From Ignavibacterium sp. (GTDB taxonomy: Bacteria; Bacteroidota; Ignavibacteria; Ignavibacteriales; Ignavibacteriaceae), in NCBI GenBank assembly GCA_032027145.1, contig JAVSMP010000001.1, forward strand, positions 834,903 through 898,902: a stretch of 64,000 nt of DNA. The letters are read 5' to 3'. Positions 1 through 64,000 of the stretch are shown one piece after another. The position numbers were made by a program, and so were the translations under genes. Position 1 is the first letter of the stretch, and each line of letters opens with the position of its first letter. Below the pieces are notes generated by a model. It worked only from the letters and a program-made list of their open reading frames with translations, made no database searches and was not told the origin of the DNA.

Positions 1-99
1 AAACTTGAATCTTTGTGTCTGAAACTTGCCGGACATAAAGCCTCCAATTGTGATCAGTCAATTGTAACCAATAACACAACCCACAAAAAACAACATGAT

Positions 100-351
100 A
101 TGAAAACGAGAATTGCATATTTTATGTTTGCAGTTTTCATACTGACCTTGTGCAGTAATAAAATATTTAAATCAGATAATAATGTGAAAGCAATAACAAG
201 CTATAACCCAACATTTAAGAGCGGGTATTCCGTTGTAAACGGATTGAAAATGTATTATAAAATTTACGATCAGGGCAAACCGTTTGTTTTAATCCACAGC
301 GGAGGTTCAACTATCCAAACCACATTTGAAATTCTAAATATTAAATTTTAA
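100..351 (+). pseudogene. Truncated alpha/beta-hydrolase N-terminal fragment
   Basis: An 83-residue frame begins at ATG 100 with a hydrophobic segment (about residues 4-18), then a stretch of the kind that opens secreted alpha/beta hydrolases: a VNGLKMYYKIYDQGKPFVLIHSGGST run in which HSGGS sits at the oxyanion-loop position. The nucleophile elbow and the catalytic His/Asp are absent, because the frame stops about 20 residues after this loop. A full member would be near 280-300 residues, so this is probably a 5' stub left by a deletion. Its TAA overlaps the ATG of the next gene by one base (TAATG), so it may still be translated and coupled to it. The family call is by pattern only. Confidence 0.5.
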
Positions 352-2030
352 TGATTACTATGTTCACACATTTTGATGAAAGAGAAAAATTAGTTCACTA
401 TCCGGAAGACAGAAGCTTATTTGTTAATCTGAAACCGTTTGTGTTTGTTCTTCTCGGTATTGTTTTTTTAGCAACTGTGGGAGTAGCCTGGATACAATAT
501 TTATTTTTTGGTCTGCCCACAGACCCATCGCTTGCACTTTTAAATACTGCCGAAGTAAGCGTAAAAGGTTTTCCGGTTTGGCTGATACTGTGTCATTGGA
601 TAAACTTTTTCTTTTTGGTAATACTGGTAAGAGCCGGACTTTCAATATTATATGACCATCCGCGATTATATTTTAACGAAGGATGCACGCCGGGTTCTGA
701 ATGGTTGAAATTTACTCCGGTAAAAGTACCCAAAGATAAGTTATGGACTGCTAAAGATGATGCCCGTTATATAAACCCGTTTTTCGGTTTGCCCGGATAT
801 CGCCATACTGTAGGCATAGCACGAGGCTGGCATTTTATCCACGTGCCTTTTTTTGTATTAAATGGAATTGTGTTTGTTGTGCTATTATTTTTCAGCGATC
901 AATGGATAAGAATCATCCCGACTTCATGGCAAATTATACCAGATGCCTGGAATGTATTTGTACATTATGCAACCTTCAATCTGCCGATAGAACCAAATGG
1001 TTTTTATCATTACAATGCTCTGCAGCAGCTTTCATATTTTTCCGTAATATTTATTTTGGCTCCGCTTGCAATGCTTAGTGGAATGGCTATGTCGCCTGCT
1101 ATTGAAAATCGGTTTCACTGGCTGCCAAAATTATTCGGTAACAGACAAGGGGCAAGGTCTGTACATTTTTTAGTGATGCTGTCCTATGCAATCTTTTTTG
1201 TTATACATGTTACTATGGTGATTATAACCGGTTTTGTCAGAAATATGAATCACATTACACTTGGAACAGATGATCCATCAAGTACAACTGGACTTTACAT
1301 TGTAATAGGTATCATTTTATTTACGATTGCTTTTTCAGTATATGCTCATTGGGTTTCCTGGAACAGACCTCGCTGGGTACAAAAAACAGATGCTTTTATC
1401 AACGGCAATTTATGGCAGAACACAATCGACAAACTGAAGCCTGTTCCTTATTATAAGAAGGAAGAGATTTCTCAATTTTTTTGGCCCAACGGAAAGCTTC
1501 CAACTTCTGAACTCTGGAAAGAGCTGGCAAAGAATAAATTCAAAGATTACAAACTTAAGATTGGCGGATTGGTTGAAAATCCAGTTGAACTGTCTCTTGA
1601 TGAATTGATGAAACTTGGTAAAGAACAAAATATAACTATGCACCACTGCATACAAGGCTGGACAGGCGTAGCTGAATGGGGCGGTTTGCCGATAAGAGCT
1701 ATTGTTGATCTGGTTAAGCCACACCCATCTGTTACTACAGTTGTGTTTTACTCATTCGGAGAAGGATTATACGGAGGTGTTTATTATGATACTCATACTC
1801 TGGACAATTGCCTGAAGCCAGCATCAATACTTGCATGGGAAATGAATTATGAACCGCTTACTGAAGTGTATGGCGCTCCACTAAGGCTGCGCGTTGAAAA
1901 TCAGTTGGGTTATAAAATGGTAAAATGGATTGAACGAATTGAGTTTGTTGAATCTCATAAAACAGTTGGCAAAGGTTATGGAGGCAAAAACGAAGATGAT
2001 GAGTATTTCGATTTGTTGGCTAGCTCATAA
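351..2030 (+). CDS. Membrane cytochrome b561-like / molybdopterin-binding oxidoreductase fusion
   Basis: A 559-residue membrane redox protein. The N-terminal ~340 residues hold about five or six hydrophobic helices with histidines placed as in di-haem cytochrome b561/NiFe-hydrogenase b subunits (H82 in LCHWINFFF, the HTVGIARGWHFIH region, HFLVMLSYAIFFVIHVTMV). The C-terminal ~375-545 is a sulfite-oxidase-type molybdopterin domain: MHHCIQGW places C433 where the family has the Mo-ligating cysteine, followed by W-GGLPI and GAPLRLRVENQLGYKMVKW. By family knowledge the haem part would exchange electrons between the quinone pool and the Mo site; the substrate cannot be read. ATG 360 is an alternative start. 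No partner subunit lies next to it. Confidence 0.85.
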   Translation: MITMFTHFDEREKLVHYPEDRSLFVNLKPFVFVLLGIVFLATVGVAWIQYLFFGLPTDPSLALLNTAEVSVKGFPVWLILCHWINFFFLVILVRAGLSILYDHPRLYFNEGCTPGSEWLKFTPVKVPKDKLWTAKDDARYINPFFGLPGYRHTVGIARGWHFIHVPFFVLNGIVFVVLLFFSDQWIRIIPTSWQIIPDAWNVFVHYATFNLPIEPNGFYHYNALQQLSYFSVIFILAPLAMLSGMAMSPAIENRFHWLPKLFGNRQGARSVHFLVMLSYAIFFVIHVTMVIITGFVRNMNHITLGTDDPSSTTGLYIVIGIILFTIAFSVYAHWVSWNRPRWVQKTDAFINGNLWQNTIDKLKPVPYYKKEEISQFFWPNGKLPTSELWKELAKNKFKDYKLKIGGLVENPVELSLDELMKLGKEQNITMHHCIQGWTGVAEWGGLPIRAIVDLVKPHPSVTTVVFYSFGEGLYGGVYYDTHTLDNCLKPASILAWEMNYEPLTEVYGAPLRLRVENQLGYKMVKWIERIEFVESHKTVGKGYGGKNEDDEYFDLLASS

Positions 2031-2070
2031 TTATTTCATCATCAACTATTTATGACTTCCGAAAGATTGA

Positions 2071-2265
2071 TTAAAATTAATTAGTAAAATCAAAGCAAGG
2101 ACAGCTAACAGCTTCTCGGATCTTTTCCTTTTCGATATAGCTCAGGAAAAGAAATTAAATGATGGAGATAAGATTTTTCAATCTGCTAAGCATGATTTTT
2201 TAACAGCAGCAGCTTGGAGTATTTGTCAATTAGTTCAGATCTTTTCATGTTTTTATACCAGATAA
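2071..2265 (+). pseudogene. Start-less coding-like remnant
   Basis: The 390-base gap after the oxidoreductase gene contains an open stretch of 64 codons without an ATG/GTG/TTG at its head. It reads like protein (FSDLFLFDIAQEKK, then KHDFLTAAAWSICQLVQIF) before a TAA. Just downstream another short frame reads ETKIVFKEGFTQYRL, and a third, ATG 2362 to TGA 2424, gives 20 codons whose stop overlaps the next start (ATGA). I recognise no family. Several short frames in succession suggest a decayed gene rather than a regulator, but a random AT-rich open frame is not excluded. Confidence 0.25.
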
Positions 2266-2420
2266 CTTTACAATTAAGGTTATAACGAAACAAAAATAGT
2301 TTTTAAAGAAGGATTCACGCAATACCGATTAATAGCGGGACAAGTATTTGCGTAAAGAATTATGTCAGCGGTAATTGAAGAGACTGGCTTTGAGCTATAT
2401 ACACTGTCAAAAGAGAAATT

Positions 2421-2852
2421 ATGAAAAATAAAAAGTTCACTGCATTAGAACCACTTATTGGACAATGGGAATATACAATGTATAATTGTTGGTTTTTAGA
2501 AAGTATGGATACTAAAATAAAGGGATCTACAACCATTGAGTGGCTATATGATACATTTTTAACAATCCGTACTATAAAAGCAGACAAGAAGCCAAGTGAT
2601 ATTTGGGTTATCGGCTACAGCGACGCACAACAAAAATATCAAATGTTCTATCACGACCAACGTGGCGTTGCTCGAATTTTTAATATGACCTTTGACGGCA
2701 AAACAATTATCTTTTTAAGAGAAGACGAAGATTTTTATCAGCGAATAACCATAAAGATTGAGACAAGTAGATTACACAGTATTGCTGAGGCATCGAAAGA
2801 CAAAGGCAAAACCTGGAGAAAAGATTTAGAAATGTCTTTGGTGAAGATTTAA
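2421..2852 (+). CDS. Lipocalin-like (DUF1579-type) hypothetical protein
   Basis: A 143-residue cytosolic protein without signal peptide. The sequence opens with a LEPLIGQWEYTMYNCWF-type motif, a tryptophan-centred first strand (IGQWEY) followed by alternating strands (TTIEWLYDTFLTIRTIKA, DIWVIGYSDAQQKYQMFYHD, RGVARIFNMTFDGKTI). This is the pattern of small beta-barrel proteins annotated as DUF1579 or nitrobindin/lipocalin-like. The ligand is unknown. The start at 2421 overlaps by ATGA a 20-codon frame beginning at 2362, so translation may be coupled to that leader. The gene stands alone, with gene remnants upstream. Confidence 0.6.
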   Translation: MKNKKFTALEPLIGQWEYTMYNCWFLESMDTKIKGSTTIEWLYDTFLTIRTIKADKKPSDIWVIGYSDAQQKYQMFYHDQRGVARIFNMTFDGKTIIFLREDEDFYQRITIKIETSRLHSIAEASKDKGKTWRKDLEMSLVKI

Positions 2853-3032
2853 TCATAAAACAAGAAAAAACCTTACAGAAAGCATTGTAAAGTTATTGCA
2901 CAATTAGTTAGTCAAAATTCTGGCATTCGGAAATTTCCAAACAAATACCGCTAACAAGGTATTGCCAAAAGCGTTTACGCGTGCTTTTTAAAAACTTTTT
3001 GATTTGTTGATAATGCAGTTTTTTCAAATACC

Positions 3033-3059
3033 AAAAAAAAGGGATGCTAATGCATCCCT
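3033..3059 (-). terminator. Rho-independent terminator of the META lipoprotein gene
   Basis: GGGATGC-TAATG-CATCCC, perfectly complementary at 3041-3059, is followed on the minus strand by a run of T (the A-run at 3033-3040 on the plus strand). It lies about 30 bases past the stop of the minus-strand gene at 3091. Confidence 0.85.
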
Positions 3060-3090
3060 GAAAATAATCGGTTGATTAAATTTTTATTTA

Positions 3091-4245
3091 TCAATCAACT
3101 TTTTTAAAGACCATTTTAGTTTTTCCGCTGACAAGAGTCAATTTCATCTTATCAATTGAATAGCTAACTGTCTTTTGATCTAATGCGCTTACTACTGCTT
3201 TTTCTACCTTCATATTTTGACAACTCATAAGTGTTCCAAGCAATGCACCAAAAGAAATTTTATCGCCCGATACTGTGATATTTCCGGAAAAACTATTACA
3301 ACCAGCATGCCCGTTAAATCTCATATCGGATAAAACAAATTCAAATTGCGGAGCACCTTTTTGCAGTTTCTCTTTTTTTAGATTGATGCCGGTCATTTCT
3401 TCCATTACCCAGATATCATATAAACGCAGGTCAGCAAGAAATTTTCCACATCCATCAAAGGCTTGAAATTTTTCATCAGCCGATTTTTTTGCTTCTACTC
3501 TAACTTTATATGGGAATATTTCTCCGGACATATTATCCTGGCAGTTTTCCCTGATCAGAGTAATTATAAGCTCTCCTGATTCGGATTTTGATCTGTACAA
3601 AGTTAGATCCTGATTTTTAATACCTTCAACTGATGGGGCTGAAACTGTCCATCCATCCATCATTGAAAAAACAAAGTTCTTTTCAAGATCAAGCTCTAAT
3701 GTCCAGTTTGGCTCATTCCCTCTGCCAAAGAAGTCAATACCATCAACAAACTTTTTCTGGTAAAATTCAGGATTCAGTTCAGTCTTTTCTTTCATGGGCT
3801 GATCTTTATCATTGTCAATAGATTCATCAAATTTTTTCACAGTGCTCATATCTTTTTTCAACATATACTTTGCTTCAACAGAGGATTCAAATCGCTCACC
3901 GTATTCATTTAAGCGGATCAGGTTTTTAGATCCGATTAAATACAATTTATCTTCATCTGCTCCACTTAACATAATAACAGAGTCAGATTCAAAAGTCCAG
4001 CTTCCCTCATCAACCAGGGCTTCTTCATCTCTTCCTTTATAAAAAGATCTTTCCTTAAATGTATAATCATCTTTTAAGTTAAGCTGATAATCAATTTCTT
4101 CACAATCATTACAAGGGAATACACCAAGCCAAATTCCGTTTGTTATAAACTGAACCTGCTTTTGATCTGGTATGAAATCAGGACCAGATGAACATCCGAT
4201 ATAAACAACAGCGATAAACAGAGATAGTATAATAGTTTTTTTCAT
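3091..4245 (-). CDS. NlpE-like / META-domain lipoprotein
   Basis: A 384-residue predicted lipoprotein: a hydrophobic leader and lipobox YIGC (C18). Residues ~35-130 resemble the NlpE N-terminal barrel, including a CNDC Cys-x-x-Cys as in NlpE. The middle (~165-275, GRGNEPNWTLELDLEKNF, DGCGKFLADL) resembles the membrane-associated domain often found with META. Residues ~283-384 are a META/HslJ domain with the MRFNGHAGCNSFSG hallmark. NlpE and META proteins are linked to envelope stress, copper and heat tolerance in other bacteria; the role here is inferred. An AAGGAG ribosome site precedes the ATG. It is monocistronic, with a clear terminator. Confidence 0.8.
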   Translation of the reverse strand: MKKTIILSLFIAVVYIGCSSGPDFIPDQKQVQFITNGIWLGVFPCNDCEEIDYQLNLKDDYTFKERSFYKGRDEEALVDEGSWTFESDSVIMLSGADEDKLYLIGSKNLIRLNEYGERFESSVEAKYMLKKDMSTVKKFDESIDNDKDQPMKEKTELNPEFYQKKFVDGIDFFGRGNEPNWTLELDLEKNFVFSMMDGWTVSAPSVEGIKNQDLTLYRSKSESGELIITLIRENCQDNMSGEIFPYKVRVEAKKSADEKFQAFDGCGKFLADLRLYDIWVMEEMTGINLKKEKLQKGAPQFEFVLSDMRFNGHAGCNSFSGNITVSGDKISFGALLGTLMSCQNMKVEKAVVSALDQKTVSYSIDKMKLTLVSGKTKMVFKKVD

Positions 4246-4451
4246 AAATGTTTTCTCCTTTAGATGAATTGTCTAAGTAATTTAAATGCTCTTTGAATAA
4301 TATATACAAAAAAATCAAATATTATACCGATAAAACCTTATTGTTTAAGCAGTAAAAAATCAATTAGATATATAATCTTAGTAAAATTGGGCTTTATTGC
4401 AGGAAGAACTTACAGTGTTGAAAAATTTTTTATAACTGCTGATGTGTTGAT

Positions 4452-4480
4452 AAAAAAACGCATCTTGTAAATAAGATGCG
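4452..4480 (-). terminator. Terminator of the sulfur/thioredoxin operon
   Basis: A perfect 8-bp stem, CGCATCTT/AAGATGCG at 4459-4480 with a six-base loop, is followed on the minus strand by seven T (A-run at 4452-4458). It sits about 25 bases past the thioredoxin stop and ends the minus-strand operon 5913-4507. Confidence 0.9.
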
Positions 4481-4506
4481 CTTTATCTTATTAAGCTTAT
4501 GAAAGA

Positions 4507-4869
4507 TTAAGATGCTTTAATTAATAATTCATTTTCGATTGCTTGTTTTAAGGATTCCTTTGGAAGAGCACCCACAGCCATCTTTGGCTGTCCAACTACC
4601 GGAACAAATAGTATAGATGGAATACTTCTGATTCCAAATACTGCTCCTAATTCTTGTTCTTCATCAGTATTTACTTTATAAATGTTTATCTTGCCTTTGT
4701 ATTCTTCGGAAAGCTCCTCGAGTACCGGCCCAACCATTCTGCACGGACCACACCATGGCGCCCAAAAATCTATAATTGCAGGAAGCTCTCCATTAAATTT
4801 CCAATCCTGATTTTTTTCATAATCAAAAACTTTTGTTAAAAAAGTTTCTTTCGTTAACGACTCAGTCAT
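4507..4869 (-). CDS. trxA: Thioredoxin
   Basis: A 120-residue thioredoxin. The active site WCGPC is at residues 39-43, preceded by AIIDFWAP and followed by the cis-proline region IRSIPSILFV. No signal peptide, so a cytosolic dithiol reductase. It is the last gene of a minus-strand run (rhodanese, DUF6132, DUF302, thioredoxin) with a 59-base gap to DUF302 and its own terminator. The context suggests thiol/sulfane-sulfur handling rather than only general redox duty. The N-terminus (MTESLTKETFLTKVFDYEKNQDW) is slightly longer than that of E. coli TrxA. Confidence 0.93.
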   Translation of the reverse strand: MTESLTKETFLTKVFDYEKNQDWKFNGELPAIIDFWAPWCGPCRMVGPVLEELSEEYKGKINIYKVNTDEEQELGAVFGIRSIPSILFVPVVGQPKMAVGALPKESLKQAIENELLIKAS

Positions 4870-4928
4870 TTATTTGCCTTTCTGTTTTATTCCTTTATTT
4901 ATTTTAAAATATATTGAAGCGTATTTGT

Positions 4929-5312
4929 TTAAACTGCTTTAAAAACCCGCTCTAATTTTTTCTTAACTTCTTCTGCAACCGTTTTGACCTTTGGATTGTC
5001 TATTACTGCTGTCATAATCATCGGATCAAAAACCGAAACAACTGTTTTATCATCTTTTTCATAAACGATTACATTACAAGGTAAAAGCAAACCAATCTCT
5101 TCCTCAGCCTGCAGCACCTGATGTGCAAAAGGCGGATTGCAAGCGCCAAGAATAGTGTAATTCTTGAAATCAACATCAATCTTTTTCTTTAATGTATCTT
5201 TAACATTAATAGTTGTTAGAACTCCGAACCCTTCTTTTTTCAACTCTTCAGTTACTTTATCAATTGCCTGATCAAAGCTATAATCTGTTGTTTTAGAAAA
5301 ACCGTATTGCAT
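4929..5312 (-). CDS. DUF302 family protein
   Basis: A 127-residue soluble protein with the DUF302 pattern: FSKTTDYSFDQAIDKVTEELKKEGFGVLT at the N-terminus, the DFKNYTILGACNPPFAHQVL core, then GLLLPCNVIVYE. DUF302 proteins recur next to rhodaneses and thioredoxins in sulfur-oxidising and anaerobic bacteria. Their biochemical role is not established; the conserved cysteines (GACNPP, LLPCN) fit thiol chemistry. The ATG overlaps the stop of the DUF6132 gene by one base (TAATG), so translation is probably coupled. Confidence 0.85.
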   Translation of the reverse strand: MQYGFSKTTDYSFDQAIDKVTEELKKEGFGVLTTINVKDTLKKKIDVDFKNYTILGACNPPFAHQVLQAEEEIGLLLPCNVIVYEKDDKTVVSVFDPMIMTAVIDNPKVKTVAEEVKKKLERVFKAV

Positions 5313-5548
5313 TATTTTATTTCCTCTGCTTCCTGTTTTTTATTTTTTTTAAAAATTTGTTTCCAATCAATTAACAAAAAACCGGCAGAGGCTCCATAGA
5401 TAGTACTGATATATGGATTTCCGGAAATCGGGCAGCTGCCGTTGCAGCCGATATAATGATAATAAGCATATCCCGCAGTAGCGCCGGCTAAAACCGGAAA
5501 AATACGCTTTGTCCATTTCCATATTATTTCAAACCTGTTGCGTTCCAA
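5312..5548 (-). CDS. DUF6132 small membrane protein
   Basis: A 78-residue protein with a hydrophobic hairpin: FPVLAGATAGYAYYHYIGC, then a CNGSCPISGNPY loop and IYGASAGFLLIDW, ending in a lysine-rich tail. The GCxGxCPISxNP loop is characteristic of the DUF6132 (YtxH/rhodanese-associated) family. Function unknown. The gene overlaps the upstream rhodanese by 25 bases and couples to DUF302 by a one-base overlap, so the three are surely one transcript. The paired cysteines in the loop suggest metal or thiol binding; this is inference. Confidence 0.75.
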   Translation of the reverse strand: MERNRFEIIWKWTKRIFPVLAGATAGYAYYHYIGCNGSCPISGNPYISTIYGASAGFLLIDWKQIFKKNKKQEAEEIK

Positions 5549-5913
5549 CGAACCATTCCTCCGCTTAAATTTGTAGCATTAAATCCCATTTTCTTTAGTT
5601 TAGATGCAGCATTAAGACTTCGGTTTCCGGTTTGACAGTAACAGATTATCTCTGCATCCTTAAACTTTTTCAATTCCTGTTCTTTTTCTTTTAAATCTGT
5701 AACGGGTATATGATAAGAGCCTTTAATTGAACTTTGTTTTCTTTCTCTTTCAGTTCTTACATCAAGAAAAACAACATTACGCTCTTTCTTTACCTTTGCA
5801 TAAGCATCAGCCGGCGAATATTGTTTAATTGATTTTATCAGGTAAACTTTTTTACCAATATAAAAGATGATAAGAGCAATAAATACATAAAGAAATATCT
5901 GTCCTGTTGTCAT
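5524..5913 (-). CDS. Membrane-anchored rhodanese-like protein
   Basis: A 129-residue protein with one N-terminal transmembrane helix (about residues 4-22) and a single rhodanese domain. DVRTERER is the CH2A-type start motif and CQTGNRS (C93) is the catalytic persulfide loop. Rhodanese cysteines carry sulfane sulfur; the anchor would place it at the cytoplasmic membrane. It is the first gene of the sulfur/thiol operon, followed by DUF6132, DUF302 and thioredoxin. A second cysteine, C91, lies two residues before the catalytic one and could form a disulfide with it. Confidence 0.85.
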   Translation of the reverse strand: MTTGQIFLYVFIALIIFYIGKKVYLIKSIKQYSPADAYAKVKKERNVVFLDVRTERERKQSSIKGSYHIPVTDLKEKEQELKKFKDAEIICYCQTGNRSLNAASKLKKMGFNATNLSGGMVRWNATGLK

Positions 5914-6112
5914 AAGCTTAAAAATTAATAATTAATATGATTTGAAATTTATAAAAAAGATTCAGAGCAAGATGTGATGTTTGTTTAATGTTTGCTATTG
6001 AGCTGGATTATTATCTTTTCAGCGGGAAACAAAACACAAATTATCTAACTAAATAGACCGGAAAGGTCAAATGTTAATAATAAATCAACAAACCATCTGA
6101 CAAAGAGAAGTT

Positions 6113-7375
6113 TTAAGCTTCTTTTATGGCTAAAAATTTATTATAGAGCCACATTAAGATTGTTGCAAGAACTCCTATTCCGATTAATACAATCCAAACT
6201 AATTCTGGCTTACCCGAAGCTTTTGATGATTGATACAACCATCCGCCGAGCGGATCACCAACAAATCTTGCAATTGCTATCGGAAGAAAAGCGTATCCTT
6301 GAAACAACCCCTGTTGACCCGGGGGTGCGATTTCAGAAATATACTCGTAGTATCTCGGAGCCTGTGTCATTTCACCGATTGCAAATGCAACTATTCCTGC
6401 CGCAATTGTTGGAATGCTGGGATATATTCCAATTATAATCCAGATTAGACTTGAGAGAGCAAAGCCAATGAGTATAGCGTTTCTTGTCGGAATGTTTTTT
6501 GTTAAACGGTTAATTGGAATTTGAAGAAGAATAATTGCGCCGCCGGCAGACCAGGATTGAACGATTTCATAAGGAGCATCAGCGCTGATAAAATCTGTTA
6601 TGTAATATGGTATAATTATAAACTCCTGCCAAAAGATAATCCAATACAAAGAATAGATTAAAAGAAAAATCATAAACCGGACATTTGCAAGAACCACAAA
6701 CAGATTGACAATCTTTTTCCCAAGTGATTCTACAACTTCGGGAGCTGTTCCCTTTATTTCTTTATATAAAAAAATATTTACAATAAGCATTGCTAAGCAG
6801 CTTAATGCCGAAACAACATAAACGAACTCGTTACCGAAACTGTTTCTGACAAAATAAGCTAAAGTAGGACCAATAACTGCGCCCACATTAACAAGCCAGT
6901 AATAAATAGCAAAGCCAAGGGATTTTGTTTCAGAGGTTGTGGAAACTGCAACAGTTCCTAACACAGCAGGCTTTATGAAAGAACCGCCGAATGCTGTAAA
7001 AATTAAAAATGCCATCATCAGCCAATACAAATCCATTCCATCATAAATTCCGGAAAACGCACTCATTCCAACAGAGCCAATTAAAAAATAGCCTAATGCA
7101 AGAATAGAAAATGCAACACTAAAAGCACGCCTGAATCCCCATTTGTCCGCAAGTGTTCCACCAAGTATTGGAAGCAGATAAATCAGCCCGCCAAATATTC
7201 CGGAAAGCTGCCCTGCCTCAGATTCACTAAAACCAAGTTTATTACGCATATAAATCATAAAAACAATCTGCTGACCATAGTAAGCCAATCGTTCAAACAA
7301 CTCCATTCCATTTGCAACCCAGAAAGGTAGCTGGAATCCTGACTTAAGCTCTTTAAATTTGTTTTTTATATCCAC
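6113..7375 (-). CDS. MFS transporter, POT/PTR-like
   Basis: A 420-residue polytopic membrane protein with about 12 hydrophobic segments. The start FWVANGMELFERLAYYGQQIV resembles the PTR2/POT signature (ExxERxxYYG), and LADKWGFRRAF fits the MFS loop 2-3 motif GxLADxxGxRR. POT members import di/tripeptides with protons; divergent bacterial members have other substrates, so the peptide assignment is tentative. The start is GTG at 7375 with no strong ribosome site. Single gene, 200 bases from the divergently read sulfur operon end. Confidence 0.75.
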   Translation of the reverse strand: MDIKNKFKELKSGFQLPFWVANGMELFERLAYYGQQIVFMIYMRNKLGFSESEAGQLSGIFGGLIYLLPILGGTLADKWGFRRAFSVAFSILALGYFLIGSVGMSAFSGIYDGMDLYWLMMAFLIFTAFGGSFIKPAVLGTVAVSTTSETKSLGFAIYYWLVNVGAVIGPTLAYFVRNSFGNEFVYVVSALSCLAMLIVNIFLYKEIKGTAPEVVESLGKKIVNLFVVLANVRFMIFLLIYSLYWIIFWQEFIIIPYYITDFISADAPYEIVQSWSAGGAIILLQIPINRLTKNIPTRNAILIGFALSSLIWIIIGIYPSIPTIAAGIVAFAIGEMTQAPRYYEYISEIAPPGQQGLFQGYAFLPIAIARFVGDPLGGWLYQSSKASGKPELVWIVLIGIGVLATILMWLYNKFLAIKEA

Positions 7376-7776
7376 TGCTATGCCTTAAAAAATTTTGTGC
7401 GCAATTTAGTTATGATGATTTATACTAACAAAGTTATTTTAATGAGTTTGTAAAGTTGATATGCTAAAATGTATATCGTCTGCCATCTTTAAATGTTATT
7501 AAGCAGATTATCTGATAAAGAAAAAAGTCAGATCAAATTATCTGAATGAAATATTTTCCGGGATTACCTTACGTGTGTTTTTTTCTTCAATGAAAATACA
7601 AAACAAGACATTTATCTGCTGCTTATCATTTCTTTACTTAAATTTTCAAGCTTAAAAAGCGGAACGATAGTTGAAGAATTCTTTAACCGATAAATTGTGT
7701 GAATCCAGTCAATCACGCTAATTGGAATTAAAAAAAATAATTTTTAAACATACAGAGGCAAAAAAAAGAATTTAAT
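7376..7776. other. Intergenic region with one coding-like minus stretch
   Basis: This 401-base gap between divergently read genes should hold promoters for the transporter (minus) and the DUF4352-like gene (plus). On the minus strand, 7743-7612 is open for 43 codons ending in TAA and reads IPISVIDWIHTIYRLK then LFKLENLSKEMISSR, but it has no start codon and no ribosome site. It could be a remnant. Nothing else is recognised. Confidence 0.35.
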
Positions 7777-8265
7777 ATGAAAACACACTGCAAAATATTT
7801 CTGCTTTTATTATTAACATCACAGATAATTTATTCTCAAAATAAAAATGCTGTTAATGCTGAGGTTAAAAACAGCGAAGTAAAAATTAAACTTCACAAGC
7901 TTATCGAGTTTAATGATTCCAAAGCTAAAGACGGCAACAAATTTTTAATTGCTGATATCACAATTGAAAACACATCAGATAAGAAAATAAACATGGGTTC
8001 CGAATACACTATGAGCATCACAATCAAAGATGATAAAGGCAACGAGTACCGTTCGGGTCTTAAGGGGGAAGGAATTGTTTCAACTTTTTTAACAAAGAAT
8101 GAAAATGTAGAACAAAATCAAAAAGATCATACACTTGCATTCAGCGAGAACTTTCCGCCAAAAACAAAAGCAAGGTCTTTTCTTTGCGGATTTGAAGTAC
8201 CCAAAGATGCAAAGATTGTTTCATTTGGTGTGAAGAAGAAAAATTTGTGGAGTGCGGTTAAGTAA
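7777..8265 (+). CDS. Secreted DUF4352-like (telokin-type) protein
   Basis: A 162-residue exported protein. The signal peptide MKTHCKIFLLLLLTSQIIYSQ is cut near residue 21. The rest has the pattern of the immunoglobulin-like DUF4352 fold: KIKLHKLIEFND, FLIADITIENTSDKKINMG, SITIKDDKGNEYRS, and a late FGVKKK strand. Such domains are adhesive or structural; no catalytic residues can be seen. It stands alone ahead of the rnf locus with a 290-base gap, so it is probably not part of that operon. Confidence 0.6.
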   Translation: MKTHCKIFLLLLLTSQIIYSQNKNAVNAEVKNSEVKIKLHKLIEFNDSKAKDGNKFLIADITIENTSDKKINMGSEYTMSITIKDDKGNEYRSGLKGEGIVSTFLTKNENVEQNQKDHTLAFSENFPPKTKARSFLCGFEVPKDAKIVSFGVKKKNLWSAVK

Positions 8266-8556
8266 TTCGCAATTTTAATCTTTAGTATTTGGATTCATTT
8301 TATATCTTGACTGAACATTGAGCGTTTATCGCTTAGCATTCTCCATCCGTGCGTTTTTCATTTTTTAGAAAACAATTTTCTTTTTCCATTATTTGAAAAA
8401 ATTCATTTCGTATTTAACAATTAAAAAACCACAATATTTAATTTAATCACAACATTTCAGAAGCTAATAGTGGCATAGTTTTAGAAAAAATCGGGTGCTT
8501 GATTTTTTTATTTATTTAATGTTGTTAATTGTAAAACTTTATAGAATTGGTTGTTT

Positions 8557-9894
8557 ATGAGTCCAAAAACATTTCCAGGCGGCATTCATCCAAAAGAATA
8601 TAAAGAGCTAACCGAACACCTTGCTTTTGAAACCATTCCAATACCCGGCGAAATAACGCTTCCTCTTTCTATGCATCTTGGCAAAGAAGCAAAGGCTCTT
8701 GTAAAAAAAGGAGATGAAGTTCAATCCGGACAAATGATTGCTCAGGCAGAAGGATTTGTTTCTGCTCCTGTTCACTCTTCTATTGCCGGCAAAGTTATAA
8801 GTCTTGGCAGAGAACATAATTCAAGTGGGTTTCCGAAAGATTCAATAGTGATTAAAACAAACGAAACCGTTGAATCACAAAAATTTCTTTTTACTTCCTT
8901 AAATCCCGAAACTGTTACACCTGATGAAATAAGAGAACGAGTTGCGCTTGCAGGAATTGTAGGACAGGGCGGCGCTGCATTTCCAACCTCTGTTAAACTT
9001 TCTCCGCCAAAAGATAAAACAATTGAGGTGGTAATACTTAACGGATGCGAATGTGAGCCATATCTTACAAGAGATTTTCGTTTTATGATAGAACGACCTG
9101 ATGATTTGATTTCTGGATTAAAATTAATAATGAAAGCACTTGGCGTTAATCGTGGTGTAATCGGGATTGAAGATAACAAACCAGATGCGATTGAACTCTT
9201 ATCAAACAAAGTAAAGTATGAGCAGGGATTGCAGGTTGTATCGTTAAAAACAAAATATCCCCAAGGTGCTGAAAAGATGCTGATTAAAGCTGTAACCGGC
9301 AAAGAAGTTCCTCCCGGTAAACTTCCAATGGATGTTGGTGCTGTGATACAGAATATCGGAACTGCAATAGCAATACACGATGCAATCGTTAAAGGCGAAG
9401 TTTTAATTACTGCAGCACTAACTGTTTCAGGTAAAGGAATAAAGAATCCCAAAAATTTAATTGTGCCTGTTGGAACACCAATTCAAGATGTGATTGATTA
9501 TTGCGGCGGCGTAACTGATGATGCAATGAAAATTGTTGTAGGCGGTCCAATGATGGGCGTTGCACAGTTTGATCTTCGGGCACCGGTAATGAAAGCAACA
9601 TCCGGAATTTTAGTTTTAACAAAGGATGAAGTTTCACAAAATCCTGAAACACCCTGCTTAAGATGCGGACAGTGCATAGAGGCTTGTCCATTAAACTTAA
9701 TGCCGACAAAGCTTGCACGCTTTTCTCAGTTGAACAGATATGAAGATGCTGAAGGAGCAGGAATAACTGTTTGTATGGAGTGTGGAACGTGTGCCTATAC
9801 TTGTCCGGCAAATATTCCCTTGGTACAGTGGATAAGATTAGGAAAACAAAAAGTATTACAAATGCAGAAAGAAAGAATTGCATCCGCCAAGTGA
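8557..9894 (+). CDS. rnfC: Electron transport complex subunit RnfC
   Basis: A 445-residue peripheral subunit of the Rnf ferredoxin:NAD+ oxidoreductase. An N-terminal barrel-sandwich segment (GITLPLSMHLGKEA-like) is followed by the NADH/FMN-binding Rossmann-like region with the glycine-rich GIVGQGGAAFPT loop and ILNGCECEPY. Two [4Fe-4S] motifs close the protein: CLRCGQCIEACP from C367 and CMECGTCAYTCP from C406. ATG 8557 is preferred over the TTG two codons upstream. It opens the locus rnfC-D-G-E-A-x-apbE-rnfB-rseC, and the 290-base upstream gap should hold the operon promoter. Confidence 0.95.
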   Translation: MSPKTFPGGIHPKEYKELTEHLAFETIPIPGEITLPLSMHLGKEAKALVKKGDEVQSGQMIAQAEGFVSAPVHSSIAGKVISLGREHNSSGFPKDSIVIKTNETVESQKFLFTSLNPETVTPDEIRERVALAGIVGQGGAAFPTSVKLSPPKDKTIEVVILNGCECEPYLTRDFRFMIERPDDLISGLKLIMKALGVNRGVIGIEDNKPDAIELLSNKVKYEQGLQVVSLKTKYPQGAEKMLIKAVTGKEVPPGKLPMDVGAVIQNIGTAIAIHDAIVKGEVLITAALTVSGKGIKNPKNLIVPVGTPIQDVIDYCGGVTDDAMKIVVGGPMMGVAQFDLRAPVMKATSGILVLTKDEVSQNPETPCLRCGQCIEACPLNLMPTKLARFSQLNRYEDAEGAGITVCMECGTCAYTCPANIPLVQWIRLGKQKVLQMQKERIASAK

Positions 9895-9903
9895 ACCTGA
9901 GTG

Positions 9904-9971
9904 TTCTTAGTGTCAAAGTGGTAAATCTTTTTCACCACAAAGTCACATAGAGCATCAAGAAACACTAAGAA
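9904..9971. repeat. Inverted-repeat hairpin element in the rnfC-rnfD gap
   Basis: TTCTTAGTGT at 9904-9913 and ACACTAAGAA at 9962-9971 are perfect inverted repeats. Inside them GTGG...CCAC forms a second, nested stem. The 84-base gap between rnfC and rnfD is therefore almost wholly a foldable element. It looks like an intergenic palindromic repeat and could tune rnfC versus downstream expression. Confidence 0.55.
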
Positions 9972-9978
9972 AGAAAAT

Positions 9979-10965
9979 ATGGAAACAACTACTACTATAG
10001 AACCAAAACAAAAAGTTTATTTTGATTTAACAACATCGCCGCATTTACACTCTAAATGGTCAACATCTAAAGTAATGTGGTTTGTTGTTGCTGCATTGTT
10101 CCCATCAATTGCTGCAGCATTAATTTTTTTCGGCTGGACACAGATATTTATCATACTTACTGCGGTTGTATTTGCAGTTGGAACAGAAGTCTCTATTCAG
10201 GTGATAAGAAAAAAACAAATTACATGGTTTGATGGAAGTGCTGCATTAACCGGACTGCTGCTTGCGTTAACTCTTCCTCCAAATTTTTCTTTATCTGCTA
10301 CTGCAATCGGCTCGGTGATTGCAATTGGATTGGGAAAACAAATATTTGGCGGATTAGGTTATAACATTTTTAATCCCGCTTTAGTTGGAAGAGCCTTTTT
10401 ACAAGCTGCATTTCCTGTTCAAATAACAACCTGGGTAAAACCAAATTTTTCGGTTGATTCTGTTACAAGTGCAACTCCGCTTGCTGCATTAAAGTTTGAT
10501 AAGATTTTTACCGATACAACAACAATGGCTGTTGGAAATATCGGCGGCTCACTTGGCGAAACATCTGCAATTGCAGTTCTTATTGGCGGCATTTTATTAA
10601 TTGCTGTTGGAATTGTTAATTGGAGAATTCCTATTTCTATGATAATCGGAATGGTTGTGTTTGGTGGAATTTTCTGGATGATTGATCCGCAAAACCCAAC
10701 GCCGGTTTTTCACATCTTTGCCGGAAGTTTTCTTTTTGGTGCAATGTTTATGGCTACAGACTGGGTAACATCGCCAATTACAAATAAAGGTATGTGGGTT
10801 TTTGGCTTTGGGATTTCTCTTGTGCTTATAGTGATAAGAATTTATGGCGGCTTACCTGAAGGTGTTATGTATTCAATCTTATTTATGAATGGTTTTGTTC
10901 CTCTTATTAACAGATATACTAAGCCGACAATTTTCGGTGTTGTAAAGGAGGCTAAAAGCAAATGA
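9979..10965 (+). CDS. rnfD: Electron transport complex subunit RnfD
   Basis: A 328-residue integral membrane subunit with about nine or ten hydrophobic helices. SVTSATPLA puts T166 at the position where RnfD/NqrB receive covalent FMN by a phosphoester bond. FNPALVGRAFLQAAFP and GAMFMATDWVTSPIT are typical RnfD signatures. Flavinylation would be done by the ApbE encoded about 3 kb downstream. Its stop overlaps the rnfG start (ATGA). Confidence 0.95.
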   Translation: METTTTIEPKQKVYFDLTTSPHLHSKWSTSKVMWFVVAALFPSIAAALIFFGWTQIFIILTAVVFAVGTEVSIQVIRKKQITWFDGSAALTGLLLALTLPPNFSLSATAIGSVIAIGLGKQIFGGLGYNIFNPALVGRAFLQAAFPVQITTWVKPNFSVDSVTSATPLAALKFDKIFTDTTTMAVGNIGGSLGETSAIAVLIGGILLIAVGIVNWRIPISMIIGMVVFGGIFWMIDPQNPTPVFHIFAGSFLFGAMFMATDWVTSPITNKGMWVFGFGISLVLIVIRIYGGLPEGVMYSILFMNGFVPLINRYTKPTIFGVVKEAKSK

Positions 10966-11528
10966 AGCAGATAGCAGCAATAATTGCAGCACTAACTATT
11001 ATCGGAGTAATTGCCGGCGGTTCGCTTTCGCTTGTTAATAACTGGGCTGCACCTAAAATTGCAATCAATCTGAAAGCTGAAACAGAGCGTGCAATTTTTC
11101 TTGTTCATCCTGACGGCAAAAGATATGAAGAGATTAAAAAAGCAGGATTTGAAGTTTATAAAGTTTTTAACGAAAAAGATTCTTTGCTTGGATATTCGCT
11201 TGTGTATGAAGGCAATGGATTTCAGGGTAAAATAAAACTGATGATCGGCTTAACAGAAGACTTAAATAAAACTACTTCAATTGAAATACTTGAACAATCA
11301 GAAACACCCGGGCTTGGAACTAAAATTCTTGAACCGCCATACAAAGATCAATATAATGGATTGGACGTTAATCCAGCAATAAAACTTGTAAAGGGTATAG
11401 AACCATCCAGTCCAAACGAAGTTCAATCAATAACCGGTGCAACCATCTCGTCAAGAGCTGTTGTTGCGATTGTTAACGAAGGAATTGCAAAATTGAAAAG
11501 CATTGAAAACAAAGGAGCATTAAAATGA
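10962..11528 (+). CDS. rnfG: Electron transport complex subunit RnfG
   Basis: A 188-residue subunit with one N-terminal membrane helix (residues ~4-28) and an extracytoplasmic FMN-binding domain. SITGATISSRAVV places T161 in the S/TGATxxS flavinylation motif used by ApbE. ETPGLGTKI is the other family hallmark. It overlaps both neighbours by four bases (ATGA), so D-G-E are translationally coupled. Confidence 0.95.
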   Translation: MKQIAAIIAALTIIGVIAGGSLSLVNNWAAPKIAINLKAETERAIFLVHPDGKRYEEIKKAGFEVYKVFNEKDSLLGYSLVYEGNGFQGKIKLMIGLTEDLNKTTSIEILEQSETPGLGTKILEPPYKDQYNGLDVNPAIKLVKGIEPSSPNEVQSITGATISSRAVVAIVNEGIAKLKSIENKGALK

Positions 11529-12217
11529 AAAAACAAGTTACGCTCCTAAGAGAATTTACAAAGGGATTGTGGGAAATCAATCCGACCTTTAAACAAATAC
11601 TTGGAATGTGCCCGACTCTTGCAGTTACAGTTTCTGCAATAAACGGAATTGCAATGGCACTGGCAACAACCTTTGTGCTTGTGTTTTCGAGCCTGATGAT
11701 ATCACTTGTCAGAAAACTAATTCCTAATCAGGTAAGAATAGCCTCATACATTGTTATCATCGCCACATTTGTTACAATAGTTGATCTTGTAATGAAAGCA
11801 CAATTTGTGGAGCTGAGCAAAGCACTCGGTCCATTCATTCCCCTTATAGTTGTTAATTGTATAATCCTCGGAAGGGCAGAGGCATTTGCATCTAAGAATG
11901 GTCCGCTAAGATCGGTGCTTGATGCACTTGGAAACGGAGCTGGATTTTTTATTTCGCTGTTTGTTCTTGGAAGCATCAGAGAAATTATCGGGTCCAGAAC
12001 AATTCTTGGATATCAGGTACTACCAGATGGATTTGAACCATGGTTAATTATGATTTTACCGGCAGGTGCATTTTTGGCGCTCGGTTTATTGATGGGTTTT
12101 GCAAATCTGTATATTGAAAGAAAAAAGAATCTTGTTAGAGAATCGCTGATTGCTCAATATAGAAGAGTAGGCAAAGAAGAAATAACTGATGAAGTATTAA
12201 AAGAAGCAGGAGTTTAA
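11525..12217 (+). CDS. rnfE: Electron transport complex subunit RnfE
   Basis: A 230-residue integral membrane protein with six predicted helices; the early LGMCPTLAVTVSAINGIAMA and later VVNCIILGRAEAFASKN are the paired, pseudo-symmetric cysteine motifs of RnfE/NqrD. In Rnf/NQR structures RnfA and RnfE together hold an intramembrane [2Fe-2S] cluster through such cysteines (here LGMCP and VNCII). The N-terminal LREFTKGLWEINPTFKQ is also conserved. Confidence 0.95.
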   Translation: MKKQVTLLREFTKGLWEINPTFKQILGMCPTLAVTVSAINGIAMALATTFVLVFSSLMISLVRKLIPNQVRIASYIVIIATFVTIVDLVMKAQFVELSKALGPFIPLIVVNCIILGRAEAFASKNGPLRSVLDALGNGAGFFISLFVLGSIREIIGSRTILGYQVLPDGFEPWLIMILPAGAFLALGLLMGFANLYIERKKNLVRESLIAQYRRVGKEEITDEVLKEAGV

Positions 12218-12218
12218 A

Positions 12219-12791
12219 ATGGAACTGTTATTAATTTTTATCTCGGCTGCTTTGGTAAACAATTTTGTTCTCTCATACTTTCTGGGTATATGTCCGTTTA
12301 TTGGAGTTTCAAACAAAACATCTTCTGCAATTTCAATGGGAATGGCTACTACTTTTGTGATGGCACTTACTGCAGTTGTAAGCTGGCTGTTGTTCAATCT
12401 TGTTCTTGTGCCGTTTAAGCTTGAGTTTTTACAAATACCATCTTTCATTTTGGTAATTGCTGCACTGGTTCAGTTTGTTGAAATGGTTATTAAAAAGGTT
12501 TCGCAGCCTCTTTATCGTGCACTTGGAATTTTTCTTCCGCTGATAACTACCAACTGTGCGATACTTGGTCTGGCATTGCTTGCTTCAATGCGCGAATATG
12601 ATTTTCTGGAAAGTGTTGTGTTTGGAGTTGGCGCCGGTGCGGGTTTTACGCTTGCCCTTGTGATAATGGCAGGAATAAGAGAAGAGCTTGATTTAGCAGA
12701 TGTTCCAAAACCGTTTCAAGGGGCTCCAATTACTTTAATTGTTGCAGGAATTCTTGCGCTTGCCTTTATGGGCTTTGCCGGAATGATTTAG
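12219..12791 (+). CDS. rnfA: Electron transport complex subunit RnfA
   Basis: A 190-residue polytopic protein, the inverted-topology partner of RnfE. FVLSYFLGICPFIGVSNK and ITTNCAILGLALL carry the cysteines (GICPF, TTNCA) that pair with those of RnfE around the membrane Fe-S cluster. It starts one base after the rnfE stop. Last of the tightly packed rnfC-D-G-E-A block; the next gene follows after 110 bases. Confidence 0.95.
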   Translation: MELLLIFISAALVNNFVLSYFLGICPFIGVSNKTSSAISMGMATTFVMALTAVVSWLLFNLVLVPFKLEFLQIPSFILVIAALVQFVEMVIKKVSQPLYRALGIFLPLITTNCAILGLALLASMREYDFLESVVFGVGAGAGFTLALVIMAGIREELDLADVPKPFQGAPITLIVAGILALAFMGFAGMI

Positions 12792-12901
12792 TTTTAATTT
12801 TTTTTTTCGTCATCCTAAATTTATTGACGGATAACAATATGGAAAAATTTTATGATTCGTTTAAAATTTTTCGACTTAAGTTTGATAATAAAGGAGATAA
12901 A

Positions 12902-13630
12902 ATGATGTCGCGAAGAAATTTCTTAAAGATTGCGGGATTATCATCAATTGCACTTGGTGCCGGGTTTACTGCAGGTAAACTTGTGAAAAGTAAAAAATCA
13001 GTTTACTTTGCTGTACATGGATTCATTCCTGCTGATGAACAAGTAATCGCAAGTATAATTACAGCATTTAAGAATAAGGTTAAATGTAATTCCGAGCCTG
13101 TTGTAATTTCTGATTCAAAGATTGGAGAGATGATAAATCGAATTGATTTGAGATCGAAAAAAGAATACTTCACTAATACCGGTTCTGTTACATACAGATT
13201 AACAAGGATAAATAAGTTAATTGATTCGGATATTATTATCAGTGACGCACATAATTCTGTTTATTCTGTTGATGATCTGAACTCTGCTTTTGAAAATATC
13301 AGAGCAGGATTAAAGTACAAAAAATCGGATATTATTTTTACTGCCGAATATAAAGAAACAGATTTTATCACTTCATTATTTAACTCTGATAAAAGAGAAG
13401 TTGTAATAGAAAATGAAAAAGGTCTGGTTGACAAAATTTCTTTAGATAAAAACTATAAAAATATTGTGATTGATGGGATGCAAGGTAAAACGGGATTGAA
13501 AATAGAAAACGGACTTGCACAAGTTCATACTTCAAGCTGCAGATACGGGATTTGTAAACATTCTATTGCAAGCGGAGTTGGAAATATAATCGCTTGTGCA
13601 CCGAATAAAATTTTAATAAAAATTGTATGA
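12902..13630 (+). CDS. Tat-signal protein with C-terminal NusG-II-like domain
   Basis: A 242-residue protein. ATG 12902 follows AAAGGAG at a proper distance and gives MMSRRNFLKIAGLSSIALG, a twin-arginine signal (SRRNFLK) with a hydrophobic core. Residues ~35-200 are an alternating alpha/beta domain I cannot assign. The C-terminal ~45 residues (GLKIENGLAQVHTSSCRYGICKH, then IACAPNKILIKIV) match the NusG domain II pattern with three cysteines: S-C-x4-C-K-H and A-C-x-P-N-x-I. NusG-II proteins recur beside ApbE and FMN-binding redox proteins. An exported or membrane-tethered accessory of the Rnf complex is inferred. Confidence 0.75.
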   Translation: MMSRRNFLKIAGLSSIALGAGFTAGKLVKSKKSVYFAVHGFIPADEQVIASIITAFKNKVKCNSEPVVISDSKIGEMINRIDLRSKKEYFTNTGSVTYRLTRINKLIDSDIIISDAHNSVYSVDDLNSAFENIRAGLKYKKSDIIFTAEYKETDFITSLFNSDKREVVIENEKGLVDKISLDKNYKNIVIDGMQGKTGLKIENGLAQVHTSSCRYGICKHSIASGVGNIIACAPNKILIKIV

Positions 13631-13651
13631 CGAAGTTTAGAGTTAAAGAAT

Positions 13652-13783
13652 ATGTGTAGCATTATGATTGTTATTATGTTTTCAATTACTCTTTTCATGC
13701 TGAGCTTATTGATGGATGAGGAAGGTCAGCCTAATCGTACCGTAACCTATTTCTATTGCTGTTGTAGAAAGCCGGCAGGTTAA
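13652..13783 (+). CDS. Possible 43-residue membrane peptide
   Basis: ATG 13652 to TAA 13783 encodes 43 residues: a hydrophobic segment (IMIVIMFSITLFMLSLLM), then a polar tail ending YFYCCCRKPAG. The frame fills the gap between the NusG-II-like gene and apbE and ends two bases before the apbE GTG. Against it: no clear ribosome site, and the stretch from TCATGCTGAGC to GGTCAGCCTAA resembles a common intergenic repeat type of these genomes. It is a candidate only. Confidence 0.25.
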   Translation: MCSIMIVIMFSITLFMLSLLMDEEGQPNRTVTYFYCCCRKPAG

Positions 13784-13785
13784 TA

Positions 13786-14796
13786 GTGGCATTAAACAAA
13801 AATAAAATCACTTACTCTATAAGCTGGGTGATTTTATCAACAGTTCTTTTTCTTATTGGATTTTTCATCGCAAGAAACAGCGACGATGAAATAAAAACAA
13901 TTAAGCGAACACAAATTATACTTGGAACGATTGTCGAAATGCAGCTGCGGGATGCTGATGATAAAAAAGCCGATGATGCAATTTCAAAAGCTTTTGCTGA
14001 GATGAGAAGGATTGACGATCTGTTTACAACCTTTAATGATCAAAGTCCTGTATCACAAATCAATAACTCGGCAGATACAATAATTACAGTAGAACCTGAA
14101 ATCTTTAATTTAATTGTTCTTTGTGATTCAATCACAAAATTATCAGACGGTTGTTTTGATGTAAGCCTTAACAATATTACGAAAGCATGGGGATTTTATA
14201 CTGATGATCCTAAGCTGCCGGAGAAAGCTGTAATTGATTCTGCCTTAATACACAGCGGATGGACTAACATCAGACTTTTAGATGATAATAAGATTATTAA
14301 GCATAAAAATGCAGGGCTGAATTTTGGTGCAATTGCAAAAGGTTATGCCGTTGACAGAGCAATTAACGTTTTTAAGAAACTTGGATTAAAAGAAGCGCTG
14401 GTTAATGCCGGCGGCGAAGTAAGTGTAATAGGAAATAATTGGGCAGTAGGAATTCAGCATTCAAGAGAAATTAATTCAATCATTAAGAAAATAAAACTTA
14501 ATGAGTACACAGTTGCAACTTCAGGAGATTATGAACAGTATTTTGAAGTTGATGGAGTTCGTTATCACCATATCCTTAATCCTCAAACCGGATATCCATC
14601 AACAGGATTGCAGAGTGTTACGATAATAAATAAATCAAACGCTTTTGCTGATGCACTTGCAACTGCGGTTTTTGTAATGGGAAAAGTAAAAGGAATGAAA
14701 TTAATTGAATCTCTTGATGACACAGAAGTGATGATGATTGACGATGAAGGGAAAATTTATTACTCAGCAGGGTTTGAAAAATTTATTGTGGATTGA
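13786..14796 (+). CDS. apbE: FAD:protein FMN transferase
   Basis: A 336-residue ApbE. An N-terminal membrane helix (~residues 10-28) is followed by the ApbE fold: LGTIVEMQL, MRRIDDLFTTF, GCFDVSLNNITKAWGF, NFGAIAKGYAVDRA (the GAIAKGYAVD hallmark), VNAGGEVSVIG and YHHILNPQTGYPS. It transfers FMN from FAD to threonines of RnfD and RnfG, consistent with its place between rnfA and rnfB. The start is GTG. It sits on the outer face of the membrane, where the flavinylated sites are. Confidence 0.93.
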   Translation: MALNKNKITYSISWVILSTVLFLIGFFIARNSDDEIKTIKRTQIILGTIVEMQLRDADDKKADDAISKAFAEMRRIDDLFTTFNDQSPVSQINNSADTIITVEPEIFNLIVLCDSITKLSDGCFDVSLNNITKAWGFYTDDPKLPEKAVIDSALIHSGWTNIRLLDDNKIIKHKNAGLNFGAIAKGYAVDRAINVFKKLGLKEALVNAGGEVSVIGNNWAVGIQHSREINSIIKKIKLNEYTVATSGDYEQYFEVDGVRYHHILNPQTGYPSTGLQSVTIINKSNAFADALATAVFVMGKVKGMKLIESLDDTEVMMIDDEGKIYYSAGFEKFIVD

Positions 14797-14952
14797 TAAT
14801 TGTCATCCCTTGACTCCACTCAGACTGACAGGAACAAGTGTTATACTGAGTTTATCGAAGTATGAGCTGATTTTTAATTATTGAAATAAAAATGTCATTG
14901 CAGATATTAATCCGTACTATTTGCAATTACATACAAAAACAGGAAAATAATT

Positions 14953-15807
14953 ATGGATACAACATTAATAATTGCAATAGCCACAATGGGTGGATTAGGG
15001 TTTATCTTTGCAGGTGCATTGGCACTTGCGGATAAGAAACTACGTGTAGAAGAGGACCCAAGAATCGCTGAAATAAATGAAGTGCTGCCAAATGCAAACT
15101 GCGGCGGCTGCGGATGTGCAGGCTGTTATGATTTTGCCAGTAAGGTTGTTAATGGAGAAGTAAAAATTAATGGTTGCCCCGTTGGAGGACAGGAAGTTGT
15201 TGATGAGATTGCAAGAATACTCGGATTGGAAAGTACTCAAAGTGTAAAACTTGTTGCTCGTATTCTTTGCAACGGCGGAAATTTGGAAGCTGCAAAAAAA
15301 GAAGGAACAGAATATATTGGTCCGCAAAGCTGCGCAGTAAAAACAATTGTAGCAGGCGGAGAAAAGATGTGCTTATATGGATGCCTTGGCGGCGGTGATT
15401 GTGTTGAAGCATGTCAGTTTGGCGCAATATTTATGAATGAAAACGGATTACCTGTGGTTGTTGAGGAACTGTGTAATGGCTGTGGTCAGTGTGCTGAAGC
15501 ATGTCCGCGCGGCGTAATTGAAATTCATCCAGAAGACAGGGAGTTATTTGTCTTTTGTAAAAATCATGATGATCCTAAAAGATCAAAAGAAGTATGCAGT
15601 GTATCATGCTTTGGCTGTGCAATCTGTGCGCGTAAATCTGACGGTGCAATCGAGATGAGAGATTTTCTGCCGGAAATTGATTACTCAAAATTAGACCTGA
15701 GCAAAATTCCCATTGATAAATGTAAAACCGGGGCAATAAGATTAGTGCATCCTGAAAAAGCTGCAGAAGTATTTGAGAAAGAGAATATAGAGATTAAAAT
15801 TAATTGA
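14953..15807 (+). CDS. rnfB: Electron transport complex subunit RnfB
   Basis: A 284-residue ferredoxin-like subunit. One N-terminal helix (residues ~4-26) is followed by the RnfB four-cysteine domain NCGGCGCAGCYDFA (C50-C58) and GCPVGG. Next come a two-cluster ferredoxin (CLYGCLGGGDCVEACQFGA and CNGCGQCAEACPRGV) and an extra cysteine set (CSVSCFGCAICARK). It accepts electrons from ferredoxin. It is separated from rnfA by two genes, an order unlike the usual rnfCDGEAB or rnfABCDGE. The upstream 156-base gap holds a TGTCATCCC...ACTGAGTTTATCGAAG element typical of dispersed intergenic repeats. Confidence 0.95.
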   Translation: MDTTLIIAIATMGGLGFIFAGALALADKKLRVEEDPRIAEINEVLPNANCGGCGCAGCYDFASKVVNGEVKINGCPVGGQEVVDEIARILGLESTQSVKLVARILCNGGNLEAAKKEGTEYIGPQSCAVKTIVAGGEKMCLYGCLGGGDCVEACQFGAIFMNENGLPVVVEELCNGCGQCAEACPRGVIEIHPEDRELFVFCKNHDDPKRSKEVCSVSCFGCAICARKSDGAIEMRDFLPEIDYSKLDLSKIPIDKCKTGAIRLVHPEKAAEVFEKENIEIKIN

Positions 15808-15835
15808 AACTATAAAGCGGCTGGCTGAAGACAAA

Positions 15836-16273
15836 ATGTATAAAGAAGAGTTATATGAAGATGGAATTGTAAAAGAATCCAGTAACGGATTTGCAACGGT
15901 TATTATTTCAAGCTCTGATCATTGTGAAGAATGCACCGCTAAGCTTTACTGTAAACCAGGTAATTCAAACGAACGTAGTCTGACAGCAGCTGATCCTTAT
16001 GGTACTAAACCTGGTGATAAAGTGAGAATATCAATAAAGGGGAGTAAGTTAATTTCCGCATCTTTTATATTGTATGGTATTCCGCTTATACTACTGTTAA
16101 CCGGATTATTAATCGGTATGAAAATTTTTGCAATCAACAAAGAACTGCTTTCAACTCTGTTATCAATTGGGCTGATTGTACTTTATATTCCGGTGGTTTT
16201 TAGTATATCAAGAAGAAAAAAACAAGATGAAGTCCGGATTAAATTAGAAATAGTTGAAAAAGAACATTCTTGA
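15836..16273 (+). CDS. rseC: RseC/MucC-like membrane protein
   Basis: A 145-residue protein with the RseC pattern: an N-terminal soluble part (EDGIVKESSNGFATVIISSSDHCEECTAKLYC) with four cysteine/redox-type positions, then two helices (LISASFILYGIPLILLLTGLLIGM and LLSTLLSIGLIVLYIPVVFSI). RseC proteins are associated with Rnf and with reduction of SoxR in enterobacteria. It lies 28 bases after rnfB, the usual partner. It overlaps the next small gene by 20 bases. Confidence 0.85.
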   Translation: MYKEELYEDGIVKESSNGFATVIISSSDHCEECTAKLYCKPGNSNERSLTAADPYGTKPGDKVRISIKGSKLISASFILYGIPLILLLTGLLIGMKIFAINKELLSTLLSIGLIVLYIPVVFSISRRKKQDEVRIKLEIVEKEHS

Positions 16274-16457
16274 AAATTCGTGCTTTACGCACTACCCAAA
16301 ATGCGATATGAAACTGATAGAAATTAATTATAAAGATATTCTGGTTGATAAGTGCTCATCTTGTGATGTTGTATGGCTTGATGCTGGTGAACTTGATGTA
16401 ATTTCTAAGCTCGAAAAGGGCAAGCTTGATAAATTGTTTGGTGTTTTTAAGAAATAA
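16254..16457 (+). CDS. Small zinc-ribbon (zf-TFIIB-like) protein
   Basis: A 67-residue protein read from TTG 16254, overlapping the rseC end. KCDMKLIEINYKDILVDKCSSCDVVWLDAGELDVI is the zf-TFIIB pattern (CPxC...CxxC-GxWLDxGEL). The first knuckle is odd: CFTHYPKC (C-x6-C) instead of CPxC, so the N-terminus may be damaged or the true start may be ATG 16308. Role unknown; such proteins often trail membrane-enzyme operons. Its 3' end overlaps the relic of an acyltransferase 3' end on the other strand (16447-16513). Confidence 0.6.
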   Translation: MKKNILENSCFTHYPKCDMKLIEINYKDILVDKCSSCDVVWLDAGELDVISKLEKGKLDKLFGVFKK

Positions 16458-16513
16458 AAAACACAACCAACAAAACAGTTACTGCAGCTTTAACAAACAA
16501 AGAAGAGTGCTTT
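16447..16513 (-). pseudogene. Relic: duplicated 3' end of the acyltransferase-like gene
   Basis: Bases 16454-16513 match 22371-22430 at 58 of 60 positions in the same orientation. On the minus strand they encode KHSSLFVKAAVTV-(L/F)-LVVFFIS and a stop, the last residues of the protein at 22364-23494. Beyond the nucleotide match both copies still read I-S-stop. The relic abuts the left palindrome of the RAYT element. It forms one arm of a direct repeat bracketing the block 16514-22363. Confidence 0.85.
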
Positions 16514-16520
16514 TTGTGGC

Positions 16521-16541
16521 TGTCACGGTCGTACCGTGACA
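16521..16541. repeat. REP-like palindrome, left of RAYT
   Basis: TGTCACGGT-CGT-ACCGTGACA is a perfect 9-bp stem with a three-base loop. Its reverse complement occurs at 17150-17170, so the two palindromes flank the transposase gene in inverted orientation. Confidence 0.9.
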
Positions 16542-16548
16542 GAAAAAG

Positions 16549-17121
16549 TTATTTACCACTATATAAATCAATTCCAGCCATTTCGGTATTTACTTCTAAA
16601 ACTGATTGGTCGTTAAACGCATAATTTCTTGCGCTTGAGTATTTGTAATCATCAGCTTTTAGCACAAGCCCGGCTTTTACAGGATTTTGATGTATGTAAT
16701 TCAGTTTTGTCCAGAACATCTTTTGATCCCTTATTACTTCATCATCAAATCTCTTCATCCATAGCTTTCTTTCCTGATCATTAATCCCCATTGCTGCTTC
16801 TCTAAATAAATCCAGTAGCCTTTCGTTTTTGTCTTCCAAAAGCTTGTCAAATATTTTCCAAGCTGTGAACTTTTTGACATCTCTCATAATATCAGAGACA
16901 CTTCCTGCATTATTATCAATTTCTACTATCCAGTGAAAATGTGTAGGCATAATTACATAACCTAAGACGGTAAACCTATACTTATTTCTATAATATTTGA
17001 TGTTAGATAATAACATCTCGCAAAAAGCGGGGTTATTAAATATAGGAATAAACTTTACTACGGTAGTTGTAATAAAGAAAAAGTTTTCGTTTCGTAAATT
17101 ATTTCTTCCTCTTCTTCCCAT
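16549..17121 (-). mobile_element. REP-associated tyrosine transposase (RAYT, IS200-like)
   Basis: A 190-residue Y1-type transposase read from ATG 17121 (a TTG seven codons upstream is possible). IMPTHFHWIVE contains the HUH metal-binding motif (HFH), and LNYIHQNPVKAGLV carries the catalytic tyrosine helix of RAYTs. GRRGRNN at the start is the basic N-terminus seen in this group. It is intact and sits between two 21-base palindromes in inverted orientation, the arrangement of a domesticated REP system. RAYTs nick and join single-stranded DNA at such hairpins. Confidence 0.9.
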
Positions 17122-17149
17122 AGTTAAAGATAGTAAAGTCAAGGTTTAT

Positions 17150-17170
17150 TGTCACGGTACGACCGTGACA
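17150..17170. repeat. REP-like palindrome, right of RAYT
   Basis: TGTCACGGT-ACG-ACCGTGACA is the reverse complement of the left palindrome (16521-16541), and the match extends one base each side (TTGTC...GACAA). It lies 28 bases upstream of the RAYT start. Confidence 0.9.
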
Positions 17171-17252
17171 ACCAAAGAATCTTAAATGTTGGATGTTCAG
17201 TTTTCTAAAACATTAATGCATTTATTGAACATATATGATTATAGATTGATCG

Positions 17253-19382
17253 TTACTTTAACAGTATCATTTTCTTTGTTTCTGAAAAGACGCCGGCTTT
17301 TCCGTCTTTGCTTTGAAAATCCGAGACAAGCAACTGATAAAAATATATTCCGCTCGTCAAAGCCGAGCCTGATCGGCTTGGTAATGATGCTGTGTTGAAC
17401 TCAACTTCATACTCACCAGCTTGTTTTTCTTCATTTACGAGTGTTGCAACTTCTCTTCCAAGTATGTCGTAAACTTTTAATGTAACAAAACCGATTACCG
17501 GTAACCGATAACTGATTACCGTGCTCGGATTAAACGGGTTGGGATAGTTTTGGGAAAGTGTGAAACTTTCAATGTTAAAATTAGTTTCACCCGATTTAAT
17601 TGAACTTATTGGATCAATGCTCCTGTATAATCCGCCACCAATTGTTCCTGCATACATATACCCGTCTAAAGAGGATAAGAATACGTTGATATCTAAATAT
17701 GGTAATCCATTATTTAATTTGGACCAGGTATATCCATCATCTAATGTGACATAGACTCCACCCCCATCTGTACCAGCATAAATGTTACCAACTAAATCCT
17801 CGCCAAATGTGTTTATCATTCCCGCTAACAATCCATTCCCAATTAAGCTGATCCAAGTCTGACCTTTATCTCTTGATAAGAATGCTCCATCATTACCAGT
17901 CCCAACATAAACATCATCATCTGAGGTTACAAAAATTGCATCCGGTATCATAGAAAAAAATGGTTCCCAAGAAGCACCATCATTGCTTGTCTTATATATA
18001 CCTGATGATGTACCGCATAATAGATATTCCTCAAGGATTGCCAATTTATAAATCATCTGAGATGGTAAAGAGTAACTGATCTTAGTCCAGCTGTTACCGC
18101 CATTACATGATCTGTATAACCCAGCCCCGTAAGTTCCGGCATAAATACAATCGTTAATTATTATTAAATCTTCAAATCTTCTATATGTCATCCCAACACT
18201 TTTATCAATCCAGCTTGTGCCGTTATCTTCTGAAAAATAGACACCATCACTTGTGGCAATAAAAATATTATTATTATAATCTAATTTTATTGAACTCACT
18301 TTCTTTGTCGCCATACCCGTATAGTTCCAGGCTGAACCATTATTTACAGAGTAAAATAAACCAGTTCCCCAAGTTCCAACCCATATTGTGCTATCCATAG
18401 CTTGAGTCAGTGAAGTTATAAAACTATTTTTAATACCATTATTTATTACCTGCCAGTCGAAACCATTATTTGTAGATTTATACATTCCCCGTCCCCAATA
18501 ATTACTTCCAGCATAAATATGATTATTTGAGTCAATGGTAAATGAACCCAGAAATCCTAGCTCCTGATTCATTTCAGACCAACTCTGTCCATTATTAAAA
18601 GAATAAAAAATCCTTTTGAATGCTATTGCAAAAACATAACCACTTGAATTGGTTCTAATTATATAAAACTCTTCCGTAGGTAAACCATTTGATAATTTAG
18701 TCCATGATAATCCATTGTTTGAAGATTTATAAATTCCATCTTCTGCTCCAACATAAATATCATTATTAATATTAATTGCAATTACATTTATTGAGTAATC
18801 AGATACTTTAATTGAGTCCCAGGTAGTACCCTCATCGTTGGACATATATATAAAACCGAGAGAAGTTCCTATAAAAATCTTATGCTGCGAATTTCTCGTA
18901 AAAGTTGTCATCCAAATATTGGTGAGATTAGAAGTTAAACTTTGCCACGTTTCTCCATTGTCCAGTGTCTGAAATAATCCATTTTGATTGCAAACATTTA
19001 TAATATCATTTTCCATTAGAAACATCGAGTTTATACTACCGCTTGGCAAGTTAATTAATCTATTCCAAGAGATTCCATTGTCTGTAGAACGATATAGCCC
19101 ATGGGCTACAGTTCCAGCATAGATAAAATTGACACTATTAATTAATAATATTGACGCAAATTCTTCAGGTATTCCATTTGTAACCAATTCCCAAGAGGCG
19201 CCTGAATCCATTGATTTGTGAATGCCGTTAAAGTAGTTAGAGATATAAATTGTACCAGAAGGTGCAAATTCAATATCTAAAACATTGGCAGCATATGGTC
19301 CGTTGCTGTGTTGCCAAAACTTTTGTGCAGATACAATTATTGAAAGAATAAAAACCATAAAAGATATTTTTATTGTGTTCAC
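17253..19382 (-). CDS. Secreted BNR-repeat protein with type IX sorting domain
   Basis: A 709-residue exported protein with a signal peptide (MNTIKISFMVFILSIIVSAQ). A dozen or so repeats of the BNR/sialidase or sortilin-propeller type follow (GIYKSSNNGLSWTKLSNG, GLYRSCNGGNSWTKISYS and kin), forming one or two beta-propellers. The C-terminal ~90 residues are a T9SS type A sorting domain (LSQNYPNPFNPSTVISY, LKVYDILGREVATLVNEEKQAGEYEVEF, KKMILLK). The sorting domain is longer than in the paralogues of this window because of two inserts, each coinciding with a DNA palindrome (17286-17309, 17360-17379). Likely exported across the outer membrane and anchored. Confidence 0.88.
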   Translation of the reverse strand: MNTIKISFMVFILSIIVSAQKFWQHSNGPYAANVLDIEFAPSGTIYISNYFNGIHKSMDSGASWELVTNGIPEEFASILLINSVNFIYAGTVAHGLYRSTDNGISWNRLINLPSGSINSMFLMENDIINVCNQNGLFQTLDNGETWQSLTSNLTNIWMTTFTRNSQHKIFIGTSLGFIYMSNDEGTTWDSIKVSDYSINVIAININNDIYVGAEDGIYKSSNNGLSWTKLSNGLPTEEFYIIRTNSSGYVFAIAFKRIFYSFNNGQSWSEMNQELGFLGSFTIDSNNHIYAGSNYWGRGMYKSTNNGFDWQVINNGIKNSFITSLTQAMDSTIWVGTWGTGLFYSVNNGSAWNYTGMATKKVSSIKLDYNNNIFIATSDGVYFSEDNGTSWIDKSVGMTYRRFEDLIIINDCIYAGTYGAGLYRSCNGGNSWTKISYSLPSQMIYKLAILEEYLLCGTSSGIYKTSNDGASWEPFFSMIPDAIFVTSDDDVYVGTGNDGAFLSRDKGQTWISLIGNGLLAGMINTFGEDLVGNIYAGTDGGGVYVTLDDGYTWSKLNNGLPYLDINVFLSSLDGYMYAGTIGGGLYRSIDPISSIKSGETNFNIESFTLSQNYPNPFNPSTVISYRLPVIGFVTLKVYDILGREVATLVNEEKQAGEYEVEFNTASLPSRSGSALTSGIYFYQLLVSDFQSKDGKAGVFSETKKMILLK
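17286..17309. repeat. Palindromic in-frame insert 2 in the sorting domain
   Basis: AAAGACG-(10 bases)-CGTCTTT lies inside the coding sequence and encodes the residues QSKDGKAGVF. Related sorting domains in this window have no residues at that position (compare GDFISSKKMILLK at the end of the gene 25996-27540). Confidence 0.7.
17360..17379. repeat. Palindromic in-frame insert 1 in the sorting domain
   Basis: AAGCCGA-GCCTGA-TCGGCTT lies in frame and encodes the SRSGSAL part of LPSRSGSALTSGIY. The paralogues read SLASGVY at this point, so about seven to nine residues are extra. Confidence 0.7.
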
Positions 19383-19466
19383 TTTTTCATTCCGTTAGAA
19401 TTTAATTCGGCAGAAACTTAAGAAATTATTTTGTGAGAAGCGAGAGGTAAAAACCAATATTTGTAG

Positions 19467-19540
19467 CTCAGGACTCCAGTCCTGAGATTGTAGATTAAAT
19501 TCCATCCTTTTACGATTTGCTCAGTTCTGGAGAACTGAGC
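19467..19540. repeat. Second REP family: two palindromes in tandem
   Basis: CTCAGGACT-CC-AGTCCTGAG at 19467-19486 and GCTCAGTTCT-GG-AGAACTGAGC at 19519-19540 are perfect 9- and 10-bp stems with two-base loops CC and GG. They sit just upstream of a truncated RAYT gene and differ in sequence from the palindromes around the first RAYT, so they form a separate REP/RAYT pair. Confidence 0.85.
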
Positions 19541-19584
19541 CACTGAATGTGTTATTTAATTCCAATCTTTTTATAAATTGTAAT

Positions 19585-19770
19585 ATGCTTGACAAACATT
19601 TTCATCGCAGGAATCTTCCACATCTATATTATAACGAGGGGATTTATTTCGTAACATTTCGACTTTATGGGAGTTTACATCCTGAAGAGTTGAAAGGGTT
19701 ACATATTTTACAGAAAAATCAGACCTTACATCCTGCTGATCAAAAGAAAACCAATTATATGTTAAATTAC
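19585..19770 (+). pseudogene. Truncated RAYT transposase (5' part only)
   Basis: From ATG 19585 the frame reads MLDKHFHRRNLPHLYYNEG then YFVTFRLYGSLHPEELK, the N-terminus of an IS200-like/RAYT transposase. The HUH motif and catalytic tyrosine are missing. Similarity fades near 19760, where the DNA becomes the 3' part of the oppositely read subtilase; the frame itself runs on to 19887 as nonsense. The junction suggests one deletion or recombination that truncated both genes. The exact end is approximate. Confidence 0.75.
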
Positions 19771-19777
19771 CGTTCCC

Positions 19778-21214
19778 TTATGATAGATTACAATACACAT
19801 ATCCATAAGTGCCTTTATAAATTGGAACAGGATTTTGAGTTATGTTTGCTATTACTGGAGCAACTAATGGTTTGCCGAGTACGGTAAAACTAAAGGTAAC
19901 GTTCTGTGGTGAAGCAGGATAAAAACCAAAATAGCTTGAGGTATTCCAAACTTCATATACATATGTTCTTAAAGTCACGCTATTTGAATTATAATTTAAA
20001 ATTTCACAAAATTTCATACCATGATTAGGTTGTGCTAATGACCAGCCGTTGGTTTCAGAACCCCTGCCCCAAACAAAATGATCATAACTAGTCGGAAAAT
20101 TAATTGTCTTTCTGAGCTCATACCTCTTTACCCAATAAACTCCTGTTCCTAATCCAGACTCGCCTGAAAAAATATTTAGTTGATATAAATCTGAAGTAGA
20201 ATATACTATTCCTCCGGTAGATGAAAAATGAATGAGTTGAAATGGCGTTTGTAAAAAATCTAGAGCCTTTTTAAAATTTATTCTACCATAACCATGCCTG
20301 TCGGTCCAGTTATTAGCCCCCATTTCAGGTAGCTTATCGCACGATAGTATTAATAAGTTTTCTATATCATCATTGCTCAAATCATTCCGTAATGCTAACA
20401 ATAATCCAACCGAACCTGCGACTAACGGTGCAGAATACGAAGTACCGCTATTGTAAAAATAATCAGTACTTGAAGTTGTTAAAATATTTAAATTATTTGG
20501 GTATCCATAACCTTCACCTCCAGGAGCCAAAAATTTTATATGATTCCCATAATTGGAAAAATTAGAACGGGTATTTGATTTAGTTGATGATCCAACGGCT
20601 ATTATTCCATGGTGATTTGCGGGATGACTGATGCCGCTTCCCAGATTATTCTCCATTGATTTAATAAATGTAATATTACTATTATAAATTGAAAACAATG
20701 CACCATATGGTTCTTCTAAAAATTCATCTGATCCATGCGAAAGACTAATTACTTTATTCCCATCGTTTTTAGCCTGAATTATCCTATCATCTAAATTATC
20801 CGAAATATCAGTAAACGAATAAGAATTAAGTGGTGAGTACCAATTTATCCCTACAATACCCCCATTATTCGGATTAGCAACGATTAATCCAGCAACCCCG
20901 GTAGCGTGTTCACTAATTGAAGATGTGTTATGCGTGGTTATTCTTCCAAGCAAATCGGGATGTGGCGCATTAGGTTCACCTCCATCTGTATTACTTGAAG
21001 TGTTTGATTCTATTATTGCAATTTTTATACTTGAATTCCCTTTTGTAATTGCCCAAGCTTCAGTGGCTCTAATATCAGCTCTTTGGTTCTGCGGGACTGC
21101 TTGATGGTATAAATACCATTGTTACCAAAATCTGTTATCTGTTGGGAAGACTTGTGAAAATATTTCTTTTAGAGAAATTAATAGAAATAAAAAAATTAAG
21201 TTAAAGTTTTTCAT
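19778..21214 (-). pseudogene. Subtilase (S8-like) pseudogene
   Basis: From ATG 21214 the frame encodes a signal peptide (MKNFNLIFLFLLISLKEIFS), then TAA at codon 31 (21124-21122), and continues in the same frame for about 447 codons. Features: SSIKIAIIESNTSS where subtilases have the catalytic Asp (here Glu), EHATGVAGL with the catalytic His region, and GTSYSAPLVAGSVGLLLAL with the Ser. The region after the protease domain is a beta-rich Ig-like tail that ends abruptly in YGYVYCNLS at the junction with the RAYT fragment, so the expected sorting domain is lost. After the stop only TTG 20953 could restart translation, beyond the Asp region. Inactive by both criteria. Confidence 0.85.
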
Positions 21215-21242
21215 TTTTCCCTCTTTTTAATGATAAACATTG

Positions 21243-22222
21243 TTATTTGTTCAATTTAGTAAACCTTTTTTTGTTCGAACCATTTTTATTCATTATCCAT
21301 AATCCTCCTTCAGATCTGTTTGTGTTAGTATAAATTATTTGTGAACCATCAGGACTAAAAGCTGGATGATTACCGATAGTTATTTTAATTAAAGTTTTTA
21401 GTTCAAGGTTTATTTTCCATATATATATATTTGTGGGGGAGTACCTTCAGAAGCAGCAAAAACTATTTCTTTTCCATCAGGAGAAATATTTAAGTCAGAT
21501 AACCACAGATCAGCATTATTTGAATTAACATAAAACAAACTATCTACATTAAGTGTATTTAAATCAACACTTTTAAAAACAAAACCTTTGTAAAACCCCT
21601 GACTATAAACATTTTCATAATAATATAATCTATCCGAATTATTATCCCAGCTAGCATAACCACCAAATTTTCCAATAATCCTGGTAGTATTATTACTTAA
21701 ATTATAAAGAGCAATACCGCAGTCAGGATCGCAAATAGATTTAGTATATGCAATATAATTTCCATCTTTTGACCAAGTACAGGAGAAATCCTGATATGAA
21801 CTTGTTAATTGTGTTAAACTATCATTGGAAATATTTACCATTGACAAGTTCCCTTCTACAGAAACAACAATATTGTTATTACTTCCCCAAGATGGAGATG
21901 AAACATAATTCTTGCTAGAAATACTATCCAAAATATGTCCCAAATAAATACCATTTTTATCAACAAAATGAATCGCATAAATACTATCATAAAGTCCCTC
22001 AAAAACTATTTTGTGACCATCACGTGAAAACTGTGGATTGCTTTGCCAGTCAAAAATTAAATTATCATCTAGTACTTTTGGATCAGTAGTTTGACTGCAA
22101 CCAATACTCACAATTAGTAAAATAAGGCTACTTGCCTTGAATATGTTTATAGTAAGAAAATGAGATGATATAAACCGAAGAAGGTGTTGGACAAGGGTTG
22201 CCATTAATATTTTATTTTCCAT
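21243..22222 (-). pseudogene. TolB/PD40-repeat lipoprotein with frameshift at an (AT)6 tract
   Basis: The first 270 codons from ATG 22222 give a hydrophobic leader with lipobox SIGC and several PD40/WD40-like TolB repeats (NPQFSRDGHKIVFEG, CTWSKDGNYIAYTKS, LNISPDGKEIVFAAS). The frame ends at TPPQIYIYGK-stop (21410). Reading on with one AT unit fewer at 21419-21430 gives QIYIWKINLELKTLIK, then NHPAFSPDGSQIIYTNTN, a further PD40 repeat, and a natural stop at 21243-21245. The gene is therefore either phase-variable, a recent pseudogene, or carries a sequencing error in the dinucleotide tract. The function of such surface TolB-like proteins is unknown. Confidence 0.8.
21419..21430. repeat. (AT)6 microsatellite at the frameshift point
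   Basis: Six AT units lie within the coding sequence; five would keep the TolB-like frame open to 21243. Dinucleotide tracts are prone to slippage. Confidence 0.8.
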
Positions 22223-22363
22223 TATTAGCCTCTTTACATGTTTATTTAATGCAAATTTTATGCTAAATAAATAGCTGTAAAAAAAATTTCAAGCCAAAGC
22301 AAAATCTGTCGGTAAAAAATAATTTACTTAACAGGTAATTGTAACGCTACTGTAAAAAAAATA

Positions 22364-23494
22364 TTAACTTATAAAAAACACAACCAAAAAAACAGTTACT
22401 GCAGCTTTAACAAACAAAGAAGAATGCTTTGGATATTTTTTCTTTGCCCAGCTCCATATTTTTGCTGCAACTATCATAAGAGCAATTAACAGTATTGTTG
22501 CGCCTATTGCTTCAATAACATTCATTGTCATTCCAATTTTATTGGCAAGACTTTTCCCGCTCCAGAAGACACCATAAATAATTATGAGGTGCAGCCAGTA
22601 AACAAGCAGTGATTCCCTGCTTGCATCCATTACAAAAGAATTTTTCGCTTTCGTTTTTCTATCAACAATCCAGCAGAGATAAAACAATACAAGTATATAA
22701 CCCAATCGTTCAAGAAAGAAAACCGGGTTTGGCAGAATTGATGTAAATGTTTTTGGGAATAAACCCGAATAAAATAAATGACCGAAAAGTAAAACAACTA
22801 AACCCGCAATTGTAACATTCTTAATAAACTTCTCTTCTTCATTTCTTTCCCGTGCATCAACAAAATACTTTGCAAATATTCCTCCGGCCAATAAAAAGTT
22901 AAGCCACGGAAAGACCGGAAATAATGATCCGTTCAATCTGTTAAAATAATTTCCAATTACTGGATGAACATATTGATTGAAATCTATTTTCCACAACACG
23001 GGGGAAATTAATGTAACAACAACTAGAGAAGCTATTAAAAAGTAGTGGTATACTTTATCAGATTTGATCAACAATCTTGTGATAAATAAAAACAACAACC
23101 CAAATCCAATACATTGCAGAACATCAACAGCAAAAAAACTTTGTAACTGCTGCGGAGTTGATTTGTTAATGATTTTTGAAAAAGAATAGTAAGGCAGATG
23201 AAGTGCGTATCCAATCATTATTATCTGGAATATTCTCATCATCTTTTTCCAGAATGCTTTACCAAGTTTTCTCATTTCATCCAGCTTACTTCCTGTTGAA
23301 ACCTGGAATGCGAATCCAGAAACAAAAAGAAATGATGGTGCAACTAATCCATTAATAAAATTGAGTGTACTAAACCAGGTTGTTTGTTTAAGTTCCGGCA
23401 AAAGAAATGCGTTAAATACGTGAACCTCAATCATAATAATGATTACAAGTCCACGCAGCAGATCTGCAGAAATGTATCTTACTTTTTCTTTCAT
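22364..23494 (-). CDS. DUF1624/HGSNAT-like acyltransferase membrane protein
   Basis: A 376-residue polytopic protein with about ten helices. The start ISADLLRGLVIIIMIEVHVFN resembles the SxDxxRGxxIxxMxxxH signature of heparan-alpha-glucosaminide N-acetyltransferase-like/DUF1624 proteins, in which the Asp-Arg and the His lie at the acetyl-transfer site; GLVAPSFLFVSGFAF and GSLFPVFPWLNFLLAGG also fit. Such proteins acetylate sugars of glycans or cell-wall polymers across the membrane; the substrate here is unknown. Its last 60 bases are duplicated in direct orientation at 16454-16513. Confidence 0.8.
   Translation of the reverse strand: MKEKVRYISADLLRGLVIIIMIEVHVFNAFLLPELKQTTWFSTLNFINGLVAPSFLFVSGFAFQVSTGSKLDEMRKLGKAFWKKMMRIFQIIMIGYALHLPYYSFSKIINKSTPQQLQSFFAVDVLQCIGFGLLFLFITRLLIKSDKVYHYFLIASLVVVTLISPVLWKIDFNQYVHPVIGNYFNRLNGSLFPVFPWLNFLLAGGIFAKYFVDARERNEEEKFIKNVTIAGLVVLLFGHLFYSGLFPKTFTSILPNPVFFLERLGYILVLFYLCWIVDRKTKAKNSFVMDASRESLLVYWLHLIIIYGVFWSGKSLANKIGMTMNVIEAIGATILLIALMIVAAKIWSWAKKKYPKHSSLFVKAAVTVFLVVFFIS
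22371..22430. repeat. Right arm of the 60-nt direct repeat
   Basis: 58/60 identity to 16454-16513, with no gaps and the same orientation. It lies within the 3' coding end of the acyltransferase-like gene. The two arms bracket about 5.86 kb of accessory genes. Confidence 0.9.
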
Positions 23495-23505
23495 GCCCTT
23501 CCCTT

Positions 23506-23973
23506 AATGGCACACGGATTTAACAGATCGAACAGATTTAAACAGATTTTTTAAACTTATTTTCAAATATCTGTCTCTTGAATTGCGGTTTCTTTCCAAA
23601 ATTTAATAATAAGCCAACTTCAATTTCCGTTGCTTTTAAATAATTTAACAATTGTGCTTCGTGCTCTTCAATAATTCCTTCGGCTGCCTTCAATTCAAGA
23701 ATTATTCAATCATCTACAATAATATCAGCAAAATATTCTCCAACACAATTTTCTTTAAAGTAAACAGAAATTGGCTTTTGCTTAACGCAATTCAATCCCA
23801 TAGATTTTAATTCAATCATTAAAGCATTTTCATAAACTTTTTCAAGAAATCCAAATCCAAGTGTATTATAAACATTATAATAAGCTTTGATGATTTTTTC
23901 AGTTATATCATGATATTTAAACTGCATTTAAATCCGTTTTTATCCGTTTAATCTGTTCGATCCGTGTGCCATT
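23506..23973. repeat. 14-bp terminal inverted repeats around the GxxExxY gene
   Basis: AATGGCACACGGAT at 23506-23519 and its exact reverse complement ATCCGTGTGCCATT at 23960-23973 bound a 468-bp unit. Further in, both ends carry CGAACAGATT and runs of (A)ACAGAT/ACGGAT. The same 14-mer recurs at 60757-60770 and 63374-63387, so it is a dispersed repeat family. Confidence 0.85.
23538..23927 (-). pseudogene. GxxExxY (PDDEXK_3) protein with internal TGA
   Basis: From ATG 23927 the frame reads HDITEKIIKAYYNVYNTLGFGFLEKVYENAL, with the G-x-x-E-x-x-Y signature (GFLEKVY), then FADIIVDD and TGA at 23708-23706. Continuing in the same frame gives IILELKAAEGIIEEHEAQLLNYL and LLLNFGKKPQFKR to a stop at 23538-23540, exactly the C-terminus of the family. 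The nonsense codon lies between the Asp and the E-x-K of the predicted PD-(D/E)xK nuclease motif, so the remaining 73-residue product would be dead. These genes are widespread in Bacteroidota and of unknown role. Confidence 0.85.
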
Positions 23974-23982
23974 GTGTTTTTG

Positions 23983-25677
23983 TTACTTAAGTTTTTCCTC
24001 AATCTCAAAAACAGGTTTAATATCCACAGGAAGAGTCTCAAGTTTTTTTCTAAGCTGCCCAATTGTTTTAGAATTAACAGCGTACTTAGCAATCAGGTCT
24101 TTAGCAGCCTGATAATTTCCCTCAGCCTGAATAGTCAGAACTAAATTACAAAGCTCTTTAAGTGCCGGATAAATTTTATCAAAATTAACTTTTACTTTTT
24201 GAGTGCTCTCATCAAAAACATAACCGCCTTTTTCTAAAAGAAAATTATAGATTATAGCATTACCTCCGCCGTGTGCTTCACCGATTCCAAAGCGCATACT
24301 TCGAAAAGCACCCGCAAGAAATGTTACCCAGATCTGATGTTCACTTTCTTTAGGATAAACACCCTTCTCTATCATAAAAATATTGTTGTACATTCCAAGG
24401 ATATCTGCTTTACATTCCTCCATTGTTGAGTAAGTTTCCTTAAGCTCCTTCTTCACTTCAGTATCGCGTCCATTTACCTTAATAAAGCCGGGACCAACAC
24501 CGTGAGACATTTCGTGCATTAACGTATGATTAAAGAAAGCATCAAACGTAACATACTTTAACTGATCGGAATCCAAAACAATTTCAGCAATCGGCTTTAA
24601 GAGTTTTTCAAATTTTGCCTCGTGAACATTTTTCAGCATAACTTTCTTTGATCCTTTTGCCTGTCTGACTCTTTCATCGTTTGGCAAATTGAATGCAAGT
24701 GTCTGCACTCCGGCTTTTGTATCTCCAGCAGTAAACACTTCGTTTGCAACAACAATTGGTGATTCCGAACCGCGTGTATAATTCTTATGCTTATCATCAA
24801 GTGGAAGATTTTTTTCAATATCAGTCAAATACTTTGCAAACACTTCAAGCTTTTTTGTTTCAACCGGATCCTTTATCGTTACAAAACTTTCAAACGCTGC
24901 TTTGTAATTGAACATTGCATCTTCATAAACTTCATAAGGACCAATTACAACTTCAATATTATGATCCTTCAAGTCCATCCAATCCATATCGCTTTGATAA
25001 TAATCATTACTTAAAAAAGCATCAGCACGTGAAAGTAAATATTTCTTTAGCGATGGATTATCTGCAAACTCAGCTGCTTCTTTAAGAAGATTTGATGCTT
25101 TGGTTAGTTTATCCTTAAAATATTCGCTGTAAGGTATGGCAGCTAATTTTCCATCTTTTCTTCTGATTACTGTAAACTCGCTAGTAAAAGATTTTTCATC
25201 CTGTGGATTTTGCTTTATCCAGTTTTCAAACTCCTCTTTAGTCATATCTTCTGGATAGAAATTTGCACCAAGTGGTTTTTTATCTGTCCCGATAAACGGT
25301 TCGTCATCTTCAAGCCTATCAAAGGGACCGAACATAATATTAAATAGTTCAAGTTGAAGTTTAAGCTCTGGTTGTTCCGATAAAACTGACTTATTAGAGA
25401 TCTTTGAAAGCAGATCAGATTTTATTTGATTGTTCTTTGAGTAAACCTGCTCAAGAAACAATTCATCAATTATTTGCGATGCGCGGTAAAGTTTTTCTAG
25501 TACAACTTTTTCTCTGTCTGTTAAAATCGTTTCATCATATTGTATTTCAACTGGAACAAATTTGGCAATCTTCTCTTTTAGCATTGTTACTTCCTCTGAT
25601 TCCTTTTGTGGATTTTGGTTTTCTGTACAGGCGATCATTAATAAAAACATAAACGATGCGGCTAATAATTTTTTCAT
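23983..25677 (-). CDS. M49-like zinc peptidase lipoprotein
   Basis: A 564-residue lipoprotein (lipobox LMIACTE). The C-terminal half is metallopeptidase-like: HEMSH at residues 388-392 (FNHTLMHEMSHGVGPG), EECKADILG about 40 residues later as the third ligand region, and FGIGEAHGGGNAI. The overall pattern fits bacterial relatives of dipeptidyl-peptidase III (M49), which often carry HExxH instead of HExxxH. The N-terminal ~200 residues are helical (GANFYPEDMTKEEFENWI). Predicted to trim peptides in the periplasm. Monocistronic. Confidence 0.8.
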   Translation of the reverse strand: MKKLLAASFMFLLMIACTENQNPQKESEEVTMLKEKIAKFVPVEIQYDETILTDREKVVLEKLYRASQIIDELFLEQVYSKNNQIKSDLLSKISNKSVLSEQPELKLQLELFNIMFGPFDRLEDDEPFIGTDKKPLGANFYPEDMTKEEFENWIKQNPQDEKSFTSEFTVIRRKDGKLAAIPYSEYFKDKLTKASNLLKEAAEFADNPSLKKYLLSRADAFLSNDYYQSDMDWMDLKDHNIEVVIGPYEVYEDAMFNYKAAFESFVTIKDPVETKKLEVFAKYLTDIEKNLPLDDKHKNYTRGSESPIVVANEVFTAGDTKAGVQTLAFNLPNDERVRQAKGSKKVMLKNVHEAKFEKLLKPIAEIVLDSDQLKYVTFDAFFNHTLMHEMSHGVGPGFIKVNGRDTEVKKELKETYSTMEECKADILGMYNNIFMIEKGVYPKESEHQIWVTFLAGAFRSMRFGIGEAHGGGNAIIYNFLLEKGGYVFDESTQKVKVNFDKIYPALKELCNLVLTIQAEGNYQAAKDLIAKYAVNSKTIGQLRKKLETLPVDIKPVFEIEEKLK

Positions 25678-25995
25678 TGTAAAACCTATTAAAAATTAAT
25701 TTTAAAATTGTTGGTAAATATAATTAATTGTTTAGCTTCATATTTTTTCAGCGTCATTTTTATCGCTAAAATTTTTACAAATTGTAATTTTGTAAAATCT
25801 CTTTTGAACTTTTTTACCTGCCTGGATAAAAATCTCTTATAATACCAATCAATACTTCAGGAATAATACTTGCTGTTGTTAACACATAGCTTAAACAAAA
25901 ATTAGGACAAGAAACACTCTCTATTGTGTTGAATTAAACTATTTCTTTCTTTACGTTTGATTTGTTAATTATCTGTTTCACATTTTGGGTATGAT
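25678..25995. other. Divergent intergenic region
   Basis: A 318-base AT-rich gap between the peptidase gene (minus) and the first FG-GAP gene (plus) that must hold both promoters. A stretch around 25850-25990 (GGAATAATACTTGCT, TTTACGTTTG) resembles the region upstream of the second FG-GAP gene (27883-27990), in keeping with a tandem duplication. No gene seen. Confidence 0.5.
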
Positions 25996-27540
25996 ATGTT
26001 ACGTCAGTGTGAAAACCTTTGTTTAATTATTTTTATTTTCTCTATATTTTCAACATTATCTGCACAGGACAGCCTCTACCTTGTTGGTTCAATTACAGGT
26101 GTATCAACTGAAAAAAAAATCACCAATATTTCCAGAGTTGGCGATGTTAATGGTGATGGTTACGATGATTTTACAGTTTCCTCAAGAACAGGTAAAACAA
26201 GAAGTGATCAAGGTATTGTTCAATTATTCTTAGGCTCAGCAACACTTGATTTGATACCTGATGTTACATTCCATTATCCTTGTTGTGATACTTTGAATTA
26301 TTTAGGAAATGCAAATGAATTAGGTGATGTAAATGGTGATGGATATGACGATTTTATGCTTACGGGAGGATTCGGTGATTTTGGTTTTAGCAAGGGTAAG
26401 GTATTCTTGTATTATGGCGGTGAAACAATAGATACAGTACCGGCAGCAGAATTTTATGAACCCTGGATTCAAGATGGTTTTGGTGGTGTAGTTGTGAAGT
26501 TAGATGATCTGAACAAAGACGGTTATGATGATTTTTCGATCAGTTCTACATATAATTGGGATAATGGGAAAGGGTATGTTTACTTATTCTGGGGTGGTGA
26601 TACGATAACGTGGAACAAAAGTATTACTTTTACAAGTAATATAGTAAATGATTTTTTTGGAGAGAGTGTAACAAATATAGGTGATGTTAATTCTGATGGT
26701 TTTAAGGATATAGCAATTGGGGCACCCGCGGGACTGCTTATGGATGATACTAGTAAAGTCTATTTTTATTATGGTGGATTCATAATTGATACCACTAAAG
26801 ATTATATATTAAATGGTGGAAGTATTTATAATATAGGTGATATAAACCTAGATAACAAAGTTGAATTTATTTTTTATAATGGTAAAATAAATATTTATTC
26901 TGGACTAGATAGCTTAATTTCATTTAGCGGGTATTTGAATAGTTCTTCATATGGGGACTTAAACAAAGATGGGTATGATGATTTTATCATTGGTAAAACT
27001 AATTATAGAAATTCAGACAGTATGATGGTTGGTGGAGCATATGTTTATTTTGGTAAACCGAATATAGATACTACATTTAATCTCTTACTTGAGGGAGAAA
27101 ATAAATGGGATGAGTTTTCAAAGATTATTACTTCAGAAGATATCAATAGTGATGGATTTGATGAGCTATTTGTATTAAGTCCAAATTTCCCTGACTATAC
27201 AAGTCCTAAAGGCAAAGTATATATCTATTCCAGAATAAATTTTACCGACATTAAAGATCTTCACGAAAAATCGAAACTTAACTTTCATTTATATCAAAAT
27301 TTTCCAAATCCATTTAATCCTACTACGAATATTCAATTTTCAGTAAGTTCCAGGGAATACGTACAGTTAAAAGTTTATGATATTTTAGGAAAAGAGATCG
27401 CTATACTAGTAAACGAAGAAAAACCTGCAGGCAAGTACGAAGTAAACTTTAATGCAAGCAGTCTTGCAAGTGGAGTTTACATATATAAAATACAAGCTGG
27501 TGACTTTATAAGTTCTAAGAAAATGATACTTCTAAAGTAA
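25996..27540 (+). CDS. FG-GAP repeat secreted protein with type IX sorting domain (copy 1)
   Basis: A 514-residue exported protein. The signal peptide ends near SALSAQ (about residue 24). Six or seven FG-GAP/integrin-alpha-type repeats follow, each with a calcium-binding loop DVNGDGYDDF or a variant (LNKDGYDDFSI, DVNSDGFKDIAI, DINSDGFDELFV), forming a beta-propeller. The C-terminal ~80 residues are a T9SS type A sorting domain (QNFPNPFNPTTNI, KMILLK). Paralogue of 28155-29702; the two share 94 identical bases in the sorting domain. Confidence 0.9.
   Translation: MLRQCENLCLIIFIFSIFSTLSAQDSLYLVGSITGVSTEKKITNISRVGDVNGDGYDDFTVSSRTGKTRSDQGIVQLFLGSATLDLIPDVTFHYPCCDTLNYLGNANELGDVNGDGYDDFMLTGGFGDFGFSKGKVFLYYGGETIDTVPAAEFYEPWIQDGFGGVVVKLDDLNKDGYDDFSISSTYNWDNGKGYVYLFWGGDTITWNKSITFTSNIVNDFFGESVTNIGDVNSDGFKDIAIGAPAGLLMDDTSKVYFYYGGFIIDTTKDYILNGGSIYNIGDINLDNKVEFIFYNGKINIYSGLDSLISFSGYLNSSSYGDLNKDGYDDFIIGKTNYRNSDSMMVGGAYVYFGKPNIDTTFNLLLEGENKWDEFSKIITSEDINSDGFDELFVLSPNFPDYTSPKGKVYIYSRINFTDIKDLHEKSKLNFHLYQNFPNPFNPTTNIQFSVSSREYVQLKVYDILGKEIAILVNEEKPAGKYEVNFNASSLASGVYIYKIQAGDFISSKKMILLK
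27409..27502. repeat. 94-bp perfect repeat shared by two sorting domains
   Basis: Bases 27409-27502 are identical to 29571-29664 (GTAAACGAAGAAAAACCTGC...GCTGGTG), covering about 31 codons of the sorting domain, while the sequence on both sides diverges. This points to recent gene conversion or a recombination hot-spot. Confidence 0.9.
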
Positions 27541-28154
27541 TAACTTGTCCTATCCTCTCCCCTTTTTCTAAAGAGCCTGCCCCGAACTTGTTTCGGGGGG
27601 AGGCTGGGAGGGGTTAATTAACCATACACATTTATTAAAATAAAAACATCAGTTATTTAACATTGATCCGCCGCGGCGAATTTAATACTTAATATTTTTA
27701 ATACGATTCGAAAGAATCGTCTTTTTTATGTTTCACAAATCAACATTTCTTATTTGTCATTTAATTTATTTAAACGACAATTCTATCGTATAATTTTTTA
27801 CAATTTGTAATTTGTGCTTAACTGTTTATATCTTTTTTACTTACCAGGAAAAAAAACAACTTATAAACTAATGATGTAATAAGGAATAATATTTGCTCGT
27901 ATTAATACAACAACAAACCAATCCTTTTTCTTATTAATATTTTTATATGTATTGAATAAATTGGACTTATTGTTTACGTTTGTTGTAGAACTAATCTGTT
28001 TCTGAAGTAAAGGGATAATTTTGAAAGCCAATTATAAAAATTGTGGCACGATTGTTATCTATCTATCTGCGATTTCAAGAGAAGTTAGAGTTTTATCTCT
28101 TATGTCTTTTCACTCAACAAAAAAAATATTTTAAGACTTTGCAGGGGAGCTAAT
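27541..28154. other. Intergenic region between the FG-GAP genes
   Basis: A 614-base gap. Near its start lies a CCCCGAACTTGTTTCGGGG palindrome inside AAGAGCCTG...GGAGGCTGGGAGGGG, a dispersed intergenic repeat type. A terminator is at 27703-27727. The rest is AT-rich upstream sequence of the second gene, partly similar to that of the first. No open frame of note. Confidence 0.6.
27703..27727 (+). terminator. Terminator downstream of FG-GAP copy 1
   Basis: ACGATTC-GAAA-GAATCGT, a perfect 7-bp stem with a GAAA tetraloop, followed by CTTTTTT. Confidence 0.8.
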
Positions 28155-29702
28155 ATGAAAAAATATATTATTTCTTTAGTTGTTTTCTTTTCTGTTCATT
28201 CTTACCCCCAAGAAGGTTTTTACTTACTCACTACAATGAGTGGTGATTCTGTTGGTGACCAGTTTAGTGTTGTTAGCCATATTGGTGATATTAATGCAGA
28301 CGGCTTTGATGATGTTATTGTTGGTGCACCTGGTGGAGATTATGCTAAACTTTTCTTTGGTGGTACTGCTTTCGATACTATTCCTGACCTGATCTTTAAA
28401 GACTATAAACAATTAAATTGTCAATTTGGCTGTTCGATAGCAGGTGATGGGGATGTAAATGGCGATGGTTATCCAGACCTAATAATCGGTGCCAGTTCAA
28501 CCTGGATTGGACCATCTTTTCCGTATCAAATTATGACAACCGGAGCTGCTTATGTTTACTTTGGTGGACCGACAATAGATACAACTGCCGATCTTACACT
28601 CATAGTTGGTGATTGGTTATCATCTACTGGTTGGTATTATGGATTTGGAAAGGCAGTCTGTATCCCTGGCGACTTAAATGGAGATGGTTATGATGATTTC
28701 GTTATTGGAGCTGCAAATGATGATTATGATGCACACGGGAGAGTTTATATTTACTTCGGTGGTACTAATGTAGATGATCAGTATGATGTGTTGCTCGAAG
28801 GGGAGGAGGTTTTTGATAATTTTGGATTTTCATTATCTGCTGTAGGCGATATAAATAATGATGGATTTAATGATGTACTTATTGGTGCTCCAATGTTTCA
28901 CAATAATATCCCAAATAAAATTTATCAGGGTGGCAAAGCATATTTGGTTTATGGTGGTAATGAAATAAGCCTTAGTAATTCAATTGAGTTTACTGATGAC
29001 ACATCTTCATATTACTATGGTCGATTTATATCTGGACTTGGTGATGTAAATGGTGACTCAATAAATGATCTTGGAATTATGGGAGGAGAATATTTGAATG
29101 TTATTTCAGGAAATGATTTTAGTACTATCAATTCATATTACTCAGCAGGTGATATGTGGTACATAAGCAGTCTTAATAATTTAAATTGCGACGGTTTTAA
29201 TGATTTTGCTTATGTGACCGATTCATTAAGAATATTTTTTGGCCAACCATTGCTTGATACAATACCAAATTACGTTTTCGATTGGGCAGAGCAAGTAAGT
29301 TATTTGGGTTTTATCAATAATGATTCAACCCCTGAGATAGCATTCACAGTTAGTGGAGGCTGGGATCCTACGGGGAAAATTTACGTTTACTCTTTTGAAG
29401 AGTTGAATAGTGTAGATGATGAAAAAGATATTAAGCTAAATAAGTATGTTTTATATCAAAACTATCCCAATCCTTTCAACCCAAGTACTCAAATTGATTT
29501 TTACCTGCCATCCTCTTCAAATGTTCAACTAAAAATCTTCAATTTATTAGGAGAAGAAATCGCGCAACTTGTAAACGAAGAAAAACCTGCAGGCAAGTAC
29601 GAAGTAAACTTTAATGCAAGCAGTCTTGCAAGTGGAGTTTACATATATAAAATACAAGCTGGTGGTTTTGTTTCATCTAAAAAAATGATTCTTCTCAAAT
29701 AA
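28155..29702 (+). CDS. FG-GAP repeat secreted protein with type IX sorting domain (copy 2)
   Basis: A 515-residue protein with the same architecture as 25996-27540: signal peptide (MKKYIISLVVFFSVHSYPQ), FG-GAP repeats with Ca-binding loops (DINADGFDDVIVGAPGG, DVNGDGYPDLIIGA, DLNGDGYDDFVIGAAN, DINNDGFNDVLIGAP) and a T9SS type A sorting domain (QNYPNPFNPSTQI, KMILLK). The first half keeps clearer FG-GAP cores than copy 1. A GGGGAG ribosome site precedes the ATG. Likely a surface adhesin or binding protein; the ligand is unknown. Confidence 0.9.
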   Translation: MKKYIISLVVFFSVHSYPQEGFYLLTTMSGDSVGDQFSVVSHIGDINADGFDDVIVGAPGGDYAKLFFGGTAFDTIPDLIFKDYKQLNCQFGCSIAGDGDVNGDGYPDLIIGASSTWIGPSFPYQIMTTGAAYVYFGGPTIDTTADLTLIVGDWLSSTGWYYGFGKAVCIPGDLNGDGYDDFVIGAANDDYDAHGRVYIYFGGTNVDDQYDVLLEGEEVFDNFGFSLSAVGDINNDGFNDVLIGAPMFHNNIPNKIYQGGKAYLVYGGNEISLSNSIEFTDDTSSYYYGRFISGLGDVNGDSINDLGIMGGEYLNVISGNDFSTINSYYSAGDMWYISSLNNLNCDGFNDFAYVTDSLRIFFGQPLLDTIPNYVFDWAEQVSYLGFINNDSTPEIAFTVSGGWDPTGKIYVYSFEELNSVDDEKDIKLNKYVLYQNYPNPFNPSTQIDFYLPSSSNVQLKIFNLLGEEIAQLVNEEKPAGKYEVNFNASSLASGVYIYKIQAGGFVSSKKMILLK

Positions 29703-29843
29703 CTTGCAAAGATATTCTGTTTTAAGGACGCATCTATTTGTTGCGTCTTTTTATTTAACCGCCTATCATAAAATAATTTTTAACAAGTTCAATTCTCTTT
29801 AAGTTTACCCTGCAAAATTCTAATTACACTAAAAGGTGGAGCA

Positions 29844-31721
29844 ATGTCCAAACAAAAATTATTTCTTTTTTACACTTTAGTACTCTTATCATTTATTAGT
29901 TCAATTTATCCGCAATCACCGCAGAGAAAAGATGTTCCGGATAAATACAAATGGAATCTTTCTGATATGTATAAGTCTGTTGAGGATTGGAAATCCGATA
30001 TTCAAAAAGTGGAAGCAGGTATAGGTAGTTTTGCTGATTACAAAGGTAAACTTGGAGTAAGCTCCCAAAACTTGCTGAATGCATTAAAATCTTACTTTGA
30101 TTTTTATAAAATCTTTTCTCAGGCAGGTACCTATGCCCTTAACTTAAGCAACGAAGATGTCCAGATTTCAGAAAATCAGGCACTGCTCCAAAGGCTTTCT
30201 TCAGTAGGAACAAAATTCAGGGAAACTGCCTCATTCTTTGAACCTGAAATTTTAGATATTCCAAAAGAAACAATCGAAAAGTTTTTCAAAGAAAGACCAG
30301 AGCTTGAAACATTTTCAATATATATTGATAATATTCAAAGATTGCGTCCGCATACTTTACCCGAAAATGAGGAAAAGATTTTGGCAAGTTTCGGCTTGAT
30401 CGCTGGCAATCAAAGCACTGTTTATTCAATATTTGCTGACGGCGAGAAACCAAAACCAACCGTTACTCTTTCGGATGGAAGCAGCGTTGAACTTTCGCCT
30501 GCTGCATTTACAGGAGTAAGAACGGTTGAAAACCGTATTGACAGGAAAAATATTTTTGAAACTTTCTTTAACAGCTACGGCGATTTTAAAAACACATTCG
30601 GAGCTAATCTTGTAGGAAAAGTCAAAAAAGATTGGGTGTTTGCAAAAAACAGGAATTATAAATCATCTCTCGAGTCGGCATTAAACGGTGATAATATTCC
30701 GACAACTGTTTATACTACATTGATTGAGCAGATAAATAAGAGTCTGCCAACCCTGCACAGATTTTTAGATCTTAAGAAAAAAATGCTCGGTGTTGATACA
30801 TTACATTATTATGATCTCTATACGCCATTGGTAAAAAAAGTTGATATGAAGTTTACAATTGAAGAAGGACAAAAGATAATTCAGGATGCTCTTACTCCGC
30901 TTAAATCCGATTATCTTGCAACATTAAAAAAAGCCTTTAACGACAGATGGATTGACTATATTCCTACTGAAGGAAAGCGAAGCGGTGCATATTCAACAGA
31001 CGGAGCTTATGATGTTCATCCATATATTTTAATGAACTGGAATAACGATTATGAATCACTTTCCACACTAACACACGAGCTCGGTCATACAATGCATAGC
31101 TTTTATTCAAATACAAATCAGCCGTTTCCGAAAGCTAATTATACGATCTTTGTAGCAGAAATTGCATCCACAATTAATGAAACTCTTCTTAATAATTATA
31201 TGGTTAAAAATGCAAAGAGCGATGAGGAAAAACTCTTTCTGCTCGGCAGTTATCTGGATTTATTAAGAACTACAATTTATCGCCAGACTTCCTTTGCAGA
31301 GTTTGAGCTTGAAATACATAATAAAATTGAGCAGGGTGAGCCATTAACCGGCGATGATCTTTCCGATATTTACTATGGTATAGTAAAAAAATATTACGGG
31401 CACAATGAAGGGCATTGTATTGTTGATCCCAGTATTCAGTATGAATGGGCTTATATTCATCATTTTATGGATTATACTTATTATGTATTTCAATATTCAA
31501 CTTCACTGATCTATGCAACAGCATTTGCAGAGAAGATTGTTAATGAAGGAACACCAGCGGTTGATAATTTTTATAAGATATTAAAAGGCGGCGGTTCTAA
31601 ATATCCTGTTGACTTGATTAAAGAAGCAGGGATTGATCCGCTTTCATCAGAAGCATTTGATTTAACCATGAGTAAAATGAATAAAGTTATGGATGAGATG
31701 GAAAGGATATTAAAAAAGTAA
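29844..31721 (+). CDS. pepF: Exported oligoendopeptidase F (M3 family)
   Basis: A 625-residue metallopeptidase. HELGH at residues 411-415 (LTHELGHTMHS) and a downstream FVAEIASTINE give the M3 zinc site; SYNTDGAYDVHPYILMNW-like and YYGHNEG segments match PepF. It carries an N-terminal signal peptide (MSKQKLFLFYTLVLLSFISSIYP), so it acts outside the cytoplasm, unlike the classical cytosolic PepF. An AAAGGTGGAG ribosome site precedes the ATG. It hydrolyses oligopeptides of about 7-17 residues in characterised members. A strong hairpin follows. Confidence 0.9.
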   Translation: MSKQKLFLFYTLVLLSFISSIYPQSPQRKDVPDKYKWNLSDMYKSVEDWKSDIQKVEAGIGSFADYKGKLGVSSQNLLNALKSYFDFYKIFSQAGTYALNLSNEDVQISENQALLQRLSSVGTKFRETASFFEPEILDIPKETIEKFFKERPELETFSIYIDNIQRLRPHTLPENEEKILASFGLIAGNQSTVYSIFADGEKPKPTVTLSDGSSVELSPAAFTGVRTVENRIDRKNIFETFFNSYGDFKNTFGANLVGKVKKDWVFAKNRNYKSSLESALNGDNIPTTVYTTLIEQINKSLPTLHRFLDLKKKMLGVDTLHYYDLYTPLVKKVDMKFTIEEGQKIIQDALTPLKSDYLATLKKAFNDRWIDYIPTEGKRSGAYSTDGAYDVHPYILMNWNNDYESLSTLTHELGHTMHSFYSNTNQPFPKANYTIFVAEIASTINETLLNNYMVKNAKSDEEKLFLLGSYLDLLRTTIYRQTSFAEFELEIHNKIEQGEPLTGDDLSDIYYGIVKKYYGHNEGHCIVDPSIQYEWAYIHHFMDYTYYVFQYSTSLIYATAFAEKIVNEGTPAVDNFYKILKGGGSKYPVDLIKEAGIDPLSSEAFDLTMSKMNKVMDEMERILKK

Positions 31722-31728
31722 AACAAAC

Positions 31729-31756
31729 GTGCAGACCATCTTTTGGTGGTCTGCAC
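31729..31756. terminator. Bidirectional terminator hairpin
   Basis: GTGCAGACCA-(8)-TGGTCTGCAC forms a perfect 10-bp stem between the convergent pepF and LA_2272-like genes. T-runs are weak on both sides. Confidence 0.75.
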
Positions 31757-31764
31757 ATTTAATA

Positions 31765-32253
31765 TTAAAACGACCAGTTAACAATCGGGAAGAACGGGAA
31801 TGTACCACCTTGATTAATAATATTTATCAACCCGAATTGTATTCCGTTCATACTTCCTGCGTAGTTAACAAAACCAAGCTGCAAACCACTTACTTTTCCT
31901 TTATGATAATTAACAAAGCCCCATTGCAATCCTTCAAACTTGCTGTCTGTAAGATTAACAAATCCGGTTTGTAAACCTAAAAATCCACCATCAACAAGAT
32001 TTATAAAACCATTCTGCCAGCCAACCTGGCTGCCGGTTGTTGAGTTTACAAGTCCCAAATCAATTCCGCTAACATTTCTGTTCTTTCCATATATCAGGTT
32101 TAATCTCAATCCGGTTATGGATGTGTTTTCAGGAAATATCTGAACAGGATTAAACAGCGCAAGCTGAATTGGTTTTGCCTGTGCCACTGCCGGCTCATTA
32201 AAGAATACTGCAAACACAAGTGCTAAAAATGCAATTACAAATATTTTTTTCAT
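31765..32253 (-). CDS. LA_2272-type surface-repeat protein
   Basis: A 162-residue exported protein with a signal peptide ending AVAQA (about residue 26). It has short beta-like repeats of the form GLQxGFVNxxxxKFxGLQWGFVNYxxGxVSGLQLGFVNY, the pattern of LA_2272/LA_2273 surface proteins. Probably an outer-membrane-associated repeat protein of unknown role. The gene is convergent with pepF, and the next minus-strand gene ends 45 bases upstream of its start. Confidence 0.75.
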   Translation of the reverse strand: MKKIFVIAFLALVFAVFFNEPAVAQAKPIQLALFNPVQIFPENTSITGLRLNLIYGKNRNVSGIDLGLVNSTTGSQVGWQNGFINLVDGGFLGLQTGFVNLTDSKFEGLQWGFVNYHKGKVSGLQLGFVNYAGSMNGIQFGLINIINQGGTFPFFPIVNWSF

Positions 32254-32297
32254 TTTAAAACCTATAAATAATATTTGATTCTGATACTAAACAGCTA

Positions 32298-32753
32298 TTA
32301 GTCTTTTGGAAGTTTAAATCTTACACGCAAAACACCATCCTCAAAACTTGTAGAGATTATCTGAAACTTTCCTATTTCTTTTGTTGATGAAACGTGAACT
32401 CCACTGCAGGGACAGGCATCATAATCACCGATTTTAATTATGCGGATCGTATCGCCTGCATCATCGGGTAGCTGAGTAAGTTTAAAATTATTTATTGCTT
32501 CATCACGATGTAGAAATTCTTCTGTTACTTTTAAATCCTGCTGAATAACTTCATTTACTTTTTTGGTTATTGCTTCAACTTCTTCTTCGGTAAGATTTCT
32601 ATCAAAATGATAATCGCATTTAGATTTTTTCTTTTCTATATGATTTGAAAACGATCTGCCCTTGTTAAACATTCTTACCATTGTTTGATTCAGAATATGT
32701 TCGGCAGAATGCATTTCTGGATTATAGTCTTTATTTGCCTTTACTTCGTTCAA
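32298..32753 (-). CDS. Alanyl-tRNA editing protein (AlaX-type)
   Basis: A 151-residue stand-alone editing domain. HSAEH (H15, H19) and CPCSGVH (C116, H120) form the four-ligand zinc site of AlaX/AlaRS and ThrRS editing domains. It would hydrolyse mischarged tRNA (Ser- or Gly-tRNA-Ala by family). It is short, as in AlaX-S, lacking the N-terminal glycine-rich barrel. A GGTAATATTG stretch upstream gives no clear ribosome site, so the start could shift slightly. Confidence 0.88.
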   Translation of the reverse strand: MNEVKANKDYNPEMHSAEHILNQTMVRMFNKGRSFSNHIEKKKSKCDYHFDRNLTEEEVEAITKKVNEVIQQDLKVTEEFLHRDEAINNFKLTQLPDDAGDTIRIIKIGDYDACPCSGVHVSSTKEIGKFQIISTSFEDGVLRVRFKLPKD

Positions 32754-32995
32754 TATTACCTCAAAAATGATGTCTGAATAAAGGTTGTTCTGATTTAAAC
32801 ACTAATCCACCATTCCATTAGATGAGGTGTTTTGAGCTTAAGATTTTTCAAATGTTCTCCTTTTTTTTAAGGTTTCCTTTAATCCCATATCTCTTCTGAA
32901 TATTTATTTCTACTTGCAAATATAATTACACTTATTTTTATCTTCGAGTTATAAAAGCATTTAATTATTAATACAATAATTTAGCAGGGATAAGA

Positions 32996-33985
32996 ATGAA
33001 CGTTCTTCAAAAAATTAAAGAAACCGTAATCAAAAAATCTAAACTTTACTATTTTGCTGCAGGAGCATTTAGTGTTCTTGTGTTGATTTATTTTTCAACA
33101 AATTTATCTTTTACCAACATTACTTACGCAAATACAGGTTCAAAAGCTGATGGTATATTTCCACAGGAATATAAAATCATTGCCCCGAAGGTACCCGACA
33201 GCTTATTTATTTTTGGCGAAAGAATTCCTTTAGAAAATTTTGAAGTTTATGAAAGAGTTGACCGGGAAATTTTAGTAAATACCTATTGGCACAGCGCAAC
33301 TATACTTGCGATCAAGAGAGCAGCAAGATGGTTCCCGGTTATTGAACCTATTTTAAAGCAAAATAATATTCCAGACGACTTCAAATATCTTGCTGTTGTT
33401 GAAAGCAACTTAGATAATGTAGTTTCTCCAGCAGGAGCAACAGGTTACTGGCAGTTTATAAAATCTGCGGCTGCACAATATGGCTTGTTGGTAAATAACG
33501 AAGTTGATGAAAGATATGATGTGATAAAATCCACAGAAGCAGCGTGTAAATATCTTAACACTGCCTATACTATGTTTGGGAACTGGACAATGGCTGCCTC
33601 ATCTTATAATGCTGGAACAAATGGTATAGAAAAGTGGAGCGGTGTTCAAAAAGCTGCAAACTATTGGAACCTTGTTCTCAATACAGAAACTTCACGATAC
33701 GTTGCAAGGATTATTGCAATGAAGTTGATAATGGAAAATCCTGCTTACTATGGTTATGATATAAAACCAGAAGATTTATATCAACCGTTAAAATTTAAAG
33801 AAGTGGAGCTTAGTTCACCGGTAATTGATTTTGCTGATTATGCAGCATCGCTTGGTATTAATTATAAAACTCTTAAGTATTATAATCCCTGGCTGCGCGA
33901 CACTTCACTTAAGAACAAAGAGAAAAAAACTTATAAAATAAAAGTACCGGCAGAAGGAAGTATAAAAATAATTAAAGAATTATAA
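32996..33985 (+). CDS. Lytic transglycosylase (SLT, MltD-like)
   Basis: A 329-residue envelope protein with an N-terminal membrane helix (residues ~17-36). Residues ~120-240 are an SLT domain: YLAVVESNLDNVVSPAGATGYWQF has the catalytic Glu136 (ES), followed by the family AAKYLN- and ASSYNAG-type motifs. The tail (DFADYAASLGINYKTLKYYNPWL, TYKIKVPAEG) is a degenerate LysM-like module. It cleaves the MurNAc-GlcNAc bond of peptidoglycan, forming the 1,6-anhydro product. The start follows AGCAGGGATAAGA. Confidence 0.9.
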   Translation: MNVLQKIKETVIKKSKLYYFAAGAFSVLVLIYFSTNLSFTNITYANTGSKADGIFPQEYKIIAPKVPDSLFIFGERIPLENFEVYERVDREILVNTYWHSATILAIKRAARWFPVIEPILKQNNIPDDFKYLAVVESNLDNVVSPAGATGYWQFIKSAAAQYGLLVNNEVDERYDVIKSTEAACKYLNTAYTMFGNWTMAASSYNAGTNGIEKWSGVQKAANYWNLVLNTETSRYVARIIAMKLIMENPAYYGYDIKPEDLYQPLKFKEVELSSPVIDFADYAASLGINYKTLKYYNPWLRDTSLKNKEKKTYKIKVPAEGSIKIIKEL

Positions 33986-34027
33986 ACTGGATTTTGAAAA
34001 AGGATAAACAGCTGTCTGCAGCAGCCA

Positions 34028-34360
34028 TTAAAAAATAAGATTATAATATCTGCTAATTTGATTCTGTAATTCAGAGATATGAATGTTTCTGGAAACCCTA
34101 ATAGTTTCTTTGCCATCAAAATAGACTAAAATTGTTGGAACTGAAAAAACAGAAAGCTGACCAGATATTTCTTTAGCTTCGTTTAAATCAATATAACAGA
34201 ATTGAATTTGCGTAAAATTCTTTTCAATCATTTCAATTACTTTGGGCTTTAATACTTTACAAACATTACAATCCTGTGTGCTTAAGTAAAAACAAACAGC
34301 ATTGCTTGATGAGGAAATTTCTAAAAAATCTTCAAGGCTTTTAGGTGAATCAATATTCAT
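34028..34360 (-). CDS. Thioredoxin-like protein (CNVC)
   Basis: About 110 residues from ATG 34360 (a TTG start at 34414 would add 18). VCFYLSTQDCNVCKVLKPKV has a CxxC active site in the thioredoxin position, and FSVPTILVYFDGKE is the cis-proline loop. The CNVC dipeptide differs from CGPC, so its redox potential should differ. A cytosolic thiol-disulfide protein; the partner is unknown. Convergent with the transglycosylase gene; the divergent M1 peptidase starts 128 bases upstream. Confidence 0.8.
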   Translation of the reverse strand: MNIDSPKSLEDFLEISSSSNAVCFYLSTQDCNVCKVLKPKVIEMIEKNFTQIQFCYIDLNEAKEISGQLSVFSVPTILVYFDGKETIRVSRNIHISELQNQISRYYNLIF

Positions 34361-34488
34361 CAGATTTATTAAATTATTGTTAACCGGATAATTATATAAC
34401 CGTTTATCAAACAATTCTTTAAAATTTCAATATACTTAATAAACTTTACCTTCAAATTTAGTAATCATACACACCAAGGAAAACCAGT

Positions 34489-36372
34489 ATGAAATCTTTT
34501 ATTATTTCTGCAATAATAATTTTATTGATTATTCCTCCATCTTTTGCCTCAGATCTGAAGATGCCGAGAGAAATTAAGAAGGCTTATGATAAGAATACAA
34601 GATCTTACGATGGGAAGCCTGGAATAAATTATTGGCAAAACTTTTCGGAGTACAACATCAAAGCAGAGATTGATCCGAATACAAGGTTGCTAACAGGAAG
34701 CGAAAAAATCGTTTACCTTAACAATAGTCCAGATACACTTAAGAACATTGTGTTAAAGCTTTACCAGGATATGTACAAAAAAGGTGCGGCAAGAAACAGA
34801 CAACTTAATCCTGTAACTGTAACAGATGGAGTTATAGTAAGCAAGCTAACTGTGGACAATGCTTCAGTAAGTCTTAATCCTGATGATAAAAAAATTTCTT
34901 ACCAGGGGACCAACCTGATCATAAAACTTACTTCACCGCTTCCGCCGAAAGAAAACATCGCAATTGAAATTGATTGGAGTTTTGTGATTCCAAAAGGTAC
35001 AGATATAAGAATCGGGACTTACGGCGAATTAACTTTTTTTGTTGGATATTGGTATCCCAAAATTGCTGTGTATGATGATATACTCGGTTGGGATTTGTTA
35101 AGCTATAATGCAGAACATGAATTTTATTTTGATTACTCCGATATTAATGTTGAAATAAAAGTTCCAAAGGGATTTGGTATCTGGGCAACAGGAATGCTGC
35201 AAAACCCAGAGGAAGTACTAAATGAACCGTACTTAGAAAGATATAGTCTCTCATTAACTTCCGACAATTTAATCAACATCGTTTCAAGATCAGATAGCGG
35301 TAAAGAGATATATAAATCTCAAAATGGATTTACAACTTTTAAATATTCTGTAAAAAATATTTCAGATTTTGCATTCGGGATGAGTGATTTTTATTTGTGG
35401 GATGGAACTAGCATTGAACTTGAACCCGGAAAAAGAGTTGGGTGTTTTTCAGCCTACAATCCTTCATCAGATTTCTTCACTCAAGCTGCAGAAATGGCTA
35501 AAAGAAGTATCGAGTTTTTTTCCAAGGAAATGCCCGGTGTAATTTATCCTTACCCGCAGATAACCGTATTTAATGGTGATGGAGGAATGGAGTTTCCGAT
35601 GATTGTAAATGACGGACAATTCTCAAATAAAGTAAATGATGTTTACGTAACTACTCACGAAATTTCACATATGTACTTCCCTTTTTATGTTGGCACAAAT
35701 GAAACCCGTTACGGCTGGATGGATGAAGGTATGGCATATTTTCTTCCATGGGATCTGCAGATTGAATTATCAGAATATGATCATAGAACACGCGCCGCAG
35801 TTGGATTTTCGAGGTGGGCTGGAAATGAAATGGATATACCGATGATATTCCCATCAATACTTTCCCGTGATCCACATTTAAGTATATTGAGTTATTATAA
35901 ATCAGCATTAGCTTTTGAAATGCTGGAATCTGCGTTGGGAGATGAATTATTTAAGAAGTGTTTAAATGAATTTATTTCAAGATGGAATGGTAAACATCCA
36001 ACCCCGTGGGATATGTTTTACACATTTGAAGATGTTGTTAATCATGATTTAAGCTGGTTCTGGAAACCATGGTTTTTTGAATCGCACATTCCTGATCTTG
36101 CAATTAAAGATGTTAAGAATGAAAACAACAAAACAAGTGTGCTTGTAGAAAATGTAGGTAATCTTCCAGTTCCAATTGATTTGACCTTAACATTTGAAGA
36201 TGGGATACAAACAAAACTTACATCATCAACACTAATTTGGCAAAATGGAGATAAAGAGGTCTGGCTCGATGTTGATGTAAAATCAAAAGTTAAAACTGTT
36301 GAATTGACAAATAAAAATATTCCTGATGCAGATGTAACTAATAATTCAATGAGATTTGAACATTATAAGTAA
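34489..36372 (+). CDS. Exported M1 family metallopeptidase
   Basis: A 627-residue gluzincin. The signal peptide ends PSFAS (about residue 20). Residues ~50-270 form the beta-sandwich N-terminal domain of M1 enzymes. GGMEFPM stands for the GxMEN substrate motif. HEISH at 390-394 and E413 (WMDEGMAYF) make the zinc site with the normal 18-residue spacing. A C-terminal beta domain (LVENVGNLPVPIDLTLTFEDG) follows. It probably acts as a periplasmic aminopeptidase. The Asn of GAMEN is replaced (GGMEFP), as in many bacterial members. Confidence 0.85.
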   Translation: MKSFIISAIIILLIIPPSFASDLKMPREIKKAYDKNTRSYDGKPGINYWQNFSEYNIKAEIDPNTRLLTGSEKIVYLNNSPDTLKNIVLKLYQDMYKKGAARNRQLNPVTVTDGVIVSKLTVDNASVSLNPDDKKISYQGTNLIIKLTSPLPPKENIAIEIDWSFVIPKGTDIRIGTYGELTFFVGYWYPKIAVYDDILGWDLLSYNAEHEFYFDYSDINVEIKVPKGFGIWATGMLQNPEEVLNEPYLERYSLSLTSDNLINIVSRSDSGKEIYKSQNGFTTFKYSVKNISDFAFGMSDFYLWDGTSIELEPGKRVGCFSAYNPSSDFFTQAAEMAKRSIEFFSKEMPGVIYPYPQITVFNGDGGMEFPMIVNDGQFSNKVNDVYVTTHEISHMYFPFYVGTNETRYGWMDEGMAYFLPWDLQIELSEYDHRTRAAVGFSRWAGNEMDIPMIFPSILSRDPHLSILSYYKSALAFEMLESALGDELFKKCLNEFISRWNGKHPTPWDMFYTFEDVVNHDLSWFWKPWFFESHIPDLAIKDVKNENNKTSVLVENVGNLPVPIDLTLTFEDGIQTKLTSSTLIWQNGDKEVWLDVDVKSKVKTVELTNKNIPDADVTNNSMRFEHYK

Positions 36373-36549
36373 TAAAAATCAAAATAAGCATACTCTTCCA
36401 ATTTCTATTAGGCTTGCTATCGGATTTAGCGCTGGTGCAATTATCGGAATTTTTGCAAAGACCTGGCAATGTGGATTTCTGTTGGAGCAGGTGCTGGAAG
36501 GGCAATTTGTGCTGGTTTAAGCCAGATGTTAAAAAAGAAAATTAATTAA
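36356..36549 (+). pseudogene. Frameshifted small glycine-rich membrane protein
   Basis: Read from TTG 36356 (inside the M1 gene end) the frame gives HTLPISIRLAIGFSAGAIIGIFAK. One base appears to be missing near 36465, because the next frame continues LAMWISVGAGAGRAICAGLSQMLKKKIN to TAA 36549. Inserting one G before ACCTGG would restore FAKDLAMWISVGAGAG. The result would be a protein of about 65 residues with a single hydrophobic glycine-rich hairpin. No family name assigned. Confidence 0.6.
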
Positions 36550-36550
36550 T

Positions 36551-36581
36551 AATAAAAGAGGATTGAAATAATTCAATCCTC
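36551..36581 (-). terminator. Terminator of the SlyD-like gene
   Basis: GAGGATTGAA-ATAA-TTCAATCCTC, a perfect 10-bp stem at 36558-36581, then TTTTATT on the minus strand, 18 bases past the stop at 36600. Confidence 0.9.
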
Positions 36582-36599
36582 CCAATTTCTAAATGTATA

Positions 36600-37088
36600 T
36601 TAGTGATGATGATGTCCGCCTGGTCCGTGAACATGACCGTGTGCTAATTCTTCTACAGTAGCATCTCTTACATCCACGAGTTCTAAATCAAAATTTAAAT
36701 TCATTCCGGCAAAAGGATGATTAAAATCGATTGTTATTTCATCATCATTTACTTCTATAATAGTAAAAGGCATTTGAACACCATCCGGATTACTTGCCAT
36801 ATATTCCATCCCGACTTCTAAAACAAAATCCTCCGGAAAATTTTCCTTTCCGACAACCTGCACTATTTGTTCATTATAATTTCCATAAGCATCAGCTGCA
36901 TCCAATCTTAACTGCTTTTTTGTGCCTATCATCATTACACTAACTGCTTCCTCAAGTTTTGGTAAAACCATTCCCTTTCCGCTAATGTATGAAAACGATC
37001 CGCCATGATCAGTTGAATCTAAAACATTACCAGCATCATCAGTTAATGTAAAATTTAAGGTAACAACTTTATTTATTTCTATCGGCAT
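36600..37088 (-). CDS. slyD: SlyD-type FKBP peptidyl-prolyl isomerase
   Basis: A 162-residue protein. The FKBP fold opens with VVTLNFTLTDDAGNVLDSTD and carries the inserted chaperone flap (AYGNYNEQIVQVVGKENFPED) that marks SlyD. The C-terminus is a metal-binding His-rich tail (HGHVHGPGGHHHH). Roles known for SlyD: prolyl isomerisation, chaperoning, nickel binding for hydrogenase maturation. No hydrogenase gene is in the window. Monocistronic with a strong terminator. Confidence 0.9.
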   Translation of the reverse strand: MPIEINKVVTLNFTLTDDAGNVLDSTDHGGSFSYISGKGMVLPKLEEAVSVMMIGTKKQLRLDAADAYGNYNEQIVQVVGKENFPEDFVLEVGMEYMASNPDGVQMPFTIIEVNDDEITIDFNHPFAGMNLNFDLELVDVRDATVEELAHGHVHGPGGHHHH

Positions 37089-37283
37089 TTTGTATCCTTA
37101 TTGTTTTTAATTGACGCTGCATAATAGAGAAAGTGGAAAAGAAATAAAAAGAAAAATTACTAGTAAAGGTTAGAAATTAATTAAAGAAATTTATCTGATA
37201 GTTTTAGAACTATACTGAATTAGTTAAATTTGATTTGTAAAGAAACTCTGATAGTTAATAATATCCGAAAGAATTAAACTCCA

Positions 37284-37424
37284 TTGAAAGAGTACCACAA
37301 TATTAGGACTATTAACGGAAGCATTAATGTTACGGCAGCAGCCCGTTCATTATCCGAACAACCGGAAGTTAAGCGTTTACTTATTAAAGCTGAATCTTCA
37401 CTTGCGTATCTAAAGATGAAATAA
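37284..37424 (+). CDS. Possible 46-residue peptide upstream of the methylase
   Basis: TTG 37284 to TAA 37424 encodes KEYHNIRTINGSINVTAAARSL, then EQPEVKRLLIKAESSLAYLKMK, a helical, charged peptide ending nine bases before the methylase ATG. The tight spacing suggests co-translation. No helix-turn-helix of a controller protein is clear. It could instead be a remnant of a larger gene. The rest of the 345-base gap holds no feature I recognise. Confidence 0.35.
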   Translation: MKEYHNIRTINGSINVTAAARSLSEQPEVKRLLIKAESSLAYLKMK

Positions 37425-37433
37425 AATAATTGA

Positions 37434-38474
37434 ATGAAAACTAATCTAATAAATATTATTTCAGACTCATTGAAATACTCAGATTTAAAAGAAATTAAAA
37501 GAAATTACTCTGCTCTGCTTAAAGAAGTTAAAGAGAGTAAAGAAGATATTTTAATCAGCGATGGCTATGTTTCTGTTACAAAAGATTTTTTATGCGGGGA
37601 AATAAATCAGATACTTGAAACTCAAACTCTTGAGCGGACAAAATATTATATTAAGCGATTATTGAAAAGCTTAACAGAAGAAAGACAAAGTAAAATTAAT
37701 GATCTTAATCTTAACCGCTGGAAAGAATATAGCGACATAATTACGGACAGCCTGTGGATACTGGATAAACGCGATAAAACAGGTGTTCACCACGCAGGTT
37801 ATTGGGGAAATTTTATTCCGCAAATTCCAAATCAACTTCTCAGAAGATATACAAAAAAAGAAGAGTGGATTTTAGATCCCTTTCTTGGCAGCGGAACTTC
37901 ATTAATTGAAGCACAAAGATTGGGCAGAAATGCTGTCGGTATAGAGCTTTCAAAAAAAGTATTGAATCAGACAAGAAAAATAATTTCTAAAGAAAAAAAT
38001 CAGCATTCTATTGAACTTAAATTTATAAACGGAGACAGCTCAAAAATTAATTTAAGAAATCACCTGGATGAATCAGGAATTAAGTCATTTCAATTTCAGA
38101 TATTTCATCCACCGTATTGGGATATTATAAAATTCAGTAATAATAAATCTGACTTATCCAACAGTAAATCAATCGAAGAATTTATAGCTAAATTTGGAAG
38201 TGTATTAGATAATTGTCTTCCTCATCTTGATAAAAAAAGATTTGCAGCAGTTGTTATAGGCGATAAATATTCTGATGGTGAATGGATTCCGCTGGGATTT
38301 TATGTAATGCAGGAATTTTTAAAACGCAGAATGATTTTAAAATCTGTAATCGTTAAAAACTTTGATGAAACTACTGCAAAGAGAAATCAGAAAGAGCTAT
38401 GGCGTTATCGTGCATTAGCCGGTGGATTTTATGTGTTTAAACACGAGTATGTTTTTGTGTTTCAGAAGAAATGA
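37434..38474 (+). CDS. Putative type II DNA methyltransferase (N4/N6-amino)
   Basis: A 346-residue protein. DPFLGSGTSLIEAQRLG from D148 is the SAM-binding motif I (FxGxG); HPPYW at 225-229 is the catalytic motif IV in which the usual D/N/S is H. Motif I precedes motif IV. The N-terminal ~110 residues are helical and may be the target-recognition part, including GVHHAGYWGNFIPQIPNQL, typical of amino-methylases. The gene is followed, after a repeat array and a RAYT, by a nuclease-like gene, so a restriction-modification pair is inferred. Its last ~54 coding bases are repeated twice at 39343 and 39523. Confidence 0.8.
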   Translation: MKTNLINIISDSLKYSDLKEIKRNYSALLKEVKESKEDILISDGYVSVTKDFLCGEINQILETQTLERTKYYIKRLLKSLTEERQSKINDLNLNRWKEYSDIITDSLWILDKRDKTGVHHAGYWGNFIPQIPNQLLRRYTKKEEWILDPFLGSGTSLIEAQRLGRNAVGIELSKKVLNQTRKIISKEKNQHSIELKFINGDSSKINLRNHLDESGIKSFQFQIFHPPYWDIIKFSNNKSDLSNSKSIEEFIAKFGSVLDNCLPHLDKKRFAAVVIGDKYSDGEWIPLGFYVMQEFLKRRMILKSVIVKNFDETTAKRNQKELWRYRALAGGFYVFKHEYVFVFQKK

Positions 38475-38496
38475 ATAGATGTAATTAAAAGGTAGG

Positions 38497-38514
38497 CGCA
38501 AGCTTCAGCTTGCG
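38497..38514. repeat. Palindrome P1 (three copies)
   Basis: CGCAAGCT-TC-AGCTTGCG, an 8-bp stem with a two-base loop, lies 22 bases after the methylase stop. Copies occur at 39419-39436 and 39599-39616 within larger duplications. Confidence 0.9.
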
Positions 38515-38557
38515 GGATTAGGTTACAAAGTTATTAAATATTTATTATTCGTATTTG

Positions 38558-38717
38558 CTCAACCTGAAGGTTGAGGCTACCGTTGTTCTGATTCATTTGT
38601 AATATGAGATATAATTTTGAAATTATTGCTCAACCTAAAGGTTGAGGCTACCGTCCTTCAGGTTCATTTGTATTATGAAATATAATTTGGAAATTAATGC
38701 TCAACCTAAAAATTGAG
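38558..38717. repeat. Tandem 71-bp units with palindrome P2, left of RAYT
   Basis: CTCAACCT-GA/AA-AGGTTGAG palindromes start at 38558, 38629 and 38700, exactly 71 bases apart; the third is degenerate (AAATTGAG). Each 71-bp unit also contains TTCATTTGT-A-TATGA(A/G)ATATAATTT, a copy of the nuclease gene's start region at 39696-39715. So the array is made of palindrome plus truncated nuclease 5' end. Confidence 0.9.
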
Positions 38718-38730
38718 TTTACCGTAAACA

Positions 38731-39207
38731 ATGAAGCGAATAAGAGAAAACAAACATCGATTAGCTGCAGAAATTTACATTGGCGAAAGACCAATTGCTT
38801 TTACCTTATGTTTAAAAGGAAGGGTAAGTTATTTCACAAATGAAAGTGCATTTAAATATTTTGAAAAAGTACTATTAGAAGAATTAAAACATTATAATTG
38901 CTCTGCGTTTGTTTATTTATTTATGCCTGATCATTTGCATTTAGTGTTGGCAGGAAATGAACCAGACTCCAATATTAAAAAGTGCCTTGAGATGTTTAAA
39001 CAAAAAACAGGATTTTATTTAAGTAAGAGCAAAGCAAATGTAAGCTGGCAAAAAGATTATTATGATCACATTTTAAGAAGTGAAGAAAATCTGGAAATAC
39101 ATCTAAAATATATACTCAATAACCCTGTTCGAGCTGGTATTGTGAACTATTGGAAAAAATATCCTTACATTGGTTCAACAGTTTATAATTTATATGAATG
39201 GGAATAG
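38731..39207 (+). mobile_element. RAYT / IS200-like transposase between methylase and nuclease
   Basis: A 158-residue Y1 transposase, shorter than the first RAYT in this window and only distantly similar. LFMPDHLHLVLAGNE holds the HUH motif (HLH). HLKYILNNPVRAGIVNYW holds the catalytic tyrosine helix. The N-terminus KRIRENKHRLAAEIYIGERPIAFTLC lacks the usual leading basic RRxN motif. Flanked on both sides by P2 palindromes at 39229 and 38700, so it is the probable resident enzyme of this REP family. Frame intact. Confidence 0.88.
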
Positions 39208-39228
39208 TGCAATTATTATGCGTTATTG

Positions 39229-39317
39229 CTCAACCTAAAGGTTGAGGCTACCGTCTTTCTGATTCATTTGTAATGTGAAATATAATTTGGAAATTATTGC
39301 TCAACCTGAAGGTTGAG
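39229..39317. repeat. P2 palindrome units right of RAYT
   Basis: P2 palindromes at 39229-39246 and 39300-39317, again 71 bases apart, with the nuclease-start copy (TTCATTTGTAATGTGAAATATAATTTGG) between. These continue the array seen left of the transposase gene. Confidence 0.9.
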
Positions 39318-39660
39318 GCTACCATTCTTACAGATTCTTGTAGGTGGATTTTATGTGTTTAGACACGAGTATATTTTTGTGTTTCAGAAGAAATGAATAG
39401 ATGTAATTAAAAGGTAGGCGCAAGCTTCAGCTTGCGGGATTAGGTTACAAAGTTATTAAATATTTATTATGCTTATTTGCTCAACCTGAAGGTTGAGGCT
39501 ACCATTCTTACAGATTCTTGTAGGTGGATTTTATGTGTTTAGACACGAGTATATTTTTGTGTTTCAGAAGAAATGAATAGATGTAATTAAAAGGTAGGCG
39601 CAAGCTTCAGCTTGCGGGATTAGGTTACAAAGTTATTAAATATTTATTATTCGTATTTGC
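39301..39660. repeat. Two 180-bp direct repeats containing the methylase 3' end
   Basis: 39301-39480 and 39481-39660 agree at 178 of 180 bases. Each holds P2, then a copy of the methylase 3' end (GGTGGATTTTATGTGTTTAGACACGAG... to the TGA stop), the following spacer and P1. Compared with the true gene end at 38421-38474 the copies read GGFYVFRHEYIFVFQKK instead of GGFYVFKHEYVFVFQKK. Confidence 0.93.
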
Positions 39661-39705
39661 TCAACCTGAAGGTTGAGGCTACCGTCCTTCAGGTTCATTT
39701 GTATT

Positions 39706-40347
39706 ATGAAATATAATTTAGAAGAAATTGAAATTGAATTAAAAAAAAGATTAATCTATCCTTATAAATGGGGACAAAAACAGAACGATAACTTCGATAA
39801 ACAAACAAATTTTATTTATCATACTTTTTTGTTTGAAGAACTTCTTAAAGAAATTGAATCAAGATTTAAATCTGAAAAAGAATATGATCTTTATTTCAAT
39901 TACTCAATTAACCGGTGGTATAACTTCTGGTCAGCACAAGCTGTTGAAGATATATTCTGCTCGCTGCCAAACGTTAAACCAGCCCTGGATGATAAAGACA
40001 AACTGATTGACTTTACAATTCGGGGAGAGGCATTTGATCATAAAACATCAATCTTTCCGAAAAATTTTCCTTATAAAATTGATGATGCAATTAAAAAAAC
40101 CGATGAATTGATTAGGTGGTTATACAAAAATCAATCACAGCAGCAGCGTAAGCATTATAAAAGCAGATTGTTTATTATTCTTTATTCTGCAGATGGGGAG
40201 CATTGGAAATTAAAATCAGAAATTGGCTGGCTTAAAGAACGAATCGAAAAATATATGCTCGGCTTTAATCCGAATTTTTTGCTTAAGTTTAATTTTGAAA
40301 AAGATAAACCAACTCTGGCAGATGTTATTTGGGCTATAAAAAAATAG
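39706..40347 (+). CDS. Putative type II restriction endonuclease
   Basis: A 213-residue protein from ATG 39706 (an upstream reading from 39673 runs through repeat sequence and is not preferred). The core IDFTIRGEAFDHKTS has D102, then D111-x-K113, compatible with a PD-(D/E)xK nuclease site. Preceding helices (NYSINRWYNFWSAQAVEDIFCSLPNV) and following IKKTDELIRWLYKNQSQQQRKHYKSRLFIILY fit small type II enzymes. No named family recognised; the function is inferred from the methylase before it. Its first codons (ATGAAATATAATTT) are the segment copied in the upstream repeats. Confidence 0.6.
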   Translation: MKYNLEEIEIELKKRLIYPYKWGQKQNDNFDKQTNFIYHTFLFEELLKEIESRFKSEKEYDLYFNYSINRWYNFWSAQAVEDIFCSLPNVKPALDDKDKLIDFTIRGEAFDHKTSIFPKNFPYKIDDAIKKTDELIRWLYKNQSQQQRKHYKSRLFIILYSADGEHWKLKSEIGWLKERIEKYMLGFNPNFLLKFNFEKDKPTLADVIWAIKK

Positions 40348-40568
40348 TCTTGTAATTATTCATTATTTACAAAGCTGTTTAACAATTCTGTTGATAAAGT
40401 ATTCGCAACGTAGGCAGGAGTAATCAAGATTCTTAAATTGTTTTGGACAATAAATACATTTTCCCGCCAATTTTGTCAAAAGAAATTTTTCTCAGACCAG
40501 CAATTTGATTGAAGTAAGATTTCGGTTTTACTATTTTCAATCAGAAAAAAATAATAAAGATTATAATT

Positions 40569-41261
40569 ATGAGAAAAAAAATATTTTTAACCCTTTCAGT
40601 TGCTCTTTCTTTTTTTGTGCTGAGCTGTGGAGACAGCAGCAAAGACAGCTCTGATATTTCAAACAAAGATGCTTCCTCTGACACACAAAAAAGATACGGT
40701 ATTAAATCAGCAGTTGTTGAATATATAATAACAGGCTCACAGGAGGGAACCAAAACACTTTACTTTGATAAATGGGGAATGAGACAAGCTGAATATACCC
40801 GTTCTGTTTTGACTGTTAGCGGATTTAGCAAACCAATAAATATTGTAAACATTATTGACGGTGATTATCAATATATGATAAACATTGATCAGAACAGCGG
40901 AACAAAAACAAGAAACCCGGTCTTAAAATCTATGGATGAATTAAAAGGTCAAAAAGGTTTTAACGAGTTTGGAGAACAGATGCTCTTAAGTATCGGCGCA
41001 AATAAAATCGGTAAAGAAGAGTTTCTCGGAAAAGATTGTGATATTTATGAAATGCGCAGTACCGGAACTAAACTTTGGGTTTGGAAATGGATTACGTTGA
41101 AATCCGAGACAAACTCAAGAGGATTGGAGATAAATGTAATTGCAACCAGAATTAACGAAGGCTCCGTTCCAAAAGATAAGTTTACAATTCCTGAAAAAAT
41201 TACATTGAATGAAGTTGATCTTGATAATATTGAAAACGAAATGAGAGAAGAAAATAAATGA
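40569..41261 (+). CDS. Lipoprotein of unknown function
   Basis: A 230-residue predicted lipoprotein: MRKKIFLTLSVALSFFVLSC with the lipobox VLSC (C20), then a serine/aspartate-rich linker. The body is beta-rich (SAVVEYIITGSQEGTKTLYFDKWGMRQAEYT, IIDGDYQYMINID, FLGKDCDIYEM), a LolA/DUF4412-like pattern of periplasmic barrels, but I do not claim the family. Its stop overlaps the next start by four bases (ATGA), so it is coupled to the MBL-fold gene, an unusual pairing of an envelope lipoprotein and an RNA-processing-type enzyme. Confidence 0.7.
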   Translation: MRKKIFLTLSVALSFFVLSCGDSSKDSSDISNKDASSDTQKRYGIKSAVVEYIITGSQEGTKTLYFDKWGMRQAEYTRSVLTVSGFSKPINIVNIIDGDYQYMINIDQNSGTKTRNPVLKSMDELKGQKGFNEFGEQMLLSIGANKIGKEEFLGKDCDIYEMRSTGTKLWVWKWITLKSETNSRGLEINVIATRINEGSVPKDKFTIPEKITLNEVDLDNIENEMREENK

Positions 41262-42622
41262 TTTCATTTCTTCCGGTTGGCGGTGGAAATGAAATTGGTG
41301 CAAACTGTTACTACTTAAATCTTAACGGCAACGGAATTATTCTTGACTGCGGGATTCATCCGCAAAAAACAGGACTGGACTCACTTCCAAAATTTGATTT
41401 GCTTAACGATAGACCGATTGATTCCTGCTTGATCTCTCATGCTCATCAGGATCATATTGGCTCGCTTCCATTTCTGATAAAAAAATTTCCTTATGTAAAA
41501 ATCATTACAACCCCGCAAACCAGAGCTATAGCTGAACTAACATTGCACAATTCTGTATCCATATTAAAAAAAGAAATTGATGATCAATCATTTGAGTTTT
41601 ATTCACACGATGAAGTTGATCTTCTTATTAAAATGATTGAGTATAAAGAATATGGATATCAGTTCGAACTTAATTCATATCATCAGATTAAAAATTCTGA
41701 GGTTAATGTTACTTTTTATGATGCAGGACATATTTTAGGCTCTGCCGGAATTTTGCTGGAAAATAACAATTACAAAATATTTTATACAGGAGATATCAAC
41801 CTTACCGATCAAACTATTCAGCCGAAAGCAAAGCTGCCTGAAGATAAAATTGATACCTTAATTCTTGAAACAACCTATGGTGCAACAGATTCAGATTTAC
41901 TTTTAAACTGGCAGGCAGAATCACTAAGGTTTGCAAAAGAAGCAAATAAGATCCTGAATAACAGCGGATCTATTTTAATTCCTGTTTTCTCATTGGGCAA
42001 AATGCAGGAAATGTTAGCGACAATCTGGCAGTTAATACAGAAAAGGAAACTAACAACAGTAGATATTTATACAGGTGGAATTGGAACAAGAGTTAATCGT
42101 GTTTACGATTATAACAAATATGTTGTTGATAGAATTGATAAGGAGTTCGAGCTAAATTCAATTCCACAAAAAGATTATTATGAAGTTACAAATCCCGATG
42201 ATTTCTTTTTAAATCCCTGCATTGTTCTTGCATCAAGCGGAATGATGGTAAAGAACACAGCATCGTACAATTTTGCTAAAAGGTTTTTAAAACAAAAAGA
42301 TTCAGCTGTCTTTATTGTCGGATATATGGATCCCGAAAGCCCGGGTTATACAATAGCAAACTCAGAACAAGGCGATAAAATCTGGTTAACTGATTTTGAT
42401 GAAGCAACAGAGGTTAAATGTGGGATAAAGAATTTCAAATTCTCGGCGCATGCCCGGAGAGAGGATTTACTAAGGATTGTTGATAAACTTAAACCTGATA
42501 ATGTAATATTAACACATGGCGATGATGAAGCAATTGATTGGGTTGGGTCATCAATACTGAAAAAAAATAAGAGCATAAAACTTCAGATTGCAGAAGTAGG
42601 GAAAGAATTAAAAATCCTTTAA
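41258..42622 (+). CDS. MBL-fold beta-CASP hydrolase (putative RNA-processing)
   Basis: A 454-residue metallo-beta-lactamase protein. HAHQDH at residues 61-66 is the HxHxDH zinc motif; FYDAGHILGSAGI, FYTGDINLTD, ILETTYG, PVFSLGKMQEML and IVLASSGMM are motifs of the beta-CASP branch (CPSF-73/YSH1-like, RNase J relatives). Late FSAHARREDLLRIVDKLKPDNVILTHGD completes the zinc and His motif C. Probably an RNA endo/exonuclease in the cytosol. Start ATG 41258. Confidence 0.88.
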   Translation: MISFLPVGGGNEIGANCYYLNLNGNGIILDCGIHPQKTGLDSLPKFDLLNDRPIDSCLISHAHQDHIGSLPFLIKKFPYVKIITTPQTRAIAELTLHNSVSILKKEIDDQSFEFYSHDEVDLLIKMIEYKEYGYQFELNSYHQIKNSEVNVTFYDAGHILGSAGILLENNNYKIFYTGDINLTDQTIQPKAKLPEDKIDTLILETTYGATDSDLLLNWQAESLRFAKEANKILNNSGSILIPVFSLGKMQEMLATIWQLIQKRKLTTVDIYTGGIGTRVNRVYDYNKYVVDRIDKEFELNSIPQKDYYEVTNPDDFFLNPCIVLASSGMMVKNTASYNFAKRFLKQKDSAVFIVGYMDPESPGYTIANSEQGDKIWLTDFDEATEVKCGIKNFKFSAHARREDLLRIVDKLKPDNVILTHGDDEAIDWVGSSILKKNKSIKLQIAEVGKELKIL

Positions 42623-42736
42623 TTGCGTAAGGCAATAATTGATTTTTCTTTGTATATTAAAAAAAACAAATTCAATTTCCTTGCTAAATAGGAAATAAAG
42701 ATTTTCTTTCATCAAATTTTTTTTCAGGAGGAGAGC

Positions 42737-44047
42737 ATGTCTCGTCTAAAAAAACAAGTCCAGGATAAAATAGAAGCCTGGCGCCCGCGCACAGTCCGAC
42801 TTCTTAAAGAATTCGGTAACAATAAATTACAGGAAATAACAATTGAACAGGCAATTGGCGGTGCAAGAGATATCAAATGCCTTGTAACAGATATTTCCTA
42901 TCTCGATCCGTTTGAAGGAATTCGTTTCCGTGGGTTTACAATTCCCGAAGTGTTGGAAAAACTTCCAAAAGTTCCTGGTGGAGAAATGCCTTATGTTGAA
43001 GGATTTTTCTTTTTCTTATTAACAGGTGATATTCCTTCTAAAGAAGATGTTGAAGAAGTTGCAGCAGAGTTTAAGAAAAGATCTTCTGTACCTAAGTATG
43101 TGTTTGATATTCTAAGAGTGATGCCTGCTGATTCTCATCCAATGGTAATGTTCTCAACTGCTATTCTTGCAATGCAGCGTGAATCTGAATTTGTCAAAGA
43201 GTATAATTCGGGTAAACTAAAAAAGAATGATTACTGGGCGCCAACTTACGAAGATGGACTAAATCTTCTTGCAAAACTTCCTGCGGTTGCTGCTTTCATA
43301 TATAGATTGAAATATAAAAATGGAGATATTATTCCTTCTGATCCTACACTTGATCTTGGCGGAAACTTTGCCCACATGATGGGCATCGCAAAACCTTATG
43401 ATGATGTTGCAAGAATGTATTTTATTCTACATAGCGATCACGAAAGCGGAAATGTAAGTGCCCACACCGGTCACCTGGTTGCAAGTGCTTTATCAGATCT
43501 TTACTACTCAATTTCTGCAATGACAAATGGACTAGCAGGTCCATTACACGGACTTGCAAATCAGGAAGTGTTAAACTGGCTGCATGGTGTTTATGATAAA
43601 ATGGGCGGCAAAGTTCCAACCGAAGAAGAGATGAAAAAATTTGTTTGGGATACTTTGCAAAGCGGACAAGTAATTCCGGGTTTTGGACACGCAGTTTTAA
43701 GAAAAACAGATCCTCGTTATATGGCTCAAAGAGAATTTTGCTTAAAGCATTTGCCAAATGATCCTTTGTTTAAATATGTCGATCTTCTCTTCAAAGTTGT
43801 TCCGCCGATTTTGTTGGAACAAGGCAAAGCAAAAAACCCCTGGCCAAATGTTGATGCGCAATCGGGTGTTATACAATGGTACTACGGACTAAAAGAATAT
43901 GATTTCTACACAGTTCTTTTTGCTGTTGGAAGAGCATTTGGTGTTGTTGCAAATATTATCTGGGATCGTGGACTTGGTTATCCAATTGAAAGACCAAAAT
44001 CTGTAACTACTGCAATGCTTGAAGAAGTTGCGGGAATAAAAAGCTAG
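42737..44047 (+). CDS. gltA: Citrate synthase (eukaryotic-like type I)
   Basis: A 436-residue citrate (Si)-synthase. The order of motifs GIRFRGFTIPEVLEKLPK, HSDHESGNVSAHTGHLVASALSD, GLAGPLHGLANQEVLNWL and PGFGHAVLRKTDPRY gives the catalytic His/His/Asp set (GPLHGLANQ and GHAVLRKTDPR). It is closer to mitochondrial/type I enzymes than to the hexameric GltA of E. coli. It condenses acetyl-CoA and oxaloacetate in the TCA cycle. AGGAGGAG 6 bases before the ATG is the strongest ribosome site in the window. Terminator follows. Confidence 0.95.
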   Translation: MSRLKKQVQDKIEAWRPRTVRLLKEFGNNKLQEITIEQAIGGARDIKCLVTDISYLDPFEGIRFRGFTIPEVLEKLPKVPGGEMPYVEGFFFFLLTGDIPSKEDVEEVAAEFKKRSSVPKYVFDILRVMPADSHPMVMFSTAILAMQRESEFVKEYNSGKLKKNDYWAPTYEDGLNLLAKLPAVAAFIYRLKYKNGDIIPSDPTLDLGGNFAHMMGIAKPYDDVARMYFILHSDHESGNVSAHTGHLVASALSDLYYSISAMTNGLAGPLHGLANQEVLNWLHGVYDKMGGKVPTEEEMKKFVWDTLQSGQVIPGFGHAVLRKTDPRYMAQREFCLKHLPNDPLFKYVDLLFKVVPPILLEQGKAKNPWPNVDAQSGVIQWYYGLKEYDFYTVLFAVGRAFGVVANIIWDRGLGYPIERPKSVTTAMLEEVAGIKS

Positions 44048-44078
44048 TTGTCAATAAAACAGGAATGTTTATTAATTA

Positions 44079-44109
44079 AGAAGTCACGGAATTCCCGTGA
44101 CTTCTTTTT
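44079..44109 (+). terminator. Terminator of citrate synthase
   Basis: AGAAGTCACGG-AATTC-CCGTGACTTCT, a perfect 11-bp stem, then TTTT, 32 bases past the stop. Confidence 0.93.
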
Positions 44110-44170
44110 ATATGATTATGATATTCAGAATCGTGACAGCTTAAGAATTAGACAGTAGAAAACACATCAA

Positions 44171-44863
44171 TTAAAATCTAAATCTTGTACCAACATATCC
44201 GCCGCAATCCTGCAGATGAAAACTGCTTGGCCCTTTTATTTCATTAGACGTTCCGTTTTGTGTTTGAGTGATTGTACTTTTAGGCGTGATGAAGGCTCCC
44301 AAATTATACCCGGCATAAAACTCCCACTGAAGATCTTCCCAGGGTCTTACATAAGCGGAGGCATTAAGACCAACGCCTAATCTTGATGCAGAGTATTCAT
44401 CTTTTGTTTCTGTGCCGGAAGTTGGTGTGTTAGTTTGGGTTTCGCTGTAGGATACATAGCTTGCCCATCCGCCAAGAGAATAATAAACTCGTTTATCCAT
44501 TCCCAACGGGTAATAATTATATCCAAGCTTTGCCCCAAATTCTGATGAGCTGAACTCCTGAGTACCGCTTGTGTTCTCGGTTTTATCACTGCCGATACCA
44601 ACACTGCCAAGAAGGTAAAGACTGGATTTTTTATTAAGGTAATAATCTATACCAAAGCCTGTTATATATTCAGATTCAGGAGTTGATAGATCGTAGTTAA
44701 GCTCATCGATTTTTTGCTTGCCTATGGTAAAATCCCTGCCCCACATAAAGTTAAGACCCCAGCAGTATTTATCATCATCTGTGTTTTGCGCATTGATTGA
44801 AGAAGCTGAAAGAAGAAAAGCGAGCAGTGAAAGAAATAGAAAATTCAGAAAAGACTTTTGCAT
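44171..44863 (-). CDS. Outer-membrane beta-barrel protein
   Basis: A 230-residue exported protein: signal peptide ending SINAQ (about residue 25), then alternating strands with aromatic ends (NFMWGRDFTIGKQKI, SLYLLGSVGIGSDK, EFGAKLGYNYYPLG, VYYSLGGWASYVSYS, WEFYAGYNLGAFITP) and a terminal strand ending in YVGTRFRF, with the C-terminal Phe needed by BAM. Small OmpA/OmpX-like eight-strand barrel, function unknown. Convergent with citrate synthase. Confidence 0.8.
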   Translation of the reverse strand: MQKSFLNFLFLSLLAFLLSASSINAQNTDDDKYCWGLNFMWGRDFTIGKQKIDELNYDLSTPESEYITGFGIDYYLNKKSSLYLLGSVGIGSDKTENTSGTQEFSSSEFGAKLGYNYYPLGMDKRVYYSLGGWASYVSYSETQTNTPTSGTETKDEYSASRLGVGLNASAYVRPWEDLQWEFYAGYNLGAFITPKSTITQTQNGTSNEIKGPSSFHLQDCGGYVGTRFRF

Positions 44864-45444
44864 AATGACTCCTGTTTTATTTAGAATAATTTATTAATTA
44901 TTCCCCTGCCAAACGGAATACTGGCGGCTAACATAAAAAACAGAATTAAATTTTCCTATAGTACCGAAGATTTTTTTAATTACTCACATTCTTATTGTCT
45001 TAATTTATGAGTGCCAACAGCTTACCGAAGACTTAACTTTTAGTTGTTAATATTTAATCTGCATAGTCCTGCTGGATAACGATAGTCAGTCAGGCAGGCT
45101 GTAAATGATTTGATGTCATTTAATTTTTAGATCAATTCTTTTTATGTTCAATGACCGGAGCAGATAGGATTGACAAGAAATTATCTACATATCTAACGGA
45201 CTTCTGACGCCTTAATAATATCTGCTAGTTCTTTTCCTAATAGCAGCGGACAAAATTAGATTTTATTGTTGTTTAGCAATTAAACAAAACTTTCTGCTTG
45301 AATTATTTAGGTCAGTTATGGATATTGAGAAAGGAAATAAGAGGAATTACCCAACAGATGATTGAGGGGGATTCCTTATAAGTATTAGTTAGGTGCTTAC
45401 AAAATAATATCAGAGGAGTAATATTTTGGATACTTTTTTTTGTT
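44864..45444. other. Long AT-rich intergenic region
   Basis: A 581-base gap that should contain the promoter of the minus-strand barrel gene. Short frames near 45310-45380 (e.g. GNKRNYPTDD-stop) look like debris ahead of the fragmentary genes that follow. GTTAGGT at 45389, inside ATTAGTTAGGTGCTT, fits the GTTRRRY core of an integron-type site, but no attC stem is visible there. No other gene seen. Confidence 0.4.
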
Positions 45445-45912
45445 ATGGATACTCAGAGAGCAATAATCCAAACTATGGAGAGTCTCTATATTTTAGCAAC
45501 TTCAAAAAATGTGGAAACAATTAAGGGTAGATACGATTTTCTCTTAACCTTGCTTCCCACCTTAAAATCTGCGAAAAACAATTCTCAATATTCTAATGTA
45601 ATTCAATCAGCACTTGAGCAGTTCAAAACAATGTATCCAGCCGGTGTCCCACAAAATTATCAGATTGCAGTAATTAATAAACCTGAAACTTTTGACATAA
45701 ACGAATTTTATTGCAACTCTTTTGTAAATGCTACCAAAAGATATTATGATAAGCAATTTGAAGAAATAAATGCTTTGAAAAAGGAAACCGCAAAGACAAA
45801 AAGAATTGGAAAATTATCCGATTCAATAAATTCAGTTCTGAACGAACTACAAATAAAATGTTCAAATTCTGAATCTTATCAAACAGCAAAAACAAAATTA
45901 CGATTTACTTGA
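45445..45912 (+). CDS. Hypothetical protein, probably 3'-truncated
   Basis: A 155-residue cytosolic protein with predicted long helices (MDTQRAIIQTMESLYILATSKNVETIKGRYDFLLTLLPTLK; later YYDKQFEEINALKKETAKTKRIGKLSDSINSVLNEL). I recognise no family. Its last ~6 codons overlap, in another frame, the start of a different gene fragment (45896-46241), which suggests the 3' end was replaced by a deletion fusing two genes. The ATG 45445 follows an AGAGGAG further upstream with imperfect spacing. Confidence 0.5.
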   Translation: MDTQRAIIQTMESLYILATSKNVETIKGRYDFLLTLLPTLKSAKNNSQYSNVIQSALEQFKTMYPAGVPQNYQIAVINKPETFDINEFYCNSFVNATKRYYDKQFEEINALKKETAKTKRIGKLSDSINSVLNELQIKCSNSESYQTAKTKLRFT

Positions 45913-46241
45913 TAGAGTACTTGATTTAGTAGGAGGCAGACCTTCAAATATTAATAAAATTCTTATTTCAGAAACAATGCAAAGAGATGACTTTTCTTTT
46001 CGTCCCTCAGAAAGATTGCGACAAGATGATCAAATTATTTATAAAGCGTAGTGTCTTAAGTAATACAAAAAGATTTAAAGCTGTTTTATTACACGAAGTA
46101 GCACATGCAAAAAGTAATGCGACTGATGCGACCAGAGACTTTGAAGATGAATTGACAAATATGCTAGGTGAAATTGGATTAAAGGTTATTACGACAAATG
46201 GAGAAGCAAAGAAAGGCTTTTTTAATAAGTTGTTTGGTTAA
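45896..46241 (+). pseudogene. Frameshifted 3' fragment with HExxH motif
   Basis: Frame one (45896-46051) reads NYDLLDRVLDLVGGRPSNINKILISETMQRDDFSFRPS and ends in TAG. A single surplus base near 46038-46040 (ATTATTTATA for ATTATTATA) shifts the continuation QIIIKRSVLSNTKRFKAVLLHEVAHAKSNATDATRDFEDELTNMLG to another frame, ending at 46241. The HEVAHA part resembles the C-terminal zinc-peptidase-like module I recall from large ATP-binding (HATPase) proteins, of which only the tail would remain. The family memory is tentative. Confidence 0.55.
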
Positions 46242-46243
46242 AG

Positions 46244-46352
46244 GCATATAACCAGCCAGCCAATCAACCCGACAGCGTATTCGCACTCAGTATTTGTATT
46301 CTAAGCTGCACTCTTGCTCTGGGCAGCAGCTTAACCACAACGCCGTTATGTG
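46244..46352 (+). other. attC-like (integron cassette end) structure
   Basis: The region after the HExxH fragment runs from GCATATAACCAGCC to AACGCCGTTATGTG, with ATAAC and GTTAT as inverted core sites about 105 bases apart, and holds a strong inner stem TAAGCTGC (46302-46309)/GCAGCTTA (46326-46333). The spacing and the outer inverted cores resemble attC sites of gene cassettes. However, the right core (GTTATGT) departs from GTTRRRY and no integrase is in the window. Confidence 0.35.
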
Positions 46353-46469
46353 TTTAAATGAAAATGCTATCTCATATCCCTCAAGATAAAAAGAATTAAT
46401 TTTTCTGTTCTGCTTTTTATTATATTCCTTAGGAAAAAATTTCATTCTCTTATAAAAGAATTTAGTACA

Positions 46470-49400
46470 ATGAGCCTGTCTTTATTATCACTGAAAGAAT
46501 TGAACGAAAAACTGCTCGCTGGCAAAGCTTCGCTTGAGCAGCACGAGATCGATGATCTACTAAATAATCTGATGATCGAATTGAATAATGCTATTGAGAA
46601 TAACAATCTTAATCTGCCCGAGTTTTCGGAAGTATGGCAAAGCATTCTAAAGGGGTTAACCGATGGCGGAATCTCAGATGACTTTATGAATAATATGGAT
46701 AAGGATCTGTTTTTTAAGTTTGGCAATTATCTTGCTTCTGATTCCGTTGGTTTAGATGATAAAATTACAGCAGTCATACACAGTTACCTGAATTATTTTC
46801 GCTATTCTTCCTTTCTTCAAAAAATTTACGATGAAAGAAGATGGGATTATCTTATTAAATCGCTGATAGATAAAAGCAGTTATACTTTTGATGTGATGTT
46901 TAATCAAAGAGTTGATCAGTATAAGAAGAAAAATCTTTTCAGAATAATAAAAGGCAGGCAGACAATAGATTACTCGTGGCAGAAAACATCAGAGCTTGTT
47001 TCCGCATATAGTTTATCTATTCAGAAATTATTAATTGAAATCGAAGGCGAACAAAAATTTACGGCTTTTCTTCTTGAAAACAGCCTTGATATGGCATTGC
47101 TTGATCTTGCATGCTTAACAAGCGGAATTGTAAATGTTATGATTCCTGCAAACTCAGTTTCTGAACACATTCAATTTATTCTTAATCAAACTAAATCGCC
47201 TGTACTTTTTGCAGATGATGAAAAACAGCTTGCAAAAATAAGAGCAGTAAAAAATGAAATACCAAATCTTAAAACCGTTGTTCTGATTAAAGGCAACGCC
47301 GCAGAGGACTGGGTGATCAGTTTTGATGAGTTCAAGGCACTTTCACTTCATCAGGAAAAAAGAATTTATACCAGCCTAAAACCTGATTCGCTTGCAACAA
47401 TAATGTACACATCCGGCACCACTGGTGAGCCAAAAGGAATTATGTTTTCGCACGCCAATATTGTTTATAAAAGATTCTGCCGCGCAATGGCAATTCCCGT
47501 TATAAGTGATAAAGATCGTTATCTTGCTTTTCTTCCACTGTATCACACATTTGGAAGATGGCTCGAAATGACAGGTGCAATCTTTTGGGGTTCAGAATAT
47601 TGTTTTATGGAAAACCCATCTGTGGAAACAATGATTGATAATATGCGTTTTGTAAAACCGAGCATTTTTATTTCAATACCAAAAAAATGGATACAGCTTT
47701 ATGAATATATTACAGCACGGGTTGATGTGGAAGCAGATGATGATGATAAAATCAATTCAGTTGTTACTGATGCAACCGGTGGAAATTTAAAGTGGGGACT
47801 TTCAGCGGCAGGATTTTTACCGCCCGATGTTTTCAGATTCTTTCAGCGTTATGGTATCGAGTTAATGAGCGGTTTTGGAATGACGGAGGCAACCGGTGGA
47901 ATTACAATGACGCCGCCGTTTCGATACAGAGAAAATTCACTTGGCAAAGCACTTCCGGGAATTGAAATTAAACTTGGTGAAGACGGCGAAATTCTAATAC
48001 GCGGACCTTATGTTATGATAAATTATTTCGATCAGAAAAAGGAACAAACATTTGAAGCTGACGGATGGTTTGCAACCGGAGATATAATGAGAATGGATAA
48101 CGATGGATTTATTGAGATTATAGACCGCAAGAAAGAAATATATAAGAACATTAAAGGCGAAACTATTGCCCCTCAGAAGATTGAAAATCTTTTTAGGGAT
48201 TTTGAATTTGTTAAACAGGTTTTTCTTGTCGGTGATCATCGTCCTTTTAATACTGTGCTTATCTATCCTGATCTTAAATCTGCAAACTCGCCTTTAATTA
48301 ATATGGACGAACATCAAAGGCAGGAATATTTTTCAAATGTTATAGTATCGGTAAATAATTTTCTCGCACCATTTGAAAGGATAGTTGATTTTAAAATTAT
48401 CAGCAGACCATTTGATGATATACATGGCGAGCTTACGCCGAAGGCAACATATAAAAGAAGAGTAATTGAAAAGAATTTTGCAGACACTATTCAATTGATG
48501 TATGAAAAAGATCATCTGGCTCTGGGATTTGACAAATATGAAATCAAAGTTCCTAACTGGTTTTTAAGAGAGAAGGGTGCGCTTAGCCGTGACATTTCCC
48601 TCAGCTCAGATTTATTATCTATTCCAAAACTTAGTGCTTTGCTTAGTATTAAAGTGGTTGATGATGAGAAAAAAATATTTCAAATAGGTAACTATTCATA
48701 TCTAATTAGAACAAAGCAATTAGATCTTCAGGATATCTTTACAAATCCTTTTTATTGGCTGGGTAATACTGGGGTGGTTGATTTTACAGGCTCAGGTATA
48801 TTTCGCTGGTTCAGAAAATCAGAATCACAAAAAGAGCTTGAGTTTGTTGATCGTATTTCGGAAGTAAAGGTTAACGATACCGAAAGAGCAAAACTTAGTG
48901 AAATGCTTGAAGCAAAAGAGGTTTCTATCCCGGGACTTCATATTGCTACAGTTATGCTTCAATCAAACGACGACCAGGAGGTTGGAAAGTCTATAGAATA
49001 TTTTTCTGCGATACTTAGCGATGTAAATTCCACACATTATAAATTAACTGTCGAGATTGTTTTCAGACCTAGTATCATTCAAAAGACTGAAACAAGAAGA
49101 AGGATTTTTCTTGCTGCCCTGCAGACACTTAGAAGAGAAAACTTTAAAAAATTACTAAAGCTTTATGTTTGTTCAGATAATGACTTTTTAAATAGTGAAA
49201 TAATAAATGCAATTGATAACATCAGCAGGGGAGATGAAAATTTAAAGGAAATAGAAACTGTTTTAGAAGAACTAATTTCAGCAGCTGACCCTAAAACACT
49301 TCTCGACAAAACGCCGATACCTGGTTTATTTGATCTTCTGGTAAGTTATGGAGCTAACCATCCTGCAAGCTATGAAGGAATAAGAAGATTCATTTTACAG

Positions 49401-51248
49401 TTTGAATTATACGGTTCAATAAATGATCTGCGGCAGCTTGCACGAAAATCACGGCTGGAGTTAAGACGACTGTTTACTATCTGGCTGGGAGAAGTGCCTC
49501 GTGTTTCAATAGATCCTGAAACCGGTGAAGAATACAGATGGTCTGATGTATTAATATTTGATGAGGCAATTTCTGATAGTGATAAAAATATTTTAACCAA
49601 GGCACTTTCTGAAAGACAGATTATAAGAGAAGCAGTTTTTCTTATTTCAAACGGTGTGCTGATATCACTTAACAATATTTTACCATCGGGAATATGGATT
49701 AGTAAGTTTTCTGAAACTAAAAGAAGATCTGTATTTCGTTTGACTATTCAGACACGTTTCCTCGGCGGATTTGATATTGCAATTCACTTAAACCATACAG
49801 ATAGCTCTGAAGTTATTGAAGAAGAGGGCAAATGGAAGGTTATTGCCGGTACTGATATTTTAGAAAAAAAGATCGCTGCTAAGTACGGCGGTCTTTGGGA
49901 AGATTTTAATTTGTGGACCGAAGAGTTTGTTGGTGATGAATCAATTGAGAGGTTTATGCGGCGCGAATCAAAAAGAAATGATGCGGTAACAAATGAAAAG
50001 CTAAGAAATCTTTGGAAATTTTTTGTATGGAATGCTTCTGCAGCTTATGTAAAATTTTGGAAACTTTCTGAAATGAAGACTGAGCTTGCTGAAATTAATA
50101 CTGATACTGTTGTTGTTTCACAGCATGATTATCAGACTAAATGTATAATAACTTCTTTTTCCCAGAGAAGAAAATCAGAATCAGTTCTTTCTTTTGTAAT
50201 GAACTTTTATGAAAAATTTGTTAAACCAGCAGAGGAAAAATATCCGCTGATAAAAAAGCCTTCTGTTTGGAACGCTGTTTTTTCAGGCATTATCGAAGCA
50301 CTTGGTATTGATGAAGGTATTAATCTGATAAATAAATTCAGGAAAGAAGTTGAAAAATCTGATTTGGCTATTAAGGATAATATAACTTACCGGATTCAAT
50401 TATTGATGAATAATATTAAAGAGCACGGTTATCTTCCTAAACAGCTATACTTTGCAGTTAAAAGATTTCATAGATGGTTTGAGCTCAACAAAGATGCGTC
50501 TTTATCTGCTCAGGCAGAAATGATATACGAGCTTTATGATACTTATCACTTATTTGATCTTGAAGAAAATTATCCAGCTGTAAGAGCAAGATTTTTTTTA
50601 GAAACTGTTTTTTATTCTTCATCTCAAAGGTTTAAAAATGTATTGCGCGAACTTGTAAGAAAACAAAGACACAGAAAAATTTCAAAAGAAGAATCATTAA
50701 AGCTCATCACATCACTGAACTTTGAGTTTGAGTTGGATGAGAAAGAAACATATTTTATTACCCGGCTTGGATATCCGCACCTTAAACCAACTGATTCGGC
50801 TGCACTTATTAAGATTAGATCAGAAGTTGCAGGATATCCAAATCTGGTTGTTCAGCTTCGTGACAATGATGGAAATGCTTTTACAATTAGAAATCCGGTC
50901 AGTCCAAAAGAAATCTCAAAACTATATCAGCTTTATCTTGAAGAAAATTTAAATGTTAACTTCAGACCCGAACATGAATTTCTTGTTGCTGTATCAGACA
51001 GAGGATTTATTATAGGCGGAGCTTTTTATTATCGAAGCGACGAAACAACTGTTCACATGGAAAAGATTGTAGTTTCTAATCGCTACAGAAGAAACGGAAT
51101 AAGCGAAGGAATTATGAAAGAGCTGTTTAACAGAGTGAAATCAGAAAATTATAAATTTGTTACAACCGGTTTTTTCCGTCCGGAATATTTTTACCGTTTT
51201 GGATTTAAAATAGAAAGAAAATATTCGGGACTCGTAAAAGAACTTTAG
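46470..51248 (+). CDS. Giant acyl-CoA synthetase-like fusion with C-terminal GNAT
   Basis: A 1592-residue cytosolic protein. Residues ~120-690 are an AMP-forming long-chain acyl-CoA synthetase: YTSGTTGEPKG at 313-323 (A3), FGMTEATGG (A5), YFATGDI-type GWFATGDIMRMD (A7), and TPKATYKRR near 656 with the A10 lysine K658. Residues ~700-1430 are a long region I cannot assign (RRLFTIWLGEVPRVSIDPETGEEYRW, KWKVIAGTDILEKK, KYGGLWEDFNLWTEEFVG). Residues ~1450-1592 are a GNAT acetyltransferase (EKIVVSNRYRRNGISEGIMKEL at 1531, then FFRPEYFYRFGF). A single frame with no sign of error. Confidence 0.8.
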   Translation: MSLSLLSLKELNEKLLAGKASLEQHEIDDLLNNLMIELNNAIENNNLNLPEFSEVWQSILKGLTDGGISDDFMNNMDKDLFFKFGNYLASDSVGLDDKITAVIHSYLNYFRYSSFLQKIYDERRWDYLIKSLIDKSSYTFDVMFNQRVDQYKKKNLFRIIKGRQTIDYSWQKTSELVSAYSLSIQKLLIEIEGEQKFTAFLLENSLDMALLDLACLTSGIVNVMIPANSVSEHIQFILNQTKSPVLFADDEKQLAKIRAVKNEIPNLKTVVLIKGNAAEDWVISFDEFKALSLHQEKRIYTSLKPDSLATIMYTSGTTGEPKGIMFSHANIVYKRFCRAMAIPVISDKDRYLAFLPLYHTFGRWLEMTGAIFWGSEYCFMENPSVETMIDNMRFVKPSIFISIPKKWIQLYEYITARVDVEADDDDKINSVVTDATGGNLKWGLSAAGFLPPDVFRFFQRYGIELMSGFGMTEATGGITMTPPFRYRENSLGKALPGIEIKLGEDGEILIRGPYVMINYFDQKKEQTFEADGWFATGDIMRMDNDGFIEIIDRKKEIYKNIKGETIAPQKIENLFRDFEFVKQVFLVGDHRPFNTVLIYPDLKSANSPLINMDEHQRQEYFSNVIVSVNNFLAPFERIVDFKIISRPFDDIHGELTPKATYKRRVIEKNFADTIQLMYEKDHLALGFDKYEIKVPNWFLREKGALSRDISLSSDLLSIPKLSALLSIKVVDDEKKIFQIGNYSYLIRTKQLDLQDIFTNPFYWLGNTGVVDFTGSGIFRWFRKSESQKELEFVDRISEVKVNDTERAKLSEMLEAKEVSIPGLHIATVMLQSNDDQEVGKSIEYFSAILSDVNSTHYKLTVEIVFRPSIIQKTETRRRIFLAALQTLRRENFKKLLKLYVCSDNDFLNSEIINAIDNISRGDENLKEIETVLEELISAADPKTLLDKTPIPGLFDLLVSYGANHPASYEGIRRFILQFELYGSINDLRQLARKSRLELRRLFTIWLGEVPRVSIDPETGEEYRWSDVLIFDEAISDSDKNILTKALSERQIIREAVFLISNGVLISLNNILPSGIWISKFSETKRRSVFRLTIQTRFLGGFDIAIHLNHTDSSEVIEEEGKWKVIAGTDILEKKIAAKYGGLWEDFNLWTEEFVGDESIERFMRRESKRNDAVTNEKLRNLWKFFVWNASAAYVKFWKLSEMKTELAEINTDTVVVSQHDYQTKCIITSFSQRRKSESVLSFVMNFYEKFVKPAEEKYPLIKKPSVWNAVFSGIIEALGIDEGINLINKFRKEVEKSDLAIKDNITYRIQLLMNNIKEHGYLPKQLYFAVKRFHRWFELNKDASLSAQAEMIYELYDTYHLFDLEENYPAVRARFFLETVFYSSSQRFKNVLRELVRKQRHRKISKEESLKLITSLNFEFELDEKETYFITRLGYPHLKPTDSAALIKIRSEVAGYPNLVVQLRDNDGNAFTIRNPVSPKEISKLYQLYLEENLNVNFRPEHEFLVAVSDRGFIIGGAFYYRSDETTVHMEKIVVSNRYRRNGISEGIMKELFNRVKSENYKFVTTGFFRPEYFYRFGFKIERKYSGLVKEL

Positions 51249-51264
51249 TGCAGGAATAAGTATT

Positions 51265-51951
51265 ATGAAGCTGTTGATAATATTATCTGTAATTATTATG
51301 AATCAAATATCTTTTACTCAAACAGACGATTGGGCTAATCTTAATAGATACAAACAAGAAAATTTGATTCTTGATCCGCCTTTGGAAAATGAAGACAGAG
51401 TTGTTTTCATGGGAAATTCCATCACCGAAGGATGGAAAACAGTTGATCCGGATTTCTTTACAGAAAACCAATTTATTAATAGGGGTATAAGCGGACAAAC
51501 AACACCGCAAATGCTTATAAGATTCAGACAAGATGTTGTAAATCTTAAACCAAAAATTGTAGTGATACTTGCAGGTACAAATGACATTGCAGGAAACACC
51601 GGTCCATCAACACTGGAAATGATAGAAGACAATATTTTTTCAATGGCTGAGATTGCAAAGACAAATAATATTAAAGTTATTCTTTGCTCTGTTCTTCCAG
51701 TATTTGATTATCCGTGGAAGCAGGGAATTAATCCATCAGAAAAGATTATTGAACTTAATAAAAGAATAAAGACTTATTCGCAAAATAATCAATTCGTATA
51801 TGTTGATTATTTTTCTGAAATGGCAGATGAAAATAATGGATTAAAGAAAGAGTATTCTAAAGACGGTGTTCATCCAAATGTTGATGGATATAAAGTGATG
51901 AAACCAATTATTGAAAAAGCCATAAATTATTTACTGCGGACAGAGCATTAA
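51265..51951 (+). CDS. Exported SGNH/GDSL hydrolase
   Basis: A 228-residue protein with an N-terminal signal peptide (MKLLIILSVIIMNQISFTQ). VVFMGNSITEGW holds the block I nucleophile Ser52, VILAGTNDIAG block III (GTND), and KDGVHPNVDGY block V with the catalytic Asp and His. Close to platelet-activating-factor acetylhydrolase-like and carbohydrate esterase GDSL enzymes. It probably deacylates a glycan or lipid in the periplasm. It starts 16 bases after the giant fusion gene and is likely co-transcribed. Confidence 0.88.
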   Translation: MKLLIILSVIIMNQISFTQTDDWANLNRYKQENLILDPPLENEDRVVFMGNSITEGWKTVDPDFFTENQFINRGISGQTTPQMLIRFRQDVVNLKPKIVVILAGTNDIAGNTGPSTLEMIEDNIFSMAEIAKTNNIKVILCSVLPVFDYPWKQGINPSEKIIELNKRIKTYSQNNQFVYVDYFSEMADENNGLKKEYSKDGVHPNVDGYKVMKPIIEKAINYLLRTEH

Positions 51952-51956
51952 TAGTC

Positions 51957-51987
51957 AAAACATACCTGCCGGCAGGTCGGTGTTTTT
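51957..51987 (+). terminator. Terminator of the SGNH hydrolase transcript
   Basis: AAACA-T-ACCTGC-CG-GCAGGT-CGG-TGTTTTT: the inner ACCTGC/GCAGGT stem is extended by AAACA/TGTTT, then a T-run. In the 336 bases up to 52287 nothing else is seen except AT-rich upstream DNA. Confidence 0.75.
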
Positions 51988-52287
51988 GTAATCATTAACT
52001 TCGCTTGGTAATTTTTTCGGACAGAGATTTTTTTATCTGGCGATTCACTCCTTATTTTTATATCAAACTCATTAAGTTATTCCGGAGAATAAGCAAAGAG
52101 TTTATCATAATTATTGTCTTAATATTTCTTATTTGTTATCTGCTTACATTTGCTCACCAATAACACAATCTCATAAAATAAAAATGTTGTTTGAATAGAC
52201 AGACAAAAGGCATATTTTAATTTGAGCGTGTTTCTGTTTTTTTATTATAGCATAGTCACTTAATAACCCAACACTTGGAGATTGCTT

Positions 52288-52746
52288 ATGAAAAAGTTTC
52301 TACTTTTCACTCTGCTTTTCAGTCCGCCGGTTTTCTGTCAAAATATAAATATGAACATTAATTTATCAGATGGCAGTACCATATCATTTTCAGTTAATGA
52401 TATTCAACGATTAGAATTTGGAGAAGCCACAGATATAAAAGATTTTGAAAATCTAAAGCAGGTAATTGAAACATTTAGTGTTCTGCAGAACTACCCAAAT
52501 CCGTTTAATCCTTCTACAACAATTACATATCTGATACCAAACACTTCAAATGTTAAAGTGTGTATTTATGATATTAACGGACAGCTCGTAAAAGACCTGC
52601 TCAATGAAACTCAGCATAAAGGAGAATATAAAATTACCTGGAACGGGACTAATGATAAAAATATTAGTGTGGTAAGCGGAGTATATATTTATACTGTTAG
52701 CAGTAATGAGCAGATAATTTCCAAACAAATGATTTTACTGAAATAA
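52288..52746 (+). CDS. Small secreted protein with type IX sorting domain
   Basis: A 152-residue protein from ATG 52288, with GGAG 9 bases ahead (TTG two codons earlier is less likely). Signal peptide MKKFLLFTLLFSPPVFCQ. A short beta stretch (NINLSDGSTISFSVNDIQRLEF) is followed at once by a T9SS type A sorting domain (LQNYPNPFNPSTTITY, KQMILLK), so almost no passenger exists. The start of its beta stretch resembles that of the next gene (DGQTQSVNLSDINSITY), suggesting a shared pair. Gap to the next gene is 14 bases. Confidence 0.85.
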   Translation: MKKFLLFTLLFSPPVFCQNINMNINLSDGSTISFSVNDIQRLEFGEATDIKDFENLKQVIETFSVLQNYPNPFNPSTTITYLIPNTSNVKVCIYDINGQLVKDLLNETQHKGEYKITWNGTNDKNISVVSGVYIYTVSSNEQIISKQMILLK

Positions 52747-52760
52747 GGGAGAGATAGAAA

Positions 52761-55091
52761 ATGAAAAAAAGTTTATCCTTTTTATTTGTAATACTGATTT
52801 GCTCAGGTTCATTTCCGCAAGCCCTTAATGTAATTAAAAAAGATGGGCAGACTCAATCAGTAAATCTCTCTGATATTAATAGCATTACCTATAGCAAAGT
52901 ATCAGGCTTGTATGAACAGCAATTACCATTGAACAAATTAGTTGTTTATACTAAAACAGAGGCAAAAGATTTATTTATTCTCGGAATAGATAGTGCATTC
53001 TTTAACGAAGACAGAACCAAAATATTTTTCAAGACAACGTATGATCTTAATCAGTTTAATCTTGCCGATATAGACAGTATTACTTTTGAAGTTATTACAG
53101 ATTCAACAATTTATATTACTTATGACGACAGCACTGCATCCATAATTAATCCATTTGTTGGACGGGGAGTTTCGGTTAGTTTGTCGGATGCTGATGTAAT
53201 CGTTACTGCTAATTCCGGCGTTGAAAATCTTGATTATGTATTAAGCGGAATCACTTCTGACGGGATGTTTAAGATTTACTCAGATAAAAAACTTAATCTC
53301 CACTTAAACAATGTTCAAATTACAAATAACGATGGTCCAGCGATTAACATACAATCTGGTAAACAGATCTCCGTATTTCTTGAAAATGGAACGCAGAATA
53401 TTTTAACCGATGGAATTACTTATTCAAATGCACCAACAGGCGAAGATCAAAAGGCAGCTTTTTTCAGTGAAGGACAGCTTGTCTTTTCCGGAGGTGGTGA
53501 TCTTACAATAAACGGACGTGGAACAAATCAGCACGGACTTGTAAGTGATGACTATATTGTAATAAATCAGGGAAATATAACTATTAATAGCGCAGTTAAG
53601 GATGGTATTAATGTAAACGACGGGTTCTATATGAATGGCGGATCCGTAGATATCAAATCAGATAGCGATGGAATAGATGCCGGCGAAAGCTCTATTGAAA
53701 TAACCGGCGGTACTGTTAAGGTTTTAAACACAGTCAATGATAAGAGCGCTATAAAAGCAGATGGCGTAATCAATATTTCAGGCTGTGAATTAAATATTAC
53801 TGTTCAGGGAAATCAATCAAAAGGTATAAAGTCTAAACAAAACATAACACTTGAAAATAGTTCTGTTAATATAATAACTTCGGGTGGAGTTGTGCTGAAA
53901 CCTTCCGGTTCCGGGTTTGACCCCTCTTATTGTACAGCTATCAAAGCTGACATGGATGTTATTGTTATTTCTTCAGATATTATAATTACCACAAGCGGTC
54001 CTGCAGGAAGAGGAATTTCTTGTGACCGAAATTTTGTTTTTAACTCCGGTTCTCTTAGTATTACTTCAAGTGGCGATGGAGCTGCATACACCAATCCGTC
54101 AGGTCAGCAAGATGCCTATGCAGGACATTGCATTAAAACTGATGGAAGTGTAATCGTTCTGGATGGAGAAATCACTCTCAGTAATTCTGGAAAGGGCGGT
54201 AAAGGAATTAATATTGATGCAAATATGCTCGTTGGAACATCAACAACTCAACCGATGATAAATATTACTACTACTGGTCAGAAGATATTTATCTCACAGA
54301 ATAATTACGCAGAATCAAAAGCGATTTCTGCTGATAGCACTATAAGGATTTTTGATTGTAATATTACAATCAGTTCTGCAGATGATGGAATAAAATCGAA
54401 AGACTCTCTGATTATATATGATGGAACTATTAATATTACCCAGTCATTCGAGGGTCTTGAAACTCCCAACTTAATAATTAATGGAGGAGATATAAGCGTT
54501 AAAGCCAGTGATGATGCATTAAATACAACCTACGGTGTTGATGGAGAGTTTAATGATGGAAGTAAAATGATAATAAACGGCGGTCACATTTTTGTTAGTT
54601 CGACTCAAGCTGACGCAATTGATGCCAATGGTGATATTTATATTAATGGAGGTGTAATTGTTGCTCACGGACCGGATGCATCTGGATTTACTTTTGAGGT
54701 TGGGCTGGACTTTAATGGCGAATGTAAAATATCCGGCGGTTTTGTTGTTATTTCAGGGACAAACTCAATGCTAACACAGGCACCAAGTAGTTCTTCTACG
54801 CAACGCTCAGTTCTTTTGAAATCATTTTCAAGTCTGGCTGCCGGAACATTGTTTCATATAGAAGATTTAAACGGAAATAATTTATTAACCTTCGCACCCA
54901 ACAAAAGATATTACTCAATAATATTTTCCGATCCGCTGCTTACTGCGGGATCTCAGTATAAAGTTTACACAGGTGGAACTTATAGCGGGGGAACAGTCCG
55001 CAATGGATTACACACAGGGGGAACATATTCTGCAGGAACATTAAAAACAACATTTACTCAAACGAATATGGTACAAGTTGTAAATTTTTAA
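52761..55091 (+). CDS. Secreted carbohydrate-binding-like protein (DUF4353, Cthe_2159 type)
   Basis: A 776-residue exported protein with a signal peptide (MKKSLSFLFVILICSGSFPQ), then two short repeats (SVNLSDINSITY; FNLADIDSITF), then a long right-handed beta-helix made of turns such as NIQSGKQISVFLENG, GGDLTINGRGTNQHGL and GSVDIKSDSDGIDAG. This is the pattern of DUF4353 proteins such as Cthe_2159, which bind pectin/cellulose. No T9SS sorting domain at the end (QVVNF), unlike its partner gene. Operon with 52288-52746, with a clear terminator. Confidence 0.82.
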   Translation: MKKSLSFLFVILICSGSFPQALNVIKKDGQTQSVNLSDINSITYSKVSGLYEQQLPLNKLVVYTKTEAKDLFILGIDSAFFNEDRTKIFFKTTYDLNQFNLADIDSITFEVITDSTIYITYDDSTASIINPFVGRGVSVSLSDADVIVTANSGVENLDYVLSGITSDGMFKIYSDKKLNLHLNNVQITNNDGPAINIQSGKQISVFLENGTQNILTDGITYSNAPTGEDQKAAFFSEGQLVFSGGGDLTINGRGTNQHGLVSDDYIVINQGNITINSAVKDGINVNDGFYMNGGSVDIKSDSDGIDAGESSIEITGGTVKVLNTVNDKSAIKADGVINISGCELNITVQGNQSKGIKSKQNITLENSSVNIITSGGVVLKPSGSGFDPSYCTAIKADMDVIVISSDIIITTSGPAGRGISCDRNFVFNSGSLSITSSGDGAAYTNPSGQQDAYAGHCIKTDGSVIVLDGEITLSNSGKGGKGINIDANMLVGTSTTQPMINITTTGQKIFISQNNYAESKAISADSTIRIFDCNITISSADDGIKSKDSLIIYDGTINITQSFEGLETPNLIINGGDISVKASDDALNTTYGVDGEFNDGSKMIINGGHIFVSSTQADAIDANGDIYINGGVIVAHGPDASGFTFEVGLDFNGECKISGGFVVISGTNSMLTQAPSSSSTQRSVLLKSFSSLAAGTLFHIEDLNGNNLLTFAPNKRYYSIIFSDPLLTAGSQYKVYTGGTYSGGTVRNGLHTGGTYSAGTLKTTFTQTNMVQVVNF

Positions 55092-55126
55092 AATATCTGT
55101 AAAAAATATCTTAGAAAAAATTAAAC

Positions 55127-55158
55127 AGCCGGATAATTGAGTCCGGCTTTTTGTTTTT
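55127..55158 (+). terminator. Terminator of the DUF4353 operon
   Basis: AGCCGGA-(TAATTGAG)-TCCGGCT followed by TTTTGTTTTT; 7-bp stem, 36 bases past the stop. Confidence 0.88.
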
Positions 55159-55383
55159 GAATTCATACCGATATTCGATATGTAAGCAGTATTCTACCCT
55201 GCTTTTTTTTACATTATTTTTTGATAATATATTAATAAAGAGAAATTCTCAAATCTATGCTTTTTACCGCTTACTTTTACTTTTAGCCTAAAAACATCAA
55301 ATTCTGCACATTATTAAATATTATTTGCATCTGTGCTATTAAAATGATATCATTCCGATAGCAAATTTAGAAAGGTTTTTAAA

Positions 55384-56259
55384 ATGGAAAAAGTAACTGA
55401 AAAAACAGCAGCAAAGGTGAAAGGATTTTTTATCCTGTTTGTCATTTTAATTCTTATTGTTCTTGACATATATCTTCTTGCTTACGGAATTCAGACCGAA
55501 GATTCAAACATCTTTTGGTTTTTTATTCCACTTGTGCTTATAACTTTTATTACTCTGGGTGGATTTATGATTGTTCAGCCAAACGAATCAAGAGTTCTGA
55601 TACTTTTCGGTAAATATACAGGCACAATTCGTCAATCAGGTTTTTGGTGGGTTAATCCTTTTACTGTAAAAAAACATGTTTCATTACGCATCAGGAATTT
55701 TAACAGTGAAAAATTAAAAGTAAATGACCTTCACGGTAATCCGATTGAGATAGCTTCTGTTATTGTATGGCGTGTTGTAGATTCTGCGCGTGCAATATTT
55801 GATGTTCAGAACTACGAGCAGTTTGTTGCTATACAAAGTGAAACAGCAATTCGTTCGCTTGCTTCAGAATATCCGTATGATGTAAGTGATGAGGAAAAAG
55901 CTTCTTTACGCGGCACACCGCTGGAAATAGCAGATAATCTTAAAAAGACTTTGCAGGCAAGATTAGAAATTGCCGGAGTTGAGGTTATCGAATCAAGGAT
56001 AAGCCACCTTGCTTATGCACAGGAAATTGCACAGGCAATGCTGAGAAGACAACAGGCACAGGCTGTAATTGCAGCAAGACAAAAAATAGTTGAAGGTGCT
56101 GTCGGTATGGTTGAAATGGCTCTTAAATCATTAAGCGATCAAAACATTGTTAATCTTGATGAAGATAAAAAAGCAACGATGGTAAATAATCTTATGGTCG
56201 CGCTGGTTTCAGAAACATCCGTACAGCCTGTAATCAATACCGGAACATTATATCAATAA
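55384..56259 (+). CDS. SPFH domain (slipin/stomatin-like) membrane protein
   Basis: A 291-residue protein: two N-terminal hydrophobic segments ([21 protein letters not shown] and [22 protein letters not shown]), then an SPFH/band-7 domain ([91 protein letters not shown]). Such proteins oligomerise on membranes and organise microdomains or proteases. Followed closely by a hypothetical and an Arc-like gene, which look like an operon. Confidence 0.9.
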
Positions 56260-56264
56260 TAAAT

Positions 56265-56774
56265 ATGAAACCGCTTTCAAATTATATCGGTGAAGAATTG
56301 GTTTTAATACAACCTTCGCTGTTAAAACGTAGATATGAATTTAATTCATCGTCAGAGCTGTTAGCACAGATGTATTTTCCGAAGTTCTTTAGTTTAACGG
56401 CAGTTGTTGACTGCTTTGATAGCAAGTACGAAATATTTAAACCGAATTTTCTTAATTCAAAAATAGAAATCAGAAAGTATGGCAATGAATTATCTTTTGC
56501 TGTATTAACAGCCAATTTCTTTAGAACAAAAGGAACAATAGTTTTACCGAAAGGCGAAATTGTTAATCTTAAATTTGGTATGTTTAAAAAAATATGTGGA
56601 ATTTATTCCGAGATGGGTGAGTTGCTGCTGGAAATAAAGAAAGTGTTTTCTTTTAAAGGAAAAGACATAGTAACCATTGTTAAACCATCGATAATCATTG
56701 ATGAAAATCCATGGATAATAATGATGGTTTGGTATTTTTTAATTGAAAGCAAGAAAAGCGGAGTAGTATCTTAA
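56265..56774 (+). CDS. Hypothetical protein of the SPFH operon
   Basis: A 169-residue cytosolic protein beginning five bases after the SPFH stop. The sequence is beta-rich (GEELVLIQPSLLKRRYEFN, SKIEIRKYGNELSFAVLTANFFRTKGTIVLPKG, FKGKDIVTIVKPSIIIDENPWIIMMVWYF), reminiscent of LURP-one/Tubby-type proteins, but the family is not certain. No signal peptide. Its place between an SPFH protein and an Arc-like protein suggests a shared function at the membrane. Confidence 0.6.
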   Translation: MKPLSNYIGEELVLIQPSLLKRRYEFNSSSELLAQMYFPKFFSLTAVVDCFDSKYEIFKPNFLNSKIEIRKYGNELSFAVLTANFFRTKGTIVLPKGEIVNLKFGMFKKICGIYSEMGELLLEIKKVFSFKGKDIVTIVKPSIIIDENPWIIMMVWYFLIESKKSGVVS

Positions 56775-56790
56775 CGAAGAAAATTAAAAA

Positions 56791-56973
56791 ATGGCAGAAA
56801 AGAAAAAATTTTTATTAAGAATAGATGAAAAAGTTTATGCCGCTCTTGAAAAATGGGCGGCTGATGATTTGAGAAGTATTAATTCTCAAATAGAATTTTT
56901 ACTGATTGATTCGTTAAAAAAGAGCAATAGACTTAATTCAAATAATACACCAGAGGAAAAGCCCACCAAATAA
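56791..56973 (+). CDS. Small Arc/ribbon-helix-helix-like protein
   Basis: A 60-residue protein. KFLLRIDEKVYAALEKWAADDLRSINSQIEFLLIDSLKKS fits an Arc-type ribbon-helix-helix: a short strand FLLRIDE, helix VYAALEKWAADD, and helix NSQIEFLLIDSLKK. Such proteins bind DNA as dimers, usually autoregulating the operon. It follows the hypothetical gene by 16 bases, so it is probably the third gene of the SPFH operon. Confidence 0.75.
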   Translation: MAEKKKFLLRIDEKVYAALEKWAADDLRSINSQIEFLLIDSLKKSNRLNSNNTPEEKPTK

Positions 56974-57102
56974 CCTAAAAGGCAATTTAGATGATTGCTA
57001 AAAATTGCTCGCCCTAAAAAACATTTAAAATTGGGCTTTCTTTCTTGGGTAGAGTTAATGTATTTCTTAAGTTTGTCTTAACGATTTTTTGCAGGAAATA
57101 TT

Positions 57103-57555
57103 ATGAAGCAATTAAAAATATTATTCATATTAATTATAAGCTTCTTCTACTATAGCTGTTCTTCCCTAACTTTAACTCCAGCAGAATTTGGATGGCCTTT
57201 GGAGGCAGTTTTAAAAATAGATAATCAGGGATTTGTAAAAGAAGAACGACATTCTATCTATTTCAATACAAAAGAATTATTTCTTGAAGAAATGCAAGAC
57301 TCGCTTGGTTATGCCGGTAAAACGTTAAGATTAATAAGAAATAGTGAGGGCTACTATTTTATGACTGCGGTTGATTTTAAAAACGTTTATATCTTTGGTG
57401 AAGAGAAAAATTCTTTAATTCTTAAGAACACAATTCAAATAAATGAAATCGGGATGTCGGATCCTGTCTTTAACCAAAGATCTCTGTTTATAGAGCTAAT
57501 TACGAATGGAAAGTCTTATCGATTAACCTCTGATGGAATACAAGGAGGAGATTAA
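57103..57555 (+). CDS. Small lipoprotein, unknown
   Basis: A 150-residue predicted lipoprotein: hydrophobic start and lipobox YYSC (about C19), then a beta-rich body (AVLKIDNQGFVKEERHSIYFNTKELF, TLRLIRNSEGYYFMTAVDFKNVYIFGEEKNSLIL). Family not recognised. It ends immediately before the coiled-coil gene (TAAATG), with which it should form one operon. Confidence 0.65.
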   Translation: MKQLKILFILIISFFYYSCSSLTLTPAEFGWPLEAVLKIDNQGFVKEERHSIYFNTKELFLEEMQDSLGYAGKTLRLIRNSEGYYFMTAVDFKNVYIFGEEKNSLILKNTIQINEIGMSDPVFNQRSLFIELITNGKSYRLTSDGIQGGD

Positions 57556-58794
57556 ATGACACAATTAAAATTTTTTATCAATATTTCGTTTATTGCCTTA
57601 CTGTTTTCTTCAGCAGTTTTATTTGCACAATCTGATTATGAGATGGTGCAAAGCTTTAAAGAAAGAAATCTTAATTTGTCCAACAGTATTAAAGCGGCTA
57701 AAAGTCTTGAAGAGCTTGATAGCCTAAGATTAGAGATAGATAATTTCAAAAGAGACTTTGCCGCAAAAAAATTTCTGCTTGATCAAAGTCTTTATCCTGA
57801 GAACTTTTTATCTACAATTGATAACCTGACTGCATCACTTGAATTACGGCGTGATGATTTTACAGAAATTGACGTACTGAGAACTGAAGTAACAACATTA
57901 AAATCCGAAGTTGATCTGCTGAATAAAAGAAATAATGAGCTGCTTAATCGTATTAGCATTTTAGAGATACAAAAAAGAAAAGATGCTGCAACAATTGATG
58001 AATTGGAAAAACTTATAGCTGATTTAAGAATTACAGTACTAAAACGCGACCAGCTTATTTTTAGTATTGTTGATAGTCTTACTCCTAAGTTAGCCGGTGA
58101 TGTCTCCTCTATGACCAAGCAGGATAAAGAACAAGTCTATTCACAGATAGAAAGAAACAATCTTCTTGCAACTATAAAAAAATCGTTAAGGGATAACAGC
58201 CGCTTTTTAGAGGTTACATCTTTAAAAGTTGAAGACCTTGATGATGTTAGAAAACAGCAGGAAAATTTCTTGAGTATGTGGAATAAAATCGGACCAAAGC
58301 TTTTAGATGTATATGCTGGTAAAAAGGAAAAATCCGCTGAGCTACAGGAAATTGATAACTTGTTAACTGTATGGGCTAACAGGATAAAAAAAGAAGCATG
58401 GGAATCTATAAACGAAGAGTTTTCTTTACACAATATAAATCTGCAGGAGTTTAACAACGGCAATGAGTTTACATCTATTCTAATAAAATATATCTCTGAT
58501 GAGATTAAAAATTTTGGAATTAAGAATAAAGATGAGTCAGAGAAATCTTTTACAGCATTTACGGACAGTGTTTGGTTCAAATCTATTTCTTCAGAATGGA
58601 TGCCTTATCTGTTGAACAGCAAACTTCTAACAATTGAACAAAAGGATGAGGTAGAAAAGAAAATTACTGAGTGGAAATCTGTTATGACACCAAAAGATAC
58701 TTTATGGCTTTATGCTGTTGTCGGATTGGCAGTATTATTTGTTGTTGCACTCTTTTTTATTCTAAAAAAGAAAAAGGTTACTCCAGAAGTATAA
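57556..58794 (+). CDS. Coiled-coil envelope protein with C-terminal anchor
   Basis: A 412-residue protein. The signal peptide (about 25 residues, VLFAQ) is followed by a long alpha-helical/coiled-coil region (~105-155: LRTEVTTLKSEVDLLNKRNNELLNRISILEIQ, then DELEKLIADLR), a helical middle part, and a single C-terminal membrane helix (DTLWLYAVVGLAVLFVVALFFIL) before a basic tail KKKKVTPEV. It would span the periplasm with the tail in the cytosol. No known family. Co-transcribed with the lipoprotein before it; a terminator follows. Confidence 0.7.
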   Translation: MTQLKFFINISFIALLFSSAVLFAQSDYEMVQSFKERNLNLSNSIKAAKSLEELDSLRLEIDNFKRDFAAKKFLLDQSLYPENFLSTIDNLTASLELRRDDFTEIDVLRTEVTTLKSEVDLLNKRNNELLNRISILEIQKRKDAATIDELEKLIADLRITVLKRDQLIFSIVDSLTPKLAGDVSSMTKQDKEQVYSQIERNNLLATIKKSLRDNSRFLEVTSLKVEDLDDVRKQQENFLSMWNKIGPKLLDVYAGKKEKSAELQEIDNLLTVWANRIKKEAWESINEEFSLHNINLQEFNNGNEFTSILIKYISDEIKNFGIKNKDESEKSFTAFTDSVWFKSISSEWMPYLLNSKLLTIEQKDEVEKKITEWKSVMTPKDTLWLYAVVGLAVLFVVALFFILKKKKVTPEV

Positions 58795-58805
58795 TTTTAT
58801 TTTTG

Positions 58806-58829
58806 AGCCTCTGTTTCAGGGGCTTTTTT
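58806..58829 (+). terminator. Terminator of the coiled-coil operon
   Basis: AGCCTCTG-TTT-CAGGGGCT (one G-T pair) followed by TTTTT, ten bases past the stop; also faces the convergent parA end. Confidence 0.85.
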
Positions 58830-58840
58830 ATTGCTGTAAA

Positions 58841-59629
58841 TTATAATACTCCGTGATGGGCTTGACCATTCTTGTTCATCAGTTCATTTGCAAGTCTTAA
58901 ATAGGCAACAGAGCCGGGTGATTTTACATTAAACAGCATAGTTGGCTTTCCATAAAACTCTGCTTCAGAAATCGTGGTGCTTTTAGGTATTACAGTATCA
59001 AGCATATCTGAGCCAAAGTTACTATAAAGAGCATTTTGAGTTAATCCCCATGCCTTGGTATTTTTTTCAAACATAGTAAGAAGTATTCCTTCAACAACTA
59101 ATCTTTTATTAAGATTTTCTTTTACCAAGCAAATGTGATTATACATTTTTTTTATTGCAGAGATAGAAAACTGACCGGCACGGATTGGGATTAAAACAGA
59201 ATCTGATGCCGCAAGAGCAACTGTTGTTAAGCCTTTTAAATATGGAGGGCAGTCAATAATTATATAATCGTAATGTTCAAGTGCGTATTGATTAAGAATA
59301 TTTTCAAAGAGGTGTATGTTGCGGGTAAGCCTGCTTATCCTTTCTTCAACTTCTGCTGAGTTAATACTGCAGGGAATGAAATCAAGCATTTGTAAATCAG
59401 TATGATGAATAACAGAATCTATATGTTTAATAAAACTTATTACCTGAAATATATCTCCTTTCAGCTTTTCATTGTCAAACCCCAGCGAAACTGAGCAGGC
59501 ACCGGAAGGATCAAAATCAATTAATAGCGTTTTCTTTTCAGCAATAGCAAAAGCGGCAGCAAGATTTACTGCTGTTGTTGTTTTTCCAACACCGCCTTTA
59601 GGTACTGCAACTGTAATTTTTTTGCCCAT
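58841..59629 (-). CDS. ParA/Soj-family ATPase
   Basis: A 262-residue P-loop ATPase. KGGVGKTT at residues 11-18 is the deviant Walker A with signature lysine, DFDPSGACSVSLG the Walker A' region, and IIDCPPYLKGLTT the Walker B. The family binds ATP as dimers and positions chromosomes, plasmids or membrane complexes. No parB gene or parS-like site follows, so this is an orphan; a role in positioning a protein complex is as likely as DNA segregation. Convergent with the coiled-coil gene. Confidence 0.9.
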   Translation of the reverse strand: MGKKITVAVPKGGVGKTTTAVNLAAAFAIAEKKTLLIDFDPSGACSVSLGFDNEKLKGDIFQVISFIKHIDSVIHHTDLQMLDFIPCSINSAEVEERISRLTRNIHLFENILNQYALEHYDYIIIDCPPYLKGLTTVALAASDSVLIPIRAGQFSISAIKKMYNHICLVKENLNKRLVVEGILLTMFEKNTKAWGLTQNALYSNFGSDMLDTVIPKSTTISEAEFYGKPTMLFNVKSPGSVAYLRLANELMNKNGQAHHGVL

Positions 59630-59865
59630 AAATTTTCCTGCTAAAGGAATATTATGTTAATTAATTGAATGTGTTATAAAATTATAATTTTACTTTGCTT
59701 AAAACAACTTTCATAATCATTAAAACACTGTGATTCTTCTCAAAAACAAAGCTGCTTAATGAAAATGAATTTATTTTCAACCGGGATTGTATTATGTTAA
59801 ACCAGCTATTTTTGAAATAGAACCAGTCAGAACAATAGTGTAAAGAATAGTTGATGAGAAGAGTA

Positions 59866-60522
59866 ATGAAAAATATCATATATGTAATTTATGCTTTGCT
59901 TGTAATAACCTTAACCTCGATTGGTTGTAACAAAAACAAATTTACAGAAATTCAGAAGAAGAAATCCATAATGAATGAAAGCAATTCAAGTTTAGATACA
60001 GCAACCTTTGGTTCGGGATGTTTCTGGTGCACGGAAGCAATTTTTGAAAGAGTAAACGGAGTTACATCGGTTATTTCAGGTTATTCCGGAGGAGCAGTTA
60101 AAAATCCTACTTATGAAGAAGTTTGTGAAGGAACAACTGGACATGCAGAATGCACTCAAATAACATTTGATCCATCAGTTATCAGTTATGACGAACTGCT
60201 TGAGATATTTTGGAAAACTCACGATCCCACTACACTTAACAGACAAGGCAATGATGTTGGAACTCAATATCGTTCGGTTGTTTTTTTTCACAACAATGAA
60301 CAAAAGCAAAAAGCAGAATATTACAAGCAAAAACTTACTGATGAAAAGATATGGGATAAACCAATTGTAACCGAAATAACTAAACTTGAAAAATTTTATC
60401 CCGCAGAAAACTATCATCAGGAATATTATGAGAACAACCCTAATCAGGGATATTGTGCTTATGTCATTACTCCCAAAGTAGAGAAGTTTGAAAAGATTTT
60501 TCGTGAGAAGTTAAAGAAGTAA
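59866..60522 (+). CDS. msrA: Lipoprotein peptide-methionine (S)-S-oxide reductase
   Basis: A 218-residue MsrA from ATG 59866 (ATG 59854 and TTG 59851 are possible). The lipobox TSIGC follows a hydrophobic leader, so it is exported and anchored. FGSGCFWCTEAIFERVNGV carries the catalytic GCFWC; GYSGG and NRQGNDVGTQYRS complete the family motifs. It reduces methionine-S-oxides in envelope proteins using thioredoxin-type electrons. A C-terminal recycling cysteine is present (GYCAYVITPKVEKF). Single gene. Confidence 0.93.
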   Translation: MKNIIYVIYALLVITLTSIGCNKNKFTEIQKKKSIMNESNSSLDTATFGSGCFWCTEAIFERVNGVTSVISGYSGGAVKNPTYEEVCEGTTGHAECTQITFDPSVISYDELLEIFWKTHDPTTLNRQGNDVGTQYRSVVFFHNNEQKQKAEYYKQKLTDEKIWDKPIVTEITKLEKFYPAENYHQEYYENNPNQGYCAYVITPKVEKFEKIFREKLKK

Positions 60523-60705
60523 AAAACACTCCTATGGTGAAAAATCTTTTAGTGCTTTTTAGGAAAATATTGCAAGCGTTATCAGCTTATTAGTGAGCTT
60601 CCTTAGACTCAAACAACACAGCCTCACTTTTTTTAACAATAGATATTTCAACATATAGTTCTTAATCTGAACCTGCTATAAAAACATTTCTCACAAGGAG
60701 CGTAA

Positions 60706-60729
60706 ATGGCAGGAAAGAAGATAGAATAA
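60706..60729 (+). pseudogene. Truncated gene start at a repeat boundary
   Basis: AAGGAG-CGTAA-ATG: a good ribosome site and ATG (60706) followed by only seven codons (MAGKKIE) and TAA at 60727-60729, whose last base is the first of the 43-bp direct repeat at 60729. It looks like a real gene start cut off when the repeat or its cassette arrived. The surrounding 415-base gap has no other gene. Confidence 0.45.
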
Positions 60730-60771
60730 TCTGTTTACATCAGTTTAATCTGTTCGATCCGTGTGCCATTT
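60729..60771. repeat. 43-bp direct repeat, left copy
   Basis: Identical over 43 bases to 63346-63388. It begins ATCTGTTTACATCAG and contains the ATCCGTGTGCCATT 14-mer also found at the ends of the GxxExxY unit (23506-23973). It brackets two genes. Confidence 0.93.
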
Positions 60772-60937
60772 TTCTAAGAACTAAAAAAGTATTTAGTTTT
60801 TTAAATAACAACAAGAACAAGATATCGGTAAATAAGAGTATAATTATCTGTAAATATTTTCAAACAAGAAAAATCTCAGTTTCAAATACTCAGAATTCAG
60901 TGTTTTTGTTTTGCACAAAAGTTGAGCAATATGGAAT

Positions 60938-62014
60938 ATGATAATAGAAACGAAAATAGATTATCCAACTAACCATCAAAAACCACTTGTTGAAAACACA
61001 TCAGCTTATTGTTTTATTGGAGAGATTGAAAGAGATTATATGGGAGGTGGGGTTTTGGTGGTGGTGAGGAATGGGTGTGATGAGGAGATAGTGGTGTGTA
61101 ATAATTATAGCCCACCAATTTTTGAAAATGTTGGGACCATATCTGTTTTAGGTGAAAACGATCCATGGCAATGGGTAGATAAACAAGGAACTCCCCACAC
61201 AGCAAATACAGGTGCTGTATGTAATTATGAGTTACCATCAGGTTGTGACACGGTTATATTTGGCCAGACCTATATTATGCCAAGTATCGGTGCACCACCT
61301 GTATATAATTTGCTTGATGATATGAAAGTGACGGTTTGTCTTGATAAAAATGACCCAGGCCATCATTACTGGAATTTTAGTCTTGAAAATTTTCGTGTTC
61401 CTTTATTTTCTTCTCACTGTCCTAACCAACCGCAACAATGTGGTTACATTGATTTAGGTGATGGGTCGAATCCTACACTGTTAACTCAACATATCAAGGA
61501 TTGTTCTGATTATAACAAAGTTATGATAACGCTCAATTACTGGATTATTGGACCTGAAAGAATAGGAATGAAACCTTTATACAAATATTATTTTTCGACA
61601 GGCATTGTCGCTCACGAAAATGTACATGTTGAGCAAATTAAAAGACTCTTACCATTTTTCTGGAATGGTGTGGGAGGATTTGGAAGGTTGAAATCTAAAA
61701 AAATCGAAAAGAGTGAAATTTATCAATGCCCTGAAGATGCATTAATTAAAAATGAACTTGATATTAGAGATAATTTAAAATTTGACTTGGAATATTATTT
61801 TAATAATATGTCGCATTTAATGGGATACGATGTCGGAGGTCATTCTAAAGCTGAAATAGAAGCAGATAGAGTTGCATCATTAGAATATGAGAAAATAAAA
61901 GAAAGAATTATACTTTGGGCAAGTAAACAAAGTTGGTGGTGTGATCTTAGAATTATTGGTTTGTATGGTCCTCCATATTATTATGACTGTAAGTTCGTTC
62001 CGTGTAATCCTTAA
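60938..62014 (+). CDS. Metalloprotease-like protein with HENVH motif
   Basis: A 358-residue protein without signal peptide in the annotated start; it may lack its 5' part. The N-terminal ~200 residues are beta-rich, Cys-containing (GEIERDYMGGGVLVVVRNGCDEEIVV, CHNPQ-like FSSHCPNQPQQCGYIDLG). YYFSTGIVAHENVHVEQIKRLL contains HENVH, a zinc-peptidase HExxH; SKAEIEADRVASLEYE about 80 residues later could give the third ligand. No family recognised. A G-rich stretch at 61041-61098 is unlike the neighbouring codon use. It precedes a HEAT-like secreted protein by 28 bases. Confidence 0.5.
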   Translation: MIIETKIDYPTNHQKPLVENTSAYCFIGEIERDYMGGGVLVVVRNGCDEEIVVCNNYSPPIFENVGTISVLGENDPWQWVDKQGTPHTANTGAVCNYELPSGCDTVIFGQTYIMPSIGAPPVYNLLDDMKVTVCLDKNDPGHHYWNFSLENFRVPLFSSHCPNQPQQCGYIDLGDGSNPTLLTQHIKDCSDYNKVMITLNYWIIGPERIGMKPLYKYYFSTGIVAHENVHVEQIKRLLPFFWNGVGGFGRLKSKKIEKSEIYQCPEDALIKNELDIRDNLKFDLEYYFNNMSHLMGYDVGGHSKAEIEADRVASLEYEKIKERIILWASKQSWWCDLRIIGLYGPPYYYDCKFVPCNP

Positions 62015-62042
62015 CAAATAAAATTTGATAACGGAGATAAAA

Positions 62043-63299
62043 ATGAAAATTATAATTAAAATGATATTATTAATAACATTGATCTCAACAATTTCCTATG
62101 GACAAAATATGTGGTTGAGAGGCAAAATAGATCTTGGAAGTTTACATATGATGAGTAATCTTTCTGTTGATAGCATAAAACAGATTATCGTTACTGTTGA
62201 CCTTGAATCTCAAAATCTTCTTTATCCTGCTTCCGTTAAGTATTTATATTATATTCAATCAGATGCAGAATTTCTATTAGATAATTTAAACTCTGAGATC
62301 GATACATCCTTATCGGTAAGTGAAAATTCTGCATACTGGTATAAAGTATATACAAATATTTTCTTTAGAGGGTTACTTGGGGATAATATGGCAGTTGAAA
62401 AAATGAAAATCATAGCAAATCATGCAACTTATTTAACGCGCTTACTTGCAATACGAACACTTGCAGAAATTGGAATTTACGATAACTATAGTTTTGTTAT
62501 TGCTGGATATAATGATTCCCCTGAGTTATTCATTAACTTGCTTGCTTGGTATGGGAATGATAGCAGATATAAAGAAGAGGTTAAATCAATAATAATGAAC
62601 AAAATTGTTTCATCAAGTACAACCTCACAGGTAATTATGCTTGCATATGATCTAAATATTTTTTCTAATGAGGGAACGATTTTATTAGATACTTACTTTG
62701 AAAACAATTTAGGTGAACAAAGATATGACTACTTTTTTGAATTGGGTATAATAGATAAAGATGGTCAACCAGAAAGAAGTATCTTCGCATTACAGAATGA
62801 AAACAATGACACGCTGAGAGCGAAATATTTGCCTAATCCATTCGAAGTATTGAATTATGGTTTTGAATCTAAAAGGTATATTGAACCAAGTTTTATTAAT
62901 TTATTAAAACAATTGAGTATATCTGATACAAACTCACTAACATATCGCTCGAAAAAGCAATTTCTTTTATTGTTCGTACCAGCTCAACCAGATTCGTTGA
63001 AACCGACTATCGATTTATTAGATAACTTAAATAATTATGTTGATAGCGTTTTTAACTACACTTGGCTCGGCGATTTAACTTTCTCCAACGAACTCAAAAA
63101 CATTTTAACCACAGCCAAAACAAACTTACAAAACGGCGACTCACTTGCTTGCAGAGTTCAGGTAAAAGCATTCCAGGATTTAGTGGATAATGTTTATAAG
63201 GACTCACTAAACACAGACCCTCGCTTTGTAACAATAGAAGGCTGGAAATTTCTTTACTGGAATGCACAATACATTTTAGACAGATTGCCAAAGCCTTAA
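62043..63299 (+). CDS. Secreted HEAT-like helical protein
   Basis: A 418-residue exported protein from ATG 62043, chosen over TTG 62025 for its GGAG ribosome site. Signal peptide MKIIIKMILLITLISTISYG. The body is made of helical pairs typical of HEAT-like solenoids (AVEKMKIIANHATYLTRLLAIRTLAEIG, YNDSPELFINLLAWYGND). The C-terminal ~60 residues (LKNILTTAKTNLQNGDSLACRVQVKAFQDLVDNVY, then FVTIEGWKFLYWNAQYILDRLPKP) are a separate helical module with higher GC and C-ending codons, so the gene may be a mosaic. Function unknown; probably works with the preceding protease-like protein. Confidence 0.6.
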   Translation: MKIIIKMILLITLISTISYGQNMWLRGKIDLGSLHMMSNLSVDSIKQIIVTVDLESQNLLYPASVKYLYYIQSDAEFLLDNLNSEIDTSLSVSENSAYWYKVYTNIFFRGLLGDNMAVEKMKIIANHATYLTRLLAIRTLAEIGIYDNYSFVIAGYNDSPELFINLLAWYGNDSRYKEEVKSIIMNKIVSSSTTSQVIMLAYDLNIFSNEGTILLDTYFENNLGEQRYDYFFELGIIDKDGQPERSIFALQNENNDTLRAKYLPNPFEVLNYGFESKRYIEPSFINLLKQLSISDTNSLTYRSKKQFLLLFVPAQPDSLKPTIDLLDNLNNYVDSVFNYTWLGDLTFSNELKNILTTAKTNLQNGDSLACRVQVKAFQDLVDNVYKDSLNTDPRFVTIEGWKFLYWNAQYILDRLPKP

Positions 63300-63345
63300 T
63301 CTTATTTAGTTAAATAGCGACTACTTCTTATCATATTATTGATTG

Positions 63346-63388
63346 ATCTGTTTACATCAGTTTAATCTGTTCGATCCGTGTGCCATTT
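63346..63388. repeat. 43-bp direct repeat, right copy
   Basis: Identical to 60729-60771, lying 46 bases after the stop of the HEAT-like gene. The unit between and including the copies spans about 2.66 kb. Confidence 0.93.
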
Positions 63389-63489
63389 ATTCGGCTTTAT
63401 GAAAAGATATTTTCGTTAGGAAGAATAGAAAACTTTAGCGCCTTTTGTCCAAACAAAATCTCAAATAAATCCTGAGGATATTTGGAGCG

Positions 63490-64000
63490 CTAATGCCCTT
63501 CTCCATAAACCTTTTCACCAGCTTCAATTCTTAGCTTAAGATAATTTTGTAACGGAGGCAAAGGACACGTTGCATATTTTGTGAATACACAGGGGGGATT
63601 ATAAGCTTTATTAAAATCCAGGTTAATTGTACCGGTTGAATCAGGTTTATTAACATACAAAAATCTTCCACCGCCGTAAGTTTCATCGCCGCTTGTCTGG
63701 TCTGCAATTATTAAGAAGAGTTTATCGCCGCCTTCATCCACAGCATCAATTCTGTATGTTTTTCCATCACGGTCAAATACAACTGCGCCGGGGGATTTTT
63801 CCTTATCGATTTGTCCGAGAACATTTGGAACCATAATTTCCCTGGGCGGAATGTATGCCTCAAATTTTGCTTGTATATTCCAGCTCTGATCAATTGGAAA
63901 TCTCTCAACTCCATTAAAGTTTTTTACAAGCTCTGAGTTAAGATCACGTGCTCTGATGCCATACAAAGTATCTCTGATAATCAGATTAAATTTTATAGAT
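63490..64000 (-). CDS. DUF1684 family protein (partial, 5' end outside window)
   Basis: At least 170 residues, open to the window edge. LIIRDTLYGIRARDLNSELVKNFNGVERFPIDQSW and QAKFEAYIPPREIMVPNVLGQ match the DUF1684 pattern; later DETYGGGRFLYVNKP and DFNKAYNPPCVFTKYATCPLPPLQNYLKL are the family hallmark (NPxCxFxxYxTCPLPPxxNxL). DUF1684 proteins are of unknown function, often lipoproteins or cytosolic. Only the C-terminal part is seen, so a signal peptide cannot be judged. Confidence 0.88.
   Translation of the reverse strand, partial: SIKFNLIIRDTLYGIRARDLNSELVKNFNGVERFPIDQSWNIQAKFEAYIPPREIMVPNVLGQIDKEKSPGAVVFDRDGKTYRIDAVDEGGDKLFLIIADQTSGDETYGGGRFLYVNKPDSTGTINLDFNKAYNPPCVFTKYATCPLPPLQNYLKLRIEAGEKVYGEGH

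Follow-up and report, generated by a model that had tools for sequence, protein, structure and literature searches.

The 64-kb window (the whole stretch of DNA analyzed) carries an array of REP palindromes and a RAYT gene between M, the gene for a DNA methyltransferase, and R, the gene for a putative restriction endonuclease. This array is real: it contains nine intact GTAG-type palindromes (P1 in three copies and P2 in six), a decayed P2, and the RAYT. The reading frames bear out all three gene calls made earlier from the sequence alone. No tRNA is found in the window, and Rfam searches of positions 37000 to 40700 at gathering score show no known RNA element. The features are as follows.

37434..38474, + strand: M, N6/N4 DNA methyltransferase of the type II kind (Pfam, PADLOC, dN/dS)
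38492..38516, + strand: P1 copy 1, REP with GTAG and hairpin (RNA fold, -11.1 kcal/mol)
38557..38581, - strand: P2 copy 1, REP with GTAG on the - strand (pattern match)
38557..38627, + strand: 71-bp unit 1, P2, 22 nt, and a near copy of the R start (62 and 65 of 71 positions identical to units 2 and 3)
38628..38698, + strand: 71-bp unit 2, P2 and the exact R start ATGAAATATAATTT at 38675
Starts at 38628, 39228, 39299, and 39479: P2 copies 2 to 5
38699..38723, - strand: P2*, decayed P2 with 5 edits, directly upstream of the RAYT (weaker hairpin, -4.6 kcal/mol)
38699..39252, + strand: RAYT cassette (P2*-RAYT-P2), near-identical in the sister species (alignment)
38731..39207, + strand: RAYT (TnpA-REP), 158 aa, with DHLH, WQKDYYDHILR, and YILNNP motifs (NCBIfam, Pfam, PDB relative)
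39228..39298, + strand: 71-bp unit 3, P2 and a near copy of the R start
39297..39503, + strand: 180-bp tandem repeat, copy 1 (same as 39477-39683 save 39471 and 39473)
39343..39396, + strand: copy of the M 3' end (final 54 nt), without the gene start (2 edits)
39414..39438, + strand: P1 copy 2 (pattern match)
39523..39576, + strand: second copy of the M 3' end (final 54 nt; 2 edits)
39594..39618, + strand: P1 copy 3 (pattern match)
39659..39683, - strand: P2 copy 6, 22 nt ahead of the R start codon
39706..40347, + strand: R, putative restriction endonuclease, 213 aa (position, conserved residues, weak fold matches)

The R-M genes and the repeats between them

As expected of a type II R-M system, M is an N6/N4 methyltransferase, with matches to the Pfam N6_N4_Mtase family (6e-20) and, over positions 4 to 346, to the PADLOC model MTase_II PDLC03351 (1.8e-135); its dN/dS versus the sister species is 0.09. 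R belongs to no family in Pfam or NCBIfam and has a single match among PDB sequences (E 0.16). Its alignment of 26 rows shows conserved E81, D102, and D111-H-K113; these invariant residues (E81, D102, D111, H112, and K113) are presumably compatible with a PD-(D/E)XK nuclease. The predicted structure (pLDDT 90.9) has EcoO109I as its best, weak, Foldseek match (E 0.09), and the best VIA-align match is a CRISPR ancillary nuclease (Z 4.0), with EcoO109I at Z 3.7 beside unrelated chains. R is a putative nuclease, judged by where it lies, by which residues are conserved, and by fold matches that are weak. In 30 of 80 R loci, M is upstream of R at a distance of no more than 3 kb; in 6 it is downstream, and in the other 44 it is not found. 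M and R have remained neighbors over evolutionary time, as in type II systems.

P1 and P2 represent one kind of element in opposite orientations, a point absent from the sequence-only reading; each consists of a GTAG tetranucleotide at the foot of a hairpin, as beside the gene in REPtrons. P2, GCTCAACCTRAAGGTTGAGGCTACC, occurs six times and P1 three times, each against 0 in 100 shuffles. A strict scan (stem of at least 7, zero mismatch), which overlooks imperfect REPs visible by eye in L150, L152, and L013, finds nine GTAG hairpins in 38492-39683 and one more elsewhere in the window. In the 3.67-Mb genome, P2 at up to 3 mismatches has six matches, all at the M-R array. A looser REP core has 11 matches (6 for the reversed pattern), of which 9 are at the array, one is in another REP pair, and one is not REP-like. 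In that other pair (L079), the partner differs in its final base. The sequence-only reading had allowed that the units might be ordinary dispersed REPs; with P2 restricted to the array, this explanation is rejected.

The three 71-bp units had been called exact. Their spacing is, but their sequences are identical at only 62 to 65 of 71 positions. Similarly, the 5' end of the nuclease gene had been assigned to every unit; the exact copy is present only at 38675, and the copies at 38604 (ATGAGATATAATTT) and 39275 (GTGAAATATAATTT) have one mismatch each. The two 180-bp direct repeats with the methylase 3' end and P1 hold up at 178/180 identity, in the order last 54 nt of M (two changes), P1, P2; over 162 nt, the two copies are identical to the genuine M end at 157 and 160 positions. 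The decayed P2 just before the RAYT (38699-38723) had been missed. Copies of both gene ends are indeed present, but a special construction of the array from pieces of the R-M genes need not be invoked, because published REP clusters are described as reiterating in tandem and carrying flanking DNA along (PMC3733652, PMC3116915). The copied ends of M and R are most simply read, by analogy, as flanking DNA caught in ordinary tandem reiteration.

The RAYT and its relatives

The RAYT scores 89.2 bits with NCBIfam NF047646 (REP_Tyr_transpos; cut-off 80) and matches Y1_Tnp (4e-9) and E. coli TnpA-REP (PDB 4er8; 9e-6), which makes it a Y1/HUH transposase of the RAYT kind. As in REPtrons, there is one full-length copy for the REP type: no second match is found in the genome at E 0.001, and Y1_Tnp has 4 matches genome-wide. 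According to the accessible text of PMC3733652, PMC3116915, and PMC2817692, the locus shares with the REPtrons of E. coli, Stenotrophomonas, and Pseudomonas the Y1 HUH protein (158 aa here) with DHLH, WQ, and YxxNP motifs, GTAG-hairpin REPs beside the gene, REP dimers of the HH type with GTAG outside, and tandem units that include flanking DNA. Unlike known REPtrons, it has REPs practically confined to one locus, the REPs nearest the gene in the same orientation, and a position inside an R-M operon. RAYTs are described as bracketed by inverted REPs (PMC2817692); here P1 (38492, +) and P2 (39228, -) flank the gene in inverted orientation, whereas the nearest P2* and P2 share one. The L164 RAYT is flanked by an inverted REP pair.

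Motifs were read off the sequence and compared with the tables of PMC6006769. With TnpA-Y1 subclass 2.7 as given there, the RAYT shares YI[LR][NQ]NP (here YILNNP), WQ, a D at the E100 position, and long canonical GTAG REPs; it differs in having DHLH rather than [ND]HVH and 158 aa rather than a mean of 213. The HUH difference keeps it out of subclass 2.7, to which it appears nearest by its other motifs, a comparison by motif and not by tree. A REPtron protein is expected to cleave its REP as single-stranded DNA; at the positions that PMC6006769 gives for contact with the REP, WQKDYYDHILR has W, Q, D, H, and R.

The tandem REPIN clusters of P. fluorescens SBW25 likewise consist of flank-REPIN-flank units and adjoin RAYTs, but many SBW25 REPINs are dispersed in the genome, according to the accessible text of PMC3116915, whereas the flanks in the window are the ends of M and R. 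The junction genes of L139, L140, and L142 have palindromic ends of tens of bases on their flanks and so resemble TIRtrons, described as RAYTs that lie between long terminal inverted repeats (PMC3733652); these transposases belong to another lineage, with 16 to 24% identity to the window RAYT in aligned parts.

Transport of the RAYT by a phage or plasmid is rejected: IMG/VR contains no relative, and 72,556 plasmids give 5 weak matches (23 to 41% identity). With a dN/dS of 0.07 versus the sister species, the RAYT is under purifying selection. In the RAYT tree, which leaves 8 of its 13 inner branches without resolution, the window and sister sequences pair with 88/76 support. Six related RAYTs (L026 and L109-L113) have no M or R in flanks of up to 1.5 kb. 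The argument for a separate insertion in genus g8 draws on the empty sites in the genus of the window and on sequence identity (49%, versus 57 to 72% for the six RAYTs with no adjoining M or R), not on the tree.

Empty sites, the sister species, and other junctions

Two same-genus genomes display the empty site, L137 (...AGAAATGAAAC) and L138 (...AAAAATGAAAC), in which the M stop and the R start overlap (ATGA) and the genes downstream of R are in unchanged order. R is followed by the same lipoprotein, beta-CASP hydrolase, and citrate synthase genes in L136-L138 and L164.

The sister species (CP053447.1) has an orthologous array with other unit numbers. The constant copy number that would have told against the sequence-only reading is not what is seen: the sister has 9 P2-like copies versus 7 in the window and 5 R-start copies versus 3, with 6 intact P2 and 2 M-end copies in both; it has one intact P1. 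Many one-base gaps, seen by eye, may be sequencing errors in the sister array. Amino acid identity is 98% for the RAYT, 87% for M, and 89% for R, and dS is 0.108 for the RAYT versus 0.709 for M, 0.801 for R, and 0.558 to 0.717 for four neighbors. At 4-fold sites, 6/42 differ in the RAYT, whereas seven other genes together have 265/731 (Fisher p 0.0027), and identity drops off outside 38699-39252. In this comparison, the RAYT cassette is far younger than M, R, and their neighbors.

A Y1 transposase or its remnant is found in 8 of 34 M-R junctions, co-directional in all 8 and representing three subclasses by motif; the other 26 have no visible Y1 gene. This count omits the 50 of 80 R loci that lack an upstream M, as well as the family genomes G298, G309, G322, and G327, which have R and show no M-R junction. 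Over the 80 R loci (854,703 bases), all six detected Y1 genes lie inside the M-R junction. The search profile combined eight junction proteins with ten others; because it was built from junction proteins, 20 further Ignavibacteriaceae Y1 queries were added, and these find no additional Y1 gene over the R loci. A general preference of Y1 genes for R-M genes is rejected: a Pfam scan of 29 of the 39 ORFs that flank 20 other Y1 genes of the family gives 82 families, the 25 of these that were listed include no DNA methylase, and the M and R families of the window are directly excluded near those 20 genes.

Origin and consequences of the array

The explanation we consider probable is that a REPtron inserted into an R-M operon, uncoupling it, at a recurrent landing site. 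A RAYT with its GTAG-type REPs would have entered a conserved type II operon of the chromosome at the four bases (ATGA) that M and R share. The P1-P2 dimer might have arrived first, the dimer and neighboring gene ends would then have been reiterated by tandem duplication as in known REP clusters, and the REP-bounded RAYT cassette may have been swapped or re-inserted afterwards; we infer this order of events from the repeats and the divergence values. R would thereby lose its translational coupling to M, and with up to nine transcribed hairpins between the genes, its expression should stay low relative to M. Judged from the sequence, it is plausible that the palindromes keep the expression of M and R apart, although the + strand of the array has no terminator-like site and the three P1 sites are terminator-like on the - strand only. 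The same-orientation REPs nearest the RAYT and the scant dispersal of REPs, compared with their usual abundance, count against this explanation.

Neutral REP/RAYT insertion into a co-directional gene gap, with the recurrence at M-R coincidental or a matter of permissiveness, is unlikely. REPs are reported to be most frequent in gaps whose flanking genes are unidirectional or convergent (PMC3733652), and the junction may be just permissive, since diverse other genes also inserted there: a META-domain gene in L010 (by Pfam; a similar-looking ORF is seen by eye in four more gaps) and a HEPN/nucleotidyltransferase pair and an ATPase in L154. However, none of the six Y1 genes lies outside the junction, and the 25 family genomes in which the M-R junction was assessed have 99 Y1 matches in total. 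For an assumed 3000 gaps, the expectation for any one gap is 0.03 and P(3 or more) is 6e-6, or 1e-3 even with only 500 permissive gaps. The same diverse cargo argues against recruitment of the RAYT into the defense operon as a functional unit with R-M, as do the junctions with no visible Y1, the same-genus genomes that have M-R without it, and the six related RAYTs away from M and R. This reading is improbable, although the low dN/dS, the constant orientation in three subclasses, and the view of TnpA-REP as domesticated and co-opted (PMC8266576) agree with it.

A recombination device, in which the RAYT is looped out between direct repeats of the M end so that the operon is restored or switched, is highly improbable. 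Blocks of M end, P1, and P2 at 38421-38582 and 39523-39684 are direct repeats with 160/162 identity, recombination between them would yield M-P1-P2-R, and unit numbers do differ between species. However, the RAYT is the sole recombinase in the array, no collapsed form is seen among five same-genus junctions (window included), and with M and R intact at present there is nothing to restore. The earlier suggestion of a switch or operon-regenerating device finds no sign in its favor: the copies are gene ends only (54 nt and ~14 nt), no promoter is inverted, no rearrangement alters the promoter or frame of M or R, and promoter-like matches number 17 versus 17.4 in shuffles. Horizontal acquisition of M-RAYT-R as a single mobile cassette fits the known mobility of R-M systems (PMC3031569) but is largely refuted and hardly credible, with the same genes after R in L136-L138 and L164 and with M and R diverged like their neighbors, whereas the RAYT alone is not.

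On the REPtron-insertion reading, Ignavibacteriaceae have in the M-R junction a site at which Y1 transposases land repeatedly, probably because insertions there leave M intact and either lower R or leave it unharmed. In the literature searched, as far as its text was accessible, a RAYT inserted into an R-M operon is not reported. A stronger version, tentative and rather doubtful, is that the junction is a true landing pad, where Y1 genes of three subclasses and toxin-antitoxin-like pairs repeatedly settle and stay selected. The transposases, always in operon direction, might be kept for uncoupling and damping R; alternatively, a gene between the antidote (M) and the killer (R) might be hard to lose without cell death. 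If true, this would be one answer to the persistence of single-copy RAYTs, which are regarded as domesticated transposases whose host benefit is described as still being worked out (PMC8266576). Y1 lineages lodging between an antidote and its toxic partner offer a countable setting for asking what keeps RAYTs, and coupled, split, and re-split R-M operons form a natural series in which to measure what sets the M:R ratio.

The array between the methyltransferase and putative nuclease genes

In the window, whose genome is a single contig of 3,665,746 bases, we take the locus to be a REPtron, that is, a REP-associated Y1 transposase gene (RAYT) with its GTAG-type REP palindromes, lodged in a restriction-modification (R-M) operon. 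The genes are as follows.

37434-38474, M, type II N6/N4 methyltransferase gene
38731-39207, RAYT, 158 codons
39706-40347, R, putative restriction endonuclease gene, matching no Pfam or NCBIfam family

Judged by R, the nearest named relatives of the genome are Ignavibacteriota metagenome genomes. The 1231 bases from the M stop to the R start contain, besides RAYT, three copies of palindrome P1, six of P2, and one decayed P2. From 5' to 3', the left part reads M, P1, P2, R-start copy, P2, R-start copy, decayed P2, and RAYT; this is followed by P2, R-start copy, P2, M-end copy, P1, P2, M-end copy, P1, P2, and R. Neither P1 nor P2 occurs in any of 100 shuffled windows. The GTAG and hairpin lie on the + strand in P1 and on the - strand in P2, so that the two form a head-head REP dimer whose GTAG tetranucleotides face outward; in PMC3733652, most families prefer this type.

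The sequence-only reading had described a 180-bp direct repeat, which is borne out (178/180 between copies), and copies of both gene ends, which are indeed present (54 nt of the M end and about 14 nt of the R start). Its "exact" 71-bp units keep a constant spacing but not an exact sequence, as 62 to 65 of the 71 positions are identical. Such tandem units are nothing unusual for REP clusters: according to PMC3116915, REPINs in ordered clusters form tandem repeats that take in flanking sequences, and three higher-order clusters are shown near the three RAYTs. At the empty site of two same-genus genomes (L137 and L138), the stop codon of M overlaps the start codon of R in the sequence ATGA. The ancestral gap was therefore most likely nil, which would explain why the flanking segments in the array units are ends of genes.

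A solitary GTAG with a hairpin (GTAGCTCAGGACTCCAGTCCTGAG) is found at window position 19463, where ARAGORN predicts no tRNA. Elsewhere in the genome, the search for this core found a single further REP pair (G000:C1:914030; L079:2031-2093), with stems unlike those of P1 and P2. The draft genome G338 (68% complete), from the same bacterial family, has an expanded REP population, with 16 REP-core matches, several in close dimers.

The orthologous locus in the sister species

The orthologous locus in CP053447.1 (L073, L136) contains the same parts, differently arranged. With edits allowed, it has 9 P2-like copies versus 7 in the window, 5 R-start copies versus 3, and 2 M-end copies in each; both have six intact P2. 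RAYT is 97.5% identical between the two at the nucleotide level, versus 84 to 88% for seven other genes compared, and its dS is 0.108, versus 0.558 to 0.801 for the M, R, lipoprotein, beta-CASP, citrate synthase, and FKBP genes. In the alignment, the high-identity block starts at the decayed P2 and ends at the P2 after RAYT. The array is thus old, and the RAYT cassette within it postdates the divergence of the two species. Transfer or conversion between the species would explain a young cassette, as would two insertions from one source. The cassette is also under purifying selection (RAYT dN/dS of 0.073). The M gene of L073/L136 seemingly has one extra T near its 3' end, altering the last residues, which could be a sequencing error.

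Y1 transposases in the M-R junctions of relatives

Junctions were gathered by searching for R alone. Of 230 matches, 80 R loci were retained, 30 of them with M upstream within 3 kb; these, the window, and three further loci (L010, L012, and L013) make up a set of 34 junctions. A Y1 transposase gene or remnant is found in 8 of the 34, in all 8 cases co-directional with M and R. Besides the window, these are the following.

L136 (sister species), RAYT
L164, RAYT, 49% identical to that of the window, with inverted REPs
L013, end portion of a RAYT, with a palindrome that looks REP-like by eye
L139, L140, and L142, RAYT of another lineage, with palindromic ends
L155, IS200-like Y1 gene

Pfam Y1_Tnp scores above the cut-off in the window and in all four junctions scanned (L139, L142, L155, and L164); NCBIfam models, likewise above the cut-off, identify RAYT in L139, L142, and L164 and the IS200 family in L155. 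The L140 gene reaches 75.1 bits against NCBIfam RAYT, below the cut-off of 80. Motif reading (with the motif tables of PMC6006769), rather than a tree with the published set, points to three subclasses among the junction Y1 genes, the nearest being 2.7, 2.1, and 1.2.

Across the 854,703 bases of the 80 R loci, a Y1 profile search found six Y1 genes, all six inside the junction; 20 further Y1 proteins from the bacterial family, used as queries, revealed no additional Y1 gene in these loci. If all occurrences within one genus and lineage are taken as a single event, a count that relies on genus labels, there are at least four insertions (window and sister; L164 and L013; L139, L140, and L142; L155), or three excluding the window's own. 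In total, Pfam gives 99 Y1 matches in the 25 genomes of the family whose junction was assessed. With an assumed 3000 gaps, 0.033 Y1 genes are expected per gap and P(3 or more) is 6e-6; with an assumed 500 gaps, it is 1e-3. When the 30 M-R loci were scanned under strict criteria for GTAG hairpins, there were 9 in 11.5 kb of junction versus 2 in 289.6 kb outside, which adds little beyond the RAYT loci, since all 9 belong to L136 and L164. The literature, as available in part, yielded no report of several Y1 transposase lineages repeatedly occupying one R-M junction.

Other cargo is found as well. Among the three same-genus junctions besides window and sister, L137 and L138 are empty and L154 is filled: its gap (L154:3860-5827) encodes a HEPN domain protein, a nucleotidyltransferase and, on the opposite strand, an AAA_14/DUF4143 ATPase, with a second, partial copy of the R start at 4565 (44/47 aligned bases, excluding a 2-base gap). 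In L139:4758-5318, a short ORF that matches no Pfam family accompanies an ORF with a PIN domain; the two may be a toxin-antitoxin pair, and the PIN-domain one extends into the palindrome of the next Y1 element. Five junctions of GTDB genus g10 have an ORF of ~138 codons between M and R, with a META domain assigned by Pfam in L010 and by eye in L143, L145, L146, and L147. By eye, an apparently shortened META gene (L155:5173-5331; compare L010:1072-1485) directly precedes the IS200-like gene, so this junction may have been hit twice. The L150 gap (~283 bases, without RAYT) shows, by eye, a P1-like palindrome interrupted by an insert and a P2-like one immediately before R. A gene of this M family was not found in 44 of the 80 R loci, many from Flavobacteriia such as Lutibacter, with some loci ending at contig edges; other methylases may serve as partners of this R family.

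Possible consequences for the R-M operon

Comparison with the empty site shows that M stays whole on insertion at the ATGA overlap and that the M/R overlap is lost, and with it a probable coupling of R to M. The mal operon is the classical case of REPs and upstream versus downstream message. Here, the nine hairpins between M and R are predicted to favor the upstream message over the downstream one. REPs are discussed as mRNA-stabilizing and Rho-termination-aiding elements in PMC3733652 and PMC2817692. When transcribed, the right half of the array folds better than shuffles (z of -4.4; 0/100 as good); the excess is smaller in the left half (z of -2.1; 6/200 as good). Within the array, only the three P1 resemble terminators, and they do so on the - strand alone; promoter-like matches are equal in number to those in shuffles.

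Alternatively, RAYT may gain stability by residing in an addiction-like operon. As for the proposed shift toward the upstream message, an R-M system is safe with less R than M, and for this reason such insertions may be tolerated or favored.
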